A stretch of DNA of 64,000 nucleotides from positions 124,001-188,000 of the forward strand of contig NZ_CAMYKO010000006.1 of NCBI RefSeq assembly GCF_947259025.1. The letters run 5' to 3'. Below the pieces are notes generated by a model. That model worked only from the letters and a program-made list of their open reading frames with translations. It ran no database searches and was not told where the DNA came from. The translations under genes were made by a program, and so were the position numbers. Source of the DNA: an uncultured Methylophaga sp. Lineage in GTDB: Bacteria > Pseudomonadota > Gammaproteobacteria > Nitrosococcales > Methylophagaceae. Of this stretch, positions 1 through 64,000 are shown in pieces. Numbering within the stretch: position 1 is the stretch's first letter; the number at the start of each line of letters is the position of its first letter.

Positions 1-541
1 CAAACAGGCTTTCAACATGTTCACGGGTGTTGCACAGGCCTTTGCCTTTGATCACGCCATCGGCATCCAGCAGTACGCCGTAAGGCACTTTCGAAACCTG
101 GTAGCGCATACCAATCTCTGGTGAGTTCACGTAATACTCATCTTTCAGCGGGTGGTTGCTGAGGAATTCGCGGTGTTCAGCAGCGGTACCGTCACTAATC
201 AGAATGACGTCTGCCCCCTCTGTTGCTGCGACATCACGAATGATTGGCAGCAGCTTGGCACAAACCGGGCAGGAAGGACCGGTGAACATCAACAGGCTTG
301 GGCGTCCCGGCGTGATAGCGCGACCGACCAGCAAGTCTTTTTCATCGGTGAAGGTTTTAACGTTGAAGACCGGTGATTTGTCACCGATTTCGGGTCCGTG
401 ATCCACCATCATCGCGCCCAGCGGTGCTGAACGTTCATGCAGCAGACCAATTTGTCGGATAACACCGACCATCAATGCAGCCAAAGCCAGGAAAGCGGCC
501 CACAGCAGCACATTTGAAGCAACAAGAATATCGATACTCAT
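1..541 (-). CDS. mauD: MauD, methylamine utilisation thioredoxin-like protein (partial)
   Basis: The 180 codons present start at ATG 541 behind a GAGG ribosome site; the 3' end lies beyond the window. One N-terminal hydrophobic helix (about residues 5-28) should anchor it in the membrane with the rest in the periplasm. A thioredoxin-fold redox motif CPVC (Cys91 and Cys94, in the context GPSCPVC) is visible. MauD is known to be required, with MauE, for stable folding and disulfide formation of the small subunit of methylamine dehydrogenase (MauA), which has six disulfides. It lies directly downstream of mauE. In known clusters mauA follows mauD, so mauA is expected just outside the window. The match to MauD is firm from motif, size and neighbours. 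Confidence 0.93.
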   Translation of the reverse strand, partial: MSIDILVASNVLLWAAFLALAALMVGVIRQIGLLHERSAPLGAMMVDHGPEIGDKSPVFNVKTFTDEKDLLVGRAITPGRPSLLMFTGPSCPVCAKLLPIIRDVAATEGADVILISDGTAAEHREFLSNHPLKDEYYVNSPEIGMRYQVSKVPYGVLLDADGVIKGKGLCNTREHVESLF

Positions 542-563
542 TGTGAATTTCCTCAGTAAAAAA

Positions 564-1112
564 TTAAGTTCTTGATTCGCGGGAATTCGGCAGTCCCACC
601 ATCACATCAGCAGCTACATAGAGCATGGCGAGCATGGCTGCCGCAGCGGCAGCGATGAGCCAGGATGCGAGGGGAACACTGGCGACTTCCAGTGAACTCA
701 TGGCGATGAAAGTGCTGACGCCGGCAAGAAAGAGCGCACGCAGCACATGGAACATGCCAATGCGGCTCCGACTGGTCGGACGTCTTACACAGCCGCAGTC
801 GATATGGGTTCGGCCTCTGCCGACATTGATAGCCAATGCCAGAGAGAACATCACAAACAGTCCCACTGCTGCCCAAGCAGCCATTTCACGCACGGGCGGA
901 ATCATTAGCGCCGCAGCACACGCCAGTTCGACCCAGGGCAGAAGCCTGGCTACCGGTTTCACCATAAAACCTGGTAACAAACGGTAGTTGTCGACCACAC
1001 CCTGGAACTCGTCAGGGCTTCGCAGCTTGGAAATGGCCGCTACCGCCAGTACCAGCCCCACAAAAAGGGTGGCCAGTACTGACAGGGCAGGATCGTTAGT
1101 AAGCCAGTTCAT
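564..1112 (-). CDS. mauE: MauE, methylamine dehydrogenase maturation membrane protein
   Basis: 182 residues with four to five hydrophobic segments (about 10-32, 48-70, 75-95, 118-140, 147-170), so an inner-membrane protein of the MauE/DoxX-like family. A DCGC motif (around residues 107-110) in the loop before the fourth helix is a plausible redox-active cysteine pair. MauE is known to act with MauD in processing and disulfide formation of the MADH light chain. The gene is between mauB (3 bp upstream) and mauD (22 bp downstream), so all are probably co-transcribed. Confidence 0.93.
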
Positions 1113-1115
1113 GAC

Positions 1116-2294
1116 TTACTCGCTATCCTGGGGCAGGGTAAGAATGTGCGGATAGCGGCCGAGTCCTGCCGTTTCACCGATTTTCTTACCTGTCTTGGCA
1201 TCAAAGGTGTACAGAGTCTGTTCGTTAGCGGATAAGGCGAACAGATACGGTTTGTCGTCCTGAGTGACAGCAATCGAATCGATTTCGTGATTCAGTTCCA
1301 TCTTACGCAGGCGTTCACCGGTATCAGCATCAATCACAAACACGTAACGGCTTGGCGTTTTGTGAGTGAATTCGCCACGCTGATCGGCCAGCAGGTACAG
1401 CTCATTAGTGTCGTTGTGAACAGTGACTAACTGCCAGCCACCTGGACGCCACCTGTCTGCTTTCTCTTCTTCAGTGAAAACTTCGATAGGCTCCATGAAC
1501 TCAGCACCGTCAGCGGTCAGTTTTGCCTGATAGATACGACCTTCGTAATCGGGCCATACCAGACGGTTAGTCACATCTGAGTAATAAGGCTCGTTGACCA
1601 GATAGCTGTCTTCCGGGTGGAACACTTTGCTGTGAGTCTGAGTTGAATTGCCCTCATCGTCGTAATTGATTCTCAGCATGGAACCATCACGGCAGTGCAT
1701 ATAGACGTTCTGTTCTGGTGCCGGGAACAAGTGATAACAGTCCGGTGTGTCCATCATTTTGACGAACTGGTTTTGTTCCAGGTCAACCAGACCTACAGCC
1801 GGTACCGGTGAGAACTGCTGGAACATCATGTGCTTGTCATCAGTACTCAGCGTTGCCATATGGGTAAAGACAGCGGTCAGGAAGCGACCTTCAGGGATAT
1901 CAATGTCTGCTGTCACATCGTGGGTCTGGGTATCAAAGACTTCGATATAGTCATCACGGTTACCCCGGGCGATACGGTCATACCAGGTATTGGCAATGGC
2001 CATAAAGTTGCCTTTATCACCGAGCAGCACATGAGGCAGTTTACCGGCATCAGACATACCCAGGATCTTGTTGTTGTTACCGTCGATGGTGAACACCTGA
2101 GAGGTCATTTGAAAGTGACCCGGATCGGTGACATAGACGCGTTTTGAGTCACTCGGTGGTGCCACTTCCAGCGTCATCTTTTCGACAGGAATATCGGCGA
2201 AAGCCGGGTAAGCAGCAGTCATCATTGCTGCCGCGGCAAGACCGCCGACGACACCCTGTTGTCGCAGCTTTGATTTAAGATTAAATAGTGTCAT
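1116..2294 (-). CDS. mauB: Methylamine dehydrogenase heavy chain
   Basis: 392 residues. A signal peptide with a hydrophobic core at residues 14-32 and an AFA cleavage site (after about residue 33) directs it to the periplasm. The mature part has the repeated strand pattern of the seven-bladed MADH beta-propeller, including the segment YVTDPGHF near the start. The enzyme (two heavy and two light chains) oxidises methylamine to formaldehyde and ammonium using the tryptophan tryptophylquinone of MauA, passing electrons to amicyanin or a cytochrome. A strong GGAGGAGAT ribosome site precedes ATG 2294. It follows mauF by 58 bp in the usual F-B-E-D order. This gene is the firmest evidence for methylotrophy on methylated amines. 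Confidence 0.96.
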   Translation of the reverse strand: MTLFNLKSKLRQQGVVGGLAAAAMMTAAYPAFADIPVEKMTLEVAPPSDSKRVYVTDPGHFQMTSQVFTIDGNNNKILGMSDAGKLPHVLLGDKGNFMAIANTWYDRIARGNRDDYIEVFDTQTHDVTADIDIPEGRFLTAVFTHMATLSTDDKHMMFQQFSPVPAVGLVDLEQNQFVKMMDTPDCYHLFPAPEQNVYMHCRDGSMLRINYDDEGNSTQTHSKVFHPEDSYLVNEPYYSDVTNRLVWPDYEGRIYQAKLTADGAEFMEPIEVFTEEEKADRWRPGGWQLVTVHNDTNELYLLADQRGEFTHKTPSRYVFVIDADTGERLRKMELNHEIDSIAVTQDDKPYLFALSANEQTLYTFDAKTGKKIGETAGLGRYPHILTLPQDSE

Positions 2295-2352
2295 ATCTCC
2301 TCCAAACTATTCTTTGGTTTATAAAGCGTTAAGGATTGAAATTCGTCTCTGC

Positions 2353-3204
2353 TCAGAGCGTTAGCATGGTTAATGCGGCAGCGCCGATTGACAGCAGAAG
2401 GAATCCATCGAGTTCAACTGCACGTTCCTGCCATTTCGCCAGCCAGGCCTGCACGGACTGGTTAGTGACAGGTAAAAAGTTCACCGCAACAGGCAGAAAG
2501 CGCCCGATGTTGAAGATGGCGATGATTGTGATCGCTGTAGTGACATCGGCACTCAGCAATGCAGCACCGGTCACGATGTAAAGGATCGGTGTCTGTACGT
2601 AGGTCAGGTAGTTCATGCCCAGGGCATAGCCATAGAGCAGACCTATGGTTGATGAGCGGAAACGAAAACGGGCATCATGCGGAACCTGAGCACGACGTTG
2701 GGGGTAGGGCATTCTCAAAAAGCCCAGCTGGTGTGCGCCATAAGCCATTGAGAGGGCTGCCAGACCGATAACCATATGACTGAAAGCCAACTGCTCAAAA
2801 AGGAATGCACCCACCAGACCAAGTGCACCACCTAACATCAGCGCACCAATGGCATAACCTATTGCATGGGTAATGAAAGTCGGTGTCCAGCGAGCAACAG
2901 AGCCCAGCGAGTATTGACCCGCCGGTCTCAGCAGACTAAGGCTTGAATAGCCACAGGGAGACCATGTAGAGAGGAAGCCACCGATCAGTGTCAAAGAGAG
3001 GAACATGCCGGTCAGGGCCGATGACATTTGTGTATTAAACAGCGTGCCGGCAGTGACACCGACAATGATTGCCGATAACATAATGGCGAAACGTGTACCG
3101 GATGACTTTGACTCAGAAAAACTGATGGCATCAGGAATACAGGCCGCACCGTTTTCCACTTGGGATGACTGGCTGTAATGGCCAGTTTCTACATCTGTAC
3201 TCAC
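2353..3204 (-). CDS. mauF: MauF, methylamine utilisation membrane protein
   Basis: I place the start at GTG 3204 (283 residues) because GGAGGAGAG lies just upstream; an in-frame ATG at 3291 would add 29 residues with no good ribosome site. After a polar N-terminus there are about six to seven hydrophobic segments, with STWSPCGYSSLSLLRP in the loop after the second, typical of MauF. MauF is essential for active methylamine dehydrogenase in model methylotrophs, but its exact reaction is not known to me. First gene of the mau operon, divergent from the AraC regulator 590 bp away. Confidence 0.9.
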   Translation of the reverse strand: MSTDVETGHYSQSSQVENGAACIPDAISFSESKSSGTRFAIMLSAIIVGVTAGTLFNTQMSSALTGMFLSLTLIGGFLSTWSPCGYSSLSLLRPAGQYSLGSVARWTPTFITHAIGYAIGALMLGGALGLVGAFLFEQLAFSHMVIGLAALSMAYGAHQLGFLRMPYPQRRAQVPHDARFRFRSSTIGLLYGYALGMNYLTYVQTPILYIVTGAALLSADVTTAITIIAIFNIGRFLPVAVNFLPVTNQSVQAWLAKWQERAVELDGFLLLSIGAAALTMLTL

Positions 3205-3333
3205 TCTCTCCTCCTCCGACCGGGGGTCGCTAGTTGTTGATGAAATAATTTCGTAACAACTATAGCCAGCAGGAAATCTTTCCCGTATCAAAAACTGGCA
3301 TCGGTGTTCGGAGAGCTTGAAATCTGCTATCTG

Positions 3334-3352
3334 TGTTGCCGATTCTTGCTAT
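3334..3352 (+). promoter_or_regulatory. Candidate operator, copy 1 (upstream of mauF)
   Basis: TGTTGCCGATTCTTGCTAT. It matches copy 2 at 16 of 19 positions and a third copy at 9346-9364 at 17 of 19. It lies about 130 bp upstream of the mauF start, a distance that suits an AraC-type activator site. Assignment to the adjacent regulator is inference. Confidence 0.45.
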
Positions 3353-3637
3353 GAATCGATTGAATGGTGATGAACTTTTTGCTTTGAAGTCACTACTGAG
3401 CTGGCAACTACCGACTCAGTCTTGCTGTTCAGTTCAGCTATCAGTCTGAACTGACTCCTTATTCAAATACCCCTTATGGATCAGAGACAGTACCCCGGTA
3501 TCGTGGGATGATGGGACTCAAACTGGTTCAGCCATTCAGGGGATTCAGAATGATGCGCCGAGATGCTCATTGCTCAAGCCCGGCATGCCCCGATGCCATT
3601 ACCGACCTTTAAATTCAATCAGTTATCCAGATTAAAG

Positions 3638-3656
3638 TGTTGCCGATTTCTACTAT
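3638..3656 (+). promoter_or_regulatory. Candidate operator, copy 2 (upstream of the araC-type gene)
   Basis: TGTTGCCGATTTCTACTAT, same orientation as copy 1 and 304 bp from it. It lies about 140 bp upstream of the regulator's own start and might serve autoregulation. Confidence 0.4.
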
Positions 3657-3794
3657 CCAAGTCTGAAAAAACACCTATTATGGGTGAGACCAGTCGTTGG
3701 CCTGATAAAAATAAATACACAGGCAGTGTCAGGACTTTTCTAATAAAAACAATAAAGTCTGACCATTACGGCACCCGGTTGAAGGGAGAGACTC

Positions 3795-4799
3795 ATGAAA
3801 CAAGAAAATATATGGGTAGACAATCACCACAATGAAGTAAAACCGAAAGCGATACACTATAAGTTATCGGATGTTCTGGAACATGCGGCATCATTGCCTA
3901 TGTGGTCGCAAGACTACACACAATTAGACAAGGGCCAGTTTTCAGGTTCGATCACCAGTGTCGCCTCTGAGGGTATGCAGATCTTTCGTGAAGCGATGAA
4001 CCGCTCAGTAGATGAACTCGCCAGTCCACCCCCCAATAGTTATGTCATTGGTTTACCGACTATTGTCGAGGGTGATGCCCTGTGGAGTGGTAACAAGCTG
4101 AGTAAAAACTCGCTGATCACGCTGGATAGAAATGATGAACTGTTATTCCGGACCTCTCACTCATCGGAAATCACCTGCGCCGTTATTTCTGATGAGCGAC
4201 TGGAAGAGTACGCGGAAAGAGTAGAAAAGCTGGATGTTCGTCCTCTCATGACTAAGGTGAATCCCGTTGAGGCATTGCCCCCGGCGATTCAGAGTCAGCT
4301 TCTGGCCATCTTATTTATTGGTAGCGAACATATGGTCAAAAACAGTGATGAGGGAATTAACCATCCTCATAGTTGGCGCCAGTTTGAAGACAGTGTCTTC
4401 AATGTTTGTGTGCAGGCATTAATGGCTGCCAGTAACAATAACAGCCGACACCATGAATACCGCGTTCATCGTTATATCGTCAAAAAAGTTCGTGAACTGA
4501 CACTGGCACAGTACTGTGACCCGCTAACCATTGGTGATATTTGCATCAATTTGAATATCAGCCGCCGCAGTCTGAACCATGCCTTTCAACAGGTACTGGG
4601 CATCACCCCGGTGGCGTATATGCGGAACATTCGTTTGCACCGAATCCGGGCAGAGCTACAGTACAAATCTGAACAGATTAGCAATATTGCTTGTGTGGCA
4701 TCGCACTGGGGCTTTTGGCATATGAGTCTGTTTGCCCGCTATTACCGTGAACTGTTTGGTGAGTGCCCGAGTGAGACACTGGAGCGATCACGCCACTGA
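3795..4799 (+). CDS. AraC-family transcriptional regulator (EutR-like), candidate mau regulator
   Basis: 334 residues; start at ATG 3795 behind GGGAGAG. The N-terminal two thirds (QDYTQLDKGQFSGSI and following) resembles the sensor part of EutR/OruR-type AraC proteins. The C-terminal 100 residues hold the two helix-turn-helix units of the AraC DNA-binding domain (LTIGDICINLNISRRSLNHAFQ, then ISNIACVASHWGFWHMSLFARYYRELFGECPSE). Divergent from mauF, so control of methylamine oxidation is a likely job. The best studied mau operons use a LysR-type MauR, so this would be a different regulator type. EutR itself senses ethanolamine with B12; the ligand here is unknown. Confidence 0.85.
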   Translation: MKQENIWVDNHHNEVKPKAIHYKLSDVLEHAASLPMWSQDYTQLDKGQFSGSITSVASEGMQIFREAMNRSVDELASPPPNSYVIGLPTIVEGDALWSGNKLSKNSLITLDRNDELLFRTSHSSEITCAVISDERLEEYAERVEKLDVRPLMTKVNPVEALPPAIQSQLLAILFIGSEHMVKNSDEGINHPHSWRQFEDSVFNVCVQALMAASNNNSRHHEYRVHRYIVKKVRELTLAQYCDPLTIGDICINLNISRRSLNHAFQQVLGITPVAYMRNIRLHRIRAELQYKSEQISNIACVASHWGFWHMSLFARYYRELFGECPSETLERSRH

Positions 4800-4863
4800 C
4801 ACCCCAATGCCTGCTGAGAGATAACAGCACTTCAACTTCGACACTATTTTAGGAGACACGATA

Positions 4864-5076
4864 ATGGGTTCATTTAGCATTTGGCACTGGCTGGTTGTAC
4901 TGGCAGTGGTTGCCCTGGTTTTCGGTACCAAAAAACTGCGTAATCTGGGCGGTGACTTGGGTGGCGCTGTAAAAGGCTTTAAACAAGCCATGAATGATGA
5001 GCAAAACGCCAGTGTTATTGAGCATGCCGTCAATGACACTGACAGCGTCAATAGCAAAGCCGAGCACAAGCAATAA
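4864..5076 (+). CDS. tatA: Sec-independent protein translocase TatA
   Basis: 70 residues: an N-terminal membrane helix (about 5-21), the [24 protein letters not shown] amphipathic helix with the conserved F-G hinge, then an acidic variable tail. TatA oligomers form the pore of the twin-arginine translocase for folded proteins. AGGAGA precedes ATG 4864. First gene of tatABC. The neighbouring mau system has known Tat dependence, since the MADH light chain (MauA) carries a twin-arginine leader in characterised species. Confidence 0.95.
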
Positions 5077-5093
5077 AAGCGCGTTATTGATTC

Positions 5094-5477
5094 ATGTTTA
5101 ATATCGCTTTCCCAGAGCTCATCGTTATTGTCGTGGTGTCGCTGATTGTCATTGGCCCCGATAAGCTGCCGAAGGTGGCACAGACTTTCGGTGCGCTGAT
5201 GGGCCGCATGCAAGGCTTTATGAGCGATGTTAAAAATGACATCGATCAAGAGCTAAAAAATAACGATCTGCATCGTTTGCAGGAAGAGTTGAAAATGCAG
5301 AATGAAGGTCTCAATGAAGACTTACGCAAAGGCATGCAACCTGTGGCAGACGTTATTCGTCACCCTGAAAACAAGACCCCAGCACCAGAATCAGTACAGG
5401 CCAAGCCCACTGCGGCCGAAGACGACAACACCGGACAACACAGCCACACCGCCAAGCCAGAAGGAAGCGCCACGTGA
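5094..5477 (+). CDS. tatB: Sec-independent protein translocase TatB
   Basis: 127 residues. N-terminal membrane helix with the TatB pattern MFNIAFPELIVIVVVSLIVIGPDKLPKVA (the E-L and G-P features), followed by a long charged amphipathic helix and a proline/alanine-rich tail. TatB forms the signal-peptide receptor with TatC. It starts 17 bp after tatA and its stop overlaps the GTG start of tatC. Confidence 0.94.
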   Translation: MFNIAFPELIVIVVVSLIVIGPDKLPKVAQTFGALMGRMQGFMSDVKNDIDQELKNNDLHRLQEELKMQNEGLNEDLRKGMQPVADVIRHPENKTPAPESVQAKPTAAEDDNTGQHSHTAKPEGSAT

Positions 5478-6211
5478 GTAGCAAAGAAGAGTTTTTCGGC
5501 CACTTGTTGGAGCTTCGGAACCGGCTACTCAAAATCATAGCCGGCATGCTGGTGGTGATGCTGGCACTGGTGCCGTTTGCCAACGATATTTATCAGTTTC
5601 TGGCGACACCATTGTTGCAGGCCTTACCCGAAGGCGGACAGATGATTGCGACCGAGGTCACCACGCCATTCTTTGTCCCGCTCAAAGTCGTGATGCTGAC
5701 GGCGTTTATCATTTCATCTCCCTTTACGCTTTACCAAATCTGGGCCTTTATCGCGCCCGGCCTCTACAGCAATGAGCGCCATTTAGTCGCTCCCCTGGTC
5801 ATGACCAGCGTCTTTCTGTTTCTCTGCGGCATCGCCTTCGCCTATTTTCTGGTATTCCCTGTGGTGTTTGCTTTTATTACCAGCACCGCCCCCGAGGGCG
5901 TTGCCGTGATGACTGATATTGGTAAATACCTGGACTTTGCCATTGGCCTGTTCATCGCCTTCAGCCTGGCTTTTGAAACACCCGTGGCAGTGGTGCTGAT
6001 GGTCGCGGCGGGAATGGTCAGCGTCGTTGCTCTGAAACAAGCCCGTGCTTACGTCATTGTCGGTGCATTTGTGGTCGGCGCCATCATTACGCCGCCCGAC
6101 ATCATTTCTCAATTTATGCTGGCGATACCGATGTGGATGTTGTATGAAATTGGGATAGTGGTCGCTGGGGCCATACAACAAAAAAATCCTCACTACGAGC
6201 AACAATCCTAA
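5474..6211 (+). CDS. tatC: Sec-independent protein translocase TatC
   Basis: 245 residues with six membrane helices. The N-terminal FFGHLLELRNRLLK segment, which recognises the twin-arginine signal, and the FAYFLVFPVVFAF segment are typical of TatC. GTG start at 5474 overlaps the tatB stop, so translation is coupled. Last gene of tatABC. Confidence 0.96.
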   Translation: MSSKEEFFGHLLELRNRLLKIIAGMLVVMLALVPFANDIYQFLATPLLQALPEGGQMIATEVTTPFFVPLKVVMLTAFIISSPFTLYQIWAFIAPGLYSNERHLVAPLVMTSVFLFLCGIAFAYFLVFPVVFAFITSTAPEGVAVMTDIGKYLDFAIGLFIAFSLAFETPVAVVLMVAAGMVSVVALKQARAYVIVGAFVVGAIITPPDIISQFMLAIPMWMLYEIGIVVAGAIQQKNPHYEQQS

Positions 6212-6516
6212 CGGTTACCGGCTCGCCTGCAGGAAAGGGGGGAACTGCTGACTAGCCAGGAAGCTATTTTGAGCGACATCTCAAGTGCTTCATAGCGACT
6301 GACCTTGAGGTAAAGACAAAAAGCTGGATGAGTTTATTTGATTGCTAGTTGATGTCGGCCAGATGATAAGGATGGGGATTGAGGTTTCTTAGCGTGAAAC
6401 GGTGGTGATTGCGCTGCAACAAAAAATGTGACAGATTTGCCTCCGATTATCAGAAAGCACTGACGCCGGATCTTGCATCAAGTAAAGGTCGGTCAGTGGC
6501 AGCTCGGGAGCAAAGC
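6212..6516. other. Intergenic stretch between tatC and the chemoreceptor
   Basis: About 305 bp. I see no convincing gene, terminator or flagellar sigma-28 promoter. An open frame extends the chemoreceptor upstream to 6409, but it has no ribosome site and a composition unlike a receptor N-terminus. Confidence 0.4.
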
Positions 6517-8619
6517 ATGCATTTTTCCATTCAGCAACGTTTCAGTCTATGGGCCGGGCTTGGCCTTCTTAGCGTTGTGTTGATGGCTGTCGTGGTGGGC
6601 CTCTGGCAATTTGACAAGATTAAGCAGACGCTCTCCAGTCAGAGTTATGACGTCACTCGCAGCCAGGCTGAAAATTACCTTAAGGTGCTGGCCAGCGACA
6701 CGTCAGTGGAATTATCCACGCCCCTCCAGTCTGCCATGCAAGCAATACAAGCCACTGCCTCAGCCGTAGAGGCGGTTGTCGATTCTGAAAACCAGGCTAA
6801 CAAACGTGATTTGGTGATTCGGATGCTGCAACAGACACTGACTGATCATCCCGATTTTCTGGGCACCTATGTGGCTTTTGAACCTGATGCGATTGATGGT
6901 GCCGATGACCTTGCCAGGCAGTCGCAGGGCAGTGATGAGGCGGGACGGTTTATGCCCTATGTGACCAGAGATCTCAACGGCTTTTCGGTGGCTTTGCTTG
7001 AGGGGCTGGAAAGTACCCGACTCGATAAAAATGGTATCAGGGTGGGCGAGTATTACCTCTGCTCCAAAGAAAGTGGCGAGAGCTGTGTTATCGACCCCTA
7101 TCTCTACCCGGTAGAAAATGACCAGGTCCTGCTCAGCAGTCTGGTGGCCCCCATCAAACAGGACGGACAGTTTATCGGTATCGCTGGTGTCGATATATCG
7201 GTCAGTTTCCTGCAGTCAGTGATTAATGATGTCGATGCAGGACTCTATAACGGTCAGGGACGCACTTTACTGGTTAGCCCCAGAGGGATTATTTCCGGTC
7301 ACAGCCAGCATTCAGACTTGATAGGTCAGAACCTGAGTGTGCTGGAGACATCGATAAGCGAAAACCTCAAGCAAGCAGCAATGACTGGTGAGACCAGGAT
7401 CATTAACGCCAAACAACGATTCATTGTGCTTAAACCGTTCCATCTGCCGGGTAGTGAACAGTACTGGGTCGCCTACCTGGAAGTGCCGGAAGAGATTGTG
7501 ATGGCAGATGTGGCCAAGCAGCAACAGTTTCTCGAGTCCGCACAAAAGCGGTTTATAAGCACAACCATCATTTTGGGCATATTCCTGTCTATACTTGGCG
7601 TGGTCACAATTTGGCTGGTTGCCCGTAAAAGCATTCGTCCACTGACCGAAATGACCCAGTTGGTGGCTTCAATAGCCGAGGGAGAGGGCGATCTTACGCA
7701 GCGCTTGAATATCAGTAACCGAGATGAAACCGGTAAACTCTCTGGCCTTCTCAATAGATTTATCAAAAAACTGCAGGATATGGTTCAGCAGTTGTTGCCG
7801 GTAGCGAGTGATGTCACTTCCCTGTCAGCCGACGGTCGAAAGATCAGTGTTGAAACCAGTGTTCAGATGTTGGAGCTGGAGAGCCTGATCGAGGACATGG
7901 TGCTGGCGATGAGCGAGATGGCTGCTTCAGCACAGCAAATTGCCAACAGTGCCGAGCGAACATCGCAATTTGTCCAGCAGGTTAATGATGCGGCAACGGC
8001 AGGGACGGAAGTGGTTCATAAAAAGGCCGCGTCGATTAACCGCGTCAGTCAATCGGTTCGCGAGTCCGAAGTGGCGCTGCAGGCACTGGAAAAAAATAGC
8101 CATGAAATAGCACAGACCTTGTCTGTAATGGATGGGATCGCTTTAGAGGCGAATAACCTGGCCGTTCAGCTAACCGATGAAGCGACTGACAGCAACACTC
8201 AAATCAGTGTTTCTTCGGTGTCAGCGAAGCTGAGTAAGCTGGCAAGCCAAATCCAGCAGGGCACGGTTGATATTCATCACAAACTCAATGCACAACAGCA
8301 AAGTACTCAACAGGCTTCAGCTGTGATGGGGCTCAGCAGCGAACATGTAACGGAAACTGTGGCGCTGGCACAAGAGGCAGAATCCGTGTTGAAAGACATC
8401 AACCTGGCGATTGAAGAAGTGACTGAAATGACCTTACAGATCGCATCGGCGACTGATGAGCAGAGCGCTGTGTGTGATGAGGTTAAGCATAACCTGTCAG
8501 AGGTCTCCCGTCTGGCTCATCAGACTTCCAAAGGCGCGCAGGATCTGCGTGGTGTCGGTAATGAACTGGACCTGGCTGCCAGCAGGCTGCAACAAAAACT
8601 CTCCCTTTTTAAGGTCTGA
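6517..8619 (+). CDS. Methyl-accepting chemotaxis-like protein with a degenerate signalling tip
   Basis: I choose ATG 6517 (700 residues): GGGAG lies 8 bp upstream and the first membrane helix then begins near residue 8. Order: TM1 (8-29), a periplasmic dCache-type sensor (about 30-345, with the usual closing segment APIKQDGQFIGIAGVDIS), TM2 (348-370), a HAMP domain (about 371-425), then a long cytoplasmic coiled coil. Where chemoreceptors have the nearly invariant hairpin tip containing NLLALNAAIEAARAGE, this protein has NNLAVQLTDEATDSNTQ (541-576 is the whole replaced stretch). Flanks on both sides still align (SKLASQ), and the frame is unbroken. CheA/CheW contact residues are therefore lost. 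Possible roles: a receptor that no longer signals, an inhibitor of arrays, or one with another partner. Ligand unknown. Confidence 0.85.
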   Translation: MHFSIQQRFSLWAGLGLLSVVLMAVVVGLWQFDKIKQTLSSQSYDVTRSQAENYLKVLASDTSVELSTPLQSAMQAIQATASAVEAVVDSENQANKRDLVIRMLQQTLTDHPDFLGTYVAFEPDAIDGADDLARQSQGSDEAGRFMPYVTRDLNGFSVALLEGLESTRLDKNGIRVGEYYLCSKESGESCVIDPYLYPVENDQVLLSSLVAPIKQDGQFIGIAGVDISVSFLQSVINDVDAGLYNGQGRTLLVSPRGIISGHSQHSDLIGQNLSVLETSISENLKQAAMTGETRIINAKQRFIVLKPFHLPGSEQYWVAYLEVPEEIVMADVAKQQQFLESAQKRFISTTIILGIFLSILGVVTIWLVARKSIRPLTEMTQLVASIAEGEGDLTQRLNISNRDETGKLSGLLNRFIKKLQDMVQQLLPVASDVTSLSADGRKISVETSVQMLELESLIEDMVLAMSEMAASAQQIANSAERTSQFVQQVNDAATAGTEVVHKKAASINRVSQSVRESEVALQALEKNSHEIAQTLSVMDGIALEANNLAVQLTDEATDSNTQISVSSVSAKLSKLASQIQQGTVDIHHKLNAQQQSTQQASAVMGLSSEHVTETVALAQEAESVLKDINLAIEEVTEMTLQIASATDEQSAVCDEVKHNLSEVSRLAHQTSKGAQDLRGVGNELDLAASRLQQKLSLFKV

Positions 8620-8778
8620 GGGCCAGCACTATTTGAACTTTGCTGGCACATAGCCTGTTGTCGCCTCAATAAGCGGTTTCCAGCGGCACTTGTGGACCCT
8701 GTAGTTCTATAGAAACAGGGTAGTCACCCCAATGACGTTCAGACAACAGCAGATAGTTCACCTCCCCATTGTTGATGA

Positions 8779-9192
8779 CTAGCGATGATAGTGCCCGGCC
8801 CGCTCCGGTTGATATTGAATATTCTCAATTCTGACTTTGATGTTTTTGCCGCCGGGATTGGGCCAGTAAATCTCATCACCTTGTTTCATGCCCAGCAGGG
8901 CTGTTCCAATTGGCGAGAAAATGGATAAGGTCGACCCATCCTCTTTGACATCTTTCGGGTAGACCAGCGTCAAATAAAAGGGTGCCTCAGAAGATGACAT
9001 TGAAAGTTGAACTGTCGAATTCATCGACACCACGTTTTCCGGGATGTGTCTTGAATCCACAATGGTCGCTCTCTCCAGTTCTTCTTCCAGTTTGAGCCTG
9101 GCAAGCGTATCGTTCACTGAACCGGAGTCGAGCAGGGCTTCAAGTCTCTCCAGATCCAGTGATGAAATGATGATATCGGGCGTATTTGTCAT
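8779..9192 (-). CDS. rnk: Rnk-like GreA/GreB C-terminal domain regulator
   Basis: 137 residues from ATG 9192, which has GAGGTGAG upstream; an in-frame ATG at 9213 would add seven residues with a poorer context. E. coli Rnk is about the same length. The N-terminal part (ISSLDLERLEALLD) and the C-terminal FKBP-like Gre domain (VYPKDVKEDGSTLSIFSPIGTALLGMKQGDEI) match the family. Rnk binds RNA polymerase near the secondary channel but lacks the long coiled-coil of GreA. In other bacteria it influences nucleoside diphosphate kinase levels. Single gene on the minus strand. Confidence 0.85.
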   Translation of the reverse strand: MTNTPDIIISSLDLERLEALLDSGSVNDTLARLKLEEELERATIVDSRHIPENVVSMNSTVQLSMSSSEAPFYLTLVYPKDVKEDGSTLSIFSPIGTALLGMKQGDEIYWPNPGGKNIKVRIENIQYQPERAGHYHR

Positions 9193-9211
9193 AAGGCTCA
9201 CCTCAGCACAC

Positions 9212-9246
9212 AAAAAAACCAGAACGCAGTCAAAGCTGCGTCCTGG
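9212..9246 (-). terminator. Intrinsic terminator-like hairpin upstream of rnk
   Basis: On the minus strand, an 11-bp-arm hairpin (CCAGGACGCAG / CTGCGTTCTGG with one mismatch, 9246-9219) is followed by TTTTTTTG. It sits 20 bp before the rnk start and 190 bp after the phosphoesterase gene. It may terminate that upstream transcript, or act as an attenuator in the rnk leader. Confidence 0.55.
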
Positions 9247-9345
9247 CTTAAAACAAATAAGAAATGATAGAGGCCCCAGGGGCCAGTGCTAATAATGCCT
9301 GAATAGCCCTTGATTAGTAAGCGCGAATACAGCTTATAGAGCAGT

Positions 9346-9364
9346 TGTTGCCGAATATTGCTAT
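9346..9364 (+). promoter_or_regulatory. Third copy of the mau-region operator-like motif
   Basis: TGTTGCCGAATATTGCTAT, 17 of 19 identical to the copy upstream of mauF. It lies between rnk and the phosphoesterase, in the upstream region of rnk. It may be a chance match or place rnk under the same regulator. Confidence 0.3.
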
Positions 9365-9434
9365 TCAGGTTTATGGCTTTGGACGGCTAACCCTATCTGG
9401 AATGGGAGATTCTTATTCATCGACCACTGAGAAG

Positions 9435-10229
9435 TTATGTCACTTGAAAAATCAGCGGTTGATAATAGTCAGGGATATCAGAGAACTGAGGATAGGCATT
9501 GGGGTGACTGAGGACAGTTGTCTCGCCAAGCTGGGTTTGATTTGGGTAATGAATGTGGCCATGCAGCCAGGCATTCGGCTGGTATTTTTCAATCATCCAG
9601 TCCAAGTGACTGGCATAGCATGCGGATATCAGGTTCTTTCTTTCAAATACGGGCAGGCATTCCAGAGAGGGGGCATGATGAGTGACAACCACGCTTTTAC
9701 CATCATGGCCTCTGGTTAGTTCCGCTTCAATAAAGGCCTTGTCTGTCTCGTGCCATATTGAAGAGGTTGTTGGCGTGAATACCGGTGAAAAGGGTTTATC
9801 GACCAACCTGATTTTGTAGTAATCATTCAAATTAAAAGCAGCGTGGCTTAACACCCGGTTCTTGCTGCTGAGGCCGAATAGTTCAAAATCTGTCCACAAT
9901 GTCGCCCCGATGAACAAGGTATCCCCAATCTCAACAGACGCATTGTCCAGGACATGAACATCAGTGCCTGCTGTTTGTTCAAGGATCTTATCTATAACAG
10001 GTCTGTCATGAGCATCATAAAACTCATGGTTACCCAATACATAGACGACCGGTACATCCAGCAAACGACTCTGACGAATCGCATAGCGCACACCATGCTC
10101 CTGAACGTCTATATCTCCTGCCATGACCAGTGCATCGACGGGTCGATTTAACTGAATGTCAGGGATGGCACTGCCCGTTTCTCTCAATAACTCATTATGT
10201 AAGTCACTAATGAGTGCGATTTTTGTCAT
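9435..10229 (-). CDS. Calcineurin-like metallophosphoesterase
   Basis: 264 residues. Contains the metal-binding signature set in order: DLHNE (residues 9-13), GDID (38-41), GNHEF (66-70), HHAPS (about 182-186) and HGHIH (about 219-223). These are the dinuclear metal ligands of the calcineurin-like fold. No signal peptide, so cytoplasmic. The substrate cannot be told from sequence. Single gene, minus strand, divergent from the rhamnose genes. Confidence 0.85.
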   Translation of the reverse strand: MTKIALISDLHNELLRETGSAIPDIQLNRPVDALVMAGDIDVQEHGVRYAIRQSRLLDVPVVYVLGNHEFYDAHDRPVIDKILEQTAGTDVHVLDNASVEIGDTLFIGATLWTDFELFGLSSKNRVLSHAAFNLNDYYKIRLVDKPFSPVFTPTTSSIWHETDKAFIEAELTRGHDGKSVVVTHHAPSLECLPVFERKNLISACYASHLDWMIEKYQPNAWLHGHIHYPNQTQLGETTVLSHPNAYPQFSDIPDYYQPLIFQVT

Positions 10230-10468
10230 GGTTATTCACACCTAAATGGACATTGAGTATTCAGAACCGGGAAAGCGAAGATCTCAGAATGAATGCTGAG
10301 CTTAATAACTGGCTATTTATTTAGCCAGCCTTATGGGGCATGTCTTGCTCAAACTTGCTATAGCTCATCCTGATACGGGCCTGCACTACAAAAGCTTGGT
10401 TTGGGTTTGTCTGAAAATAGTAATTTCGCGTAGCATTACTGCAATTCTTTACAAGCGAAAACTGACTC

Positions 10469-11535
10469 GTGGCAGAAAAAACTCTCGTTATTACCGGCGG
10501 TGCCGGGTTTATTGGTTCGGCTTTAATCCGGCATTTGATCAATACCAGTGACTACCGTGTGGTCAATGTCGACAAACTCACTTATGCCGGCAACCTGGAG
10601 TCTTTGAGCGAGGTGGAAAATCACGCGAATTATCATTTCGTTCAGGCAGATATCTGTGATGCCGGGGCGATGGAGTCGGTTTTCGAGCAGTATCAGCCGG
10701 ATGGCATCATGCATCTGGCCGCAGAGTCTCATGTCGATCGCTCGATTGATGGGCCGGCAGACTTTGTGGAAACCAATCTGGTGGGAACCTACACCTTGCT
10801 GGAAGTGGCAAGAAAATTTTGGTCAGACCTGGATTCAGAAAAAGCGCGGGCTTTTCGTTTTCATCATATCTCGACGGATGAGGTTTATGGGTCTCTGGGG
10901 GAGACGGGCCTGTTCAGAGAAGACACGGCTTATCAGCCGAACTCCCCCTATTCTGCGACTAAGGCGGGCAGTGACCACTTAGTTCGGGCCTGGCACCATA
11001 CCTATGGTTTGCCGGTGGTGATGACTAATTGCTCCAATAACTACGGCCCTTATCAGTTCCCCGAGAAGCTTATTCCGTTGATGATTAATAATGCGCTGGA
11101 GGGCAAGCCGCTACCGGTTTATGGCAACGGCCAGAATATCCGTGACTGGCTGTATGTTGATGATCACGTGAAAGCCCTGCAACTGATTCTGGAGCGCGGT
11201 GCCCTGGGTGAAAGCTACAACATTGGCGGATTTAATGAACACACTAATCTGGATGTCGTTCACCAACTGTGTGATGCTCTGGATGAGTTACTGCCTGATT
11301 CACCCCATCAACCGCACAAGCAATTAATCGAGTTTGTGTCTGACAGACCCGGTCACGACCAGCGCTATGCGATCGATGCCAGCAAAATTCACCGCGAGCT
11401 GGGCTGGCAGCCTGAGGAAACATTTGCCTCAGGGCTGAAGAAAACGGTTGAGTGGTACATAACCAACAGAGAATGGAATCAGCGTGTGATGGACGGCAGT
11501 TATCAGCAGCAAAGATTAGGTCTGGGAGGTGGATT

Positions 11536-11539
<4 letters not shown>
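10469..11539 (+). CDS. rfbB: dTDP-glucose 4,6-dehydratase
   Basis: 356 residues from GTG 10469. N-terminal NAD-binding [10 protein letters not shown] (about 10-19), the short-chain dehydrogenase Tyr-Lys pair in [11 protein letters not shown], the STDEVYG motif with its Asp-Glu catalytic pair, and [15 protein letters not shown], all diagnostic of RmlB. It converts dTDP-glucose to dTDP-4-keto-6-deoxyglucose. First of four overlapping or abutting genes for dTDP-L-rhamnose, giving the polysaccharide locus its rhamnose donor. The ribosome site is weak. Confidence 0.95.
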
Positions 11540-12419
<880 letters not shown>

Positions 12420-12420
<1 letters not shown>

Positions 12421-12965
12421 TGCAGGTCACAGAAACCAGGATACCGGATGTCAAAATCCTCACGCCCCGGGTGTTTGGTGATGAGCGCGGTTTTTTCATG
12501 GAAAGCTATAACCAGAAGGTTTTTCATGAGCTAACGGGTGCAGATATTGATTTTGTGCAGGATAATCATTCCCGTTCGTCACAGCATGTACTCAGGGGAT
12601 TGCATTACCAGATCAAGCAGCCCCAGGGAAAGCTGGTCAGGGTGATTGCCGGTGAAGTGTTCGATGTGGCAGTTGACCTGCGTCAGTCTTCGCCTACTTT
12701 CGGTCAGCATGTCAGTGCCATCCTGTCAGCGGATAACCATCAACAAATGTGGGTGCCGCCCGGTTTCGCTCATGGCTTCCTGGTGTTGTCTGATTCCGCC
12801 GAATTTCTTTACAAAACCACGGATTTTTATGCCCCGGAGTATGAACGCTGCATCATCTGGAATGATTCAGACCTTGCGATTGATTGGCCGCTGGTCGGTG
12901 AGCCGCTGGTGTCAGACAAAGACAGCAAGGGACTCAAGTTGAGTCAGGCTGAGGTCTACCCATGA
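12420..12965 (+). CDS. rfbC: dTDP-4-dehydrorhamnose 3,5-epimerase
   Basis: 181 residues; ATG 12420 overlaps the rfbA stop (TGATG). A cupin-fold RmlC: FFMESYNQKVF, HVLRGLHYQ (with the catalytic His), GEVFDVAVDLR and PPGFAHGFLVLSD are present. A longer frame beginning inside rfbA at 12291 is an artefact. Third step of dTDP-rhamnose synthesis. Confidence 0.95.
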
Positions 12966-13852
12966 AGCGAATGCTGGTGTTGGGCGGAACGGGCCAGGTT
13001 GGCTACGAATTGCAGCGCAGTTTGAGCACCCTCGGGGAGGTGCTGGCCCCCACTCAAAATGACATCAGCCTGATGCTGCCCGCCAATGAGCTGGAGGGCA
13101 AACTAACAGCGCTTAGACCGGATATCGTGATTAATGCGGCGGCGTATACCGCGGTTGATCAAGCCGAAACTGAAAGAGAGAAAGCGCATCAGATCAATGC
13201 CGTCGCGCCTGGGCTGTTGGCCAGTTATTGTGAAAAGCAGCAAATCCCGCTGATTCACTTTTCCACCGATTATGTATTTGACGGCACTAAAAACCAGCCT
13301 TGGAAAGAGACTGATACGCCGAATCCCATTAATGTCTATGGTGAGACCAAACTGGCTGGCGAAAATGTTATACGGGCTACCCGGGCATCTCATCTGATTC
13401 TCAGAACCAGCTGGGTTTATGGGGCGAGAGGAAAAAACTTTTTCAATACCATGAAAAGGCTGGCCACTGAAAAAAGCTCGCTCAGCATCGTCAATGATCA
13501 GTTAGGCGCCCCGACCTGGTCCAGACATTTGGGTGATGCCGTAGCCCAGCTGATTGCAATGGCAGGGAAGCAAGGTCCGGGTTTTTGGCAAACGCACAGT
13601 GGTACTTATCATCTGACTAATGCCGGCGAGACAAGCTGGTATGACTTCGCACAGGCGATATTCGATGAGATGCAGTCAGCCGGTCATCCGGCGCCTGAAG
13701 TGGAGCCAATCAGCAGTGACGACTATCCTGTGCCAGCTCCCCGACCAGCCTACTCTGTTCTGGACTGTGGTTTATTAGAAGAGCGTTTTGCTATCAGTCT
13801 ACCTGACTGGCGGCAGACCCTGAGCTACGTGATGCAGGATGCAAAAGTTTAA
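12962..13852 (+). CDS. rfbD: dTDP-4-dehydrorhamnose reductase
   Basis: 296 residues. Rossmann motif GGTGQVGYEL at 7-16, STDYVFDG, and the Tyr-Lys pair in NVYGETKLAGE mark RmlD, the NADPH reductase that completes dTDP-L-rhamnose. Its ATG overlaps the rfbC stop by 4 bp. Confidence 0.95.
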   Translation: MKRMLVLGGTGQVGYELQRSLSTLGEVLAPTQNDISLMLPANELEGKLTALRPDIVINAAAYTAVDQAETEREKAHQINAVAPGLLASYCEKQQIPLIHFSTDYVFDGTKNQPWKETDTPNPINVYGETKLAGENVIRATRASHLILRTSWVYGARGKNFFNTMKRLATEKSSLSIVNDQLGAPTWSRHLGDAVAQLIAMAGKQGPGFWQTHSGTYHLTNAGETSWYDFAQAIFDEMQSAGHPAPEVEPISSDDYPVPAPRPAYSVLDCGLLEERFAISLPDWRQTLSYVMQDAKV

Positions 13853-13909
13853 TTTAGCCTTGGTGAAGACATGGGATAATGTCAGGCAACCTATCGATGG
13901 AATGTTAAT

Positions 13910-15859
13910 TTGAAGCTGTCAGCCATATACAACGCACTGGGCCACTGGTTTCTGTCACGCCCCCGCCACACCAAGCGCGTAATAAGCATAGCAACGGATT
14001 TTGTCGCTGTTGTGTTTGCCTTGTGGTTGTCGTTCTCCCTACGTCTGGGTGAGTTTTATTCCCCTTCTACACAGCAACTATGGTTGTTTCTGGCTGCACC
14101 GATAATTGCGATTCCCGTATTTATCAAGTTTGGTCTCTACCGTGCGGTGATTCGTTACATTGGTATGGATGCCTTATGGGCGATTGCCCGTGCAGTCATG
14201 CTGTTCACTCTGATATTTGCCGTGCTGGTGCTATTGGCCGGGGAGTGGGCAGAGAATGTACCCAGAACAGTTTATGGCATCAATGCAGTCATTATGATGT
14301 TGTTTGTAGGGGGCAGCCGGATGCTGGCACGCTGGCTGTTCAATCATAGTCGAGCCGACGAAAGACTGAACCTGAACACTGAAAACTATATTCCTCCAGT
14401 GCTCATCTATGGGGCAGGTCAGGCCGGCGCCCAACTCGTGGCGATGCTGAAAATCAGCCATCATCTGCGTCCGGTGGCTTTTATTGATGATAATGACAGC
14501 ATTCATCACCAACAGATTAATGGCCTCACCGTCTACCCCTTTGATGAGTTGGCTGGGGTGATTGAAAAATACAAAGTCAGGGATGTTCTATTAGCCATGC
14601 CCGCCGCATCCCGGCGCAAGCGCAGTCAAATTCTGCGAAAGCTGGAGGCCTATCCGGTGCATGTCAGAACGCTGCCGGACCTGATGGATATCGCCGAAGG
14701 ACGAATAGAAGTGTCGGATATCCGGGAAGTGGATATCGGTGATCTTCTGGGGCGTGAACCTGTCGCGCCAGATGAGACGCTATTGCATAAAAATATCACT
14801 GGCAAAGTGGTGATGGTGACAGGTGCCGGTGGGTCGATAGGCTCAGAATTATGTCGGCAGATCATTCACCTTGCGCCGGAAAAACTGGTGTTGTTTGAGT
14901 TGAGTGAATTCAGTCTTTATCAACTGGAAAAAGAACTGGAAAAATTCAATCTGGATGTGCCGGTGGTGCCTGTTTTGGGCACGGTGCTTAATCAGCAGCG
15001 GGTTGGTGCGGTATGCCAGCATTTTCAAGTGAAAACCATCTATCATGCTGCGGCATACAAGCATGTGCCAATCGTGGAAAGAAATACCAATGAGGGTATT
15101 CGCAACAATGTCTTCGGCACCCTGAGTTGTGCCCAGGCTGCGATTCAGACCGGTGTCGAGACCTTTGTTCTGGTTTCCACTGACAAGGCTGTTCGGCCCA
15201 CTAATACGATGGGGGCCAGCAAACGTCTGGCAGAGTTGGTGCTGCAAGCGCTCGCTCAGTCAGAAGAATTATGCAGAAATACCCGCTTTACCATGGTGCG
15301 CTTCGGTAATGTACTGGGGTCATCCGGTTCCGTCGTTCCTTTGTTTCGTGAGCAGATTGCTGCGGGTGGTCCGGTTACCGTCACCGACCCGGACATCATC
15401 CGCTATTTCATGACCATTCCCGAAGCAGCGGAACTGGTGATCCAGGCGGGTGCCATGGGGCAGGGCGGTGATGTGTTTGTGCTGGATATGGGCGAGCCAG
15501 TCAAAATCCTGGAACTGGCCAGACGCATGATTCACCTCAGTGGTTTCAGTGTCAGAGAACAAGGTAGCCCTGAGGGTGACCTGGAAATTCAGTTTACCGG
15601 ACTCCGCCCAGGAGAAAAGCTCTATGAAGAGCTATTGATAGGTGACAATGTGACAGAGACCGCCCACCCAAAAATTATGCGGGCTGAGGAAGTAGTCATT
15701 GTCTGGTCGGCACTGGAGAAAGTGCTGCAACAGCTTGAGGCAGCCAATGACGACGATAACAGTGCTGAAGCCCGTAAATTGCTGTTGTCTACGATTGATG
15801 GTTTTGAGCCACAGTGTGAGTTGAACGACTGGTTAACGAGCGACTCAGATAGCGCATAA
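13910..15859 (+). CDS. WbpM/CapD-type UDP-GlcNAc 4,6-dehydratase, membrane-anchored
   Basis: 649 residues from TTG 13910. Four N-terminal membrane helices (about 18-120), a CoA-binding-like Rossmann domain (VLIYGAGQAGAQL, about 163-173), then the large SDR catalytic domain with GAGGSIGSELCRQI (about 304-317) and STDKAVRPTNTMGASKR, as in WbpM, PglF and CapD. These inverting or retaining 4,6-dehydratases make UDP-4-keto-6-deoxy HexNAc, precursor of QuiNAc, FucNAc or bacillosamine-type sugars. Together with the DegT aminotransferase (36106) and the PglC-like transferase (35495), a 4-amino-6-deoxy-HexNAc as first sugar of the repeat unit is likely (inference). Confidence 0.9.
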   Translation: MKLSAIYNALGHWFLSRPRHTKRVISIATDFVAVVFALWLSFSLRLGEFYSPSTQQLWLFLAAPIIAIPVFIKFGLYRAVIRYIGMDALWAIARAVMLFTLIFAVLVLLAGEWAENVPRTVYGINAVIMMLFVGGSRMLARWLFNHSRADERLNLNTENYIPPVLIYGAGQAGAQLVAMLKISHHLRPVAFIDDNDSIHHQQINGLTVYPFDELAGVIEKYKVRDVLLAMPAASRRKRSQILRKLEAYPVHVRTLPDLMDIAEGRIEVSDIREVDIGDLLGREPVAPDETLLHKNITGKVVMVTGAGGSIGSELCRQIIHLAPEKLVLFELSEFSLYQLEKELEKFNLDVPVVPVLGTVLNQQRVGAVCQHFQVKTIYHAAAYKHVPIVERNTNEGIRNNVFGTLSCAQAAIQTGVETFVLVSTDKAVRPTNTMGASKRLAELVLQALAQSEELCRNTRFTMVRFGNVLGSSGSVVPLFREQIAAGGPVTVTDPDIIRYFMTIPEAAELVIQAGAMGQGGDVFVLDMGEPVKILELARRMIHLSGFSVREQGSPEGDLEIQFTGLRPGEKLYEELLIGDNVTETAHPKIMRAEEVVIVWSALEKVLQQLEAANDDDNSAEARKLLLSTIDGFEPQCELNDWLTSDSDSA

Positions 15860-15886
15860 GGCGCTTTAAGTGTTGTGTTTGAGTCA

Positions 15887-16030
15887 CCATCATGCCGACC
15901 GCAGCGGAGGCATCTCGGAAAGTTAGCCAGATCCTTCGGCAGGCTCAGGATGACATGGCATTGTCATGCCGACCGGAGCGGAGGCATCTTGGAGAGGGGT
16001 GAAGATCCTTCGACAGGCTCAGGATGACAC
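15887..16030. repeat. Two dispersed inverted-repeat units after the WbpM-type gene
   Basis: Two head-to-tail units about 74 bp apart. Each has a left arm like CATGCCGACCGNAGCGGAGG and, some 40 bp on, a right arm like GATCCTTCGNCAGGCTCAGG ending GATGAC. The arms are imperfect reverse complements of each other, so each unit can fold. The same family recurs at 19611-19763, 37909-38034 and 39129-39445. It begins some 28 bp after the stop at 15859. Confidence 0.85.
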
Positions 16031-16116
16031 TGTGAATGTTGGAGCAAGCCGAGAAAAACGTAACGCTAATACTGGCTTTCTTAAAGAGCGCTGAGTCAAA
16101 AAAGCCAGTTGTTCTG

Positions 16117-16122
16117 TATAAT
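16117..16122 (+). promoter_or_regulatory. glmS: Candidate glmS promoter -10 box
   Basis: A perfect TATAAT 32 bp before the glmS start. No good -35 box is seen at 17 bp upstream, so the promoter call rests on the -10 box and position. Confidence 0.45.
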
Positions 16123-16153
16123 GCAGTTTTGAACGAACGAGGGATTTTTCAAC

Positions 16154-18106
16154 GTGTGTGGAATAGTTGGCGGCATCGCCGAGCGTAACGTTGCCCCTAT
16201 CCTGATGGAAGGGCTGAGAAGACTCGAATACCGCGGTTACGACTCCTCCGGCATGGCCCTACTTGATGCCGACAATGCGCTCCAACGCGTTCGTTCAATG
16301 GGCAAAATCAAACAGCTCGAAAATAAAATCGAAGCGCTGGGCGGCCCGTTCAATGGCCAAATCGGTATTGCCCATACCCGCTGGGCCACGCATGGCGTGC
16401 CCTCAGAAAATAATGCCCACCCCCATATCTGCAATAACAAAGTGGCGGTAGTTCACAACGGCATCATTGAAAACTATCAGTCGTTGAAAACCCGGCAACT
16501 CGAGGCCGGTTACCGCTTTACCTCCGAAACTGATACCGAAGTTGTCGCCCACGAAATTTATCAACAGTTGGAAGAGACTGATGATTTGCTTGATGCAGTG
16601 ATGCAATCACTTAAGTCATTTGAAGGGGCTTATGCCCTGGGTGTCATGGCAAAAGGGGATTCGGATACCCTGGTCGCGGCCAGGAAAGGCAGTCCTCTGG
16701 TCATTGGTGTCGGTATAGGCGAGCATTTTATCGCCTCTGATGTCTCAGCGCTGCTACCGGTTACCCAGAACTTCATCTTCCTGGAAGATGGGGATGTGGC
16801 ACGGCTGACCCGGGGTAAGGTAGAAATCTTCAGCGTCTTTACCGGTGAGCGCGTTGAACGGCCCGTCAAACATTCCAACCTCAATATTACATCGGTCGAA
16901 CTGGGTGCACATCGCCACTACATGCACAAGGAAATCTATGACCAGCCACAGGCAGTGATTGATACGCTGGAAGGGCGTATTACCCAGGATCAGGTCCTGG
17001 TGTCGAGCTTTGGTCCCAATGCCGAATCAATTTTCTCCAGCATCAACCGCATCTACATTATTGCCTGTGGTACCAGCTATCACGCGGGTATGGTGGCCAA
17101 ATACTGGTCTGAGGATATTATTGGTGTGCCTTGCCAGGTCGAAGTGGCCAGCGAGTTTCGCTATCGAAACCCGGTCATTGAAAACCACACCTTGTTTGTC
17201 ACCATCAGCCAGTCCGGTGAAACGGCAGATACACTGGCCGCTCTGCACCAGCTCAAAGCATTGCGTCAGAGTCAGAGCACCGGAAAATCAAGACGCGCCA
17301 CAGACCCGCAAAGTGGCAACGACAATCTGAATGATGTCAGCGTTATCACGCAATCAGCTTCAGAAGCATTAAATATCCCCACCTTATCAATCTGTAATGT
17401 GGCCGAGAGCAGTCTGACCCGTGAAGCAGACCTCACTTTCCTGACTCATGCCGGCCCGGAAATCGGTGTTGCCTCAACCAAAGCATTTACCACTCAATTG
17501 GTGGCTTTAGCCCTGCTGTTGACCAGTGTTGGCAAAGTGCAGAGCCGGCTCGACGATGGACGTGAAGCCAAAATTGCCGGTGGTCTGCAAAAGCTGCCCA
17601 ACCTGATTACCCAGGCCCTGGGTCATGAAGACGAAATACGCCGTATTTCCGAAGACTTCGCAGACAAGCAGCACGCATTATTCCTGGGCCGTGGAACCAT
17701 GTTCCCTATTGCACTCGAAGGTGCGCTCAAACTTAAAGAAATCAGCTATATTCACGCAGAAGCCTATCCGGCCGGGGAGTTGAAACATGGTCCATTGGCA
17801 TTGATTGACGAAATGATGCCTGTGATCGCCATTGCCCCACTGGATGATCTTTTGGAAAAACTCAAATCCAACCTGCAGGAAGTTAAAGCCCGTGGCGGCC
17901 AGATGATTGTATTTGAGGATGAGCGCAGTGATATCAGTTCAGAAACCAGCTTCAGTGTTGTCAAGGCTACGACCAACGTAGGGCGAATCACCGCACCGAT
18001 TACCTACAACATTCTGTTACAGCTATTGAGCTATCACGTGGCCTTGATCAAAGGTACAGATGTGGATCAGCCTAGGAATCTCGCTAAATCTGTCACAGTC
18101 GAGTGA
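16154..18106 (+). CDS. glmS: Glutamine-fructose-6-phosphate aminotransferase (isomerising)
   Basis: 650 residues from GTG 16154, chosen because the catalytic Cys must follow the initiator (M-CGIVGG). N-terminal glutaminase domain with RWATHG and HNGIIENY, then two SIS domains (CGTSYHAG, SQSGETADTL) and the C-terminal QPRNLAKSVTVE. It makes glucosamine-6-phosphate, the entry to UDP-GlcNAc. About 30 extra residues lie between L370 and C414 compared with E. coli GlmS, in the linker before TLSICNV. Located between polysaccharide genes, supplying the amino-sugar precursor. Confidence 0.96.
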   Translation: MCGIVGGIAERNVAPILMEGLRRLEYRGYDSSGMALLDADNALQRVRSMGKIKQLENKIEALGGPFNGQIGIAHTRWATHGVPSENNAHPHICNNKVAVVHNGIIENYQSLKTRQLEAGYRFTSETDTEVVAHEIYQQLEETDDLLDAVMQSLKSFEGAYALGVMAKGDSDTLVAARKGSPLVIGVGIGEHFIASDVSALLPVTQNFIFLEDGDVARLTRGKVEIFSVFTGERVERPVKHSNLNITSVELGAHRHYMHKEIYDQPQAVIDTLEGRITQDQVLVSSFGPNAESIFSSINRIYIIACGTSYHAGMVAKYWSEDIIGVPCQVEVASEFRYRNPVIENHTLFVTISQSGETADTLAALHQLKALRQSQSTGKSRRATDPQSGNDNLNDVSVITQSASEALNIPTLSICNVAESSLTREADLTFLTHAGPEIGVASTKAFTTQLVALALLLTSVGKVQSRLDDGREAKIAGGLQKLPNLITQALGHEDEIRRISEDFADKQHALFLGRGTMFPIALEGALKLKEISYIHAEAYPAGELKHGPLALIDEMMPVIAIAPLDDLLEKLKSNLQEVKARGGQMIVFEDERSDISSETSFSVVKATTNVGRITAPITYNILLQLLSYHVALIKGTDVDQPRNLAKSVTVE

Positions 18107-18200
18107 CTGTTTCAAAATTCAAAAAAACTTCATAAAACTGTCACGTTAGTGCAAAGCGGAGTTGTGACACTTTAGTTTTCCAAAATACGGGAAGCTAACA

Positions 18201-19574
18201 GTGAAAATTACCGTAACCGGAACAGGCTATGTAGGTCTTTCCCTGGCAGTATTACTGGCTCAACATAACGATGTCACTGCTCTGGACATTGATGCCCGCA
18301 AAGTCGAACTGATCAATGATGGCGTGTCACCCATATCCGATGCTGAGATCACCGATTTTCTCAACAATAAACCTCTCAGACTGAGCGCTACGCTGGATAA
18401 AGAACAGGCATACCGTGACGCTGAGTTCGTGATTATCGCGACACCCACCGACTATGATCCTGAGACCAATTACTTCAATACGGATAGTGTTGAAGCAGTG
18501 ATTGAGGATGTGCTTCATTTTAACCCAACAGCGACAATGGTGATTAAATCTACGGTTCCAGTGGGGTATACCGAATCCATCAAGAACACATACACCCACC
18601 ACCATTTTTCGCCCAAATTCAGCAGCTTTTCCAAACAAACAGCACGTAAAAAGCTACATGCTCAAATGACAGAGAATGGCGCCAGTGAGGATAAAGCTGA
18701 ATCATCGCCGGGAAGTCAGGTCTGGAACCTTGCCACACAGCTCCAGCAGAAACTGACCAATTCTGGCGTGGATTCAGATTACAACGAGCGTTTTCAACAC
18801 AAACAGCCCAATATTATTTTCTCTCCAGAATTTCTGAGGGAGGGCAAAGCCCTGTTCGATAATCTCTACCCCTCAAGAATTGTTATTGGTGAGCGGAGTG
18901 AACGTGCAGAAATCTTTGCAAAACTGTTGACGCAAGGCGCGATCAAAGCAGATATCCCGGTTTTGTATAGTGACTCAACTGAAGCTGAAGCCATCAAGCT
19001 TTTTTCAAATACCTACCTGGCAATGCGTGTCGCTTATTTCAATGAATTAGACAGCTATGCAGAGACACACGGACTCAACACCCGTCAGATTATTGAAGGC
19101 GTAGGCCTTGACCCACGGATAGGCGCTCACTACAACAATCCGTCTTTTGGCTATGGTGGCTACTGCCTGCCCAAAGATACCAGACAATTGCTGGCCAACT
19201 ATCAGAACGTGCCGAATAGCCTGATAAAAGCGATTGTCGATGCCAACACCACCCGCAAAGACTTCATCGCTGATTCAATCATTAAAAGAAACCCCAAGGT
19301 CGTTGGCATCTATCGACTGGTCATGAAGTCAGGTTCTGATAATTTCCGTGCGTCTGCCATTCAGGGTGTCATGAAGCGCATCAAGGCCAAAGGCATAGAG
19401 GTTGTTGTTTATGAACCGGTGCTGGAAGAAGACACCTTCTTCCGCTCAGCTGTGATCAATGACCTGGAAACCTTTAAACAAAAAGCGGATGTTGTGCTGG
19501 CTAACCGGCTCACGGATGACATTATGGATATCAGAGAAAAGGTCTATACGCGTGATCTTTTCGGTCAGGATTGA
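18201..19574 (+). CDS. ugd: UDP-glucose 6-dehydrogenase with an internal insertion
   Basis: 457 residues from GTG 18201; E. coli Ugd has 388. The Rossmann motif [12 protein letters not shown] (7-18), the catalytic Cys322 in [10 protein letters not shown] and the C-terminal [15 protein letters not shown] agree closely with gammaproteobacterial Ugd. It oxidises UDP-glucose to UDP-glucuronate with two NAD+. Residues 129-203, between VGYTESIK and NIIFSPEF, are an insertion of roughly 70 polar residues; it includes FSPKF, echoing the FSPEF that follows it. Stands alone between repeats and glmS. Confidence 0.94.
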
Positions 19575-19610
19575 TAAGTCTACGTGTGATCATGTTCCCA
19601 TCGGAATAGT

Positions 19611-19763
19611 TGTCATCCTGAGCGCCAATCGTCCGTCATCCTGAGCAAAGCCGAAGGATCTTACCCAACTCTGCAAAAGATGCCTCCGCTTCGGTCGGCA
19701 TGACATAGTTGGTCACTCAATTTTAGGTGTGGACTGTCATCCTGAGCCTGCCGAAGGATCTCT
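19611..19763. repeat. Dispersed inverted-repeat units after ugd (reverse orientation)
   Basis: A fragment (GTCATCCTGAGCGCCAATC near 19612), a full unit at 19634-19705 (GTCATCCTGAGCAAAGCCGA to TCGGTCGGCATGACA), and a single arm at 19736-19763. Same family as at 15887, but inverted with respect to it. Confidence 0.85.
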
Positions 19764-20055
19764 ACCCAAGCTAAAATCGAAGAAACACTCGAATAGTTCA
19801 CAAAAACCCAAAATATGGGCTTGGTCACCAAAACTCAAATTGCTAACTTAATATACGGCATGGATGCCAAAGTAACAATACAGTAGTCACTTCCAGGGAA
19901 GGTGGGGCGAATGTATTGTTAGGCATTCATGCCACTTTCCTGGTTTGCTGTTCACTAAGCAAACCATCCTCCTCATAACCCATTTCCACATCGCATTTAC
20001 TTTTCAACTGACTTTGCTTAAAGTGTTCAGTCATTGAACGCAAGTTGCTTATGTC
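19764..20055. promoter_or_regulatory. Leader region of the large polysaccharide operon
   Basis: About 290 bp before the MarR-type regulator with no gene visible. It contains a long inverted repeat (19857-19933, listed separately). No JUMPstart or ops element (GGTAGC core) was found. A promoter could not be assigned with confidence. Confidence 0.4.
19857..19933. repeat. Long inverted repeat upstream of the polysaccharide operon
   Basis: Left arm GGCATGGATGCC + TAACAATACA (19857-19882) pairs with right arm TGTATTGTTA + GGCATTCATGCC (19912-19933), with a 4-nt bulge and one mismatch. The 29-nt centre can form a smaller hairpin (CACTTCC / GGAAGGTG). It could be a structured leader RNA, a regulator site or a small mobile-element remnant. 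Confidence 0.6.
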
Positions 20056-20418
20056 ATGCTGACTGACGAATACCGCTACAAGATTTTTAAACTGGTTGAA
20101 GACAACCCTGAAATCAGTCAGAGAGAGCTGGCACGTCAGTTAGGTATCAGTCTGGGGAAGACCAACTATTGTCTCAAGGCCCTAATTGAAAAAGGACTAT
20201 TGAAAGCAGGTAACTTCCGTAATAGCAAAAACAAACTGGCCTATGTCTACAAGATGACCCCCAAAGGTATTGAAGAAAAAGCCAATGTTACGGTGCGTTT
20301 TCTTAAACAGAAAGTCTCAGAATACGAATCACTCAAAACAGAAATCGAGTTTTTACGACAAGAAGCTCAGGAATCAACTAAAAAAAGCCAAGAAAATGAA
20401 AGACGAACTGCTGAATAA
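20056..20418 (+). CDS. EPS-associated MarR-family transcriptional regulator
   Basis: 120 residues. Winged helix-turn-helix in the first 70 residues ([31 protein letters not shown]), then [27 protein letters not shown] and a coiled-coil tail. This agrees with the small MarR_EPS family found at the head of exopolysaccharide or O-antigen operons. It overlaps the start of wbpA by 23 bp. A role as operon regulator is inferred from position and family. Confidence 0.9.
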
Positions 20419-21700
20419 ACTGAACAACAAGGATGCTGTAATAGGGATTGTCGGTCTGGGCTATGTCGGACTACCCCTGATGTTGAGATATATTGAAGTG
20501 GGATATCAGGTTCTGGGCTTTGATATTGATCCTGAAAAAGTAGACGCATTGAATGCTGGCCAGTCTTACATAGAACACATTGCTTCAGACACCATTAGCT
20601 ATGCCACGCAAAATGGATTTTCAGCCACCACTGACTTCTCTCAGGCGGCAAAAGTGGATGCACTGATTATTTGTGTGCCGACACCTTTGAATAAATACCG
20701 TGAACCCGATCTGAGTTTTGTAACAGATACAACGGATTCACTCGTGCCCTATCTGCGCAAAGGGCAGGTTTTCTCATTGGAGAGCACCACTTACCCGGGC
20801 ACCACTGATGAAGAGCTGGCTCCGAGGCTGGAAAAGAACGGGCTTAAAGTGGGCGAGGATCTCTTTCTGGTTTACTCACCAGAAAGAGAAGATCCGGGTA
20901 ACCCGGACTTTGTCACCCGAACCATCCCCAAGGTCTGTGGCGGTATGACACCAGCCTGTCAGGAAATAGGACTGGCACTCTACGGCCAGGTGATTGATCA
21001 GGTGGTACCCGTCAGCTCAACCCGTGCCGCGGAAATGACCAAGCTGCTGGAAAATATTCACCGTGCTGTGAATATTGGCCTGGTGAATGAAATGAAAGTG
21101 GTGGCAGACAAAATGGGCGTTGATATCCATGAAGTCATTCGTGCTGCGGCCACCAAACCATTCGGCTTTGTGCCTTATTATCCAGGGCCGGGCCTGGGGG
21201 GGCACTGTATTCCCATTGATCCTTTCTACCTCACCTGGAAGGCCAGAGAATATGGTCTTCATACACGATTTATCGAACTTGCCGGTGAAGTCAATTCATC
21301 CATGCCTGACTTTGTTATCGGCAAAGTCGCTCATGCACTGAATCAGGCCAAAAAATCAATTAACGGCAGCCGAGTTCTGGTGCTTGGCATTGCCTACAAA
21401 AAGAACGTTGATGATATGCGTGAGTCGCCATCGGTCGAGTTGATGGAAAAGCTGCAGGAATTAGGGGCCGAAGTGCAATACAGTGACCCGCATATTCCTC
21501 ACTTCCCCAAAATGCGTGAACATCACTTTGATCTGGGTAGTGTTGAGCCATCGGCGCAAAATCTGGCTGCCTTTGATTGTGTGATTCTGGCGACCGATCA
21601 TGACCGTTTTGATTATGATGCTATTAGAGCCCATGCCCGTCTAATCATCGACTCCAGAGGCAAATATCTTGACCCTGACGCAAAGATCACCAAAGCCTAG
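20396..21700 (+). CDS. wbpA: UDP-N-acetyl-D-glucosamine 6-dehydrogenase
   Basis: 434 residues from ATG 20396 ([17 protein letters not shown]); a longer frame from 20270 lies inside the regulator gene. Rossmann motif [16 protein letters not shown], the catalytic Cys in [16 protein letters not shown] and [14 protein letters not shown] identify the UDP-GlcNAc dehydrogenase branch (WbpA/WecC-like). Followed by wbpB, wbpD and wbpE homologues, it starts the route to UDP-2,3-diacetamido-2,3-dideoxy-glucuronate. Confidence 0.93.
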
Positions 21701-21709
21701 GTTATAAAA

Positions 21710-22660
21710 ATGAAGAGATTTGCTCTAATTGGTGCCGCTGGCTATATCGCTCCCCGACATTTGAAAGCGATCAAAGAAACAGGTAATACCTTATCTGTGG
21801 CAATGGATGTGAACGACTCTGTCGGCATCATGGACAGTCACTTCCCTGAAGCTGAATTCTTCACTGAGTTTGAAGAATTCGAGGCCTATGTTGAGGATCA
21901 GAAACTTCAGGGCAATAAACTTGATTACATCGCCATTTGTTCGCCCAACTATTTGCACGCACCGCATATGAAATATGCACTGAAAAATGGCATTGATGTT
22001 ATCTGCGAGAAGCCCCTGGTGCTCAACGCATCTGATATGGATGTGCTGGAACAGTATCAACGACAATACGGCGCTAAGGTTAACTCCATCCTGCAACTCA
22101 GGCTGCATCCAGCGATACTGGCGCTCAAAGAAAAAGTTGAAAAAGCCCCCGCTGATAAAAAGTTTGATGTTGACCTCACTTACATGACATCCAGAGGTAA
22201 GTGGTACTTAAAGTCCTGGAAGGGTGCCAACGAAAAATCCGGCGGTGTGGCGACTAATATCGGTGTTCACTTTTATGACATGCTGCACTTCATTTTTGGC
22301 AAGATCACTAAAAATGAAGTCCATTATCGTGATGAAAAAACCTGCTCAGGCTATCTGGAATATGAAAAAGCCCGGGTTCGCTGGTTCTTATCGATTGATG
22401 CTAAAAACCTACCGGAGAATGCTATTCAAGGTGAGAAACTTACCTACCGTAGTATCACCATAGAGGGAGAAGAACTGGAATTTTCTGGTGGTTTCACCGA
22501 TTTGCATACACAAAGCTACCAACGGATTCTTGACGGCAAAGGTTACGGCATAGAAGAAAACAGAGTTGCCATTGACACGGTTGAATCCATTCGGACGGCA
22601 CCTTTAACGCCAGCAACAGATAATGCCCATCCTTTACTTGAAAAAGTGAGCCAACAATGA
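21710..22660 (+). CDS. wbpB: UDP-GlcNAcA 3-dehydrogenase (Gfo/Idh family)
   Basis: 316 residues. N-terminal [18 protein letters not shown] and [28 protein letters not shown] (with the EKP motif) mark the oxidoreductase family; the [12 protein letters not shown] and [15 protein letters not shown] segments are typical of WbpB. It oxidises C3 of UDP-GlcNAcA, so WbpE can aminate it. Starts 9 bp after wbpA and overlaps wbpD by 4 bp. Confidence 0.92.
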
Positions 22661-23235
22661 GCTATTACCAACACGAAACAGCTATTGTCGATGAGGGGGC
22701 TCAAATAGGCGATGATTCCCGTGTCTGGCATTGGGTGCATGTTTGCAGCGGTGCCAAAATAGGGCGCGGTGTGTCTCTGGGACAAAATGTCTTCGTTGGT
22801 AACAAGGTGACTATCGGCGATAGTTGTAAAATCCAAAACAATGTTTCCGTCTATGACAATGTCCACCTGGAAGAGGGCGTGTTCTGTGGCCCAAGCATGG
22901 TTTTCACCAATGTGCATAACCCCAGGTCACTGATTGAACGCAAAGACGAATACCGCGATACCCTGGTAAAAAAAGGGGCGACCCTAGGTGCAAATTGCAC
23001 CATCGTCTGCGGCACAACCATCGGCGAATTTGCTTTTGTCGGTGCCGGCGCCGTCATCACCAAAGATGTTAAACCTTATGCGCTGATGGTAGGCGTCCCG
23101 GCCAAACAAATCGGTTGGATGAGTGAGTATGGTGAACAACTGGACCTGCCGCTAAGCGGTGAGGCTGAAACTACCTGTCCACACACGGGAGAGAATTATC
23201 AGCTTAGTGATGGCAATCTCTCAAAATTGACATAG
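22657..23235 (+). CDS. wbpD: UDP-2-acetamido-3-amino-2,3-dideoxy-glucuronate N-acetyltransferase
   Basis: 192 residues of left-handed beta-helix hexapeptide repeats (about residues 10-150), with [17 protein letters not shown] and [29 protein letters not shown] as in WbpD/WlbB. It N-acetylates the 3-amino group to give UDP-GlcNAc3NAcA. No WbpI-type 2-epimerase is visible in the window, so the gluco form may be the one used. Confidence 0.93.
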
Positions 23236-23259
23236 AGAGCGTTTCGCAGAAATGACTTG

Positions 23260-23287
23260 CCACGGAAGGCACGAAAAGACACGGAAG
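23260..23287 (+). repeat. CCACGGAA-type repeat, left flank of the GxxExxY gene
   Basis: CCACGGAAGGCACGAAAAGA followed by CACGGAAG, ending five bases before the ATG of the next gene. The inverse form (TTCCGTGG) occurs on the other side of the gene. Confidence 0.75.
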
Positions 23288-23291
23288 TTAA

Positions 23292-23654
23292 ATGCAGGAA
23301 GAAGACCTTACATACCGGATTCGCGGTGCTGTTTTTGAAGTCTACCGCCAACTCGGCCATGGCTTTCTGGAGAGCGTTTATCAAAAAGCTTTGGTTCACG
23401 AGCTTGAGATGCTGGGCATTGGCACCGATTCAGAAGTGCCACTGAATGTCAGCTATAAAGGCCAGGTGGTGGGTGAGTTTCGAGCAGATATTGTTGTGGA
23501 AAGCAGGGTGTTGATTGAGTTGAAAGCTGTGAAAACATTGCATCCAGCCTATGAAGCGCAAGTGATTAATTATTTAAAAGCAACAGGATTCAAGGTCGGA
23601 TTGCTTGTTAATTTCGCAAGGCCCAAAGCGACGGTCAAGCGTTTGGTTTTTTGA
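23292..23654 (+). CDS. GxxExxY family protein (PD-(D/E)XK nuclease-like)
   Basis: 120 residues. The signature GFLESVY (GxxExxY) follows RGAVFEVYRQLGH, and the C-terminal FRADIVVESRVLIELKAV has the D...E-x-K pattern of a PD-(D/E)XK nuclease fold, matching the small family PF13366/TIGR04256. Its biological role is not established to my knowledge. The gene interrupts wbpD and wbpE and has repeats of one type on both sides, suggesting arrival as a unit. Confidence 0.9.
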   Translation: MQEEDLTYRIRGAVFEVYRQLGHGFLESVYQKALVHELEMLGIGTDSEVPLNVSYKGQVVGEFRADIVVESRVLIELKAVKTLHPAYEAQVINYLKATGFKVGLLVNFARPKATVKRLVF

Positions 23655-23684
23655 GCGGTTTATTTTACTGGCAAATGATACGAG

Positions 23685-23708
23685 CCACGGAAAACACAGA
23701 ACCACACG
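23685..23708 (+). repeat. CCACGGAA-type repeat, right of the GxxExxY gene
   Basis: CCACGGAAAACACAGAACCA followed by CACG; a degenerate copy in the same orientation as the one at 23260. Confidence 0.6.
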
Positions 23709-23815
23709 TAAAAGAATCTGTTGTTATCGTTTTTTGATTTTAGTTAGAGAAGATGCGCGGAGTATGTAAGGGACGATGTTGGAAAAAATAAAACAGCCTT
23801 ATTCAATAAATATGA

Positions 23816-23907
23816 CTTCCGTGCATTACCGTGGATTCCGTGGCATAAAACGGCAAACTACGTTATGAATAATTTTCAGTGTATTTCAGTGTCCTTCCGT
23901 GGCAAAA
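23816..23907 (-). repeat. Two TTCCGTGG-type repeats before wbpE
   Basis: Copies at 23816-23845 (CTTCCGTGCATTACCGTGGA...) and 23877-23907 (CAGTGTATTTCAGTGTCCTT...CCGTGGCAAA), inverted relative to the copy at 23260. The intervening 23709-23815 shows no gene. Confidence 0.7.
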
Positions 23908-23923
23908 AATTGAGTAAATAACC

Positions 23924-25078
23924 ATGCAATTCATCGACCTCGCCGCCCAACAAGCCCGAATAAAAGACAAAATAGACGCCAACATCCAGGCCGTGCTTGC
24001 TCATGGTAAATACATCCTCGGCCCTGAAGTCAACGAGTTGGAAGAAAAACTCGCAGCCTATACAGGTGCAAAATACTGCATCTCAGTAGCTAATGGTACC
24101 GATGCACTGCAAATCGCCCAAATGGCTCTCGGCATTGGCTTTGGTGATGAAGTTATCGTGCCGGGCTTCAGTTACATAGCAACGGCAGAAACACCCGCTG
24201 TACTGGGAGCTAAACCGGTTTATGTTGACATTGATCCGGTCACATTCAACATTGATCCTTCAAAAATTGAAGCAGCTATTACTCCCAAAACCAAAGCCAT
24301 TATTGCCGTATCACTCTACGGCCAATCTGCTGACTTTGATGCCATCAATGCGATAGCAAAAAAACATAACTTGGCAGTTATTGAAGATGGGGCACAAAGC
24401 TTTGGTGCCACATACAAAGGACGTAAATCCTGCAACCTCTCTACGATTGGCTGCACCAGCTTTTTCCCCAGTAAACCCCTGGGTTGCTATGGCGATGGTG
24501 GTGCTGTTTTCACTAATGATGAGGAGTTGGCAAAAGTCATTAGACAAATCGCCCGTCATGGACAGGACAAGCGCTATCACCATATTCGTGTCGGTATCAA
24601 CAGTCGCTTGGATACCATGCAGGCCGCGATTTTGTTACCCAAACTCGAAATTCTTGATGACGAAATCAAACTACGCAATCAAGTAGCGGCAAGATATACA
24701 GAATTGTTGAGTGCCACAGAAGAGCACGAAAACGCTCAGAAAGATATCAATAAAATTTCTTCCGTGGATGTCATTGGTTTCCGTGGCAAATTGACAACAC
24801 CATATATCGAACCACACAACACTAGCGTCTGGGCGCAATACACGATTCGTAGTGAAGACAGAAATGCACTGCAAGCCAAGCTGAAAGCCGCAGGTATTCC
24901 AACAGCAGTCCATTACCCCATACCGCTTAATAAGCAACCGGCAGTTGCAGATATTAATGCAACTCTTCCTATCGGTGACAGAGTCGCTGAAGAAGTGATT
25001 AGTTTGCCAATGCATCCTTACCTGAGATTAGAGGATACTTCCGGTATCACTGCAGTTGTGTCGGGTTTTGAGTGGTGA
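23924..25078 (+). CDS. wbpE: UDP-2-acetamido-3-keto-glucuronate 3-aminotransferase, with a repeat-derived insertion
   Basis: 384 residues, DegT/DnrJ/EryC1/StrS PLP-dependent family. The cofactor-binding Lys lies in TSFFPSKPLGCYGDGGAVF, and RIGAH-like substrate residues follow (RVGINSRLDTMQAAIL, HYPIPLNKQPA). It aminates the 3-keto sugar made by WbpB, using glutamate. About residues 264-290 (HENAQKDINKIS...GFRGKL) look inserted before TTPYIEPHNTSVWAQY; the DNA there (24756-24794) contains the TTCCGTGG repeat found outside the gene. Activity may persist, since the insert sits in a loop before the C-terminal domain. Confidence 0.9.
   Translation: MQFIDLAAQQARIKDKIDANIQAVLAHGKYILGPEVNELEEKLAAYTGAKYCISVANGTDALQIAQMALGIGFGDEVIVPGFSYIATAETPAVLGAKPVYVDIDPVTFNIDPSKIEAAITPKTKAIIAVSLYGQSADFDAINAIAKKHNLAVIEDGAQSFGATYKGRKSCNLSTIGCTSFFPSKPLGCYGDGGAVFTNDEELAKVIRQIARHGQDKRYHHIRVGINSRLDTMQAAILLPKLEILDDEIKLRNQVAARYTELLSATEEHENAQKDINKISSVDVIGFRGKLTTPYIEPHNTSVWAQYTIRSEDRNALQAKLKAAGIPTAVHYPIPLNKQPAVADINATLPIGDRVAEEVISLPMHPYLRLEDTSGITAVVSGFEW
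24756..24794 (-). repeat. TTCCGTGG-type repeat inside the wbpE reading frame
   Basis: TTTCTTCCGTGGATGTCATT followed by GGTTTCCGTGGCAAATTGA. Its end TTCCGTGGCAAA-ATTGA matches the intergenic copy at 23895-23912 (TTCCGTGGCAAA then AAATTGA). It keeps the frame open. Confidence 0.7.
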
Positions 25079-26301
25079 ATCTAAAAAATGTTATACGGAA
25101 TATTTCTTTCCGAGAAATTGGAACCGTTGCATTTGGTGCAACAATTTCTCAAATACTGATCGTTGTTTCAATACCTTTACTAACAAGGTTGTATCCACCC
25201 GAGAACTTCGGCGCATATTCAATCTATACCTCAGTGATCGCAATTATCTCGGTTGTATGTACCCTCAGATATGAATTGGCCATACCAATCCCTAAGAGTG
25301 AATTGAAAGCACACTACTTGATGGTTCTGTCTCTGACTTCCACCATTTTAATTTCTTCACTTACATTTTTTATGGTGTTGGTTCTGCAAGTTTTAGATGT
25401 TCTGCCAACTTTGATGTCAGGGGTTATATGGCTTTTACCTTTATCAGTTTTAATCGTAGGACTTTATCAGGTACTAACATACCAGCTAATAAGGCAAAAA
25501 AAATTCAAGGCTTTGTCAAGATACAGAGTTACACAATCAATATTCATTGTGGTGTTTCAACTAGTTTTATTTAAGTTTTCTCAACTTGGCCTTGTTGCAG
25601 GCCAGACACTTGGTCAAACATGCTCAATGTTAATGCACAGGGATAAAATTATAACCCATAAAAAAAACAGGCTATCAATTAGGCGATTAATATCTGTATC
25701 AAGAGAATTTAGAAAGTTTCCATACTACTCACTGCCAACAAGTCTAGTTAACAGTGCTGGTCAGCATCTGCCGAGTTTGATTATCGCTGCCGTGTTCGGT
25801 GCAAAATCTGCAGGTATATACTTCTTAACTACCAAATTGGTCAGTTTACCAATCAGGGTTTTAGGTAGTGCAGTTTCGAACGTATTTATAGCCAATGCGA
25901 GAGAACAAAAAGAAATAAATAACCTTAGAAAGTTTTCGCTTAATTACTTAGCCATACTAATCTTTATCATATTCCCCGTCGTCGTCATAGCGACATTTTT
26001 TGGTGAGGGCCTTATTACTCTCATGCTGGGAGATGAATGGAGTGGGGCCGGAGAAGTTCTTAAATGGCTAATTATCATAGGAGCGTGTCAGTTCATTACA
26101 TCGCCTATAGGGCAAATCCTCATGATAAGAGACAAACAAGAAACAGGACTTTTCTGGCAAGTCATCTTATCAACCTTGAAGATCTGCGGCCTGATGATTG
26201 GTGCGTATCATGATGACTTTATTCTTGGAATTATTTGTTACTCACTGTTAGGTTCCGCGGGCTACTTAATTTTTCTTATGGTATCTATAAAAAATGCGTA
26301 A
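25072..26301 (+). CDS. wzx: Wzx-like polysaccharide flippase
   Basis: 409 residues from GTG 25072, overlapping the wbpE stop. About ten to twelve hydrophobic segments over the whole length and an N-terminus (FGATISQILIVVSIPLLTRLYPPENFGAYSIYTSVIAIIS) typical of the PST/MOP oligosaccharide flippases. It probably moves the undecaprenyl-linked repeat unit across the inner membrane. It is the first of the AT-rich genes of the locus. No second candidate transporter (ABC type) is present. Confidence 0.82.
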   Translation: MVNLKNVIRNISFREIGTVAFGATISQILIVVSIPLLTRLYPPENFGAYSIYTSVIAIISVVCTLRYELAIPIPKSELKAHYLMVLSLTSTILISSLTFFMVLVLQVLDVLPTLMSGVIWLLPLSVLIVGLYQVLTYQLIRQKKFKALSRYRVTQSIFIVVFQLVLFKFSQLGLVAGQTLGQTCSMLMHRDKIITHKKNRLSIRRLISVSREFRKFPYYSLPTSLVNSAGQHLPSLIIAAVFGAKSAGIYFLTTKLVSLPIRVLGSAVSNVFIANAREQKEINNLRKFSLNYLAILIFIIFPVVVIATFFGEGLITLMLGDEWSGAGEVLKWLIIIGACQFITSPIGQILMIRDKQETGLFWQVILSTLKICGLMIGAYHDDFILGIICYSLLGSAGYLIFLMVSIKNA

Positions 26302-27232
26302 ATACATCAACTGGGCATCTAAAAAATACTCTATTTTTATTAGTCAGCTTCAAGATTACATCTTATTATCAGTACCTAAGCCATCATGGTCGTTCATACC
26401 AAGCTCTGTTTACAAAGATGCAATGACGAGGCTAAATATTAAGAACATTGAACATCAAGAAAAGCTAGTCTCGCTGGTTATTTTAGGTGACCTAAAGTTA
26501 TTTGGACCTAGAAACGAAAAACACTTCACATGTTCAAAAAAAGGTGTGCATAGAACTAAGGTTGTCTTTAGTTCTGTATACGGATATGAAATTGACGATG
26601 CGGCAGCGGCTCTGATTCACAACATAATATATAGGTTCGTTACAGAGTTTACGTCCTACCCTTGGAGAGAGTCTAGGACTCTAAATTTGGTGGCAGGAAA
26701 TACTTTTATTGATATTGGTGCATTTAGAGGCTATGTGAGTGTTAAAGCTTCAAGAAAAGTTGGGTCAAAGGGTAAAGTGATATCCATAGAGCCAGTCCTA
26801 GAAAATATAGAGCTCATTCGGAAAAATATTGAGATTAACGGGTTGAACAATGTTGAACTGTTGAATGGCTATGTAGCTGAGGAGGGTGATTCAAAGTTGT
26901 TTGCATACTCTAACCAAGTCAACGGTGTTATCAAGTCAAATTTGCCAGATGGTGCTAGCGAACTTGTGAGTGAAAGGTTTCATATAAGTCATATACTGGA
27001 CTTGATACCAATAGACACAAAAAGAGTGGTCATATCACTTACAACTAACGGAAACGAAAAATCAATTCTAGAAAATACAATTAGACTTTTACAAGGTTCA
27101 TCATTTTTTTATGAAATACACCTACCATATTTGTTCAACCCCGATCTTAACTATGAAATTGACTCGTTAATAAGTGAAAACGAATTGACTATGGTTAAGA
27201 ATTATCCGTGGTTATCTGTATACAAAAATTAG
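26294..27232 (+). CDS. FkbM-family methyltransferase
   Basis: 312 residues. The SAM-binding core is visible from about residue 130: [23 protein letters not shown], then [25 protein letters not shown], as in FkbM (Methyltransf_21) proteins. The first 120 residues are not assigned. These enzymes often O-methylate sugars in surface-glycan loci; the target here is unknown. Overlaps the flippase gene by 8 bp; strongly AT-rich. Confidence 0.78.
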
Positions 27233-27240
27233 GTTATGCG

Positions 27241-27855
27241 ATGCTGCGATCATTTAAAAGATTTCTGAATAAAATATTTCAATATCAGAAGTATAGAGCT
27301 GACAAAGTTTACATAGCAAAAGGCACATATCTTGGTAGTAGGGTAAAAATCGGCAGATTCACAAGAATTAACAACACTTCATACATAGACAACTGCGAAA
27401 TAGGTGCATTTTGCGCTATAGCGGGTAGGCTAATAATAAGAGCAAGTAACCATACAGTTTGTTACCCAAATATCCAAGATTGGGTTCAAAGGTATTTAGT
27501 ATTGAGTGAAACACCAGTAGCTGGTTACTCCAAAGGCCCACTCCGTATTGGTAATTCTGTATGGATAGGAGACTCAGTAATAATATTATCCGGAGTCAAA
27601 ATAGGCGATGGAGCTGTAATAGGTGCTGGGAGTGTAGTCACAAAATCCATTCCTGACTTTGCTATCGCTGTTGGGAATCCAGCGAAAGTTATCAAATATA
27701 GGTTTTCAGAAGATATTATAAAATTACTTTCTCAAGTGGCATGGTGGAATTGGAATCTAGACAAAATTAGAAGAAATAAATTCTTTTTTGAAACTGATTT
27801 CACAGAGCTGAATTATGAACAAGCAAAAAAAGTGATTTCTGAGATTGAGGAATAA
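27241..27855 (+). CDS. Hexapeptide-repeat acyltransferase (CatB/XAT-like)
   Basis: 204 residues from ATG 27241 (AGGTT upstream); the longer frame from 27208 overlaps the previous gene. Hexapeptide repeats run from about residue 25 to 165 ([49 protein letters not shown]), and the loop SNHTVCYPN contains the likely catalytic His. Probably O- or N-acetylates a sugar of the repeat unit. It could also serve the 4-amino-6-deoxy sugar made through the WbpM-like and DegT enzymes, though it lacks the N-terminal domain of PglD. Confidence 0.82.
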
Positions 27856-28713
27856 ATGGGACTTCTTAACTACCTAGATTATATCTACAACCACTCACCA
27901 AGGGACACAGTTCAGTCCATAAAGATGAGGCTGAGGAAAAGTCAAGAAAGCAATAGTGAAATCGTTTTTGTTCTCTCGACTGGACGTGTAGGGTCGATGA
28001 CTTTTGCAAGGTTGTTGAATCTATCACCAGATGTTTTGGTAAAGCATGAACCAAGCCCCAAATTATTTAGACTATCGAAAGCCAACTATCAATGCACATT
28101 TGAAGACTCAGAATTCTCAGAAAGTATTTTCTGGACAGTCAGGGAAGACTTGATAAACCAGGCTTTTAACTCTGGAAAAGGGTATGTCGAGACAAGCCCT
28201 CAGGCTACTTTTTTTGCACCAGTAATCAAAAAAACTATTCCATCAGTGAAGTTTATTCACCTTGTCCGCCACCCTGCCGATATTGTGACGTCCGGCATGC
28301 GTAGGAATTGGTATGGGGGACATCCTTCAGATAATACTAGAATTACGCCAAGAAGCACTGATAAGTACTGGCATGATTGGAGCTCTATGAATCAGTTGGG
28401 GAAAAATGCCTGGCTTTGGAGTGAGACCAACCGCTGGATAATGGACTTTCTCAAAGCTGTGCCTGATAACCAGCAAATAACAATTCGAGCTGAAGACTTA
28501 TACAATCAAAAGTCTGATGTTATAGCTGATGTTTTTGATTTTGTCAGTGCTGGAGCCCCATCTCAGAAAAGGGTTAATAAAGTATTATCAAAAAAACATA
28601 ATAAACAAACCAGAGGCGACTTCCCTCCATTTAAAAATTGGACGCCAGAAATGAAAGAACAGTTGAGAATTATATCTGGCGAGCAGGCAAAAGCTCTGGG
28701 TTATGAGATCTAA
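27856..28713 (+). CDS. PAPS-dependent sulfotransferase (first of two)
   Basis: 285 residues. Near the N-terminus VLSTGRVGSMTFARLL is the 5'-phosphosulfate-binding loop, and FIHLVRHPADIVTSGMRR is the 3'-phosphate-binding motif (RHP...S) of sulfotransferases. The acceptor is likely a sugar, given that all neighbours are glycan genes. Abuts the acyltransferase stop and overlaps the deacetylase start by one base. Confidence 0.82.
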   Translation: MGLLNYLDYIYNHSPRDTVQSIKMRLRKSQESNSEIVFVLSTGRVGSMTFARLLNLSPDVLVKHEPSPKLFRLSKANYQCTFEDSEFSESIFWTVREDLINQAFNSGKGYVETSPQATFFAPVIKKTIPSVKFIHLVRHPADIVTSGMRRNWYGGHPSDNTRITPRSTDKYWHDWSSMNQLGKNAWLWSETNRWIMDFLKAVPDNQQITIRAEDLYNQKSDVIADVFDFVSAGAPSQKRVNKVLSKKHNKQTRGDFPPFKNWTPEMKEQLRIISGEQAKALGYEI

Positions 28714-29951
28714 TGTCTTCAGTCCTTTTTAGTGAAAAAGAAATAGTCTGGCTTACTTCCCTCCTTAAGCAGCATATATCTGACGATCTATACCTAGTAG
28801 ATGGACAAAATCTTTCTATCAAACTTGGAAAAGAAACCCTGAATCTGGATTTTGATGATTTCCGTGTGTTGGCTCTACCAACTCTGCAGACTCAAAAGAT
28901 TACTGGATACGATATATTTGACCTGATTTTTAAGTGCTTAACACGACAGGAAGAGTATCAATTTATTAACAAAGACACTCATGACCGCTTCCCTGCGAAT
29001 GCCTCTTCTGCCTATCAAAGCCATATTCTTGAGAGACCTGTTGTGGATGAATGCTTCGAATTCATTAGACGGTCTGTCTCTCGACAATGGCCGCAACTTA
29101 AACTGAAAGAGCATAAAGCCAGAACTATTGTGACCTGTGATGTAGATAATCCTTATGAGTTTTATACATTAAGCCCACGTGCATTCATCAAAAAATTGGG
29201 TGGTGATCTGCTTAAACGGAAAAGTCCGAGCGAATTTCATCGGACTTGGCGTAATTACTGGCAGAGTGCAAAACAGGATTATTCAGCTGATCCCAATAAT
29301 AATTTTGACTGGATGATGGACATCAATGAAAAGGCCGGCAATAAGATGGCCTTTTATTTCCTTGTAGACCAGTCAGTCCCCGCTTTTGATGCGCATTATA
29401 GTATTGATGAACCAAGAATCAGACAGTTGATGCGGCGAATTTATGATCGCGGACATGAAATTGGACTTCATGCTAGCTATGGAACATATAAAAACGCTGA
29501 ACAAATGATAAAAGAAGCTGACAAGCTTCGACAGGTCATGGATGAAGAGGGCATCAAGCAGGATGAAATTGGTTCCCGCCAGCATTTCCTGCGTTGGTCA
29601 ACGCCAGAAACAGCGAGACACCTTGAGGCCGCTGGCATTGCCTATGACACAACACTGGGTTATGCCGATCATGTCGGGTTTCGCTGTGGTACGAGCCACG
29701 AGTTCCCACTGTTTGATATTGAAAAGCAAAGAGTGCTTAACTTACGCGAAAGACCATTAATTATGATGGAAGCCTCTGTCCTAAATGCTAAGTACATGAA
29801 CAAGGGATATAGTGACGACACCCTGGCCTACATGAAAGATCTGAAAAAGTGCTGCCATCAATATGGTGGAACATTCACCATGCTCTGGCACAACAGCCAT
29901 TTTTTGAATGAACAAGACAAACTCTTTTATCAGGAGTTAGTTAATTCGTGA
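28713..29951 (+). CDS. Polysaccharide deacetylase-like protein
   Basis: 412 residues. The NodB-type core is seen after about residue 135: TIVTCDVDNPYEF (metal-binding Asp pair), RGHEIGLHASYGTYKNAEQMIKEADKL (metal-binding His), RQHFLRW, and a late LWHNSHF. The first 130 residues are a separate domain found in related proteins of glycan loci. No signal peptide, so it probably works on the growing unit in the cytoplasm. Exact substrate unknown. Confidence 0.75.
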   Translation: MSSVLFSEKEIVWLTSLLKQHISDDLYLVDGQNLSIKLGKETLNLDFDDFRVLALPTLQTQKITGYDIFDLIFKCLTRQEEYQFINKDTHDRFPANASSAYQSHILERPVVDECFEFIRRSVSRQWPQLKLKEHKARTIVTCDVDNPYEFYTLSPRAFIKKLGGDLLKRKSPSEFHRTWRNYWQSAKQDYSADPNNNFDWMMDINEKAGNKMAFYFLVDQSVPAFDAHYSIDEPRIRQLMRRIYDRGHEIGLHASYGTYKNAEQMIKEADKLRQVMDEEGIKQDEIGSRQHFLRWSTPETARHLEAAGIAYDTTLGYADHVGFRCGTSHEFPLFDIEKQRVLNLRERPLIMMEASVLNAKYMNKGYSDDTLAYMKDLKKCCHQYGGTFTMLWHNSHFLNEQDKLFYQELVNS

Positions 29952-31060
29952 AAATTGCTTACCTAGTCGGGGAAAATTTATCAAAACACCCAGGCCTCAA
30001 ACACAAAATAGAAACTCAAATACATTATTGGCGATCTGCAGGGCATGATGTTTATCAAATACACCACCACAATGGTGTTGTTATTGACCCTGATGGAAAA
30101 GAGCAACAGTACTTAGTACATGCGAATGATACAGCCTCTAAATGGCAGAGGCTGAGCCGTCTAGCTAAACAGTATCATTTTGTTGCTCGGCAACTTGAAG
30201 AAATCAAACCTGATTTAACTTACAGCCGTTATTTATTTCCTGCAAAAAACCTAAGTAAAATCAGGCAGCATGCAGGTAGGTTAATTCTGGAAGTCAATTC
30301 GGATGATCGTGCTGAGTACCTTCAAAAAAGCGTATTGACAGGTGTTGTTAACACGCTATTCAGGCACCGGGTATTGGCTAAAGCTGATGGTTTGGTTTTT
30401 GTTACTGGAGAATTAAGGGATAAGTCAGCTTTTTCTGGTTTGACCCCGCATCGGTGCGTGATTGGAAACGGTGTAGAAGTTGATTCGTTTGAGTTTTTAT
30501 CAAGAACGGGGAATTCTTTACCGCAGCTGGTTTTTATCGGATCGCCAGGCCAGTCATGGCACGGCTTAGACAAAGTGGGTTTACTTGCTTCTTATTTCCC
30601 TGAATGGACTTTTAATATTATTGGTCCTAACAAAGAGGAGTGTCTCAAACAATGGAGGGCTGAGCCTGAAAATATCATTTTTCATGGTTATCTCTCTAAT
30701 CTCGATGCGCAGCGAGTTGTAAAGAATATGGATGTTGGCATCTCTACACTTGCATTGCACAGAAAGAGCATGCAGGAGGCCTGTCCACTAAAGCTTCGTC
30801 AATATTTGGCTCAAGGAATTCCAGTACTCGCCGCTAGCGAAGATCCTGATATCGAGTCTGAACAGGTTTTTTATTTCAGGATTGCTAATACGGAACACAA
30901 CGTTACTTCAAGCATAGATGCTATACGTACTTTCGTTGGAAATGTTTTTGCTAACTCTGATATCAGAACTTCTGCCAGGCGCTATGCCGAAGAACATTTA
31001 GCTGCATCTGAAAAAGAAGCTAAAAGATTAAAGTTCTTTGAGAGAGTATTAGCCTTATGA
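29948..31060 (+). CDS. Glycosyltransferase (GT4-like)
   Basis: 370 residues from GTG 29948. N-terminal domain with GLKHKIETQIHYWRSAGHDVYQIH and a C-terminal GT-B domain with QLVFIGSPGQSWHGLDKVGLLASYFPEW and CPLKLRQYLAQGIPVLAAS, the donor-binding end. Donor and linkage cannot be deduced. Overlaps both neighbours by 4 bp. Confidence 0.78.
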   Translation: MKIAYLVGENLSKHPGLKHKIETQIHYWRSAGHDVYQIHHHNGVVIDPDGKEQQYLVHANDTASKWQRLSRLAKQYHFVARQLEEIKPDLTYSRYLFPAKNLSKIRQHAGRLILEVNSDDRAEYLQKSVLTGVVNTLFRHRVLAKADGLVFVTGELRDKSAFSGLTPHRCVIGNGVEVDSFEFLSRTGNSLPQLVFIGSPGQSWHGLDKVGLLASYFPEWTFNIIGPNKEECLKQWRAEPENIIFHGYLSNLDAQRVVKNMDVGISTLALHRKSMQEACPLKLRQYLAQGIPVLAASEDPDIESEQVFYFRIANTEHNVTSSIDAIRTFVGNVFANSDIRTSARRYAEEHLAASEKEAKRLKFFERVLAL

Positions 31061-32280
31061 GGCTGGCGGTTATATCAAGCTCTGCACCATATGGTAAAGG
31101 TGAAAGTTTTGTAATAACTGAAGCTAACGCCCTATCAGAGGAAGCAGTGGATGTTTTGCTAATCCCAACACAGTTGCGTCCTGGAAACCCAAACCGGTTT
31201 CAATTACATGAGCGTGTCAGTCTTTTGGCCCAGCCATCTTTGTCATTAAGTGTTGTCTCAGCCTTTTTTTCATTGCTCATTCAATCGCCAGCTAAGGTCT
31301 TATCCTTATTCAAATTGGTCACTGATACCAATATTTGGAATACAGTCAAAAACTACTTGGTTCTGCCAAAAGCTATCTGGCTCTCAAAGCAACTAAAGCA
31401 GAGAAACATAGAGCACATCTACGCCCACTGGATGACAACTTCAGCGACACTGGCTATGGTAATAAGTCGTCTAACAGGCATTCCCTGGAGTTGCACAGCT
31501 CACAGAGGTGATATCGTTACCAATAATCTTTTGGAATTAAAATGCCAGGATGCTTCATTCGTTCGGTTTATTTCAATAAGTGGTGTTGAGTTAGCCAGAG
31601 CCAGAGCGAAGCTCAATGATTCAAAAGTAAAGATATTGCACATGGGAGTATCTGTCCCGCCTGTGACTGAGCAGCCCAAGCCAAGCTTGGTTGGTGCTTC
31701 TCGATCATTGTTTACGATACTTTGCCCGGCTAACTTGATTCCCGTGAAAGGGCACAAATATCTCATTGAGGCTATGTCAAAAATGAAACGAGCAGAAAAA
31801 GTTCGATTGCTGCTCGCTGGGGATGGTGAGTTACGTGAAAAGCTGGAGACCCAGGCAACAAAATTAGGTGTTGCTGAAAAAATAAGCTTCTTGGGCCACG
31901 TACCACATAATAACTTAATCACGATGTACGAAAATAAAGAAGTTGACTTGGTGGTATTGCCAAGTTTGGATTTAGGCAATGGTATCCATGAAGGGATTCC
32001 CGTCAGTTTGATGGAAGCGATGTCTCATCAAGTCCCTGTGATATCTACCAGGACAGGAGGTATTCCGGAGTTACTGGAGGATTCTATGACCGGCAGTGAG
32101 TTTGGTTGCTTGGTCACTGCAGGAGATAGCTCTGTGCTTGCTGAAGAGATAGACAACATGGTTGGATGTGAATCTTTTTGCAATTATTGGGCAAGATCTG
32201 GGCTGACACGTATTACTGAGAATTTTAATTTGGAAATCAACACTAAACGATTGGTTGATCTCTTATCAGATAGACGATAA
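31057..32280 (+). CDS. Glycosyltransferase family 4
   Basis: 407 residues. The GT4 hallmarks are clear: LCPANLIPVKGHKYLIEAM, LLLAGDGELREKLE and HEGIPVSLMEAMSHQVPVIST with the E-x7-E donor motif. N-terminal VITEANALSEEAVDVLLIP and IYAHWMTTSATLAMVISRLTGIPWSCTAHRGD are typical of colanic-acid-type transferases. Ends 142 bp before the next gene, one of few gaps in this operon. Confidence 0.85.
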   Translation: MRLAVISSSAPYGKGESFVITEANALSEEAVDVLLIPTQLRPGNPNRFQLHERVSLLAQPSLSLSVVSAFFSLLIQSPAKVLSLFKLVTDTNIWNTVKNYLVLPKAIWLSKQLKQRNIEHIYAHWMTTSATLAMVISRLTGIPWSCTAHRGDIVTNNLLELKCQDASFVRFISISGVELARARAKLNDSKVKILHMGVSVPPVTEQPKPSLVGASRSLFTILCPANLIPVKGHKYLIEAMSKMKRAEKVRLLLAGDGELREKLETQATKLGVAEKISFLGHVPHNNLITMYENKEVDLVVLPSLDLGNGIHEGIPVSLMEAMSHQVPVISTRTGGIPELLEDSMTGSEFGCLVTAGDSSVLAEEIDNMVGCESFCNYWARSGLTRITENFNLEINTKRLVDLLSDRR

Positions 32281-32422
32281 GAACAAACGAGGCTATTTTT
32301 ATGGCCTTTGAATCCTGATCATAACTGAGATATTTGAATAGTTTGCTAGAGAGTGAAAATGGGCATAGTGAAAAGGCTTTTCCTAAAACCCTAGATTTAC
32401 ATGAAGTCGTTACCCTCCCAAA

Positions 32423-33688
32423 ATGAGAATACTAAGACCTGTGAATGCATCTAGTCACAAAGTCATTTGGATAATTAATCAGTACGGCTCACTCCCTTCA
32501 ACTGGAATGGGGGGGAGGCACAGACACTTGTCCCGAGAGCTTTCAAACATAGGGCATAAGGTTACATTGATCTCTGCAAGGTGGACACATGGAACCAGAG
32601 ATGAGATCGCTGCTGATAATGCCCCAGAAACTGAGGAGTTTGAGGGGTTTCAGTTCCATAGAATCAATGTACACAAATATAAGCATGCACATGATAAAAA
32701 GAGAGTTTTAAATTGGTTTGAGTTTGCCTGGAGAATCCGCAAGCTGCCGAAAAAGCTGGACGAAAAACCTGACATTATTATCTACTCATCCCCGTCTTTG
32801 ATTGGTTATTTGGGTGCACACTATTTGGCAAAAAAAAATCGGGCAAAATTGATTTTTGAGGTTCGCGACATTTGGCCACTGACCTTGACACTTTTGGGGG
32901 GCTTTTCACAAAAGCATCCTTTTATTCGATTTATGCAGTGGATTGAAGACTTTGCATACAGCAAGTCTTCAAATGTTATTTCCAATCTGGAAGGAGCAGT
33001 TGAACATGCTAAGTCACGCGGCATGCTCGCCGAGAAATTTAACTGGATTCCAAATGGTTTTTCAGAATTCGAGTTGAACACGATTAAACCCGCCAGCAAG
33101 GAAATTTTAGAGTCTTTAAGACATCAGGAGTTTTCTCTTACATACACTGGTGCAATAGGTGAGGCTAACTCTTTAGACACTCTGATTGATGCAGCAGAAT
33201 TATTAAAGGATTCTGCAGGTGTTCACTTCAATATTGTAGGTCGTGGTCGCTTGCAGGAAAAGCTCGAGCAAGAGGCGCGTGACAGGAACCTGAAGAATGT
33301 CCATTTTTGGGGAGCTGTAGCCAAAAACCAAGTGCAGTCAGTGCTCAGGAACTCAGATTTATGTCTGATTTGCTGGCGGGATAGCAAGCTTTATAACCAC
33401 GGTATTGCTGCCAATAAACTATTTGATTACTTGTATGCTGGTAAGCCCGTTTTGAATGCGTACTCTGGCGGTTATGATCTCATTTCCCGTTACCAGTGTG
33501 GTCTTACAGTGACTGCGGAGTCGCCTCAGGCACTGGCGGAGGGTATTTTGCAATTCAAAGAGATGTCTCCCAAGTTACGAGAAAAAATAGGGCAGAACGG
33601 AAGAGAAGCCGTAATAAAAAACCATGAATATCAAAACATTGCTTTGAAGTTGAATTCAATCATATTAAATACGAGAAGTCAGGCGTGA
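32423..33688 (+). CDS. Glycosyltransferase family 4 (WbuB-like)
   Basis: 421 residues. QYGSLPSTGMGGRHRHLSRELSNIGHKVTLISAR near the N-terminus and FEVRDIWPLTL are typical of WbuB/WcaI-like transferases. The C-terminal domain has LTYTGAIGEANSLDTLIDAAELL and ANKLFDYLYAGKPVLNA. WbuB relatives transfer N-acetyl-fucosamine in some O-antigens; donor here is unknown. Confidence 0.83.
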   Translation: MRILRPVNASSHKVIWIINQYGSLPSTGMGGRHRHLSRELSNIGHKVTLISARWTHGTRDEIAADNAPETEEFEGFQFHRINVHKYKHAHDKKRVLNWFEFAWRIRKLPKKLDEKPDIIIYSSPSLIGYLGAHYLAKKNRAKLIFEVRDIWPLTLTLLGGFSQKHPFIRFMQWIEDFAYSKSSNVISNLEGAVEHAKSRGMLAEKFNWIPNGFSEFELNTIKPASKEILESLRHQEFSLTYTGAIGEANSLDTLIDAAELLKDSAGVHFNIVGRGRLQEKLEQEARDRNLKNVHFWGAVAKNQVQSVLRNSDLCLICWRDSKLYNHGIAANKLFDYLYAGKPVLNAYSGGYDLISRYQCGLTVTAESPQALAEGILQFKEMSPKLREKIGQNGREAVIKNHEYQNIALKLNSIILNTRSQA

Positions 33689-34539
33689 TCGGTTACAGGT
33701 CTTTTACTGCTAGAAAAGTCTTGTGGCGCACTAACGCCGGAGCATTGATGCCTCTCAGTCCTCCTGAGAATCTTGCTGAGTTTTCAGAAAGTGAAGCCGA
33801 AAACCTTTTAAAAAATAAGAAAGGCTTTTTGATACGTTGGGAAAGTGATTTTGATGAGTTGAGTATCTCACCATGGTGGCATGTGATTAAAGACAGGCCT
33901 GAAGCGATGGTGAATTTACCAAAAAAAACACGTTATTCGATTCGCAAGGCATCAGAACTATATTTCGCAAAAGCCGTTTCCCTGCAAAGAATAATTGATG
34001 ATGGGTACCCTGTTTATCGGCGTTCATATGAGCGTTATGACACCCATGAACCAATGCTCAGCGAAACTGATTTTTGCGAGGCTGTACAAAACTTACCCAA
34101 ACAAACTGAATGGTGGGGAATTTTTGAACGTGAAACTGACCGTTTGGTGGCATTCTCTGAGAACTATATTGAGAGTGATACGTGCTTTTTCGTTTCAATG
34201 TGGCTTGAACCTGATGCCATGAAAAAATTTGCGGGCTACTTACTGTTTCATGAAATGGAGTTGCACTACCTTGACGTCAGAGGGTTTAAGTATGTCTCAG
34301 ATGGAGCAAGAAGTTTGAGCCATGATACAAATATCCATGATTTTCTCATGCGAAAGTTTAACTACAGAAAAGCTTACTCTAGACTTCACGTGGTTTACCG
34401 AAATTGGTTAGGTTTAGCGATAAAACTTGCATACCCATTTCGCAATGTCATTTATCGCCTACCCCTTAATTTATTCAGAAAAGCTAGTGTATTGCTTAGA
34501 CAAGAAAGCATCAGAAGACAGAGTGAGTCAGGAGGATGA
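33685..34539 (+). CDS. GNAT/FemAB-like acyltransferase
   Basis: 284 residues from GTG 33685. The FemAB-like segment LPKKTRYSIRKASELYF and the GNAT-like core (WWGIFERETDRLVAFSENYIESDTCFFVSM...) suggest transfer of an acyl or aminoacyl group. In a glycan locus a likely acceptor is an amino sugar. I cannot name the substrate. Overlaps neighbours on both sides by 4 bp. Confidence 0.6.
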   Translation: MIGYRSFTARKVLWRTNAGALMPLSPPENLAEFSESEAENLLKNKKGFLIRWESDFDELSISPWWHVIKDRPEAMVNLPKKTRYSIRKASELYFAKAVSLQRIIDDGYPVYRRSYERYDTHEPMLSETDFCEAVQNLPKQTEWWGIFERETDRLVAFSENYIESDTCFFVSMWLEPDAMKKFAGYLLFHEMELHYLDVRGFKYVSDGARSLSHDTNIHDFLMRKFNYRKAYSRLHVVYRNWLGLAIKLAYPFRNVIYRLPLNLFRKASVLLRQESIRRQSESGG

Positions 34540-35498
34540 CCAGATCTTCGTTTCTCGTTGGGCTTGCGCGGATAATTCAAGCCGTTCCATTGTGGGTTTT
34601 TCAATTTATTGAAAGGCCTTTTCTGGTTAAGTCGGACAGTCAAAAAGTTCAAGCTATTTTTGTGATGGCACTCCCACGGAGCGGGTCTACTGTCCTCTAC
34701 CAGGCTATTAGCCATGGACTAGCAGTTCAGTACCTTTCCAATGTCTGGAATCTTTTATATCAACTTCCTTTGCTTGGAGGGCGCATCTCTGCTTGTTATG
34801 CAGCCAAGCACCGTTCAGGTTTTCAATCCAGCCATGGTTTTGTCCCTGGTATTGACGGGCCAGCTGAAGGAATGCGTTTCTGGCAGCGGTGGTTAGGCGC
34901 AGAACTATCAGATAAGAACGCAGAAAGGGGGAGCGAGAAAAAACTGCAACGGAGGGTTGCTTATTTGAGGCATGTCATAGCCTCGCTCAAGCCTGCTGGT
35001 CAACCCTTTGTATCAACATACATTGGTCATTCACTGATTCCGGATAGGGTTCACGAGGCATTCCCGGAAGCAGTACTCATTCGCCTGCGTCGTGACCCGG
35101 TGTCAAACGGTCTATCTTTATTGAAATCAATGCGAGAAAGTAGGAAAGATAGCTTTTCTGTCATCCCCAGAGAGTGTCACGATTTGAGGGGAGCCTCCCA
35201 GCATGAGTGGGTGGCTGCACAAGTTTATTGGTTGAATCGCAGACTGGATGATGCAGCATGCTCAAGCAACATGCTGAGCGTAAATTATGAAGATTTTTGT
35301 CGCAGCCCAACCAATGAGATAAAGCGTATCCATGATTGGTGTCTGAGCCAAGGGGTTGAGGTTGAGCTTAAATTTCCACTACCAGACTCTTTTACTTACA
35401 AAATGGCTGATTGTGACAATGACATTGATGCTCTGAAAATTCAGCAGGCTTTGGCTGGGTTGGAGCAAAAATATGGAAAGTTGGGGGCAACCCCATGA
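34536..35498 (+). CDS. Sulfotransferase (second of two)
   Basis: 320 residues. VMALPRSGSTVLYQAISHGL is the phosphosulfate loop (PRSGST), and FPEAVLIRLRRDPVSNGLSLLKSM is the 3'-phosphate-binding part. Unlike the first sulfotransferase in sequence, so the two probably act on different positions or sugars. Followed by overlapping phosphoglycosyl transferase and, two genes on, APS kinase. Confidence 0.83.
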   Translation: MTRSSFLVGLARIIQAVPLWVFQFIERPFLVKSDSQKVQAIFVMALPRSGSTVLYQAISHGLAVQYLSNVWNLLYQLPLLGGRISACYAAKHRSGFQSSHGFVPGIDGPAEGMRFWQRWLGAELSDKNAERGSEKKLQRRVAYLRHVIASLKPAGQPFVSTYIGHSLIPDRVHEAFPEAVLIRLRRDPVSNGLSLLKSMRESRKDSFSVIPRECHDLRGASQHEWVAAQVYWLNRRLDDAACSSNMLSVNYEDFCRSPTNEIKRIHDWCLSQGVEVELKFPLPDSFTYKMADCDNDIDALKIQQALAGLEQKYGKLGATP

Positions 35499-36106
35499 TG
35501 TCTACAGGCCTGTCAGACAAGCAAGCTCTTGGAAAGAGGATTTTTGATTTTTTGTTAGCCAGCATGGGATTAGTTGCCTTCTGGTGGTTAATCGTCTTGG
35601 CTTGGTCTGCTGCTAGTTTGAATACGCGTAGTAATGGTTTTTTTGTCCAGAATCGCATTGGGAAGGACGGACGGCGGTTTCGCGTCTACAAAATCAAGAC
35701 GATGCGACCATTGAAAGATGTCAACTCCACTGTTACTACAATTAATGACCCGCGCATTACAGGTTTGGGACGATTTTTTCGAAAGACTAAAATTGATGAG
35801 CTTCCTCAGCTTTGGAATGTATGGGTTGGTGATATGAGTTTTGTAGGTCCCAGACCCGATGTCGAGGGCTTTGCGGATCGTCTGAAGGGTGAGGAGCGTG
35901 AGATATTGACTATCCGGCCAGGCATTACCGGACCTGCCACATTGAAATATCATAATGAAGAAGCATTGCTCGCGTCGGTCGATAATCCTGAGAAATATAA
36001 TGCCGAGGTTATCTGGCCGGATAAAGTGCGTATCAATCTTGAATACATCAGGCAGTGGTCTCTGAAAAAAGATATTGCCTATATCTGGAAAACGGTTTTT
36101 AAGTAA
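35495..36106 (+). CDS. Phosphoglycosyl transferase, PglC-like (initiating enzyme)
   Basis: 203 residues. One N-terminal reentrant hydrophobic helix (about 13-38), RIGKDGRRFRVYKIKTMR, the Asp-Glu catalytic dyad in KIDELPQLWNVWVGDMSFVGPRPD, and TGPATLKYHNEE mark a small monotopic transferase. It places the first sugar-1-phosphate on undecaprenyl phosphate. PglC-type enzymes often use UDP-bacillosamine-like donors, consistent with the neighbouring DegT enzyme. Confidence 0.9.
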   Translation: MMSTGLSDKQALGKRIFDFLLASMGLVAFWWLIVLAWSAASLNTRSNGFFVQNRIGKDGRRFRVYKIKTMRPLKDVNSTVTTINDPRITGLGRFFRKTKIDELPQLWNVWVGDMSFVGPRPDVEGFADRLKGEEREILTIRPGITGPATLKYHNEEALLASVDNPEKYNAEVIWPDKVRINLEYIRQWSLKKDIAYIWKTVFK

Positions 36107-37290
36107 TGACTCAAATATTTTCTCCCTGGCCCTCTTTCACACAGGAGGAAGCTGATGCTGTCAGTGAAGTGTTGTTGTCTAATAAGGTCAACTACTGGAC
36201 AGGAACAAGGTGCCGGGAATTTGAAGCCGCTTTCGCAGAGTGGACCAGAGTGCCCCATGCTATAGCTCTGGCTAATGGTACATTGGCCCTGGACGTGGCC
36301 TTGCGAGCCTTGGGTGTAGGACCTGGCGATGAAGTGGTGGTCACATCAAGAACATTCATTGCTTCGGTGTCTAGCATTGTCTTGCTCGGTGCCAAACCTG
36401 TCTTTGCAGACGTTGACCCCGACTCACAGAACATTTCGGCTGAGAGTATTAGCGAAGTACTCTCTGATAAGACTAAAGCGATTATTTGCGTGCACCTCGC
36501 TGGGTGGCCCTGCGATATGGATGACATCATGGAGTTGGCTAGTACAAATGGCCTCAAAGTGATTGAAGATTGTGCCCAGGCGCATGGGGCAAAGTATAAA
36601 AATCAGCCAGTGGGGTCCATTGGTGATGTCGGTTGTTGGTCTTTCTGCCAAGACAAAATCATGACCACGGGCGGCGAAGGTGGCATGGTGACCACCAACT
36701 CAGAAGCACTCTGGAAAAAGATGTGGTCATTCAAAGACCATGGCAAATCTTACGATGCGATTTATAACAAATCGCACCCTCCAGGATTCAGATGGTTACA
36801 TACGTCGTTTGGGACGAACTACAGGATGACCGAAATGCAGGCGGCTATCGGTCTTATCCAGTTACGGAGAATGAGTACCTGGACTGAGGCCCGTCAAAAC
36901 AATGCAAAACGAATTTGGGGGACAGCATCAGAGTATCCTGTTTTTAGAGTCCCGGAAGTGCCCGAACACATTGAGCATGCTGCATACAAAGCCTATATTT
37001 TTGTCAGACCAGATGAACTTGAACAGGGATGGAGCAGAGACCGAATGATGGAAGAAATCCAGCGTCTGGGGGTGCCATGCTTTTCGGGTTCTTGTTCTGA
37101 GGTTTATCAAGAAAAAGCATTTGAAACGGGTGATTTAAGACCCACAGCGCCATTGCCTCAGGCCCAGACGCTGGGTGAGACATCTCTGATGTTCCTAGTT
37201 CATCCAACAATCACTGAGTCAGAGATTCAAAACGTCTGCGATGTCATCGGTGAGGTCGCCAAGATGGCTCAAAAAGAAAATAATCATTAA
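36106..37290 (+). CDS. DegT/DnrJ/EryC1/StrS aminotransferase (sugar 4-aminotransferase candidate)
   Basis: 394 residues. PLP enzyme with the cofactor Lys in SFCQDKIMTTGGEGGMVTT, ALANGTLALDVALRALG near the start and NYRMTEMQAAIGLIQL. Best explained as the 4-aminotransferase acting on the UDP-4-keto-6-deoxy-HexNAc made by the WbpM-like dehydratase (PglE-like role). That pairing is inference; the gene starts one base before the end of the PglC-like gene. Confidence 0.85.
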   Translation: MTQIFSPWPSFTQEEADAVSEVLLSNKVNYWTGTRCREFEAAFAEWTRVPHAIALANGTLALDVALRALGVGPGDEVVVTSRTFIASVSSIVLLGAKPVFADVDPDSQNISAESISEVLSDKTKAIICVHLAGWPCDMDDIMELASTNGLKVIEDCAQAHGAKYKNQPVGSIGDVGCWSFCQDKIMTTGGEGGMVTTNSEALWKKMWSFKDHGKSYDAIYNKSHPPGFRWLHTSFGTNYRMTEMQAAIGLIQLRRMSTWTEARQNNAKRIWGTASEYPVFRVPEVPEHIEHAAYKAYIFVRPDELEQGWSRDRMMEEIQRLGVPCFSGSCSEVYQEKAFETGDLRPTAPLPQAQTLGETSLMFLVHPTITESEIQNVCDVIGEVAKMAQKENNH

Positions 37291-37305
37291 CAGAGAAAAA
37301 CGACT

Positions 37306-37908
37306 TTGGTTGATCAGAATATAGTTTGGCAACGCCACAACATCAATAGGACGAATAGAGCAGAGCAGAAGCGGCAGAAACCTTGTATTTTGTGGTTCAC
37401 GGGGCTGAGCGCATCAGGGAAGTCAACTACTGCCAATGCTGTTGAAAAGAAGCTCTTCAAACTAGGCCATCATACTTATTTATTGGATGGTGATAATGTC
37501 CGTCATGGCCTGAATAAAGATTTGGGTTTCGGCGATGCCGACAGGGTAGAAAATATCCGTCGCATTGGTGAGATGTCGAAATTATTTGCCGATGCCGGTT
37601 TGATAGTCTTAAGTGCTTTCATTTCTCCCTTTCGCTCTGACAGGAAAATGGTTAGAGAACTGGTCTCTGAAGGGGAATTTGTTGAAATTCACATGGCGAC
37701 GCCGCTCAGTGTTTGTGAAGAGCGCGACCCTAAGGGACTGTACAAAAAAGCTCGTCAGGGAAACATCAAAAACTTTACAGGCATAGACTCGGCCTATGAG
37801 CCACCGGAGTCCCCCGAAATTACGCTGAATACAGCTGAGTGTGATGTCGAGGCCTGTGCTGAACAGGTGATTAAATACCTGAGGGAAAAACACATTATTC
37901 ACGATTAG
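37306..37908 (+). CDS. cysC: Adenylylsulfate (APS) kinase
   Basis: 200 residues from TTG 37306. Walker A GLSASGKST, LLDGDNVRHGLNKDLGF, AFISPFRSDR and LYKKARQGNIKNFTGIDSAYEPPESPEI align closely with CysC. It phosphorylates APS to PAPS, the donor for both sulfotransferases of the operon. No ATP sulfurylase (cysD, cysN or sat) is in the window. Last gene of the polysaccharide operon, 15 bp after the aminotransferase; a repeat unit begins right at its stop. Confidence 0.95.
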   Translation: MVDQNIVWQRHNINRTNRAEQKRQKPCILWFTGLSASGKSTTANAVEKKLFKLGHHTYLLDGDNVRHGLNKDLGFGDADRVENIRRIGEMSKLFADAGLIVLSAFISPFRSDRKMVRELVSEGEFVEIHMATPLSVCEERDPKGLYKKARQGNIKNFTGIDSAYEPPESPEITLNTAECDVEACAEQVIKYLREKHIIHD

Positions 37909-38034
37909 TAGATCCTCGGGCTCCGCTCAGGATGACGAGGGTGTGGATGGCAAAGCAGGACTGTCATGCCGACCGGAATGGAGGTATCTTTTCCCGTGTT
38001 GGGAGGAGATCCTTCGGCTTCGCTCAAGATGACA
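37909..38034. repeat. Dispersed inverted-repeat units after cysC
   Basis: A single right arm (37909-37936, GATCCTCGGGCTCCGCTCAG) followed by a full unit (37962-38034, TGTCATGCCGACCGGAATGG ... CTTCGCTCAAGATGACA). The first arm starts directly after the cysC stop codon. It may serve as the operon's transcription end or protect the transcript 3' end (inference). Confidence 0.85.
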
Positions 38035-38127
38035 GGGTGAGGTGAACGGATTCCTTGTTATCACTTTGCATCTACACGTATCAAATCTGGCTAAGGTTAA
38101 ATTTCTGTTTATTAACGACTCTACTCA

Positions 38128-39087
38128 ATGACTTATTTTGATGTTTTTAACGGCGATGCCGATGGTATTTGCTCACTGGTTCAATTGCGCTTGTCAGAGC
38201 CCAGAGAGTCACGGTTGGTGACCGGTATCAAACGGGACATCAACCTCTTACAGCGTGTAGAAGCTGGTAATGAGGATGAAGTCAGTGTGCTTGATATTTC
38301 GATGCAGAAAAATCAGGACGATCTGCGGCGGATTCTTTCCGATGGTGCCAGGGTCTTTTATGCCGATCATCACAAATCTGGTGATATTCCTGAGCATCCC
38401 AACCTGTCGGCACATATTGAGCCGTCACCGTCTGCCTGTACGGCGCTGATCGTTGATAAATATCTCAAAGGAAGGTTTCATTTGTGGGCCATCACGGCGG
38501 CTTATGGAGATAATCTGACCCTAGTAGCTGATGAATTGGCGAAACAGCAAGGTTTGAGTGAGCAACAATCATCTGCACTACAGGAACTGGGTATTTATTT
38601 GAACTATAACGGTTATGGGGCCAGTCTGGATGACCTGTTCTATCATCCTGCTGATCTTTATCGGGAATGTGTCCAGTTCAGTTCGCCTTTTGATTTTATT
38701 GAGCAGAACAAGGCCGTTTTCCAGACGTTAAAAAATGGATTTGAACAGGATGTAGCCTCGGCTAGATCGGAAACTTTATTCCATCAGACTGCCTCGGTCG
38801 GCGCACTAATGCTGCCCAACCAGACCTGGTCCAGACGTGTCAGTGGCGTCTTTAGTAATCAGTTGAGTAACGAGAATCCAGACCGGGCACATGTGATTCT
38901 GACTGAAAAAGCGGATGGGGATTATCTTGTCAGTATCCGGGCTCCGCAGAATCAACTGGAAGGGGCTGATGAAGTCGCCAGTCAGTTTGATACCGGTGGT
39001 GGGAGGAAAGGTGCGGCTGGTATCAATGCTTTACCTGAGTCTGAAATTTCAGCGCTGATTGACTTGATGGAAAAGCGTTACGGTTGA
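38128..39087 (+). CDS. DHH-family phosphoesterase-like protein
   Basis: 319 residues. FNGDADGICSLVQLRL (metal-binding Asp pair), SVLDISMQKN, FYADHHKSGDIP (the DHH motif) and the C-terminal DTGGGRKGAAGINALP (DHHA1) define the family, which includes RecJ-like nucleases and nanoRNA/cyclic-dinucleotide phosphodiesterases. Length suits the small phosphodiesterase group rather than RecJ. Substrate unknown. Flanked on both sides by repeats. Confidence 0.82.
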   Translation: MTYFDVFNGDADGICSLVQLRLSEPRESRLVTGIKRDINLLQRVEAGNEDEVSVLDISMQKNQDDLRRILSDGARVFYADHHKSGDIPEHPNLSAHIEPSPSACTALIVDKYLKGRFHLWAITAAYGDNLTLVADELAKQQGLSEQQSSALQELGIYLNYNGYGASLDDLFYHPADLYRECVQFSSPFDFIEQNKAVFQTLKNGFEQDVASARSETLFHQTASVGALMLPNQTWSRRVSGVFSNQLSNENPDRAHVILTEKADGDYLVSIRAPQNQLEGADEVASQFDTGGGRKGAAGINALPESEISALIDLMEKRYG

Positions 39088-39128
39088 TGCTTTTTAGGTA
39101 CAGTGCGAGCTGGATCATTGATGGGGAA

Positions 39129-39445
39129 GAGATCCTTCGGCAGGCTCAGGATGACAGGATGGAGCACGCACTGGCGGTTCTGTCATGCCGACCGGCGCGG
39201 AGGCATCTTTTCCAGTGTTGGGATGAGATCCTTCGGCTCCGCTCAGGATGACAAGGTGGGGATGCATTCCCGATTCTGTCATGCCGACCGTAGCGGAGGC
39301 ATCTTTGCTAGTGTTGGAATGAGGTTCTTCGGCTCCGCTCAGGATGACAGTGTGAGGAATGCAGTCGGGGTATGTCATGCCGACCGGAGTGGAGGCATCT
39401 TTCCCAGTGCTGGGATAAAATCCTTCGTGTGCACTTAGGATGACC
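39129..39445. repeat. Tandem array of the dispersed repeat, 96-bp period
   Basis: A right arm alone (39129-39156), then units starting at 39181, 39277 and 39373, each TGTCATGCCGACCG...GAGGCATCTTT, a short spacer, and a right arm GATCCTTCGGCTCCGCTCAG GATGACA. The units repeat every 96 bp exactly; the last right arm is decayed. Since 96 is a multiple of three, long open frames (39103-39438 plus, 39115-39486 minus) run through it without being genes. Confidence 0.88.
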
Positions 39446-39601
39446 AGAAGTGCCGACTCAAGAAGTTTGAAAAGAGCTTTTCTCATGAAGCATCATAAAG
39501 AAAAAGCGCTTCAAAGACTTGCAAACCAATTGCCGGATGCATTAGGCTGAAACCGTCGCTCAGGGTGAGCGATTTAATGGAATAATGACAAGGAGTTCAT
39601 A

Positions 39602-39868
39602 ATGTTAAAGCAAACCTTTCTGGCTGCTTTCGCAGCTTTGATGTTTTCTTTTGGCCCGGTTTTCGCGGCTGACAAAATCAATTTGAATACGGCCTCGGCG
39701 GAGCAATTGCAGATGCTTGATGGCGTGGGGCCGGCAACAGCATCGGCGATTATTGAATACCGTCAGGCGAATGAGGGCTTTGACAGTGTTCAGGAGCTCA
39801 AAAGCGTCACAGGTATTGGCGATAAGAAATTACAGAGCTTGTCTGACGATGTGACGGTCGCTGAATAG
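39602..39868 (+). CDS. Secreted ComEA-like helix-hairpin-helix protein
   Basis: 88 residues. A signal peptide (core about 6-20, cleavage near VFA-AD at residue 22) followed by two helix-hairpin-helix units (INLNTASAEQLQMLDGVGPATASAIIEYR and FDSVQELKSVTGIGDKKLQSL). ComEA proteins bind DNA in the periplasm during natural transformation; single-domain versions are common in Gammaproteobacteria. Lone gene on the + strand, with AAGGAG upstream and a terminator after it. Confidence 0.88.
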   Translation: MLKQTFLAAFAALMFSFGPVFAADKINLNTASAEQLQMLDGVGPATASAIIEYRQANEGFDSVQELKSVTGIGDKKLQSLSDDVTVAE

Positions 39869-39890
39869 TCAGCAAAGTCATACTTATTTG

Positions 39891-39926
39891 AAAACGGCAT
39901 GGCCGGTCAGGGCCATGCCGTTTTTT
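39891..39926. terminator. Bidirectional terminator between the comEA-like gene and glnD
   Basis: AAAACGGCATGGCC (39891-39904) pairs perfectly with GGCCATGCCGTTTT (39911-39924) across a 6-nt loop, followed by T residues on the + strand and with A residues on the other side, so it can work for both convergent genes. Confidence 0.9.
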
Positions 39927-42543
39927 AATGGGATAAACTCTCCAGCAGGCGCGCTTTCAGCGTTTCTTCCTGCTCTTCACTGAGTGCACCATCATCCTGT
40001 GTGGTGATGAAGAACACGTCTTCCACTTGATCACCGAGGGTATTGATTTTGGCGTTGATCAGCTGAATTTCACAAGCCAGAAATACCTGAGCCACAGCAG
40101 AGACCAGGCCGGGCCGGTCATGGGTATAGAGCGACATGACGGTATGGTTCTGCTGGGTATTGATATCAAACTCGATATTGGGCTGGGTTTTAAACAGCTT
40201 CATCGTGCGCGGCGTGATGACCGGGCAGTAGGGCTTGATATCACCGGTTTTAGCCAGTTGCCGCCTGAGGGCACTGATAATTTCACCGGATTCCAGCGTT
40301 TCACCATTAACGATGAACGTGTTTAACGCATCCTGCTCGCTGGTGACATTGATTTTAGCGTCCAGCACATTGAGCTGGCACTGCTCCAGCGATGAGGTGA
40401 TAGCGGCGAAGATACCTGGACGATCCTTGCCGACAATGAAAATCTCCAGCGTCTGCTTGTCATTGTGGGTACGCAGGGCAATCAGCGGATCTTCACCGGC
40501 ATGATCGAGCCTTTGCTCCGTTTGCCAGATCAGTTCATCGACCGAGTGGCGCAGGAAATATTCCAGATCATAGGCTTGCCATAGATGGCTGATGTCCTGC
40601 TGGTGACGGCCTCTGTCCAGCAATTGCTGCATCGCTTCCTGGTATTTTTTATAACTTTTTTCGCGGGTGCTCTTGGCCTGCGCCTCGGTGTGTTCAATCC
40701 ACTGGCGGGTACTGTGATAGAGCTGTTTGAGCAAAGAGTCACGCCAGCCATTCCAGAGGTTATTGTTGGTAGCCCGAATATCGGCCACGGTAAGCAGGTA
40801 AAGATAATTCAACCTGTCGGTGGTTTGCACCAGTTCGGCAAATTTTCTGATCACATCCGGGTCTTCCAGATCTTTTTTCTGGGCTGTTGCTGACATGGCC
40901 AGGTGCTGACGGACCAGGAAGCAGATGAGGTTCGTATCATGCGAGCTCAGGCTGTGACGCTGACAGAAGGCGGTGGCATCAACCACGCCCAGCACGCTGT
41001 GGTCGCCGCCACGACCCTTGGCGATATCATGATAGATACCGGCAATATAGAGCAGTTCCGGCTTGGGCAACTGGTAGAAGATTTCCGAACAGAGCGGAAA
41101 CTCATCCTTGAACTCTTCACAGGAAAAACGGCGCAGGTTGCCGACCAGAAACAAAGTGTGCTCATCGACGGTGTAGATATGAAACAGATCATGTTGCATC
41201 TGGCCGACAATGCGGCCGAACTCGGGCAGATAAGCGCCCAGTACATCGAGTTCATTCATGCGCCGGAATTCATGGGTCACGCCTTTGGGCTGGCGGATGA
41301 TTTCCATAAACAGGCTGCGGTTACGCAGATCCCGGCGAAACTTGTCATCGATCAGGTGCAAATGCGCATGAATCTGCCGAATGGTAGCGGCGCGTACTCC
41401 CTTGAGCTGAGGATTTTGCTGCAACAGCAGAAACACTTCCAGCAGGGCATAGGGGTAATAGGCGAAAATGCCCGGATTAATCGTTTCCAGATAGCCGTTA
41501 TGTGACTGAAATCGACGGTTGATAACGCGGATATCGCGGTCTTCATCGGCCAGGATGATGGTCTCTTCAAACAATTGCAGCAAGAGACTGTTCATCTGAC
41601 TGACCGAGCGGGCGCAGCGGTAATAATCTTTCATGAACTTTTCTACCGCCAGCCGGGAGTCACTATCTTTGTAACCCAGTTGCTTGGCCAGTTCGCGCTG
41701 ATGGTCGATCATCAGCTTTTCCTGTTTACGACCGGCCAGATGATGCAGCGCAAAGCGCACGGTCCACAGGAACTCCTGGCCACTGAGCAGGGTTTCGTAT
41801 TCGCTGTTGGCGAGAAAGCCTTTTTGCCTCAGGCCTTCCAGGTCAATCACATCAAAGTGCTGCTGGGCGACCCAGTTAACTACCTGAATATCACGCAGGC
41901 CACCCGGTGACTCTTTCAAGTTGGGTTCGAGGTTATTAGCGGTGTCGTTATACTTCTGATGCCGCTCTACCTGTTCCTGGCGCTTGAGTTCAAAAAAGCG
42001 GCGGGTGTCCCAGGTTTTGTTGGTGACCGTCAGGTTCTGCAGGGATTCAAACAGGCTTTCGTGGCCACAAAGATAACGCGCTTCCAGCAGGTTGGTGGCA
42101 ATGGTAATGTCTTCTTCGGCCTGTTGCCGGCATTCCTGGATGGTTCTGACACTGTGGCCGATTTCCAGTCCCACATCCCATAGCTGCGTCAGAAAGTCCG
42201 ACAAGGACTGCGGCGGTGCTTCGGACACCGATTCATCCAGCAGGATCAGCAAATCCACATCGGAGTAGGGATGCAGTTCCCCCCGGCCGTAACCACCGAC
42301 CGCAACCAGACTGACCGGGGTATCGTCATCAATATACTGTTGCCAGATCTGCTGCAGGATCTCATCGACAAAATCCGAGCGCTGGTGGACCAGTTCAATG
42401 ACCGGCTCGCCCTGTTCGAACAGTTGTTTGAGATGTTCCTGGCTCTGTTTCAGTGCCTGCCGGCACATGGCACTGTTGACCTCGGCATCCGGTGGCATTA
42501 CCAGGTTGCCGACTTCCCAGATAGAAATGGCTTGTTGAGACAT
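39925..42543 (-). CDS. glnD: [Protein-PII] uridylyltransferase / uridylyl-removing enzyme
   Basis: 872 residues. Nucleotidyltransferase motif GGYGRGELHPYSDVDLLIL (about 82-100), HD hydrolase domain with YIAGIYHDIAKGRGGDHS (about 510-525), and two C-terminal ACT domains (FIVGKDRPGIFAAITSSLEQ and LYTHDRPGLVSAVAQVF). GlnD uridylylates or deuridylylates PII according to glutamine, so controls nitrogen regulation, including NtrC. The NtrC-like sites before amtB in this window fit. It lies 13 bp after map on the minus strand. Confidence 0.97.
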   Translation of the reverse strand: MSQQAISIWEVGNLVMPPDAEVNSAMCRQALKQSQEHLKQLFEQGEPVIELVHQRSDFVDEILQQIWQQYIDDDTPVSLVAVGGYGRGELHPYSDVDLLILLDESVSEAPPQSLSDFLTQLWDVGLEIGHSVRTIQECRQQAEEDITIATNLLEARYLCGHESLFESLQNLTVTNKTWDTRRFFELKRQEQVERHQKYNDTANNLEPNLKESPGGLRDIQVVNWVAQQHFDVIDLEGLRQKGFLANSEYETLLSGQEFLWTVRFALHHLAGRKQEKLMIDHQRELAKQLGYKDSDSRLAVEKFMKDYYRCARSVSQMNSLLLQLFEETIILADEDRDIRVINRRFQSHNGYLETINPGIFAYYPYALLEVFLLLQQNPQLKGVRAATIRQIHAHLHLIDDKFRRDLRNRSLFMEIIRQPKGVTHEFRRMNELDVLGAYLPEFGRIVGQMQHDLFHIYTVDEHTLFLVGNLRRFSCEEFKDEFPLCSEIFYQLPKPELLYIAGIYHDIAKGRGGDHSVLGVVDATAFCQRHSLSSHDTNLICFLVRQHLAMSATAQKKDLEDPDVIRKFAELVQTTDRLNYLYLLTVADIRATNNNLWNGWRDSLLKQLYHSTRQWIEHTEAQAKSTREKSYKKYQEAMQQLLDRGRHQQDISHLWQAYDLEYFLRHSVDELIWQTEQRLDHAGEDPLIALRTHNDKQTLEIFIVGKDRPGIFAAITSSLEQCQLNVLDAKINVTSEQDALNTFIVNGETLESGEIISALRRQLAKTGDIKPYCPVITPRTMKLFKTQPNIEFDINTQQNHTVMSLYTHDRPGLVSAVAQVFLACEIQLINAKINTLGDQVEDVFFITTQDDGALSEEQEETLKARLLESLSH

Positions 42544-42556
42544 TAAATGACCTGAC

Positions 42557-43327
42557 TCAGATGTCGTCTTCTTCGCTGCGTTGGGTCAACACTTCATGGC
42601 CGTTTTCGGTGACGAGAATAGTGTGTTCCCACTGGGCCGACAGCGAGCGGTCTTTGGTTACCACCGTCCAGCCATCGGGTAATTGTCTGACATGACGCTT
42701 ACCGGCATTAATCATCGGTTCAATGGTGAAAGTCATGCCTTCTTTGAGCTCCATTCCGGTGCCGGGCGTGCCATAGTGCAGTACCTGAGGCTCTTCGTGG
42801 AATACGGTTCCGATACCGTGACCGCAGTATTCACGCACCACCGAAAAATTCTCATTCTCGGCATGCTGCTGGATAGCGTGGCCGATATCCCCCAGACGCA
42901 CGCCGGGTTTGACCATATCGATGCCAACCAGCATGGATTCCCGGGCGACACGACACAGCCGTTCAGCCAGGATCGAGGTTTTACCAACATGGAACATCTT
43001 ACTGGTGTCGCCGTGGTAACCATCTTTGATAACGGTCACATCTATATTAATGATGTCGCCGTCCTTGAGCTTTTTCTCACCGGGGATACCGTGACAAATC
43101 ACATGGTTGACCGAGGTACAGACTGACTTGGGAAAACCATGGTAGTTCAAAGGCGCCGGCACCGCTTTCTGCTCGTTGACGATGTAGTCGTGACAGATCT
43201 GGTTCAGTTCATCGGTGGTGATACCGGCTTTGACGTGCGGCGTGATCATCATCAGCACATCGGCGGCCAACTGGCCGGCAACGCGCATTTTTTCTATTTC
43301 ATCTGCAGTTTTAATGCTGACTGCCAT
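42557..43327 (-). CDS. map: Methionine aminopeptidase, type I
   Basis: 256 residues. HGIPGEKKLKDGDIINIDVTVIKDGYHGDTSKMF supplies the two metal-binding Asp residues, EYCGHGIGTVFHEEPQVLHYG the metal His, and EGMTFTIEPMI and QWEHTILVTENG the Glu ligands. Removes N-terminal Met from new proteins. Divergent from rpsB, as in many Gammaproteobacteria. Confidence 0.96.
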   Translation of the reverse strand: MAVSIKTADEIEKMRVAGQLAADVLMMITPHVKAGITTDELNQICHDYIVNEQKAVPAPLNYHGFPKSVCTSVNHVICHGIPGEKKLKDGDIINIDVTVIKDGYHGDTSKMFHVGKTSILAERLCRVARESMLVGIDMVKPGVRLGDIGHAIQQHAENENFSVVREYCGHGIGTVFHEEPQVLHYGTPGTGMELKEGMTFTIEPMINAGKRHVRQLPDGWTVVTKDRSLSAQWEHTILVTENGHEVLTQRSEEDDI

Positions 43328-43435
43328 CTAAATTCCCGCTTGGTTTGAGGTTGGACGTATTCATTGCTAAGCCTATAGTGTGCCGCAAATCACGGTAGCT
43401 AACCAGTGAAGCTTTAATGACTTGATGATTCGGCT

Positions 43436-43465
43436 TTGTTTTAGATTGCAATTGTGGAATAATAT
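43436..43465 (+). promoter_or_regulatory. rpsB: rpsB promoter
   Basis: TTGTTT (43436-43441) and TAATAT (43460-43465) with an 18-bp spacer. Transcription would start near 43472 in a GC-rich stretch (GCGCGCCCC), a discriminator type expected for stringently controlled ribosomal genes. Confidence 0.65.
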
Positions 43466-43489
43466 GCGCGCCCCTGAGAGGGCAAAATC

Positions 43490-43560
43490 ACACATGTGCC
43501 GACACAGTTGTCGGGGTGCTGTCGAAAGGCTCGAACAGTCGACAACTGGGGTACATGGAG
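43490..43560 (+). promoter_or_regulatory. Structured rpsB leader (S2 autoregulation candidate)
   Basis: A stem CAGTTGTCG (43505-43513) / CGACAACTG (43540-43548) encloses a smaller hairpin (GCTGT...ACAGT), followed by GGGGTACATGGAGG. Leaders of rpsB-tsf in Gammaproteobacteria are known targets of autogenous repression by protein S2; placement and stem arrangement fit, but no alignment could be run. Confidence 0.6.
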
Positions 43561-43589
43561 GCTAAACCCCGTATTTAATAGGTATAAAC

Positions 43590-44342
43590 ATGGCTAAAAC
43601 AACTATGCGCCAAATGCTTGAAGCAGGCGTACACTTCGGTCACCAGACCCGCTACTGGAATCCAAAAATGGGTCCTTACATTTTTGGTAAGCGTAACAAC
43701 ATTCATATCATTAACCTGGAAGAGAGTCTGCCTCTGTTCAACGACGCGTTGAACTACGTGAGCAAACTGGCTTCACAGAAAGGTCGCATCCTGTTTGTCG
43801 GCACCAAGCGTGCAGCACAGGACCCCATCCGTGATGACGCAGAACGTGCAGGTATGCCGTTCGTAAACCGTCGCTGGTTGGGCGGTATGCTGACCAACTA
43901 CCAGACCGTACGTCAGTCAATCAAACGTCTGGAAGCGATTCAGGAAATGATCGAGTCAGGCAAAACTGAAGGTCTGAAAAAGAAAGAAGTCCTGGACCTG
44001 ACCCGCGAAAAAGACAAGCTGGAAAAAAGCATCGGCGGTATTCAGAAAATGGGTGGTCTGCCTGATGCGATGTTCGTCATCGACGTCGATCACGAACGCA
44101 TCGCGGTTAAAGAAGCCAAGAAGCTGGGTATCCCGGTTATTGCCGTGGTCGACAGCAACAGCGACCCAGACGGTATCGACTATGTGATTCCGGGTAACGA
44201 CGACTCCATGCGTGCGATTCGTCTTTACACTGCGAACATGGCAGATGCCATTCTGGAAGGTCGTGCTTCCGTAACCACCGCAGATGCCGGTGAAGAATTT
44301 GTAGAAGTTGCTGAAGAAAGTGCTGAACAAGCCAGCGAGTAA
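43590..44342 (+). CDS. rpsB: 30S ribosomal protein S2
   Basis: 250 residues. [22 protein letters not shown] at the start, [19 protein letters not shown] and [25 protein letters not shown] are S2 hallmarks. An acidic tail (after about residue 230) is usual in Gammaproteobacteria. Heads the rpsB-tsf pair. Confidence 0.98.
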
Positions 44343-44361
44343 TCTCTACTGACAGAAGCAG

Positions 44362-44387
44362 CAGGCTCGCCCATCAGGGCGGGCCTG
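44362..44387 (+). terminator. Hairpin between rpsB and tsf
   Basis: CAGGCTCGCCC / GGGCGGGCCTG, 11 pairs with one G-T pair and an ATCA loop. The T-run after it is poor (TGTTGTATATG), so it probably acts as a partial terminator that sets the rpsB/tsf ratio, as in other bacteria. Confidence 0.7.
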
Positions 44388-44453
44388 TGTTGTATATGTG
44401 GCCCGGATTTGCCGGGTTGTCATAAAAACATACAGATTTGAAAGGTTAGAACA

Positions 44454-45335
44454 ATGGCAATTACTGCAGCTTTAGTAAAAGAACTGCGTGAGCGTACCGG
44501 CTCAGGCATGATGGAGTGCAAGAAAGCACTGGTTGAAGCCGACGGTGATATCGAACTGGCGGTGGAAGAAATGCGTAAAGCCGGCCTGGCAAAAGCCGAC
44601 AAAAAAGCGGACCGCGTTGCCGCGGAAGGCCTGATCGCGATTGAAGTCAGCCAAGATGGTAAAAACGCCATCATGCTGGAAGTGAACTCTGAAACTGACT
44701 TTGTGGCCAAGGCTGATGATTTCGTCAACTTCGTCAACGAAGTAGCGCAGAAAGCACTGGCAGAACAACCAGCTGATCTCGACACCCTGAAAGACATTAC
44801 CCTGGATTCAGGTGAAACCGTGGAAACCAAGCGTCAGGCGCTGGTGGCTAAAATCGGTGAAAACATCCAGGTACGTCGTTTTACCACCCTGTCTACAGAT
44901 GATGGCCTGATCGGTTTCTACCGCCACGGCGATCGTATCGGCACCATGGTTAGCGTCAAAGCGGGTAACGAAGACCTGGCCCGTGACCTGGCAATGCATG
45001 TGGCTGCCAGCCGTCCGCAAGCCGTTTCTCCGGCGGATCTGCCTCAGGAACTGCTGGATAAAGAGCGTGATATTGTCGCGACTCAGGCCAAAGACAGTGG
45101 CAAACCTGACAACATCATTGAAAAAATGATCGAAGGCCGTATGGCGAAGTTCGTCAACGAAATCAGCCTGCTGGGTCAGTCATTCGTCAAAGATCCGGAT
45201 CTGACAGTTGAGAAGCTGGTTAAACAAGCCGGTGCAGAAGTAGAAAACTTTGCTTTCTACGAAGTCGGTGAAGGTATTGAGAAAGCCGAAGACAACTTTG
45301 CTGAAGAAGTAATGGCGCAAGCCAGAGGGGAGTAA
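44454..45335 (+). CDS. tsf: Translation elongation factor Ts
   Basis: 293 residues. [50 protein letters not shown] is the EF-Tu-binding N-terminus with the TGAGMM-like motif; [16 protein letters not shown] is the core. It recycles EF-Tu by exchanging GDP. 111 bp after rpsB, followed by pyrH 3 bp on. Confidence 0.98.
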
Positions 45336-46064
<729 letters not shown>

Positions 46065-46072
46065 GACGGACC

Positions 46073-46630
46073 ATGATTGAAGAAATTAAAAAAGACGCCC
46101 AAGACCGGATGCAGAAAAGCGTAGCCGCGCTGGGTTCACAAATGGCTAAAATCCGCGCCGGACGTGCACACACAAGCCTGCTTGATCACCTTCAGGTGTC
46201 TTATTATGGCTCTGATGTGCCGCTCAATCAGGTTGGCAATGTTGGTGTAGAAGATTCCCGTACCCTGGTGGTGACACCTTGGGAAAAAGACATGGTGCCG
46301 GTGATTGAAAAGGCGATAATGAGCTCCGATCTGGGTGTCAACCCGATGAGTGCTGGCATGACCATCCGCATTCCGATTCCACCGCTGACCGAAGAACGTC
46401 GCCGTGACTTGGTCAAGGTGGCCAAAGCCGAAGCCGAGAATGCCCGCGTTGCTGTGCGTAATATCCGTCGTGATGCCAACAGCACGCTCAAAGACCTGCT
46501 AAAGGAAAAAGAAATTTCAGAAGATGAACAGCGCGGTGCCGAGGAGGAAATCCAGAAGCTCACCGATGCCACCATCAAGGAAATTGATCATATCCTGAAT
46601 GATAAAGAAGCGGATCTGATGGAAGTGTAA
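46073..46630 (+). CDS. frr: Ribosome recycling factor
   Basis: 185 residues. [31 protein letters not shown], and [29 protein letters not shown] identify RRF, which splits post-termination ribosomes with EF-G. 8 bp after pyrH. Confidence 0.98.
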
Positions 46631-46664
46631 CCGCCCGGTTGCACTTTCTCATTCCCACGCTCGT

Positions 46665-47408
46665 ATGAGTGACCCGGCAGTTAATATTCCGAAGCATATT
46701 GCCATTATCATGGATGGCAACGGACGCTGGGCCAAGCAGCGTTTACAACCCCGATTCATGGGGCACAGAGCCGGCGTTAAGGCGGTCGAAGGTATCGTTA
46801 AACGCTGTGCTGAGCTGGGTGTCGAGGTGCTCAGCCTGTTTGCTTTCAGCAGTGAAAACTGGCGGCGGCCGGGTAAAGAAGTCTCACTGTTGATGGAGCT
46901 GTTCAGCCACGCCCTCAGCAACCAGGTAAAAAAACTCCACGAGAACAATATCAAACTGCAGGTCATTGGCGATTTAGAGCGTTTCTCTGATGCTTTGCGT
47001 CAACAGATTGAACAGGCGCAGCGCCTGACCGAAGACAATACCGGACTGACCCTCAATATTGCCGCAAACTACGGCGGTCGCTGGGATATTACCCAGTCAG
47101 TCCGACAACTGGCACAGCAGGTCGCCAAGGGTGAACTGGCTGCTGATGCCATCACTGAACAGTCCATTAATGAGCATCTGACCACGGCGGCCATCGCTGA
47201 ACCGGATTTATTTATCCGCACCGGTGGCGAACAGCGCGTCAGTAACTTCCTGCTCTGGCAAATGGCTTACACTGAATTTTACTTTACAGATGTGCTGTGG
47301 CCGGAGTTTGATGCCAAACAACTGGATCGCGCTATCGCCTCATTCTCGCAGCGTGAGCGCCGCTTCGGCCGCACTTCAGAACAATTGCAGGACAAATCTA
47401 ATGCTTAA
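46665..47408 (+). CDS. uppS: Undecaprenyl diphosphate synthase
   Basis: 247 residues. IAIIMDGNGRWAKQRLQPRFMGHRAGVKAV holds the catalytic Asp and the isoprenyl site; SSENWRRP and FIRTGGEQRVSNFLLWQMAYTEFYFTDVLWPEF complete the family pattern. Makes the C55 carrier precursor needed by peptidoglycan and by the Wzx-type glycan locus here. Overlaps cdsA by 8 bp. Confidence 0.98.
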   Translation: MSDPAVNIPKHIAIIMDGNGRWAKQRLQPRFMGHRAGVKAVEGIVKRCAELGVEVLSLFAFSSENWRRPGKEVSLLMELFSHALSNQVKKLHENNIKLQVIGDLERFSDALRQQIEQAQRLTEDNTGLTLNIAANYGGRWDITQSVRQLAQQVAKGELAADAITEQSINEHLTTAAIAEPDLFIRTGGEQRVSNFLLWQMAYTEFYFTDVLWPEFDAKQLDRAIASFSQRERRFGRTSEQLQDKSNA

Positions 47409-48228
47409 GCAGCGCTTGATTACCGCGGCGATTCTGGTGCCGCTGGTTGTCTGGGCCATCCTGGCTTTACCGAGTCAGCTGGTGTTGATGCTGTTTGCCG
47501 CTGTGGCCTTACTGGCCGGCTGGGAATGGCTGCAGTTGATGGATATCAAAACTACCCCTGCAAAGCTGGGACTGCTGGCGCTGGCTTTTGCAACAGGGTG
47601 GACCAGTCTGGCTTTTTTACCCTTTGCGGTGATTTTGTTTAGCACAGTGATGATCTGGTTACTGGCTACCCTGGTTGTGGTGTTCTATGCTGCCAAACCG
47701 CTTGCCGGCAGTCTTTCACAGCTATTTAAACATCCTCTGTTTGGCTTTTTTGCCATGCTGTTGATTCTGACTGGATTTGTTGCCAGCGCCGGCTATCTGC
47801 ACAGTAATTGGGAGCAGGGGCCGGCATTGTTGCTATTTGTGATGGTCACAGTGTGGTTGGCGGATACCGGTGGTTATTTTGCCGGTAAGCGCTTTGGTAA
47901 ACACAAGCTGGCCGTGGCTATCAGCCCCAATAAAACCTGGGAAGGTGTGATTGGCGCCCAGTTGCTGGCGCTGCTTTGGGCTGTGGGTTTTTATTTCTTT
48001 GTTGGTGGCCTGAGTCACAGTTTCATTAGCTGGCTGTTGCTGACCGTCTTTATCGTGATGGTCTCGGTGGTGGGGGACTTGCTGGAGAGCGTCTTCAAGC
48101 GCTGTTATCACAAAAAAGACAGTGGCCAGTTACTGCCTGGTCACGGTGGCATCCTGGATCGGGTTGATAGTCTGCTGGCCGCTTTACCGGTGTTCACGGT
48201 TAGTCTGCTGGCGGGGGCGGGGCTCTGA
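47401..48228 (+). CDS. cdsA: Phosphatidate cytidylyltransferase
   Basis: 275 residues from ATG 47401 (MLKQRLITAAILVPLV); a longer frame from 47224 lies in uppS. About seven membrane helices and the signature GDLLESVFKRCYHKKDSGQLLPGHGGILDRVDSL near the C-terminus. Makes CDP-diacylglycerol for phospholipids. Confidence 0.96.
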   Translation: MLKQRLITAAILVPLVVWAILALPSQLVLMLFAAVALLAGWEWLQLMDIKTTPAKLGLLALAFATGWTSLAFLPFAVILFSTVMIWLLATLVVVFYAAKPLAGSLSQLFKHPLFGFFAMLLILTGFVASAGYLHSNWEQGPALLLFVMVTVWLADTGGYFAGKRFGKHKLAVAISPNKTWEGVIGAQLLALLWAVGFYFFVGGLSHSFISWLLLTVFIVMVSVVGDLLESVFKRCYHKKDSGQLLPGHGGILDRVDSLLAALPVFTVSLLAGAGL

Positions 48229-49404
48229 ATGAAAGCCGTCACTATACTGGGCTCAACCGGTTCGATTGGGGTTAGCACCCTGGATGTGCTGTCGCGCCAT
48301 CCCGATAAGTTCAGTGTCTATGCGCTGACGGCCAATGGTTCAGTCGATACCATGTTTGAACAGTGTCAGCTGCACCAACCGGTGATTGCCGTGATGCTGG
48401 AAACTAATGCGGCAGAGCAACTGCAACACAAACTCACAGAGGCCGGCAGCCAGACCCAAGTTCTGTCAGGTGAGGCGGCTTTAGAGCAGGTCGCGGCCAG
48501 TGCTGACACTGATTATGTAGTAGCAGCGATTGTGGGCGCAGCCGGTCTGATGCCGACCCTGGCAGCGGCCCGTGCCGGTAAGCGCATTCTGCTGGCAAAT
48601 AAAGAAGCACTGGTCATGAGCGGCGCCTTATTTATGCATGAAGTGCAGCAGAATAAGGCTACGCTGTTACCGGTCGACAGTGAACACAATGCCATCTGGC
48701 AGTGCATGCCGGTTGCCGGCGAGCAGCGTTATAACTTTAATGACAAGGGCATTCGAAAGATCATTCTGACCGCCTCTGGTGGCCCGTTTCGTGATGCCGA
48801 CCTGTCGACACTGGAAGATGTGACCCCCGAGCAGGCTGTAGCGCATCCCAACTGGTCGATGGGACAGAAAATATCGGTCGATTCGGCAACGATGATGAAC
48901 AAAGGGCTGGAAGTCATTGAAGCCCACTGGCTGTTTGGTCTGCAAAGTGATCAGATTGATGTCGTGTTGCACCGCCAGAGTATTATTCATTCCATGGTTG
49001 ATTATGATGATGGCAGCGTGCTGGCACAGATGGGCAACCCCGATATGCGTACACCGATTGCTAATACCCTGGCCTGGCCTGAGCGCATCGATTCCGGTGT
49101 TGCGCCACTGGATCTGGTGCAGGCGGGCAGGCTGGATTTCAGCGAAGCCGACTTTGAACGTTTTCCTTGTTTGAGACTCGCCTATCAGGCGCTGGATGCG
49201 GGTGGCACCAGTACCGCTATTTTAAATGCAGCCAATGAAGTAGCCGTTGCTGCCTTCCTGCAACGGCAGATCCGCTTCACTGATATTGCCCGGGTCATAG
49301 AACAGGTGCTCAATGAGGTGGCGGCAAATGATGCAGGCAGTCTGCAGCAAATCCTGGCAGACGATGCGGCGGCCCGCCGTCATGCGGAGGCATTAACGCG
49401 CTGA
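48229..49404 (+). CDS. dxr: 1-deoxy-D-xylulose 5-phosphate reductoisomerase
   Basis: 391 residues. NADPH site [15 protein letters not shown] at 6-20, [25 protein letters not shown] with the metal-binding Asp and Glu, TASGGPFR and [13 protein letters not shown]. Second step of the MEP isoprenoid route, feeding uppS. Directly abuts cdsA and overlaps rseP by one base. Confidence 0.97.
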
Positions 49405-50741
49405 TGCAATCTTTATTCTTTTTTATTGTTGCGCTGGCCTTGCTGATTGTTATTCATGAGTATGGTCACTTTTGGGTGGCTCGCCGCTGTGGTGTCAAAG
49501 TGCTGCGGTTTTCAGTTGGCTTTGGCAAACCCCTATGGCGTCGTCCGGGTAAGGATGGTACCGAATTTGTTATTGCACCATTCCCACTGGGTGGCTATGT
49601 AAAAATGCTCGATGAGCGTGAGGGGGATGTGCCTGAGCATGAGTTGCACAGAGCGTTCAACCGCCAGTCGCTGTGGAAACGAATAGCGATTGTGTTAGCC
49701 GGTCCGGTAGCCAACCTGCTGTTTGCGATTGTGGCTTACTGGTTCCTGCTGGTCAGCGGCATACCGGGTATCAAGCCAGTTGTCGGAGAGGTGGCACCGG
49801 CATCGATTGCAGCTGAGGCGGGGCTGCTGGCGGGGGATGAAATCCTGCAAGTGGATGGCCATGATACGCCCACCTGGAATGCAACGTTCAAAGCCCTGAT
49901 GCTTCATGCCGAACGGGGAGAGCAGACACAAATCACTGTGGCCTCGGGGGGCAGTGAACTGAGCCATCTGCTGATGGTGCCAAAACTGGGGATCGATCAG
50001 GCTGGTCAGTTACTGAGCCGTCTGGGTATCAGTCCACTGCGGCCTGATATAAAGCCGGTTATCGGTGAAGTCGTGGCAGACTCGCCTGCAGAGAAGGCAG
50101 GGCTGATACCGGGTGACCGCTTATTGTCAGCCGATGGCGCACAAATTGATAACTGGAATAACTGGGTCGCCTTAATTCAAGACAGTGCAGGTAAAACACT
50201 GACCATCGAAATAAGCCGAAACGGAGAAAAGCAGGGTCTGCAATTGACACCGCAAGCGACTGACAACGGTCAGGGTCGTATCGGTGCCGGTGTTGATAGC
50301 GAGCTCAGCCAGCTACCCGAAGAATTGCAAGCTGAACTGCGTTACGGCCCGCTTGAGGCAGTGCCGCAGGCTCTGGTTCAGACCTGGCAATTTACCAGTT
50401 CGACCATGAAAAGCCTGTGGGGCATGCTGACTGGCGAGGTGTCGACAGACAACCTGGGCGGTCCCATCAGCATTGCCCAGATAGCCGGAAGTTCGGCCGA
50501 GCAGGGGCTGATCAGTTTTGTCAGCTTCCTGGCCATGATCAGCATCACGCTGGGTATTCTGAATCTGCTGCCCATCCCGATGCTGGATGGCGGGCATTTG
50601 GCGATGTTTCTAATCGAGGCAGTGCGGGGCAAACCGCTATCTGAAGAAACGCAGGTGAAAGGGCAGCAAATCGGCCTGTTTTTGCTGCTGATGCTGATGT
50701 TTTTAGCCTTTTTCAATGATTTATCACGACTGTTTGGATAA
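49404..50741 (+). CDS. rseP: Site-2 protease RseP
   Basis: 445 residues. Zinc motif HEYGH (18-22) in the first membrane helix, FSVGFGKPLW, two PDZ domains (about 115-200 and 210-295), and NLLPIPMLDGGHL with the third metal ligand near residue 395. Cleaves RseA within the membrane to release sigma-E. Precedes bamA as usual. Confidence 0.97.
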   Translation: MQSLFFFIVALALLIVIHEYGHFWVARRCGVKVLRFSVGFGKPLWRRPGKDGTEFVIAPFPLGGYVKMLDEREGDVPEHELHRAFNRQSLWKRIAIVLAGPVANLLFAIVAYWFLLVSGIPGIKPVVGEVAPASIAAEAGLLAGDEILQVDGHDTPTWNATFKALMLHAERGEQTQITVASGGSELSHLLMVPKLGIDQAGQLLSRLGISPLRPDIKPVIGEVVADSPAEKAGLIPGDRLLSADGAQIDNWNNWVALIQDSAGKTLTIEISRNGEKQGLQLTPQATDNGQGRIGAGVDSELSQLPEELQAELRYGPLEAVPQALVQTWQFTSSTMKSLWGMLTGEVSTDNLGGPISIAQIAGSSAEQGLISFVSFLAMISITLGILNLLPIPMLDGGHLAMFLIEAVRGKPLSEETQVKGQQIGLFLLLMLMFLAFFNDLSRLFG

Positions 50742-50797
50742 TGTCGCCTTTGCAGGTACACTTACCACTTCGCCGACGGATCGTATTACAAATTACA

Positions 50798-53095
50798 ATG
50801 AAAAAATTACTGCAGTTGCTGGTTATGCTGTGTTTGTCATCGGCTGCGATGGCAGAAACATTCACCATTGAAGATATCCGGGTACAGGGGCTACAGCGCA
50901 TTTCAGCCGGTACCGTGTTTAACTACCTGCCGGTCAAAGTCGGCGATGAAATGACCGACAATGATGCCCGCGGCATTATTCGTTCCCTGTTTAAGTCCAA
51001 GTACTTTGATGATGTTCAGGTTGAGCGAGACGGTAATGTGCTGGTGATCATCGTCGATGAGAGGCCAGCGATATCCAGTATCGAGTTGATTGGTAATAAA
51101 GATATGGACTCGGCGGAACTGCTCAAGTCCCTGCGTGACATCGGTTTTGGCGAAGGCCAGGTGTTCGAGCAGGCGATGCTGGAGCGGGTCGAGCTGGAAC
51201 TGGAGCGACAGTACTTCAGCCGCGGTAAGTATGGTGTGGCAATTGAATCTGAAGTGACGCCCTTGTCACGCAACCGGGTCGCGATTCAAATCACCATGGC
51301 CGAGGGTGTGGTGGCGACCATCAAGGACATCAATGTTGTCGGGAATAATTCCTTTGAACAGGATGACCTGACCGCAGATTTCCAGACCACCACCGGTACT
51401 TTATTATCCTTTATTACCAAGGATAACCAGTATTCCAGGCAGAAACTGTCTGCCGACCTGGAAACCTTGCGTTCATTCTATCTGGACCGCGGCTTTGTCG
51501 ATTTCACCGTGGAATCTACCCAGGTTTCCATCAGCGATGATAAGAAAAATATCTTTATCACCATTAATATCAGTGAAGGTGATAAGTACAAGATCAATGA
51601 AGTGCGTCTGGCAGGTAACCTGATTGCGCCCGAGCAGGAATTGTTCAAGCTGATCACAATCAAACATAACTCAGTCTTCTCCCGTAAAGCCATTACCAAC
51701 AGTACTGAGAATCTAACCAGCCGTCTGGGCAATGATGGTTACGCTTTTGCCAATGTGAACGCGGTGCCTGAAATTGACCGTGAGGCAAAAGAGGTCGATC
51801 TGACATTCTTCGTTGACCCCGGGCGACGTGCTTATGTCCGCCGTATAAATATTTCTGGTAACAGCAAGAGCCGTGATGAAGTACTGCGCCGTGAATTCCG
51901 TCAGCAGGAGTCTGCGTGGATCTCAACCGAACAAGTGGAACAGTCCAAGCAGCGAGTGTCGCGCCTCGGTTATTTTGAGGATGTCAATGTTGACACCATT
52001 CCGGTTCCGGGTGTTCAGGATCAGGTGGACCTCGACTTTAGCGTTAAAGAAACGGCATCTGGTAGCTTGTCAGCCGGTGTGGGTTTTTCTCAGTCTGATG
52101 GCCTGATTTTCAACGCCAATATTACTCAGAAAAACTTCCTGGGTAGTGGTAAGCACATCCGTTTCGGTTTCAATAACAGTAGTATCAATACCGTCTACAG
52201 TTTTGGTTACACCAATCCATTTTTGACTGTTGACGGGATCAGCCGTGGCTTTAACGCCTTTTACCGTAAGACTGATGCCGATGAGGCGAATATTGCCCGT
52301 TACACATTGGATGCTTTCGGCGGTGATATGACCTTCGGTATTCCCATTTCGGAAGAAAACCGTATTAATCTTGGCGTGGGTTATGAACATACCGAAGTGG
52401 ATTTGCCGAGTTTTCGCAGTGAGCGGATCACCCGCTATGAAGAATATCTGGAGCGGGAAGGTAATACTTTTGATACAGTGACGCTGAACCTGGGTTGGTC
52501 CAGCGATAGCCGTGATAATGCGCTGTTGCCGACCAGTGGTATCAGTCAGAGCGTGAGTGCTGAGGTGGCGGTTCCGGGACCATCTCTGCAGTTCTATAAA
52601 CTGCGCTATAAGGTTAACGCCTACCGGCCGATTAGTGACTCTCTGACCTTTGCGGTTCGTGGTGAGTTTGGTTATGGTGACGCCTATGGCAGTACCGAGG
52701 AATACCCCTTCTTCCAGAACTTCTATGCCGGTGGTATCCGCAGTGTGCGTGGTTTCCAAGCCAATACGCTGGGGGTAAGAGAAAGAACACCGGATGGGGA
52801 TGACGAACCACTGGGCGGTAACCTGCTGGTCACCGGTGGTGCCGAGGTGATCTTCCCAGTACCCTTTACAGATAATAAACTGAAATCCTTCCGCCTCAGT
52901 GCGTTTACTGATTTCGGTAATGTTTATGATGTTGATCAGGATTTTGATGCCGGCCTGCTGCGTTATTCAGCCGGTCTGTCCGCAATCTGGATTTCACCGT
53001 TTGGTGCCATGTCATTCAGTATTGCTGCGCCTATCAAGAAAGAAGATGGCGATGAGACCGAGGCATTCCAATTCTCGTTAGGATCGACGTTTTAA
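50798..53095 (+). CDS. bamA: Outer membrane protein assembly factor BamA
   Basis: 765 residues from ATG 50798, where the signal peptide begins (MKKLLQLLVMLCLSSAAMA, cleavage before ETFTIEDI); an in-frame upstream start at 50741 would spoil it. Five POTRA domains (about 22-425) followed by the 16-strand barrel, with the conserved VRGF in SVRGFQANTLG (lid loop) and the C-terminal aromatic end QFSLGSTF. Central insertase for outer-membrane proteins; BamB is encoded at 58076. Confidence 0.97.
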   Translation: MKKLLQLLVMLCLSSAAMAETFTIEDIRVQGLQRISAGTVFNYLPVKVGDEMTDNDARGIIRSLFKSKYFDDVQVERDGNVLVIIVDERPAISSIELIGNKDMDSAELLKSLRDIGFGEGQVFEQAMLERVELELERQYFSRGKYGVAIESEVTPLSRNRVAIQITMAEGVVATIKDINVVGNNSFEQDDLTADFQTTTGTLLSFITKDNQYSRQKLSADLETLRSFYLDRGFVDFTVESTQVSISDDKKNIFITINISEGDKYKINEVRLAGNLIAPEQELFKLITIKHNSVFSRKAITNSTENLTSRLGNDGYAFANVNAVPEIDREAKEVDLTFFVDPGRRAYVRRINISGNSKSRDEVLRREFRQQESAWISTEQVEQSKQRVSRLGYFEDVNVDTIPVPGVQDQVDLDFSVKETASGSLSAGVGFSQSDGLIFNANITQKNFLGSGKHIRFGFNNSSINTVYSFGYTNPFLTVDGISRGFNAFYRKTDADEANIARYTLDAFGGDMTFGIPISEENRINLGVGYEHTEVDLPSFRSERITRYEEYLEREGNTFDTVTLNLGWSSDSRDNALLPTSGISQSVSAEVAVPGPSLQFYKLRYKVNAYRPISDSLTFAVRGEFGYGDAYGSTEEYPFFQNFYAGGIRSVRGFQANTLGVRERTPDGDDEPLGGNLLVTGGAEVIFPVPFTDNKLKSFRLSAFTDFGNVYDVDQDFDAGLLRYSAGLSAIWISPFGAMSFSIAAPIKKEDGDETEAFQFSLGSTF

Positions 53096-53114
53096 TTAAC
53101 TTTTGGAGTTGAGT

Positions 53115-53621
53115 GTGAAAAATATGAAGTTTATTTGGCTGTTGTTTGCATTGATGATTGCAGCACCTGCAAGTTATGCCGCTGACCTCAAAATCGGTGT
53201 TGTTAATGCCGGCGCGGTATTGGACAAGTCGCCGCAGAAAGCGGCAGCACTGGCCCGACTGGAAAAAGAGTTCTCTTCCAGAAGCCAGTCGCTTGAGGCC
53301 AAGCACAGAGCACTCAGAGCGGCGCAGGATAAACTGAACAAAGATGGTGCCATTCTCAGTGCCGATGAGCGACGTGAAAAAGAACGTGAGATTCTCAGTG
53401 ATCAACGTGAATTACAGCGTCTGCAGGATGAATACAGCGAAGACCTGTCGATTCGCCGCAATGAAGAACTGCGCGAGCTTGAGAAAGATATTGCTGAAAC
53501 CATTGTCGACCTGGCCAAAAAAGAGTCTTATGACATGATCCTGTACCAAGGTGTTATTTTCGCCAGTGACAAGGTGGATCTGACTGACAAAGTGCTGGAA
53601 ATGCTTAAAACAAAAAACTAG
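53115..53621 (+). CDS. skp: Periplasmic chaperone Skp (OmpH)
   Basis: 168 residues from GTG 53115 (GGAG six bases upstream). Signal peptide (cleavage near SYA-AD), KIGVVNAGAVLDKSPQKAAALARLEKEF, then a long charged helical hairpin as in Skp. Holds unfolded outer-membrane proteins. Between bamA and lpxD, the usual place. Confidence 0.94.
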   Translation: MKNMKFIWLLFALMIAAPASYAADLKIGVVNAGAVLDKSPQKAAALARLEKEFSSRSQSLEAKHRALRAAQDKLNKDGAILSADERREKEREILSDQRELQRLQDEYSEDLSIRRNEELRELEKDIAETIVDLAKKESYDMILYQGVIFASDKVDLTDKVLEMLKTKN

Positions 53622-53630
53622 AGCAAACGC

Positions 53631-54647
53631 GTGAGCAGGACCTTAGCGCAGATAGCGCAATACGTTAATGGTCAGGTTGTCGGTGACCCCGATTACCTTG
53701 TCCACAGTGTCGGTACGCTGACACAGGCCGGGCCTGAACAAATCAGCTTTCTGGCCAACAAAAAATACAGGAAGTTTCTGCACACCACCCGAGCCGGTGC
53801 TGTCATTGTGACCACCGGCCTTGGAGAGGATTTATCTTGTAACCTGATAGAGGTGGCCGATCCCTACGTAGCCTATGCGAGGATCGCTGCCATGCTTCAC
53901 CCCGAGCCTTTCAAACAGCCAGGCATTCATCCTTCTGCCTGGGTGCATCCGGATGCCGAAATTGCCGATAATGTCAGTATTGGTCCGCAGGTGAGCATTG
54001 AAGCCGGGGTCAAGATTGGCCGCGATAGTGTTATCGCAGCTGGCTGTGTGCTGGAAGCCAATGTGAAAGTGGGGCAAGACTGTCGTATCAAACCCAACGT
54101 TACCCTGTGTCATGAGGTGATGATTGGTGACCGGGTCATTATTCACCCGGGTGTGGTTATTGGCGCTGACGGTTTTGGTATCGCTAACGACAACGGCCAG
54201 TGGATCAAGGTGCCACAGGTCGGCAGTGTCAGGATTGGCAATGATGTTGAAATCGGTGCCAACACTACCATTGACCGTGGTGCAATAGATGACACCGCCA
54301 TCGCTGATGGCGTCAAACTCGATAACCAAATACAAATCGCCCATAACGTCATCATCGGCGAACACACCGTCATTGCCGGTTGTGTCGGTATTGCCGGCAG
54401 TACCCGTGTTGGTCGCCACTGTGCCATCGGTGGTGGTACCGGTATCGCCGGCCACATTGAAATTGCTGATGGTGTGCAACTGACCGGTATGAGCATGGTC
54501 ACCAAATCAATTACTGAGTCCGGCGTATTTTCGTCGGGCATACCGGCTGAACCAGCCAAGCAGTGGCATAAAAATGTGATCCGCTATCGGCAGATGGATA
54601 AACTGACTGAGCGGGTAAAACAACTGGAAAATCAGCTGAAAGACTAA
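53631..54647 (+). CDS. lpxD: UDP-3-O-(3-hydroxyacyl)glucosamine N-acyltransferase
   Basis: 338 residues from GTG 53631. N-terminal uridine-binding domain (to about 100), then hexapeptide repeats with GADGFGIANDNGQWIKVPQVGSVRIG and the catalytic His in KLDNQIQIAHNVIIGEHTVIAG, and a C-terminal helix. Third step of lipid A synthesis. Confidence 0.97.
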   Translation: MSRTLAQIAQYVNGQVVGDPDYLVHSVGTLTQAGPEQISFLANKKYRKFLHTTRAGAVIVTTGLGEDLSCNLIEVADPYVAYARIAAMLHPEPFKQPGIHPSAWVHPDAEIADNVSIGPQVSIEAGVKIGRDSVIAAGCVLEANVKVGQDCRIKPNVTLCHEVMIGDRVIIHPGVVIGADGFGIANDNGQWIKVPQVGSVRIGNDVEIGANTTIDRGAIDDTAIADGVKLDNQIQIAHNVIIGEHTVIAGCVGIAGSTRVGRHCAIGGGTGIAGHIEIADGVQLTGMSMVTKSITESGVFSSGIPAEPAKQWHKNVIRYRQMDKLTERVKQLENQLKD

Positions 54648-54746
54648 TATCGGAGGCCTGTTGTCGTGCCTTGTGCTTTACCGCCAGAGTGACTCAAAGT
54701 AAGATTGTTGCTCTTTTGTTAAAACGATGAGTCCAAGGGTTTTGGT

Positions 54747-55196
54747 TTGAACACGATTGATATACATGAAATTCAACGTCTGTTACCCCATCGGTATCCA
54801 TTCCTGCTGATTGACAGAGTGATTGAATTTACCGCGGGTGAGCATCTGGTTGGCATTAAAAATGTCAGCTTTAACGAGCCGCACTTTACCGGCCATTTCC
54901 CACAGCGTGTTGTCATGCCTGGTGTATTGATACTGGAAGCCCTGGCTCAGGCCACCGGCCTGCTGGCATTTAAAACCGCTGATGCGATTCGTTCTGACGA
55001 GGCACTCTACTATCTTGCCGGCATTGATAATGCCCGCTTCAAAAAGCCGGTGGAACCCGGTGATCAACTCAAATTGGAAGTGAAGCTGATCAAAAACAAG
55101 CGCAATTTGTGGAAGTTCAGCGGTGAAGCCAGTGTTGACGGTGAAGTTGTAGTCAGCGCTGATATCATGTGTGTTAACCAAGAAATGCCCAAGTGA
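54747..55196 (+). CDS. fabZ: 3-hydroxyacyl-ACP dehydratase FabZ
   Basis: 149 residues from TTG 54747. [17 protein letters not shown] holds the catalytic His, [23 protein letters not shown] the catalytic Glu helix. Dehydrates hydroxyacyl-ACP in fatty acid synthesis, competing with LpxA for substrate. About 100 bp after lpxD; overlaps lpxA by 4 bp. Confidence 0.97.
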
Positions 55197-55963
55197 TTCA
55201 TCCAAGCGCCATTATCGACCCTTCAGCTGTCATCGCAGATGACGTCAAAATCGGCCCGTTTACGGTTATCGGTGCCGGCGTGGAAATTGGCCCCGGCTGT
55301 GAGATTGCCTCACACGTTGTCATTAACGGCCCCACCCGCATTGGTAATAACAACCGGATTTTCCAGTTTGCCTCTGTCGGTGAAGAACCGCAGGACAAAA
55401 AATACCACGGTGAAGATACGTTGCTGGAGATTGGTGACAACAATCTGATCCGCGAATCAGTCACCATCAACCGTGGTACCGTTCAGGGCGGCGGTCTGAC
55501 CCGCATTGGCAATAACAACTGGATCATGGCTTATGTGCATATTGCCCATGATTGCCTGGTGGGGAATGACAATATCTTTGCCAATAATGCCTCACTGGCC
55601 GGTCACGTTTTGATCGATGATTATGTGATTCTGGGTGGCTTTACCCTGGTCAGCCAGTTCAATTATCTGGGCTCATACAGTTTCAGTGCCATGGGCAGCG
55701 TGATTTCACGCAATATCCCGCCTTATGTGCTGGTCTCGGGTCATATGGCCAAACCGGTAGGGGTCAATGTAGAAGGGCTGCGCCGTCATCAATACAGTGA
55801 CAAGCAGATAAGGAATATCCGTCAGGCTTACAAGCTGATCTATCGCTCTGGTCTCAAACTGGAAGAAGCCCAACAAAGCCTGATGAAAATTGAACAGGAG
55901 TCTGATGAGCTGGAGAGTCTCAAGGATTTCCTCAATAAGCAGGAAGGTGGCATTATCCGGTAG
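55193..55963 (+). CDS. lpxA: UDP-N-acetylglucosamine acyltransferase
   Basis: 256 residues from GTG 55193. Hexapeptide beta-helix with [26 protein letters not shown], the catalytic His in [18 protein letters not shown], and a helical C-terminus. First step of lipid A. Unlike the common lpxA-lpxB-rnhB-dnaE order, no lpxB follows: amtB lies downstream on the other strand. Confidence 0.97.
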
Positions 55964-55982
55964 CTGCAAAAGCAGCTACCGG
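55957..55982. terminator. Hairpin between convergent lpxA and amtB
   Basis: CCGGTAGCTGC / GCAGCTACCGG, 11 perfect pairs around AAAA, beginning at the lpxA stop codon. No T-run follows on either strand, so it may need Rho or act as a transcript 3' end stabiliser. Confidence 0.65.
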
Positions 55983-55993
55983 TGCGCATAGCC

Positions 55994-57178
55994 TCAGTCG
56001 TTATTAGGCGAAGCGTTGATTTTGTGAATACTCAGATCTGCACCGATGTATTCTTCTTCCTGACTCAGTCGCAGACCCATCAGCGCCTTGATCAGTCCGT
56101 AGACGATAAAGCCACCGATAAAAGCAACCAGCACGCCCAGTGTGGTACCAATCAGTTGTGATACCAGGCTGACACCGCCCATGCCGCCCAGCGCGACCTG
56201 TCCGAAAATACCGGCGGCAATACCACCCCAGACGCCACACAGGCCATGCAGTGGCCACACGCCCAGTACGTCGTCAATTTTCCACTTATTCTGGGTAAGC
56301 GTGAATGTCCAGACAAACAGGCCACCGGCAATCAGACCGGTTGTCAGTGCACCAAGTGGGTGCATCACATCGGAACCGGCACAAATCGCGACCAGACCAG
56401 CCAGCGGACCATTATGAACAAAGCCCGGGTCATTACGTCCCATCAGGCAGGCTGCCAGGATACCGCCGACCATCGCCATCAGCGAGTTAACAGCGACCAG
56501 ACCGCTGATGCCGTCAATTTCCTGTGCTGACATCACGTTAAAGCCGAACCAGCCAACACTCAGGATCCAGGCCCCCAGTGCCAAAAATGGAATACTGGAA
56601 GGTGGATGGGCATACATTTCGCCGGCTTTGCCATAGCGACCATGACGTGGACCCAGGTGCAGAACAGCGGCAAGGGCAATCCAGCCACCAACGGCATGCA
56701 CTACCACTGAACCGGCGAAGTCATGAAAACCGGCACCAAACTGATTGCTGAGCCAGTCCTGGATACCAAAGGCACCGTTCCAGGTAATGCCCTCAAAAAA
56801 CGGATAAACAAAGCCAGCGATAAAGAATGTCGCGATGAGTTGAGGGTTAAAGCGGGCACGCTCGGCGATGCCTCCGGAGACAATAGCCGGAATCGCGGCA
56901 GCAAAGGTCAGCAGGAAAAAGAACTTGACCAGCGCATAGCCGTTGGCTTCAGTCAGAGCCGGTGCTGCTTCAAAAAAGTTGAGCGAGTAGGCGATGCCGT
57001 AGCCGATAAAAAAGTAGGCCATGCTGGAAACAGCGAAATCGACAATGATCTTTACCAGCGCATTGACCTGGTTTTTCTTGCGTACTGTGCCCACCTCGAG
57101 AAAGGCGAAACCGGCGTGCATGGCCAGAACCATGATAGCGCCGAGCAGTATAAATAAAACATCAGTTGCGTTTTGCAC
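55994..57178 (-). CDS. amtB: Ammonium transporter (Amt/MEP family)
   Basis: 394 residues from GTG 57178, with AAGGACA upstream. About eleven membrane helices and family motifs such as AGFAFLEVGTVRKKNQ, WNGAFGIQDWLSNQFGAGFHDFAGSVVVHAVGG (with one of the twin His) and HPLGALTTGLIAGGLFVWTF. No cleavable signal is evident. Moves ammonium into the cell under nitrogen limitation. No glnK lies upstream, which is unusual, since glnK-amtB is the common pair. Promoter region described separately. Confidence 0.94.
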   Translation of the reverse strand: MQNATDVLFILLGAIMVLAMHAGFAFLEVGTVRKKNQVNALVKIIVDFAVSSMAYFFIGYGIAYSLNFFEAAPALTEANGYALVKFFFLLTFAAAIPAIVSGGIAERARFNPQLIATFFIAGFVYPFFEGITWNGAFGIQDWLSNQFGAGFHDFAGSVVVHAVGGWIALAAVLHLGPRHGRYGKAGEMYAHPPSSIPFLALGAWILSVGWFGFNVMSAQEIDGISGLVAVNSLMAMVGGILAACLMGRNDPGFVHNGPLAGLVAICAGSDVMHPLGALTTGLIAGGLFVWTFTLTQNKWKIDDVLGVWPLHGLCGVWGGIAAGIFGQVALGGMGGVSLVSQLIGTTLGVLVAFIGGFIVYGLIKALMGLRLSQEEEYIGADLSIHKINASPNND

Positions 57179-57216
57179 AATCTTGTCCTTTTTTGGTTAT
57201 GGTAGAGCACCAAAAT

Positions 57217-57232
57217 AGCAAAAGTTGCACCA
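57217..57232 (-). promoter_or_regulatory. Sigma-54 promoter of amtB
   Basis: Minus strand TGGTGCAACTTTTGCT: GG and GC spaced by 10 bases and TTGCT at -12, close to the consensus TGGCAC-N5-TTGCW. Transcription would start near 57206, some 28 bp before the amtB start codon. Confidence 0.75.
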
Positions 57233-57274
57233 AAATAGACAATGTAGTGATTTCAATAAGATAGCGAAGCGGTG

Positions 57275-57289
57275 TGCAAAACTTGTGCA
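57275..57289. promoter_or_regulatory. NtrC-like site 2 upstream of amtB
   Basis: TGCAAAACTTGTGCA fits the NtrC pattern TGCAC-N5-GTGCA with one mismatch; about 75 bp upstream of the deduced transcription start. Confidence 0.55.
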
Positions 57290-57327
57290 TTGAACCGCGT
57301 GATTATGGTGCGTTTTATGTTTTTACC

Positions 57328-57342
57328 GCACTATATTAGTGC
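57328..57342. promoter_or_regulatory. NtrC-like site 1 upstream of amtB
   Basis: GCACTATATTAGTGC is a perfect 15-bp palindrome (odd centre) and very close to the NtrC sites of the enterobacterial glnA promoter (GCACTATATTGGTGC). It lies about 130 bp upstream of the sigma-54 start, the usual enhancer distance. Confidence 0.75.
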
Positions 57343-57444
57343 AAAAATGACTGGCTGCAGCGATGTCCACAAGCCGATGATAAAAACGTATAATCTTGGG
57401 TTTTGAATATGACAGTCTGTGAGCAATCAGTTTAAGGAGACAGC

Positions 57445-58086
57445 ATGGATATCTATGCATCTGACGAAGAAAAAGCAGAAGCAATAAAACAGTGGTGGCG
57501 TGAGAACGGCCGCTCCGTCATCGCCGGTATCGTGCTGGGCGGTGCCGCAATTTTTGGTTTCCGTTACTGGATGAATTACCAGCAGGTGCAGACTGAACAG
57601 GCTTCCGTGATGTACCAGCAGGCAGCTATTCAGCTCAATCAGTCTGAGCCTGAACAGGCTCAGAAGACGGTCGATCAGTTAATGCAGGATTACGGCTCAA
57701 CGGCCTACGCAGTGTTTGCGGCTTTGGAAATGGCCGAAAAAGCCGCAGCTAAGGGTGATAACGACACAGCCGTTTCACATCTTAACTGGGTTATCGATAA
57801 GGCCAGTATGGCCAGTCATCGTGAACTCGCCCGTTTGCGTCTGGCACAACTGCATTTCAGTGCCGGCGAACTGGAACAAGCCTCAGCACTGGTGGAACAG
57901 GCAGAACTCACGGCTTATCAATCTCTGTTTGCCGAACTGCAAGGTGATATTAAACTGGCGCAGGGTGACACCGCCGCTGCGCATTCGGCTTATCAGCAGG
58001 CGATGCTGACGCTGGCCGTGGGCGAGCCCAGACAATCTCTGTTGCAAATGAAACTGGATCAAGTGGCGGTGGCAGATGAAGGTTAA
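57445..58086 (+). CDS. yfgM: YfgM-like tetratricopeptide protein, ancillary SecYEG/BamB-linked
   Basis: 213 residues. EEKAEAIKQWWRENGRSVIAGIVLGGAAIFGFRYW shows a cytoplasmic start and one membrane helix (about 24-42), then a periplasmic TPR-like domain. YfgM is known as a partner of PpiD at the translocon. AAGGAG precedes the ATG. Precedes bamB and der as in other Gammaproteobacteria, with hisS expected upstream but here replaced by the divergent amtB. Confidence 0.9.
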   Translation: MDIYASDEEKAEAIKQWWRENGRSVIAGIVLGGAAIFGFRYWMNYQQVQTEQASVMYQQAAIQLNQSEPEQAQKTVDQLMQDYGSTAYAVFAALEMAEKAAAKGDNDTAVSHLNWVIDKASMASHRELARLRLAQLHFSAGELEQASALVEQAELTAYQSLFAELQGDIKLAQGDTAAAHSAYQQAMLTLAVGEPRQSLLQMKLDQVAVADEG

Positions 58087-59245
58087 TCGCTTTATACCGG
58101 CTCTGCTGTTGCCTCTGCTGCTCAGTGGCTGCGGGACCCTGTCTGGTCTGTTTGAAGAAGAGGTATACGAAGCTCCACCCAGTGAACTGACTGATTATAC
58201 CCCGGAATTTCAGGCCGAGGTGTTGTGGGACAAAGGGGCCGGTGACGGTGCCGGTGAGACCAACAATGCGCTGGGTGCCTGGTGGCAGAACGATAAAGTC
58301 TTTGCAGTCGATCATGAAGGTGAAGTGCACGTCTTTGATGCCAGCAATGGCCGCCGTTTATGGGAAACCGAACTGGATCAGAAAGTTATCACCGGTGCCG
58401 GTGGTGGTATGAATATGGTGCTGGTCGGCACGCAGAAGGGCGACCTGATTGCACTCAATGAGGAAGATGGTGAAGAACTCTGGCGCAGCCGCCTGACCAG
58501 TGAGGTATTGGCGCGTCCTACGGCTGCTGATGGGGTGGTAGTGGTTCGTACTGCCGATGGCCGAGTCAGTGGTCTGGCATCCGGTAGCGGTGAAGTGCAG
58601 TGGTCTTATCAGCGTAGCGTTCCGCTGTTGAGCCTTCGTGGTGCCGGTGCGCCGGTCATCGCTGACGATAAGGTCGTCGCCGGTTACGACAACGGTAAGC
58701 TGGTCGCTTTATCGATCATTGATGGCAGCGTGATCTGGGAGAAAAGCGTGGCTGTGCCGCGTGGCCGTACCGAACTGGATCGCCTGGTTGATATTGATGC
58801 CGACCCAGTCGTCATTAATGACACCGTGTATGTGGTGACTTACCAGGGTAAGGCTGCCGGCATCGATCTCAACAGCGGTCAGACGCTGTGGTCGCGTGAT
58901 ATGTCATCACAGGCAGGATTGGACGCCGTTTACGGTGATGCTGTCTATATGACTGATGATGAGGGCAATGTCTGGGCGGTTCAGGATGGCAGCGGCGATG
59001 CGCTGTGGCGTCAGACCCGTCTGGTAAGAAGACAGGTTACCGGCCCTGCCGTAGCCGGCGATTATGTTGTGGTGGGGGATCTGGAAGGCTATCTGCACTG
59101 GATTGCCCGTGATGACGGCCGGTTTGTCTCTCGTCAGCAAATTACCGATGCAGCCATTCGCAGCCAACCGCTGGTGATTGATGGCGTGGTGTATGTGACT
59201 GCGGTGGATGGTACCGTTGCAGCGGTACAGGTGCCATCACCTTGA
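58076..59245 (+). CDS. bamB: Outer membrane assembly lipoprotein BamB
   Basis: 389 residues. Lipoprotein signal with lipobox LLSGC (Cys19), then an eight-bladed beta-propeller of PQQ-like repeats (for example GRRLWETELDQKV, GEELWRSRLTSEVLARPTAADGVVVVRTADG). Part of the BAM complex with BamA. Overlaps yfgM by 11 bp and der by 4 bp. Confidence 0.96.
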   Translation: MKVNRFIPALLLPLLLSGCGTLSGLFEEEVYEAPPSELTDYTPEFQAEVLWDKGAGDGAGETNNALGAWWQNDKVFAVDHEGEVHVFDASNGRRLWETELDQKVITGAGGGMNMVLVGTQKGDLIALNEEDGEELWRSRLTSEVLARPTAADGVVVVRTADGRVSGLASGSGEVQWSYQRSVPLLSLRGAGAPVIADDKVVAGYDNGKLVALSIIDGSVIWEKSVAVPRGRTELDRLVDIDADPVVINDTVYVVTYQGKAAGIDLNSGQTLWSRDMSSQAGLDAVYGDAVYMTDDEGNVWAVQDGSGDALWRQTRLVRRQVTGPAVAGDYVVVGDLEGYLHWIARDDGRFVSRQQITDAAIRSQPLVIDGVVYVTAVDGTVAAVQVPSP

Positions 59246-60651
59246 AACCTGTCATTGCGCTGGTAGGCCGACCCAATGTCGGTAAATCTACTATTTTTAA
59301 TCGTCTTACCCGCAGCCGCGATGCGCTGGTCGCCGATTTTTCAGGGCTGACCCGTGACCGGATATACGGCACGGTGCGTGAGGAAGGGCTCGACTTTATC
59401 CTCATTGATACCGGTGGCCTGACCGATCAGGGCGATAATATGGCAGACCTCATGCGCAAGCAGGCGGAACTGGCCATAGAAGAAGCCGATCTGGTGTTGT
59501 TTGTAGTGGACGGCCGGGCTGGTCTGATGCCGGCTGATCATGATGTTGCCCAGCAACTGCGTAATCAGGGCAAACCAGTCTCGTTGGTCATCAATAAAAC
59601 CGAAGGCGAGCAGCGGGAAATGGCGGCAGCCGAGTTTTACTCGCTGGGTCTGGGGGAACCCCTGGTAATTTCGGCGACTCAGGGTCGCGGTATCAGCGAT
59701 ATTTTCGACCAGGTCGCTACCACCTTACCGACTGCCAAAGTTGTCGACACTGCGCCGGATGCTTCGGAAGATGAGGTTAAAGCGGAAGATATCCGCCTTG
59801 CCGTGTTGGGCCGTCCCAATGTCGGTAAATCCACCCTGATCAATCGCCTGCTGGGTGAAGAACGGGTGGTGGCTTATGATGAACCCGGCACCACCCGCGA
59901 TAGCATTCATATTCCGTTTGAAAAAGACGACGTCAATTACACGCTGATCGATACGGCGGGTGTCAGAAGACGTTCCAAGGTCTCGGAGAAGTTGGAAAAG
60001 TTCAGCGTACTAAAAACCTTACAGGCGCTGGAAGATGCCAATGTGGTCATGTTGGTGCTGGATGCTCACGAAGGCATCGTCGAGCAGGATCTGCATCTGG
60101 CCGGACTAATCATTGAAAGTGGCCGTGCCGTGGTGCTGGCGGTGAACAAGTGGGATGGGCTGGAAAAAAGTGAGCGCGAATGGGTCACAGCCAACGTGGA
60201 ACGCCGGCTGCCATTTATGAACTTTGCCAAAACGCATTTTATCTCGGCACTGCACGGCAGCGGCGTGGGCTTGCTACTCAAATCGGTCAGACAGGCATAC
60301 CAGTCTGCGATGACTCGGGTGCCGACTTCTCGACTTACCCGTGTTTTGGAGGACGCAGTGGCGGACCACCAGCCACCACTGGTTCGTGGCCGCCGCATCA
60401 AATTCCGTTACGCGCACATGGGGGGCAAAAACCCGCCACGTATTATCATTCACGGTAACCAGACGGAATCTACCCCCAACAGCTATAAGCGCTATCTGGA
60501 AAATTTCTTCCGCGAGGTGCTGAAGTTGCAGGGCACACCGGTGATGATTGAGTTCAAGACCAGTGATAACCCTTACCGTGACCGTAAGCCTAAGCCGCCT
60601 GAAACCACAGCCAAGAGGCAAAGACCACCACGTCACAGTCGTAAGGGCTGA
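59242..60651 (+). CDS. der: Ribosome-associated GTPase Der (EngA)
   Basis: 469 residues from TTG 59242. Two GTPase domains, each with a P-loop: GRPNVGKST at 8-16 and again near 191-199, with DTGG and DTAG in switch II and NKTE/NKWD as base motifs, then a KH-like C-terminal domain and a basic tail. Needed for 50S assembly. Confidence 0.97.
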   Translation: MKPVIALVGRPNVGKSTIFNRLTRSRDALVADFSGLTRDRIYGTVREEGLDFILIDTGGLTDQGDNMADLMRKQAELAIEEADLVLFVVDGRAGLMPADHDVAQQLRNQGKPVSLVINKTEGEQREMAAAEFYSLGLGEPLVISATQGRGISDIFDQVATTLPTAKVVDTAPDASEDEVKAEDIRLAVLGRPNVGKSTLINRLLGEERVVAYDEPGTTRDSIHIPFEKDDVNYTLIDTAGVRRRSKVSEKLEKFSVLKTLQALEDANVVMLVLDAHEGIVEQDLHLAGLIIESGRAVVLAVNKWDGLEKSEREWVTANVERRLPFMNFAKTHFISALHGSGVGLLLKSVRQAYQSAMTRVPTSRLTRVLEDAVADHQPPLVRGRRIKFRYAHMGGKNPPRIIIHGNQTESTPNSYKRYLENFFREVLKLQGTPVMIEFKTSDNPYRDRKPKPPETTAKRQRPPRHSRKG

Positions 60652-60990
60652 TCAGAGTATGCCCTGATCGTCGCCCATCAGGTTATCCAGATCATTAAGC
60701 TGGCCGCGAATTTTTTCGCGGTTGGCCAGTTTTTCCCGGGCTGCCGGCGGCAGATCGGTAAACAGGATGACCTCTTTATCTATCAGCGTGTGAATCAAGT
60801 CCTCCAAAACCCGAACCAGGCTCAAATCGGATACTGACAGAGCAGCTCGGGCTGCGTCCGGGTCATCGGATTGCTTCAGAAAAGCAATCAGTTCCGCTGA
60901 TTCAATGGAAAGATATTCCTCGGCCCCGTTCTGTGCGGCATCGAAGACTTCGATGATATTTCCCTGCTCATCTCTTTTTACATAGGCCAT
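60652..60990 (-). CDS. Conserved small protein (often labelled tryptophan synthase beta-like)
   Basis: 112 residues. Starts MAYVKRDEQGNIIEVFDAA, then SIESAELIAFLKQSDD and SDLSLVRVLEDLIHTLIDKEVILFTDLPPAAREKL. This small soluble protein recurs in Gammaproteobacteria; the name comes from automatic annotation and I see no PLP-enzyme features. Function unknown. Convergent with der. Confidence 0.8.
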   Translation of the reverse strand: MAYVKRDEQGNIIEVFDAAQNGAEEYLSIESAELIAFLKQSDDPDAARAALSVSDLSLVRVLEDLIHTLIDKEVILFTDLPPAAREKLANREKIRGQLNDLDNLMGDDQGIL

Positions 60991-61127
60991 AAAGTTGGGC
61001 TCCGGCGTTGGCTGCTTGGCTTGGAATTATTGTATAGTGGGCTTTACAGTAAAACAAAAAACTGTGAAACTCATCAAATTAATGACATCACGACCAGCAA
61101 TAGATGTAGACGGAGCCAATCATCAAC

Positions 61128-63284
61128 GTGAATAAGCAAGCACAATGGGAGGCAGAGGACAGCCACCACAGTTTTGATGATCCATTGCTGGGATGCCTGA
61201 CAATCCTCTCCAAAATTCTCAACAAGCCCCACAGCCCCGATTCCCTGACAGCCGGCCTGCCGCTGGTCGATAACCGCCTGACCCCCAAGCTGTTTTCACG
61301 TGCCGCTGAACGTGCGGGTCTGTCTTCCAAAGTGGTTAAGCGTTCATTACGCAAGATTTCCAATCTGGTATTACCTGCGGTGTTGCTGCTGGAAGATACT
61401 AATGCCTGCATCTTGCTGGAAGTGAAAGGCAAAAACGCTAAAGTGATATTCCCTGAGAGCGGCGAAGGCGAATCAGAAATCAGCGTCAAGGAACTGGAAG
61501 ACGCCTACAGCGGCTACGCGATTTTTATCAAGCCCGTTCACCAGTTCGATAAGCGCACCGAATTTACGGCTATCCCCAAAGCCTCACACTGGTTCTGGGG
61601 CACCATCATGCGATTCTGGCCTATCTACAGCGAAGTGTTTATCGCCTCGATTTTGGTCAACAGTTTTGCTCTGGCTTCGCCTTTGTTCATTATGAACGTC
61701 TATGACCGGGTGGTGCCCAACCACGCGACTGAAACCCTGTGGGTACTGGCGATTGGTGTGGCGACGGTCTTCGTGTTTGAATTGCTGCTGCGAACGCTCA
61801 GGGCCTACTTTATCGACATGGCCGGTAAACGTGCCGATGTGATGTTGTCTTCAAGTATCTTTGAACGTGTCATGGCGGTGAAAATGGCAGCCCGCTCTAA
61901 CTCGGTGGGTTCTTTTGCCAACAGCATGCAGGAGTTTGAATCATTCCGTGATTTCTTCACCTCGGCGACGCTGACCACACTGATTGATTTGCCATTTGCT
62001 TTCCTGTTTATCGCCGTTATCTGGATGCTTGCTGGGCCGGTCGCCTATATTCCTCTGGCAGTGATTCCGCTGACTATTCTGGTCAGTCTGATTATCCAGA
62101 TCCCGCTGGGTCGAACCATTCAGCACTTGTTCCGGCACTCCGGCCAGCGCAGTTCTACACTGATAGAGACGCTGACCGGGCTGGAAACCATTAAAAGTAT
62201 TGGCGCCGAAACACCCGTTCAGCGCAAATGGGAGCAGACCGTCGGCTTTATGACTAAATACAGCCAGCGGGCACGCTTGCTGTCATCCACGGCCATAAAC
62301 TTTACGTCTTTTCTGCAGCAGATGGCAACGATTTCAGTGGTGGTCTACGGGGTATATCTGATTACCGAAAACGAAATCACCATGGGTGCTCTGATAGCCA
62401 GCACCATCCTTACCGGCCGTGCGCTGGCCCCGATGGCACAGATGGCCGGTATTCTGACCCGCTATCACCAGTCCAAGGCTGCACTGAAATCGCTCAACTC
62501 ACTGATGAATCTGCCGGTGGAGCGGCCGACTGGCCGTGAGTTTCTGCATCGTCCTGAGTTCAAGGGCGGGGTAGAGTTTAAAAAAGTCAGTTTCCGTTAT
62601 CCCGAGCAGCCGCTGGATGCCTTGAGTGAAGTGTCATTCAGCATCAAACCCGGTGAGAAAGTCGCTTTTATCGGTCGTATTGGCTCGGGCAAAAGCACTA
62701 TCGAAAAACTGATCCTGGGTCTGTATGAGCCCGATGATGGGGCGATCATGCTCGATGGCACTGATATCCGCCAGGTTGATCCGGTCGATTTGCGGCGTAA
62801 CTTCGGTTATGCACCCCAGGATGTAGTCCTGTTCTACGGCAGTATCCGTGACAATATCACCATGGTGGCGCCGTTTGCAGAAGATGAAGCCGTGCTCAAA
62901 GCCGCTGATGTGGCCGGTGTTACCGAGTTTGTGAACCGCCACCCCTCCGGTTTTGATATGCCGGTAGGCGAGCGGGGCGAGGGGCTTTCCGGTGGTCAGC
63001 GGCAGAGCGTGGCTGTGGCCAGGGCCTTGTTGCTCAATCCGCCGGTGATCGTGCTGGACGAGCCTACGAACGCCATGGATAACAGCACAGAAGAGCGTTT
63101 TAAGGCCAAGCTATCACCGGAGCTCGAGGATAAAACCCTGCTGCTGGTCACGCACAAAGCTTCTTTGCTGAGCCTGGTCGATCGCATCATCGTGATGGAT
63201 CAGGGGCATCTGGTTGCCGATGGCCCGCGCGATCAAATCCTCGCTGCCTTGAAAAAAGGCCATATCAAAGTTTCAAAAGGTTAA
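61128..63284 (+). CDS. Type I secretion ABC transporter (LapB-like)
   Basis: 718 residues from GTG 61128. An N-terminal C39-like domain (to about 150) lacking the catalytic Cys, so probably a docking domain; membrane helices about 165-430; then the ATPase with Walker A GRIGSGKST, LSGGQRQSVAVARALLL and VIVLDEPTNAMD. The non-proteolytic domain and length fit LapB-type exporters of giant adhesins. Followed 3 bp later by the fusion protein. The adhesin gene is not in the window. Confidence 0.9.
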   Translation: MNKQAQWEAEDSHHSFDDPLLGCLTILSKILNKPHSPDSLTAGLPLVDNRLTPKLFSRAAERAGLSSKVVKRSLRKISNLVLPAVLLLEDTNACILLEVKGKNAKVIFPESGEGESEISVKELEDAYSGYAIFIKPVHQFDKRTEFTAIPKASHWFWGTIMRFWPIYSEVFIASILVNSFALASPLFIMNVYDRVVPNHATETLWVLAIGVATVFVFELLLRTLRAYFIDMAGKRADVMLSSSIFERVMAVKMAARSNSVGSFANSMQEFESFRDFFTSATLTTLIDLPFAFLFIAVIWMLAGPVAYIPLAVIPLTILVSLIIQIPLGRTIQHLFRHSGQRSSTLIETLTGLETIKSIGAETPVQRKWEQTVGFMTKYSQRARLLSSTAINFTSFLQQMATISVVVYGVYLITENEITMGALIASTILTGRALAPMAQMAGILTRYHQSKAALKSLNSLMNLPVERPTGREFLHRPEFKGGVEFKKVSFRYPEQPLDALSEVSFSIKPGEKVAFIGRIGSGKSTIEKLILGLYEPDDGAIMLDGTDIRQVDPVDLRRNFGYAPQDVVLFYGSIRDNITMVAPFAEDEAVLKAADVAGVTEFVNRHPSGFDMPVGERGEGLSGGQRQSVAVARALLLNPPVIVLDEPTNAMDNSTEERFKAKLSPELEDKTLLLVTHKASLLSLVDRIIVMDQGHLVADGPRDQILAALKKGHIKVSKG

Positions 63285-63287
63285 GAC

Positions 63288-64000
63288 ATGGCCTGGTTCA
63301 AACGAGCACATCCCGAAGATATCGAGTTCATGTCCGAGGTCAGCGCCGCGACCATGGAAACCTCGCCACGAACCGGTCACTCTCTGTTGTTGCTGACGGC
63401 GTTGTTTTTTATTTGTGCTTTCTGGTGGGCCAGCCAGACCGAACTGGATGAAGTCACCCGTGGTGAAGGCAAGGTGATTCCATCGAGTAAGATCCAGGTA
63501 ATTCAGAATCTGGAAGGCGGAATCTTGTCCGAGGTGCTGGTCAATGAGGGGCAACTCGTTGACAAGGGCGATGTACTGCTGAAAATCGATGATACCCGCT
63601 TCTCTTCCTCATTCCAGGAAACCAAGCTTAAATACTGGGAGCTCAGAGCCCGTGCCGCCAGGCTAAGGGCTGAAGCCGAGGGGAAAACATTCGAGCTGCC
63701 TGAAGATCTCATTGAAGAGCGGCCGAAGCTTGCCACTGCTGAACGTAGCCTTTACGAGACCCGCCAGCGGGAAATGCAGAGTAATATTGATGTGCTCGAA
63801 CAGCAGGCACGTCAGCGTCAGCAGGAACTGGCTGAAAATCAGGCCAAGCTGAATAAACTGCGTACCAGTTACGAACTCAGTAATGAAGAACTGAAAATGT
63901 CGGAGCCGCTGGTGTCGGTGGGCGTGATCTCGGAAGTAGAAGTGCTGAGGCTTAAACGCACGGTCAATGATATTCGCGGTGAGATGGAAACCACGCGACT
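63288..64000 (+). CDS. HlyD-family membrane fusion protein (LapC-like), partial
   Basis: 237 codons before the window ends. One N-terminal membrane helix (about 31-48), DEVTRGEGKVIPSSKIQVIQNLEGGILSEVLVNEGQLVDKGDVLLKID (a lipoyl/barrel-sandwich segment), then a long alpha-helical hairpin. Couples the ABC exporter to an outer-membrane TolC-type channel. Confidence 0.92.
   Translation, partial: MAWFKRAHPEDIEFMSEVSAATMETSPRTGHSLLLLTALFFICAFWWASQTELDEVTRGEGKVIPSSKIQVIQNLEGGILSEVLVNEGQLVDKGDVLLKIDDTRFSSSFQETKLKYWELRARAARLRAEAEGKTFELPEDLIEERPKLATAERSLYETRQREMQSNIDVLEQQARQRQQELAENQAKLNKLRTSYELSNEELKMSEPLVSVGVISEVEVLRLKRTVNDIRGEMETTR

Follow-up and report, generated by a model that had tools for sequence, protein, structure and literature searches.

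A predicted GxxExxY nuclease gene enclosed by inverted word arrays between wbpD and wbpE: a candidate REPIN-like mobile hairpin element

We have analysed a 64 kb stretch of DNA, hereafter the window (G000:C6:124001-188000), from an eight-contig genome of 2.7 Mb; in it, a small gene enclosed by inverted repeats separates wbpD and wbpE. In our preferred reading, to which we assign a probability of roughly 0.58, the region is a REPIN-like mobile hairpin element whose nuclease recognises the element's own arms. As read from the sequence, an inverted pair of arms, in each of which some three 7-nt words of the form CRCNRAN follow one another at a spacing of mostly 8–10 nt, surrounds a small PD-(D/E)XK protein gene; the gene-less form has only a short loop between its arms. 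That the whole unit and the gene-less copies are mobile is well supported by sequence comparison because empty sites, dispersal and nesting are all observed. The nuclease is the probable motor, as suggested by its placement inside the arms, the matched descent of gene and arms, their type-specific co-occurrence and a conserved active site. The arms would be extruded as a hairpin or cruciform, the nuclease would recognise the arm words and nick or cut there, and repair or replication would copy the unit into a new site, often within another hairpin, at the 3' end of a gene or between genes. The nuclease would serve gene-less copies in trans, as RAYTs are proposed to serve REPINs.

A broader proposal, made tentatively and at somewhat less than even odds, is that such units may form a new class of mobile element, with members in at least the window's phylum and Bacteroidota, in which the motor is a Cas4/Hjc-like PD-(D/E)XK nuclease of ∼120 residues instead of a transposase. 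This nuclease would recognise the inverted arms, perhaps folded into a hairpin or cruciform, by their three spaced 7-nt words, the protein would set both word and spacing, gene-less hairpins would be mobilised in trans, and dispersed repeats of the CACAGAG, CGCAGAT and CACGAAG types would be MITE-like offspring. We found no earlier description of the element in the open literature, nor any occurrence there of six of the array strings. The GxxExxY family gains a testable role from these observations and dispersed hairpin repeats gain a candidate partner enzyme. If the nuclease does move them, a class of bacterial mobile elements would be built on the Hjc/Cas4-like nuclease fold, and the pairing of word and protein could shed light on the evolution of specificity; the copy within wbpE shows that such elements also remodel proteins.

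Arrangement of the element and predicted properties of its protein

In the window, the outer left arm (23259..23287, + strand; units CACGGAA-CACGAAA-CACGGAA with start-to-start spacings of 9 and 10) is followed by the GxxExxY gene (TIGR04256/PF13366; 23292..23654, + strand), by a nested gene-less hairpin with its left arm at 23684..23711 (+ strand; CACGGAA-CACAGAA-CACGTAA) and its right arm at 23817..23845 (- strand), by the outer right arm (23875..23905; CACGGAA-CACTGAA-CACTGAA on the - strand) and, further along, by an eroded gene-less hairpin lying in frame inside the wbpE coding sequence (24713..24789; left arm, eroded, 24713-24741; right arm 24757-24789). The host site is formed by a wbpD-like acetyltransferase with Pfam hexapeptide repeats on the left (22657..23235, + strand) and, on the right, by the wbpE-like DegT/DnrJ/EryC1 aminotransferase that carries the in-frame copy (23924..25078, + strand), the wbp names being those of an earlier note on this DNA. 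That note's description of a GxxExxY gene with inverted repeats between wbpD and wbpE is borne out, paired three-word CACGGAA arrays enclosing the gene. Two corrections apply: one + strand CCACGGAA (23685) stands on the gene's right-hand side, and further repeats are found inside wbpE (24713-24789), beyond the region described.

CCACGGAA occurs six times in the window, always within 23260-24786, against an expectation of 1.95, and none of 100 dinucleotide shuffles reached six. A scan of the 64 kb for chains of at least three 7-nt units returned two, 23261-23286 (+) and 23875-23901 (-), with units starting at 23261, 23270 and 23280 on the + strand and at 23901, 23891 and 23881 on the - strand; 20 base-shuffled windows, of each of which one strand was scanned, gave no such chain. 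The outer arms match perfectly across 13 nt (23257-23269 / 23893-23905), and 23258-23293 is 78% complementary to 23810-23845 over 36 nt. Elsewhere in the window, a sugar-nucleotide dehydrogenase (18201-19574) has a long, odd, polar stretch at about residues 130–205 that may be an insert; the scan found no word array in it.

The 120 aa product of the GxxExxY gene scored far above the family cut-offs in profile searches, with 145.5 bits against 35 for TIGR04256 and 140.3 bits against 22 for PF13366 (PDDEXK_3), the latter being its only Pfam match at E≤0.001; no integrase, transposase or recombinase domain was found by Pfam. The AF2 model (pLDDT 94.9) contains the PD-(D/E)XK core, and its closest folds include SSO0001 (Foldseek E 5.1e-5; VIA-align Z 10.6), which we take to be a Cas4, Hjc (2wiw, Foldseek E 9.6e-4; 1gef, VIA-align Z 8.0) and also lambda exonuclease. 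A specific likeness to Hjc was rejected, Z values of ∼8 being common to restriction enzymes (SwaI 8.2) and Wolbachia CinB/CidB chains (8.3–8.4) in VIA-align. The search for sequence relatives in the PDB gave none that was convincing (best E 0.41). Among 109 family members, E27 is conserved in 107, D66 in 106 and E76, K78 and Q90 in all 109, Y94 falling within the same range of 106–109. Both the core fold and the E / D / ExK active site of the superfamily are thus present in the model, which agrees with the profile matches and with the earlier identification of a PD-(D/E)XK-like small protein, and we predict that GxxExxY proteins are minimal PD-(D/E)XK nucleases with a conserved active site.

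Substitution patterns were obtained for the ten of 18 chosen gene pairs with measurable dS, dN/dS being 0.06–0.16 in nine and 0.34 in one; dS was saturated in the other eight, including the far-apart pair L017-L020 (pN 0.63), and the L017 gene carries a stop. The gene is present in 55 of 340 sampled class genomes, and the 11 gene-bearing genomes of the genus have one or two full genes each. Phage origin was considered and rejected: 50,697 phage records gave no match to GxxExxY and phage protein families gave weak matches only. Matches were found in eight of 72,556 plasmid records, all below 60% identity, and PADLOC returned weak matches to Cas4 and AbiEii only. No reported function of the family was found in the open literature, in the accessible parts of which the term itself appears only in passing.

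Inverted arrays at other loci and filled or empty sites

Repeats of the same form stand at the borders of other GxxExxY genes, which was one of two findings whose absence the earlier note had named as fatal to its proposal. The 109 loci compared, nearly all from the window's phylum, comprise 18 from 58 relatives (after two more rows, fragments lying on the L022 contig, were left out), eight from named genomes, 50 from the phylum (the best-scoring 30 and 20 chosen for taxonomic spread), 27 from the class and six hand-picked from genomes already known to contain arrays. Inverted arrays of at least two words were found on both sides of the gene at 80 of 109 loci, at 75 of 103 after omission of the hand-picked six and, by coincidence, again at 75 of 103 after proteins at least 90% identical were dropped. 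At least three words stand on both sides at 59 of 109 loci. Arrays were missing on at least one side of 29 of the 109 genes, 20 having one on one side only and nine on neither. Windows 700 nt farther out, available for 97 loci since the flank was too short at 12, contained no both-sided arrays, and among 316 other ORFs at these loci only 7 had both-sided arrays, three of the seven in wbp clusters that hold further copies. A word-free inverted-repeat score pointed the same way, reaching at least 12 at 47 of 74 loci (two more were dropped for short flanks) and at none of 68 pairs taken 600 nt farther out or of 74 base shuffles. Swapping of upstream and downstream flanks among loci was also tried as a control and set aside (128 of 650 pairs scored at least 12), being uninformative because loci of one lineage share arms.

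What is general is the inverted-array architecture and not CCACGGAA itself, the word differing by locus (CACAGAG, CGCAGAT, CACGAAG and others). Two of the 80 both-sided loci have arms unlike in their last letter, one of them (L015) being a CGCAGAT unit within CACAGAG remains. Outside the window's phylum, CACAGAG-type arms of three words flank a Bacteroides plasmid copy (L330) on either side. It is the only one of five plasmid copies inspected from other genomes with both arms by the rule applied to the 109 loci; the other four, three of them from further phyla, do not have both, and in three of the five there is an arm on a single side, an isolated word or nothing. By the same rule, no both-sided arrays were found at the Calditrichaeota and Bacteroidales loci L031 and L033. 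By eye, a Fusobacteria plasmid copy (L329, CP102406.1) has a direct, not inverted, repeat, CAGATTTAATCCGTGTACCTAT, close to the gene on both sides.

Empty sites, the other finding on which the proposal of a mobile or self-spreading unit had been staked, exist between wbpD and wbpE, inside wbpE and between dhaK and dhaL, and the proposal therefore survives on both counts. Of 29 other class genomes with a wbpD match, 24 have wbpE next to wbpD. Arrays are absent from 23 of these 24 and the gap is at most 25 nt in 18, one of which is an overlap; it measures 3 nt in L066 and 0 nt in L065, which by wbpE identity are the closest of the array-free genomes. The same site holds a gene-less pair in L067 (G307) and the same GxxExxY gene, at 77–78% identity, in L026 and L027 (Billgrantia/Halomonas), and more copies lie at wbp gene borders in G307 and in Halomonas/Billgrantia. 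The copy within wbpE adds ∼22 residues relative to L065 and L066, which lack it, and is shared by our genome with L026, L027 and L067; the other wbpE sequences listed are shorter there too, except that L075 has its own different insert. In L078, a different palindromic repeat, CCTGAGGTATCGAAGG-like, occupies a wbpD-wbpE gap of 128 nt, so that the gap may attract hairpins in general.

The convergent genes dhaK and dhaL provide a second site, filled at 11 and empty at 10 of 21 loci in 20 genomes of the genus; at one of the filled loci (L108) the contig ends ahead of dhaL. At the ten empty sites the stop codons overlap by 4 nt (seven), abut (two) or lie 3 nt apart (one), and the filled sites carry either of two element types, CACAGAG or CGCAGAT, with the gene in both orientations. 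CGCAGAT units are nested inside the remains of CACAGAG arms in L094, L103 and L106. On the dhaK tree the filled and empty states require at least four changes, or seven when three states are scored, and the sister species G017 and G006 carry different element types. Ahead of dhaL, L093, L095 and L096 carry a gene-less unit that L106, L107, L109 and L112 lack. Homologous sites are thus found both filled and empty, as for a mobile element. No convincing target-site duplication was seen by eye at dhaK-dhaL or wbpD-wbpE, where the flanks are too diverged for exact junctions, or at the copies in our genome.

Matched descent of word and protein, and the gene-less copies

Array words follow the protein tree. 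A tree of 75 array-bearing proteins was used, which is built on few columns and in which many forks are weak. On it, the word's last letter changes between G and not-G once, compared with a mean of 21.1 and a minimum of 15 in 500 shuffles; scored with four states it changes five times (shuffled mean 23.4), and letters 2, 4 and 5 change 14, 17 and 13 times (shuffled means 23.2, 25.8 and 22.7). Spacing, taken from left arms of at least three words, is mostly 8-9 with G-ending words (31 of 41; (9,10) in six, (9,11) in three and (8,10) in one), mostly 9-10 with A-ending words and mostly 10-10 with T-ending words. The two genes of our genome fall in separate clades, each with its own word, and three word types within one genus also track protein clades. 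Residue 93 is N in all 25 proteins with not-G words and S or T in 53 of 55 with G words, giving two lineages: QxxN-Y, whose words end in A, T or C at a spacing of mostly 9–10, and Qxx[ST]-Y, whose words end in G at mostly 8–9. Residue 93 was considered as a specificity determinant and rejected; it switches a single time on the tree and is hence a marker only. These results show that gene and arms are inherited as one matched unit. Recognition of the arms by the protein would be the natural reason for this, and common descent of a linked unit without recognition could also account for the match. The earlier suggestion that the nuclease-like product could be involved is supported, the further step to the nuclease as mover being one that we infer.

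Gene-less copies are dispersed in our genome, where the pattern CCACAGAG-N1-3-CACAGAG has 34 matches, 17 per strand, and its reversed control none. Inverted pairs of 87–288 nt, 12 in number, account for 24 of the 34. Loops of ten of the 12 were compared and are unrelated, save that three contain nested CGCAGAT hairpins and that a single match of 16 nt was found, so that the gene-less copies appear unlike internal deletions of one parent. Those inspected are mostly intergenic, with 6 of 14 between convergent ORFs by crude ORF calls. Hairpins of different families are nested in one another in this genome, and in L290, L295, L299 and L300 CACAGAG units enclose another palindromic repeat, GTCATTGCGAGG ... 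GCAATCCAG. CGCAGAT hairpins are also present, yet the genome's only two genes carry other words. A search for CACGGAA word pairs found real copies in the wbp cluster only, and the CACGGAA family therefore probably reached this genome together with that cluster; the class-wide search for exact CACGGAA arrays returned no match here because these copies have diverged.

Across 24 genomes of the genus, arrays occur in 13, the gene in 11 and both in 10 (p 0.0013, uncorrected for relatedness). By type, CACAGAG arrays occur in all six genomes with a CACAGAG-type gene and in 7 of 18 others (p 0.016), a Fisher test that ignores relatedness and counts the element's own arms as matches. Exact CACGGAA arrays were found in 22 of 340 class genomes, apparently the same 340 as in the gene count, with up to 530 matches. 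Any GxxExxY gene accompanies them in 7 of the 22, against 48 of 318 array-negative genomes, a difference that is not significant (p 0.065). That 15 of these 22 have no TIGR04256 gene at E≤1e-10 is the strongest contrary result and weakens the case for the nuclease as sole motor. When gene type is taken into account, gene-less exact CACGGAA arrays occur in four of the six genomes whose gene is of CACGGAA type and in 1 of the other 27 (p 0.0017), a post hoc comparison tallied by hand on the 33 of 55 gene-bearing genomes with typed arms. In this Fisher test, which ignores relatedness, G307 (words CACGGAC/A, gene-less pairs beside the gene) was scored as CACGGAA-type and positive, and G217, whose single match is the gene's own arm, as negative. 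Array-rich genomes without a TIGR04256 gene at the same threshold include G302 (98 matches), G195 (50) and G107 (41), whose pairs are short hairpins of ∼60–90 nt in the regions inspected. In G011 (L097, G011:C17 and G011:C75) right arms recur every ∼217–238 nt in places, a pattern of tandem growth of nested hairpins.

Alternative explanations and known systems

The arrays might be mobile by other means, whether by replication slippage or template switches at palindromes or through some unrelated trans-acting enzyme, with GxxExxY a passenger that repeatedly invades their loops, perhaps as defence or addiction cargo. The class genomes with arrays and no gene, the CGCAGAT hairpins of our genome without a CGCAGAT-type gene, the tandemly repeated arms of G011, the weak PADLOC matches to Cas4 and AbiEii and the presence of a different small protein, PF05635 (S23/IVP), within strong inverted repeats at 24 of 28 loci are all consistent with this account. 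Against it stand the close tie between protein clades and arm words, also for three types in one genus, the active site kept in nearly all copies and the agreement in type between gene and dispersed arrays, and we consider the account unlikely. A stationary cellular nuclease, encoded by an ordinary chromosomal or defence gene and using the arrays as binding or operator sites, would suit the one or two full genes per genome in the genus and the predicted Cas4-like fold. The Rpn nucleases offer a precedent, having once been called transposases and later been reported as anti-phage toxin-antitoxin systems (PMC10327210). Operator sites would not account for the empty sites, the nesting, the inverted arms at either side of the gene or the dispersal of gene-less copies, and we find this explanation scarcely probable.

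Pairing of the arms could instead take place in the transcript, hiding or excising the gene as in the intervening sequences (IVS) of 23S rRNA, with spread through an RNA intermediate. The layout is the same, with a small gene occupying the loop between paired inverted repeats, wbpE tolerates its in-frame copy, and in the Coxiella IVS three tandem heptamers, GACAGAT, stand before the S23 gene (PMC4990558). Against this, a DNA-type nuclease is what we predict the protein to be, the gene stands in either orientation at a single site and Rfam has no match to a known RNA family in 22600-25200 at E≤1; an element acting at the RNA level therefore seems to us very improbable. Chance or an assembly artefact we regard as negligible: short repeats can arise randomly and several source genomes are fragmented, but both-sided arrays at 80 of 109 loci contrast with 0 of 97 control windows, and named genomes and one-contig genomes such as G307 agree.

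The preferred reading, a mobile hairpin element with its own nuclease, places the unit by analogy of working beside REPIN-RAYT systems and not within them, because its partner is not a Y1 transposase. RAYTs are Y1/HUH transposases, whereas Pfam assigns the present gene to PDDEXK_3 only; the arms here are three spaced words, the gene lies inside them and gene-bearing units vary in presence between species. Shared with REPINs (PMC3116915) are hairpin-forming inverted pairs, mostly extragenic, with many gene-less copies and a type-matched partner gene, all of which we find here. Like MITE/IS pairs, gene-bearing and gene-less versions have terminal inverted repeats in common, but no transposase or recombinase domain is found and the loops of gene-less copies are mostly unrelated. 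Rpn (recombination-promoting) nucleases, around which no flanking arrays are known to us, belong to another Pfam family (PF04754, transposase_31), to which the GxxExxY protein has no match at E≤0.001. They are likewise nucleases linked to DNA mobility (PMC5350276). Rickettsia palindromic elements, presumably other sequences, resemble the copy in wbpE in inserting in frame into protein-coding genes (PMC10969869); the present elements differ in having a candidate partner gene and in that the copies inspected in our genome are mostly intergenic.

The 23S rRNA IVS with S23 (PF05635) also encloses a small gene in inverted repeats. The element described here differs in that it lies outside rRNA, between wbpD and wbpE, encodes an unrelated protein and has words spaced 8–10 nt and not head-to-tail heptamers, and our genome has no PF05635 match at E≤1e-8. 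At the PF05635 loci themselves (L144-L173), the inverted-repeat score was at least 12 at the 24 loci mentioned above and in 1 of 25 control pairs, two loci being dropped. Because these genes also lie within inverted repeats and heptamers stand at the Coxiella gene, small genes inside inverted word arrays may be a wider phenomenon. By eye, the arms of these S23/IVP four-helix-bundle genes are mostly head-to-tail heptamers whose sequence varies by locus.
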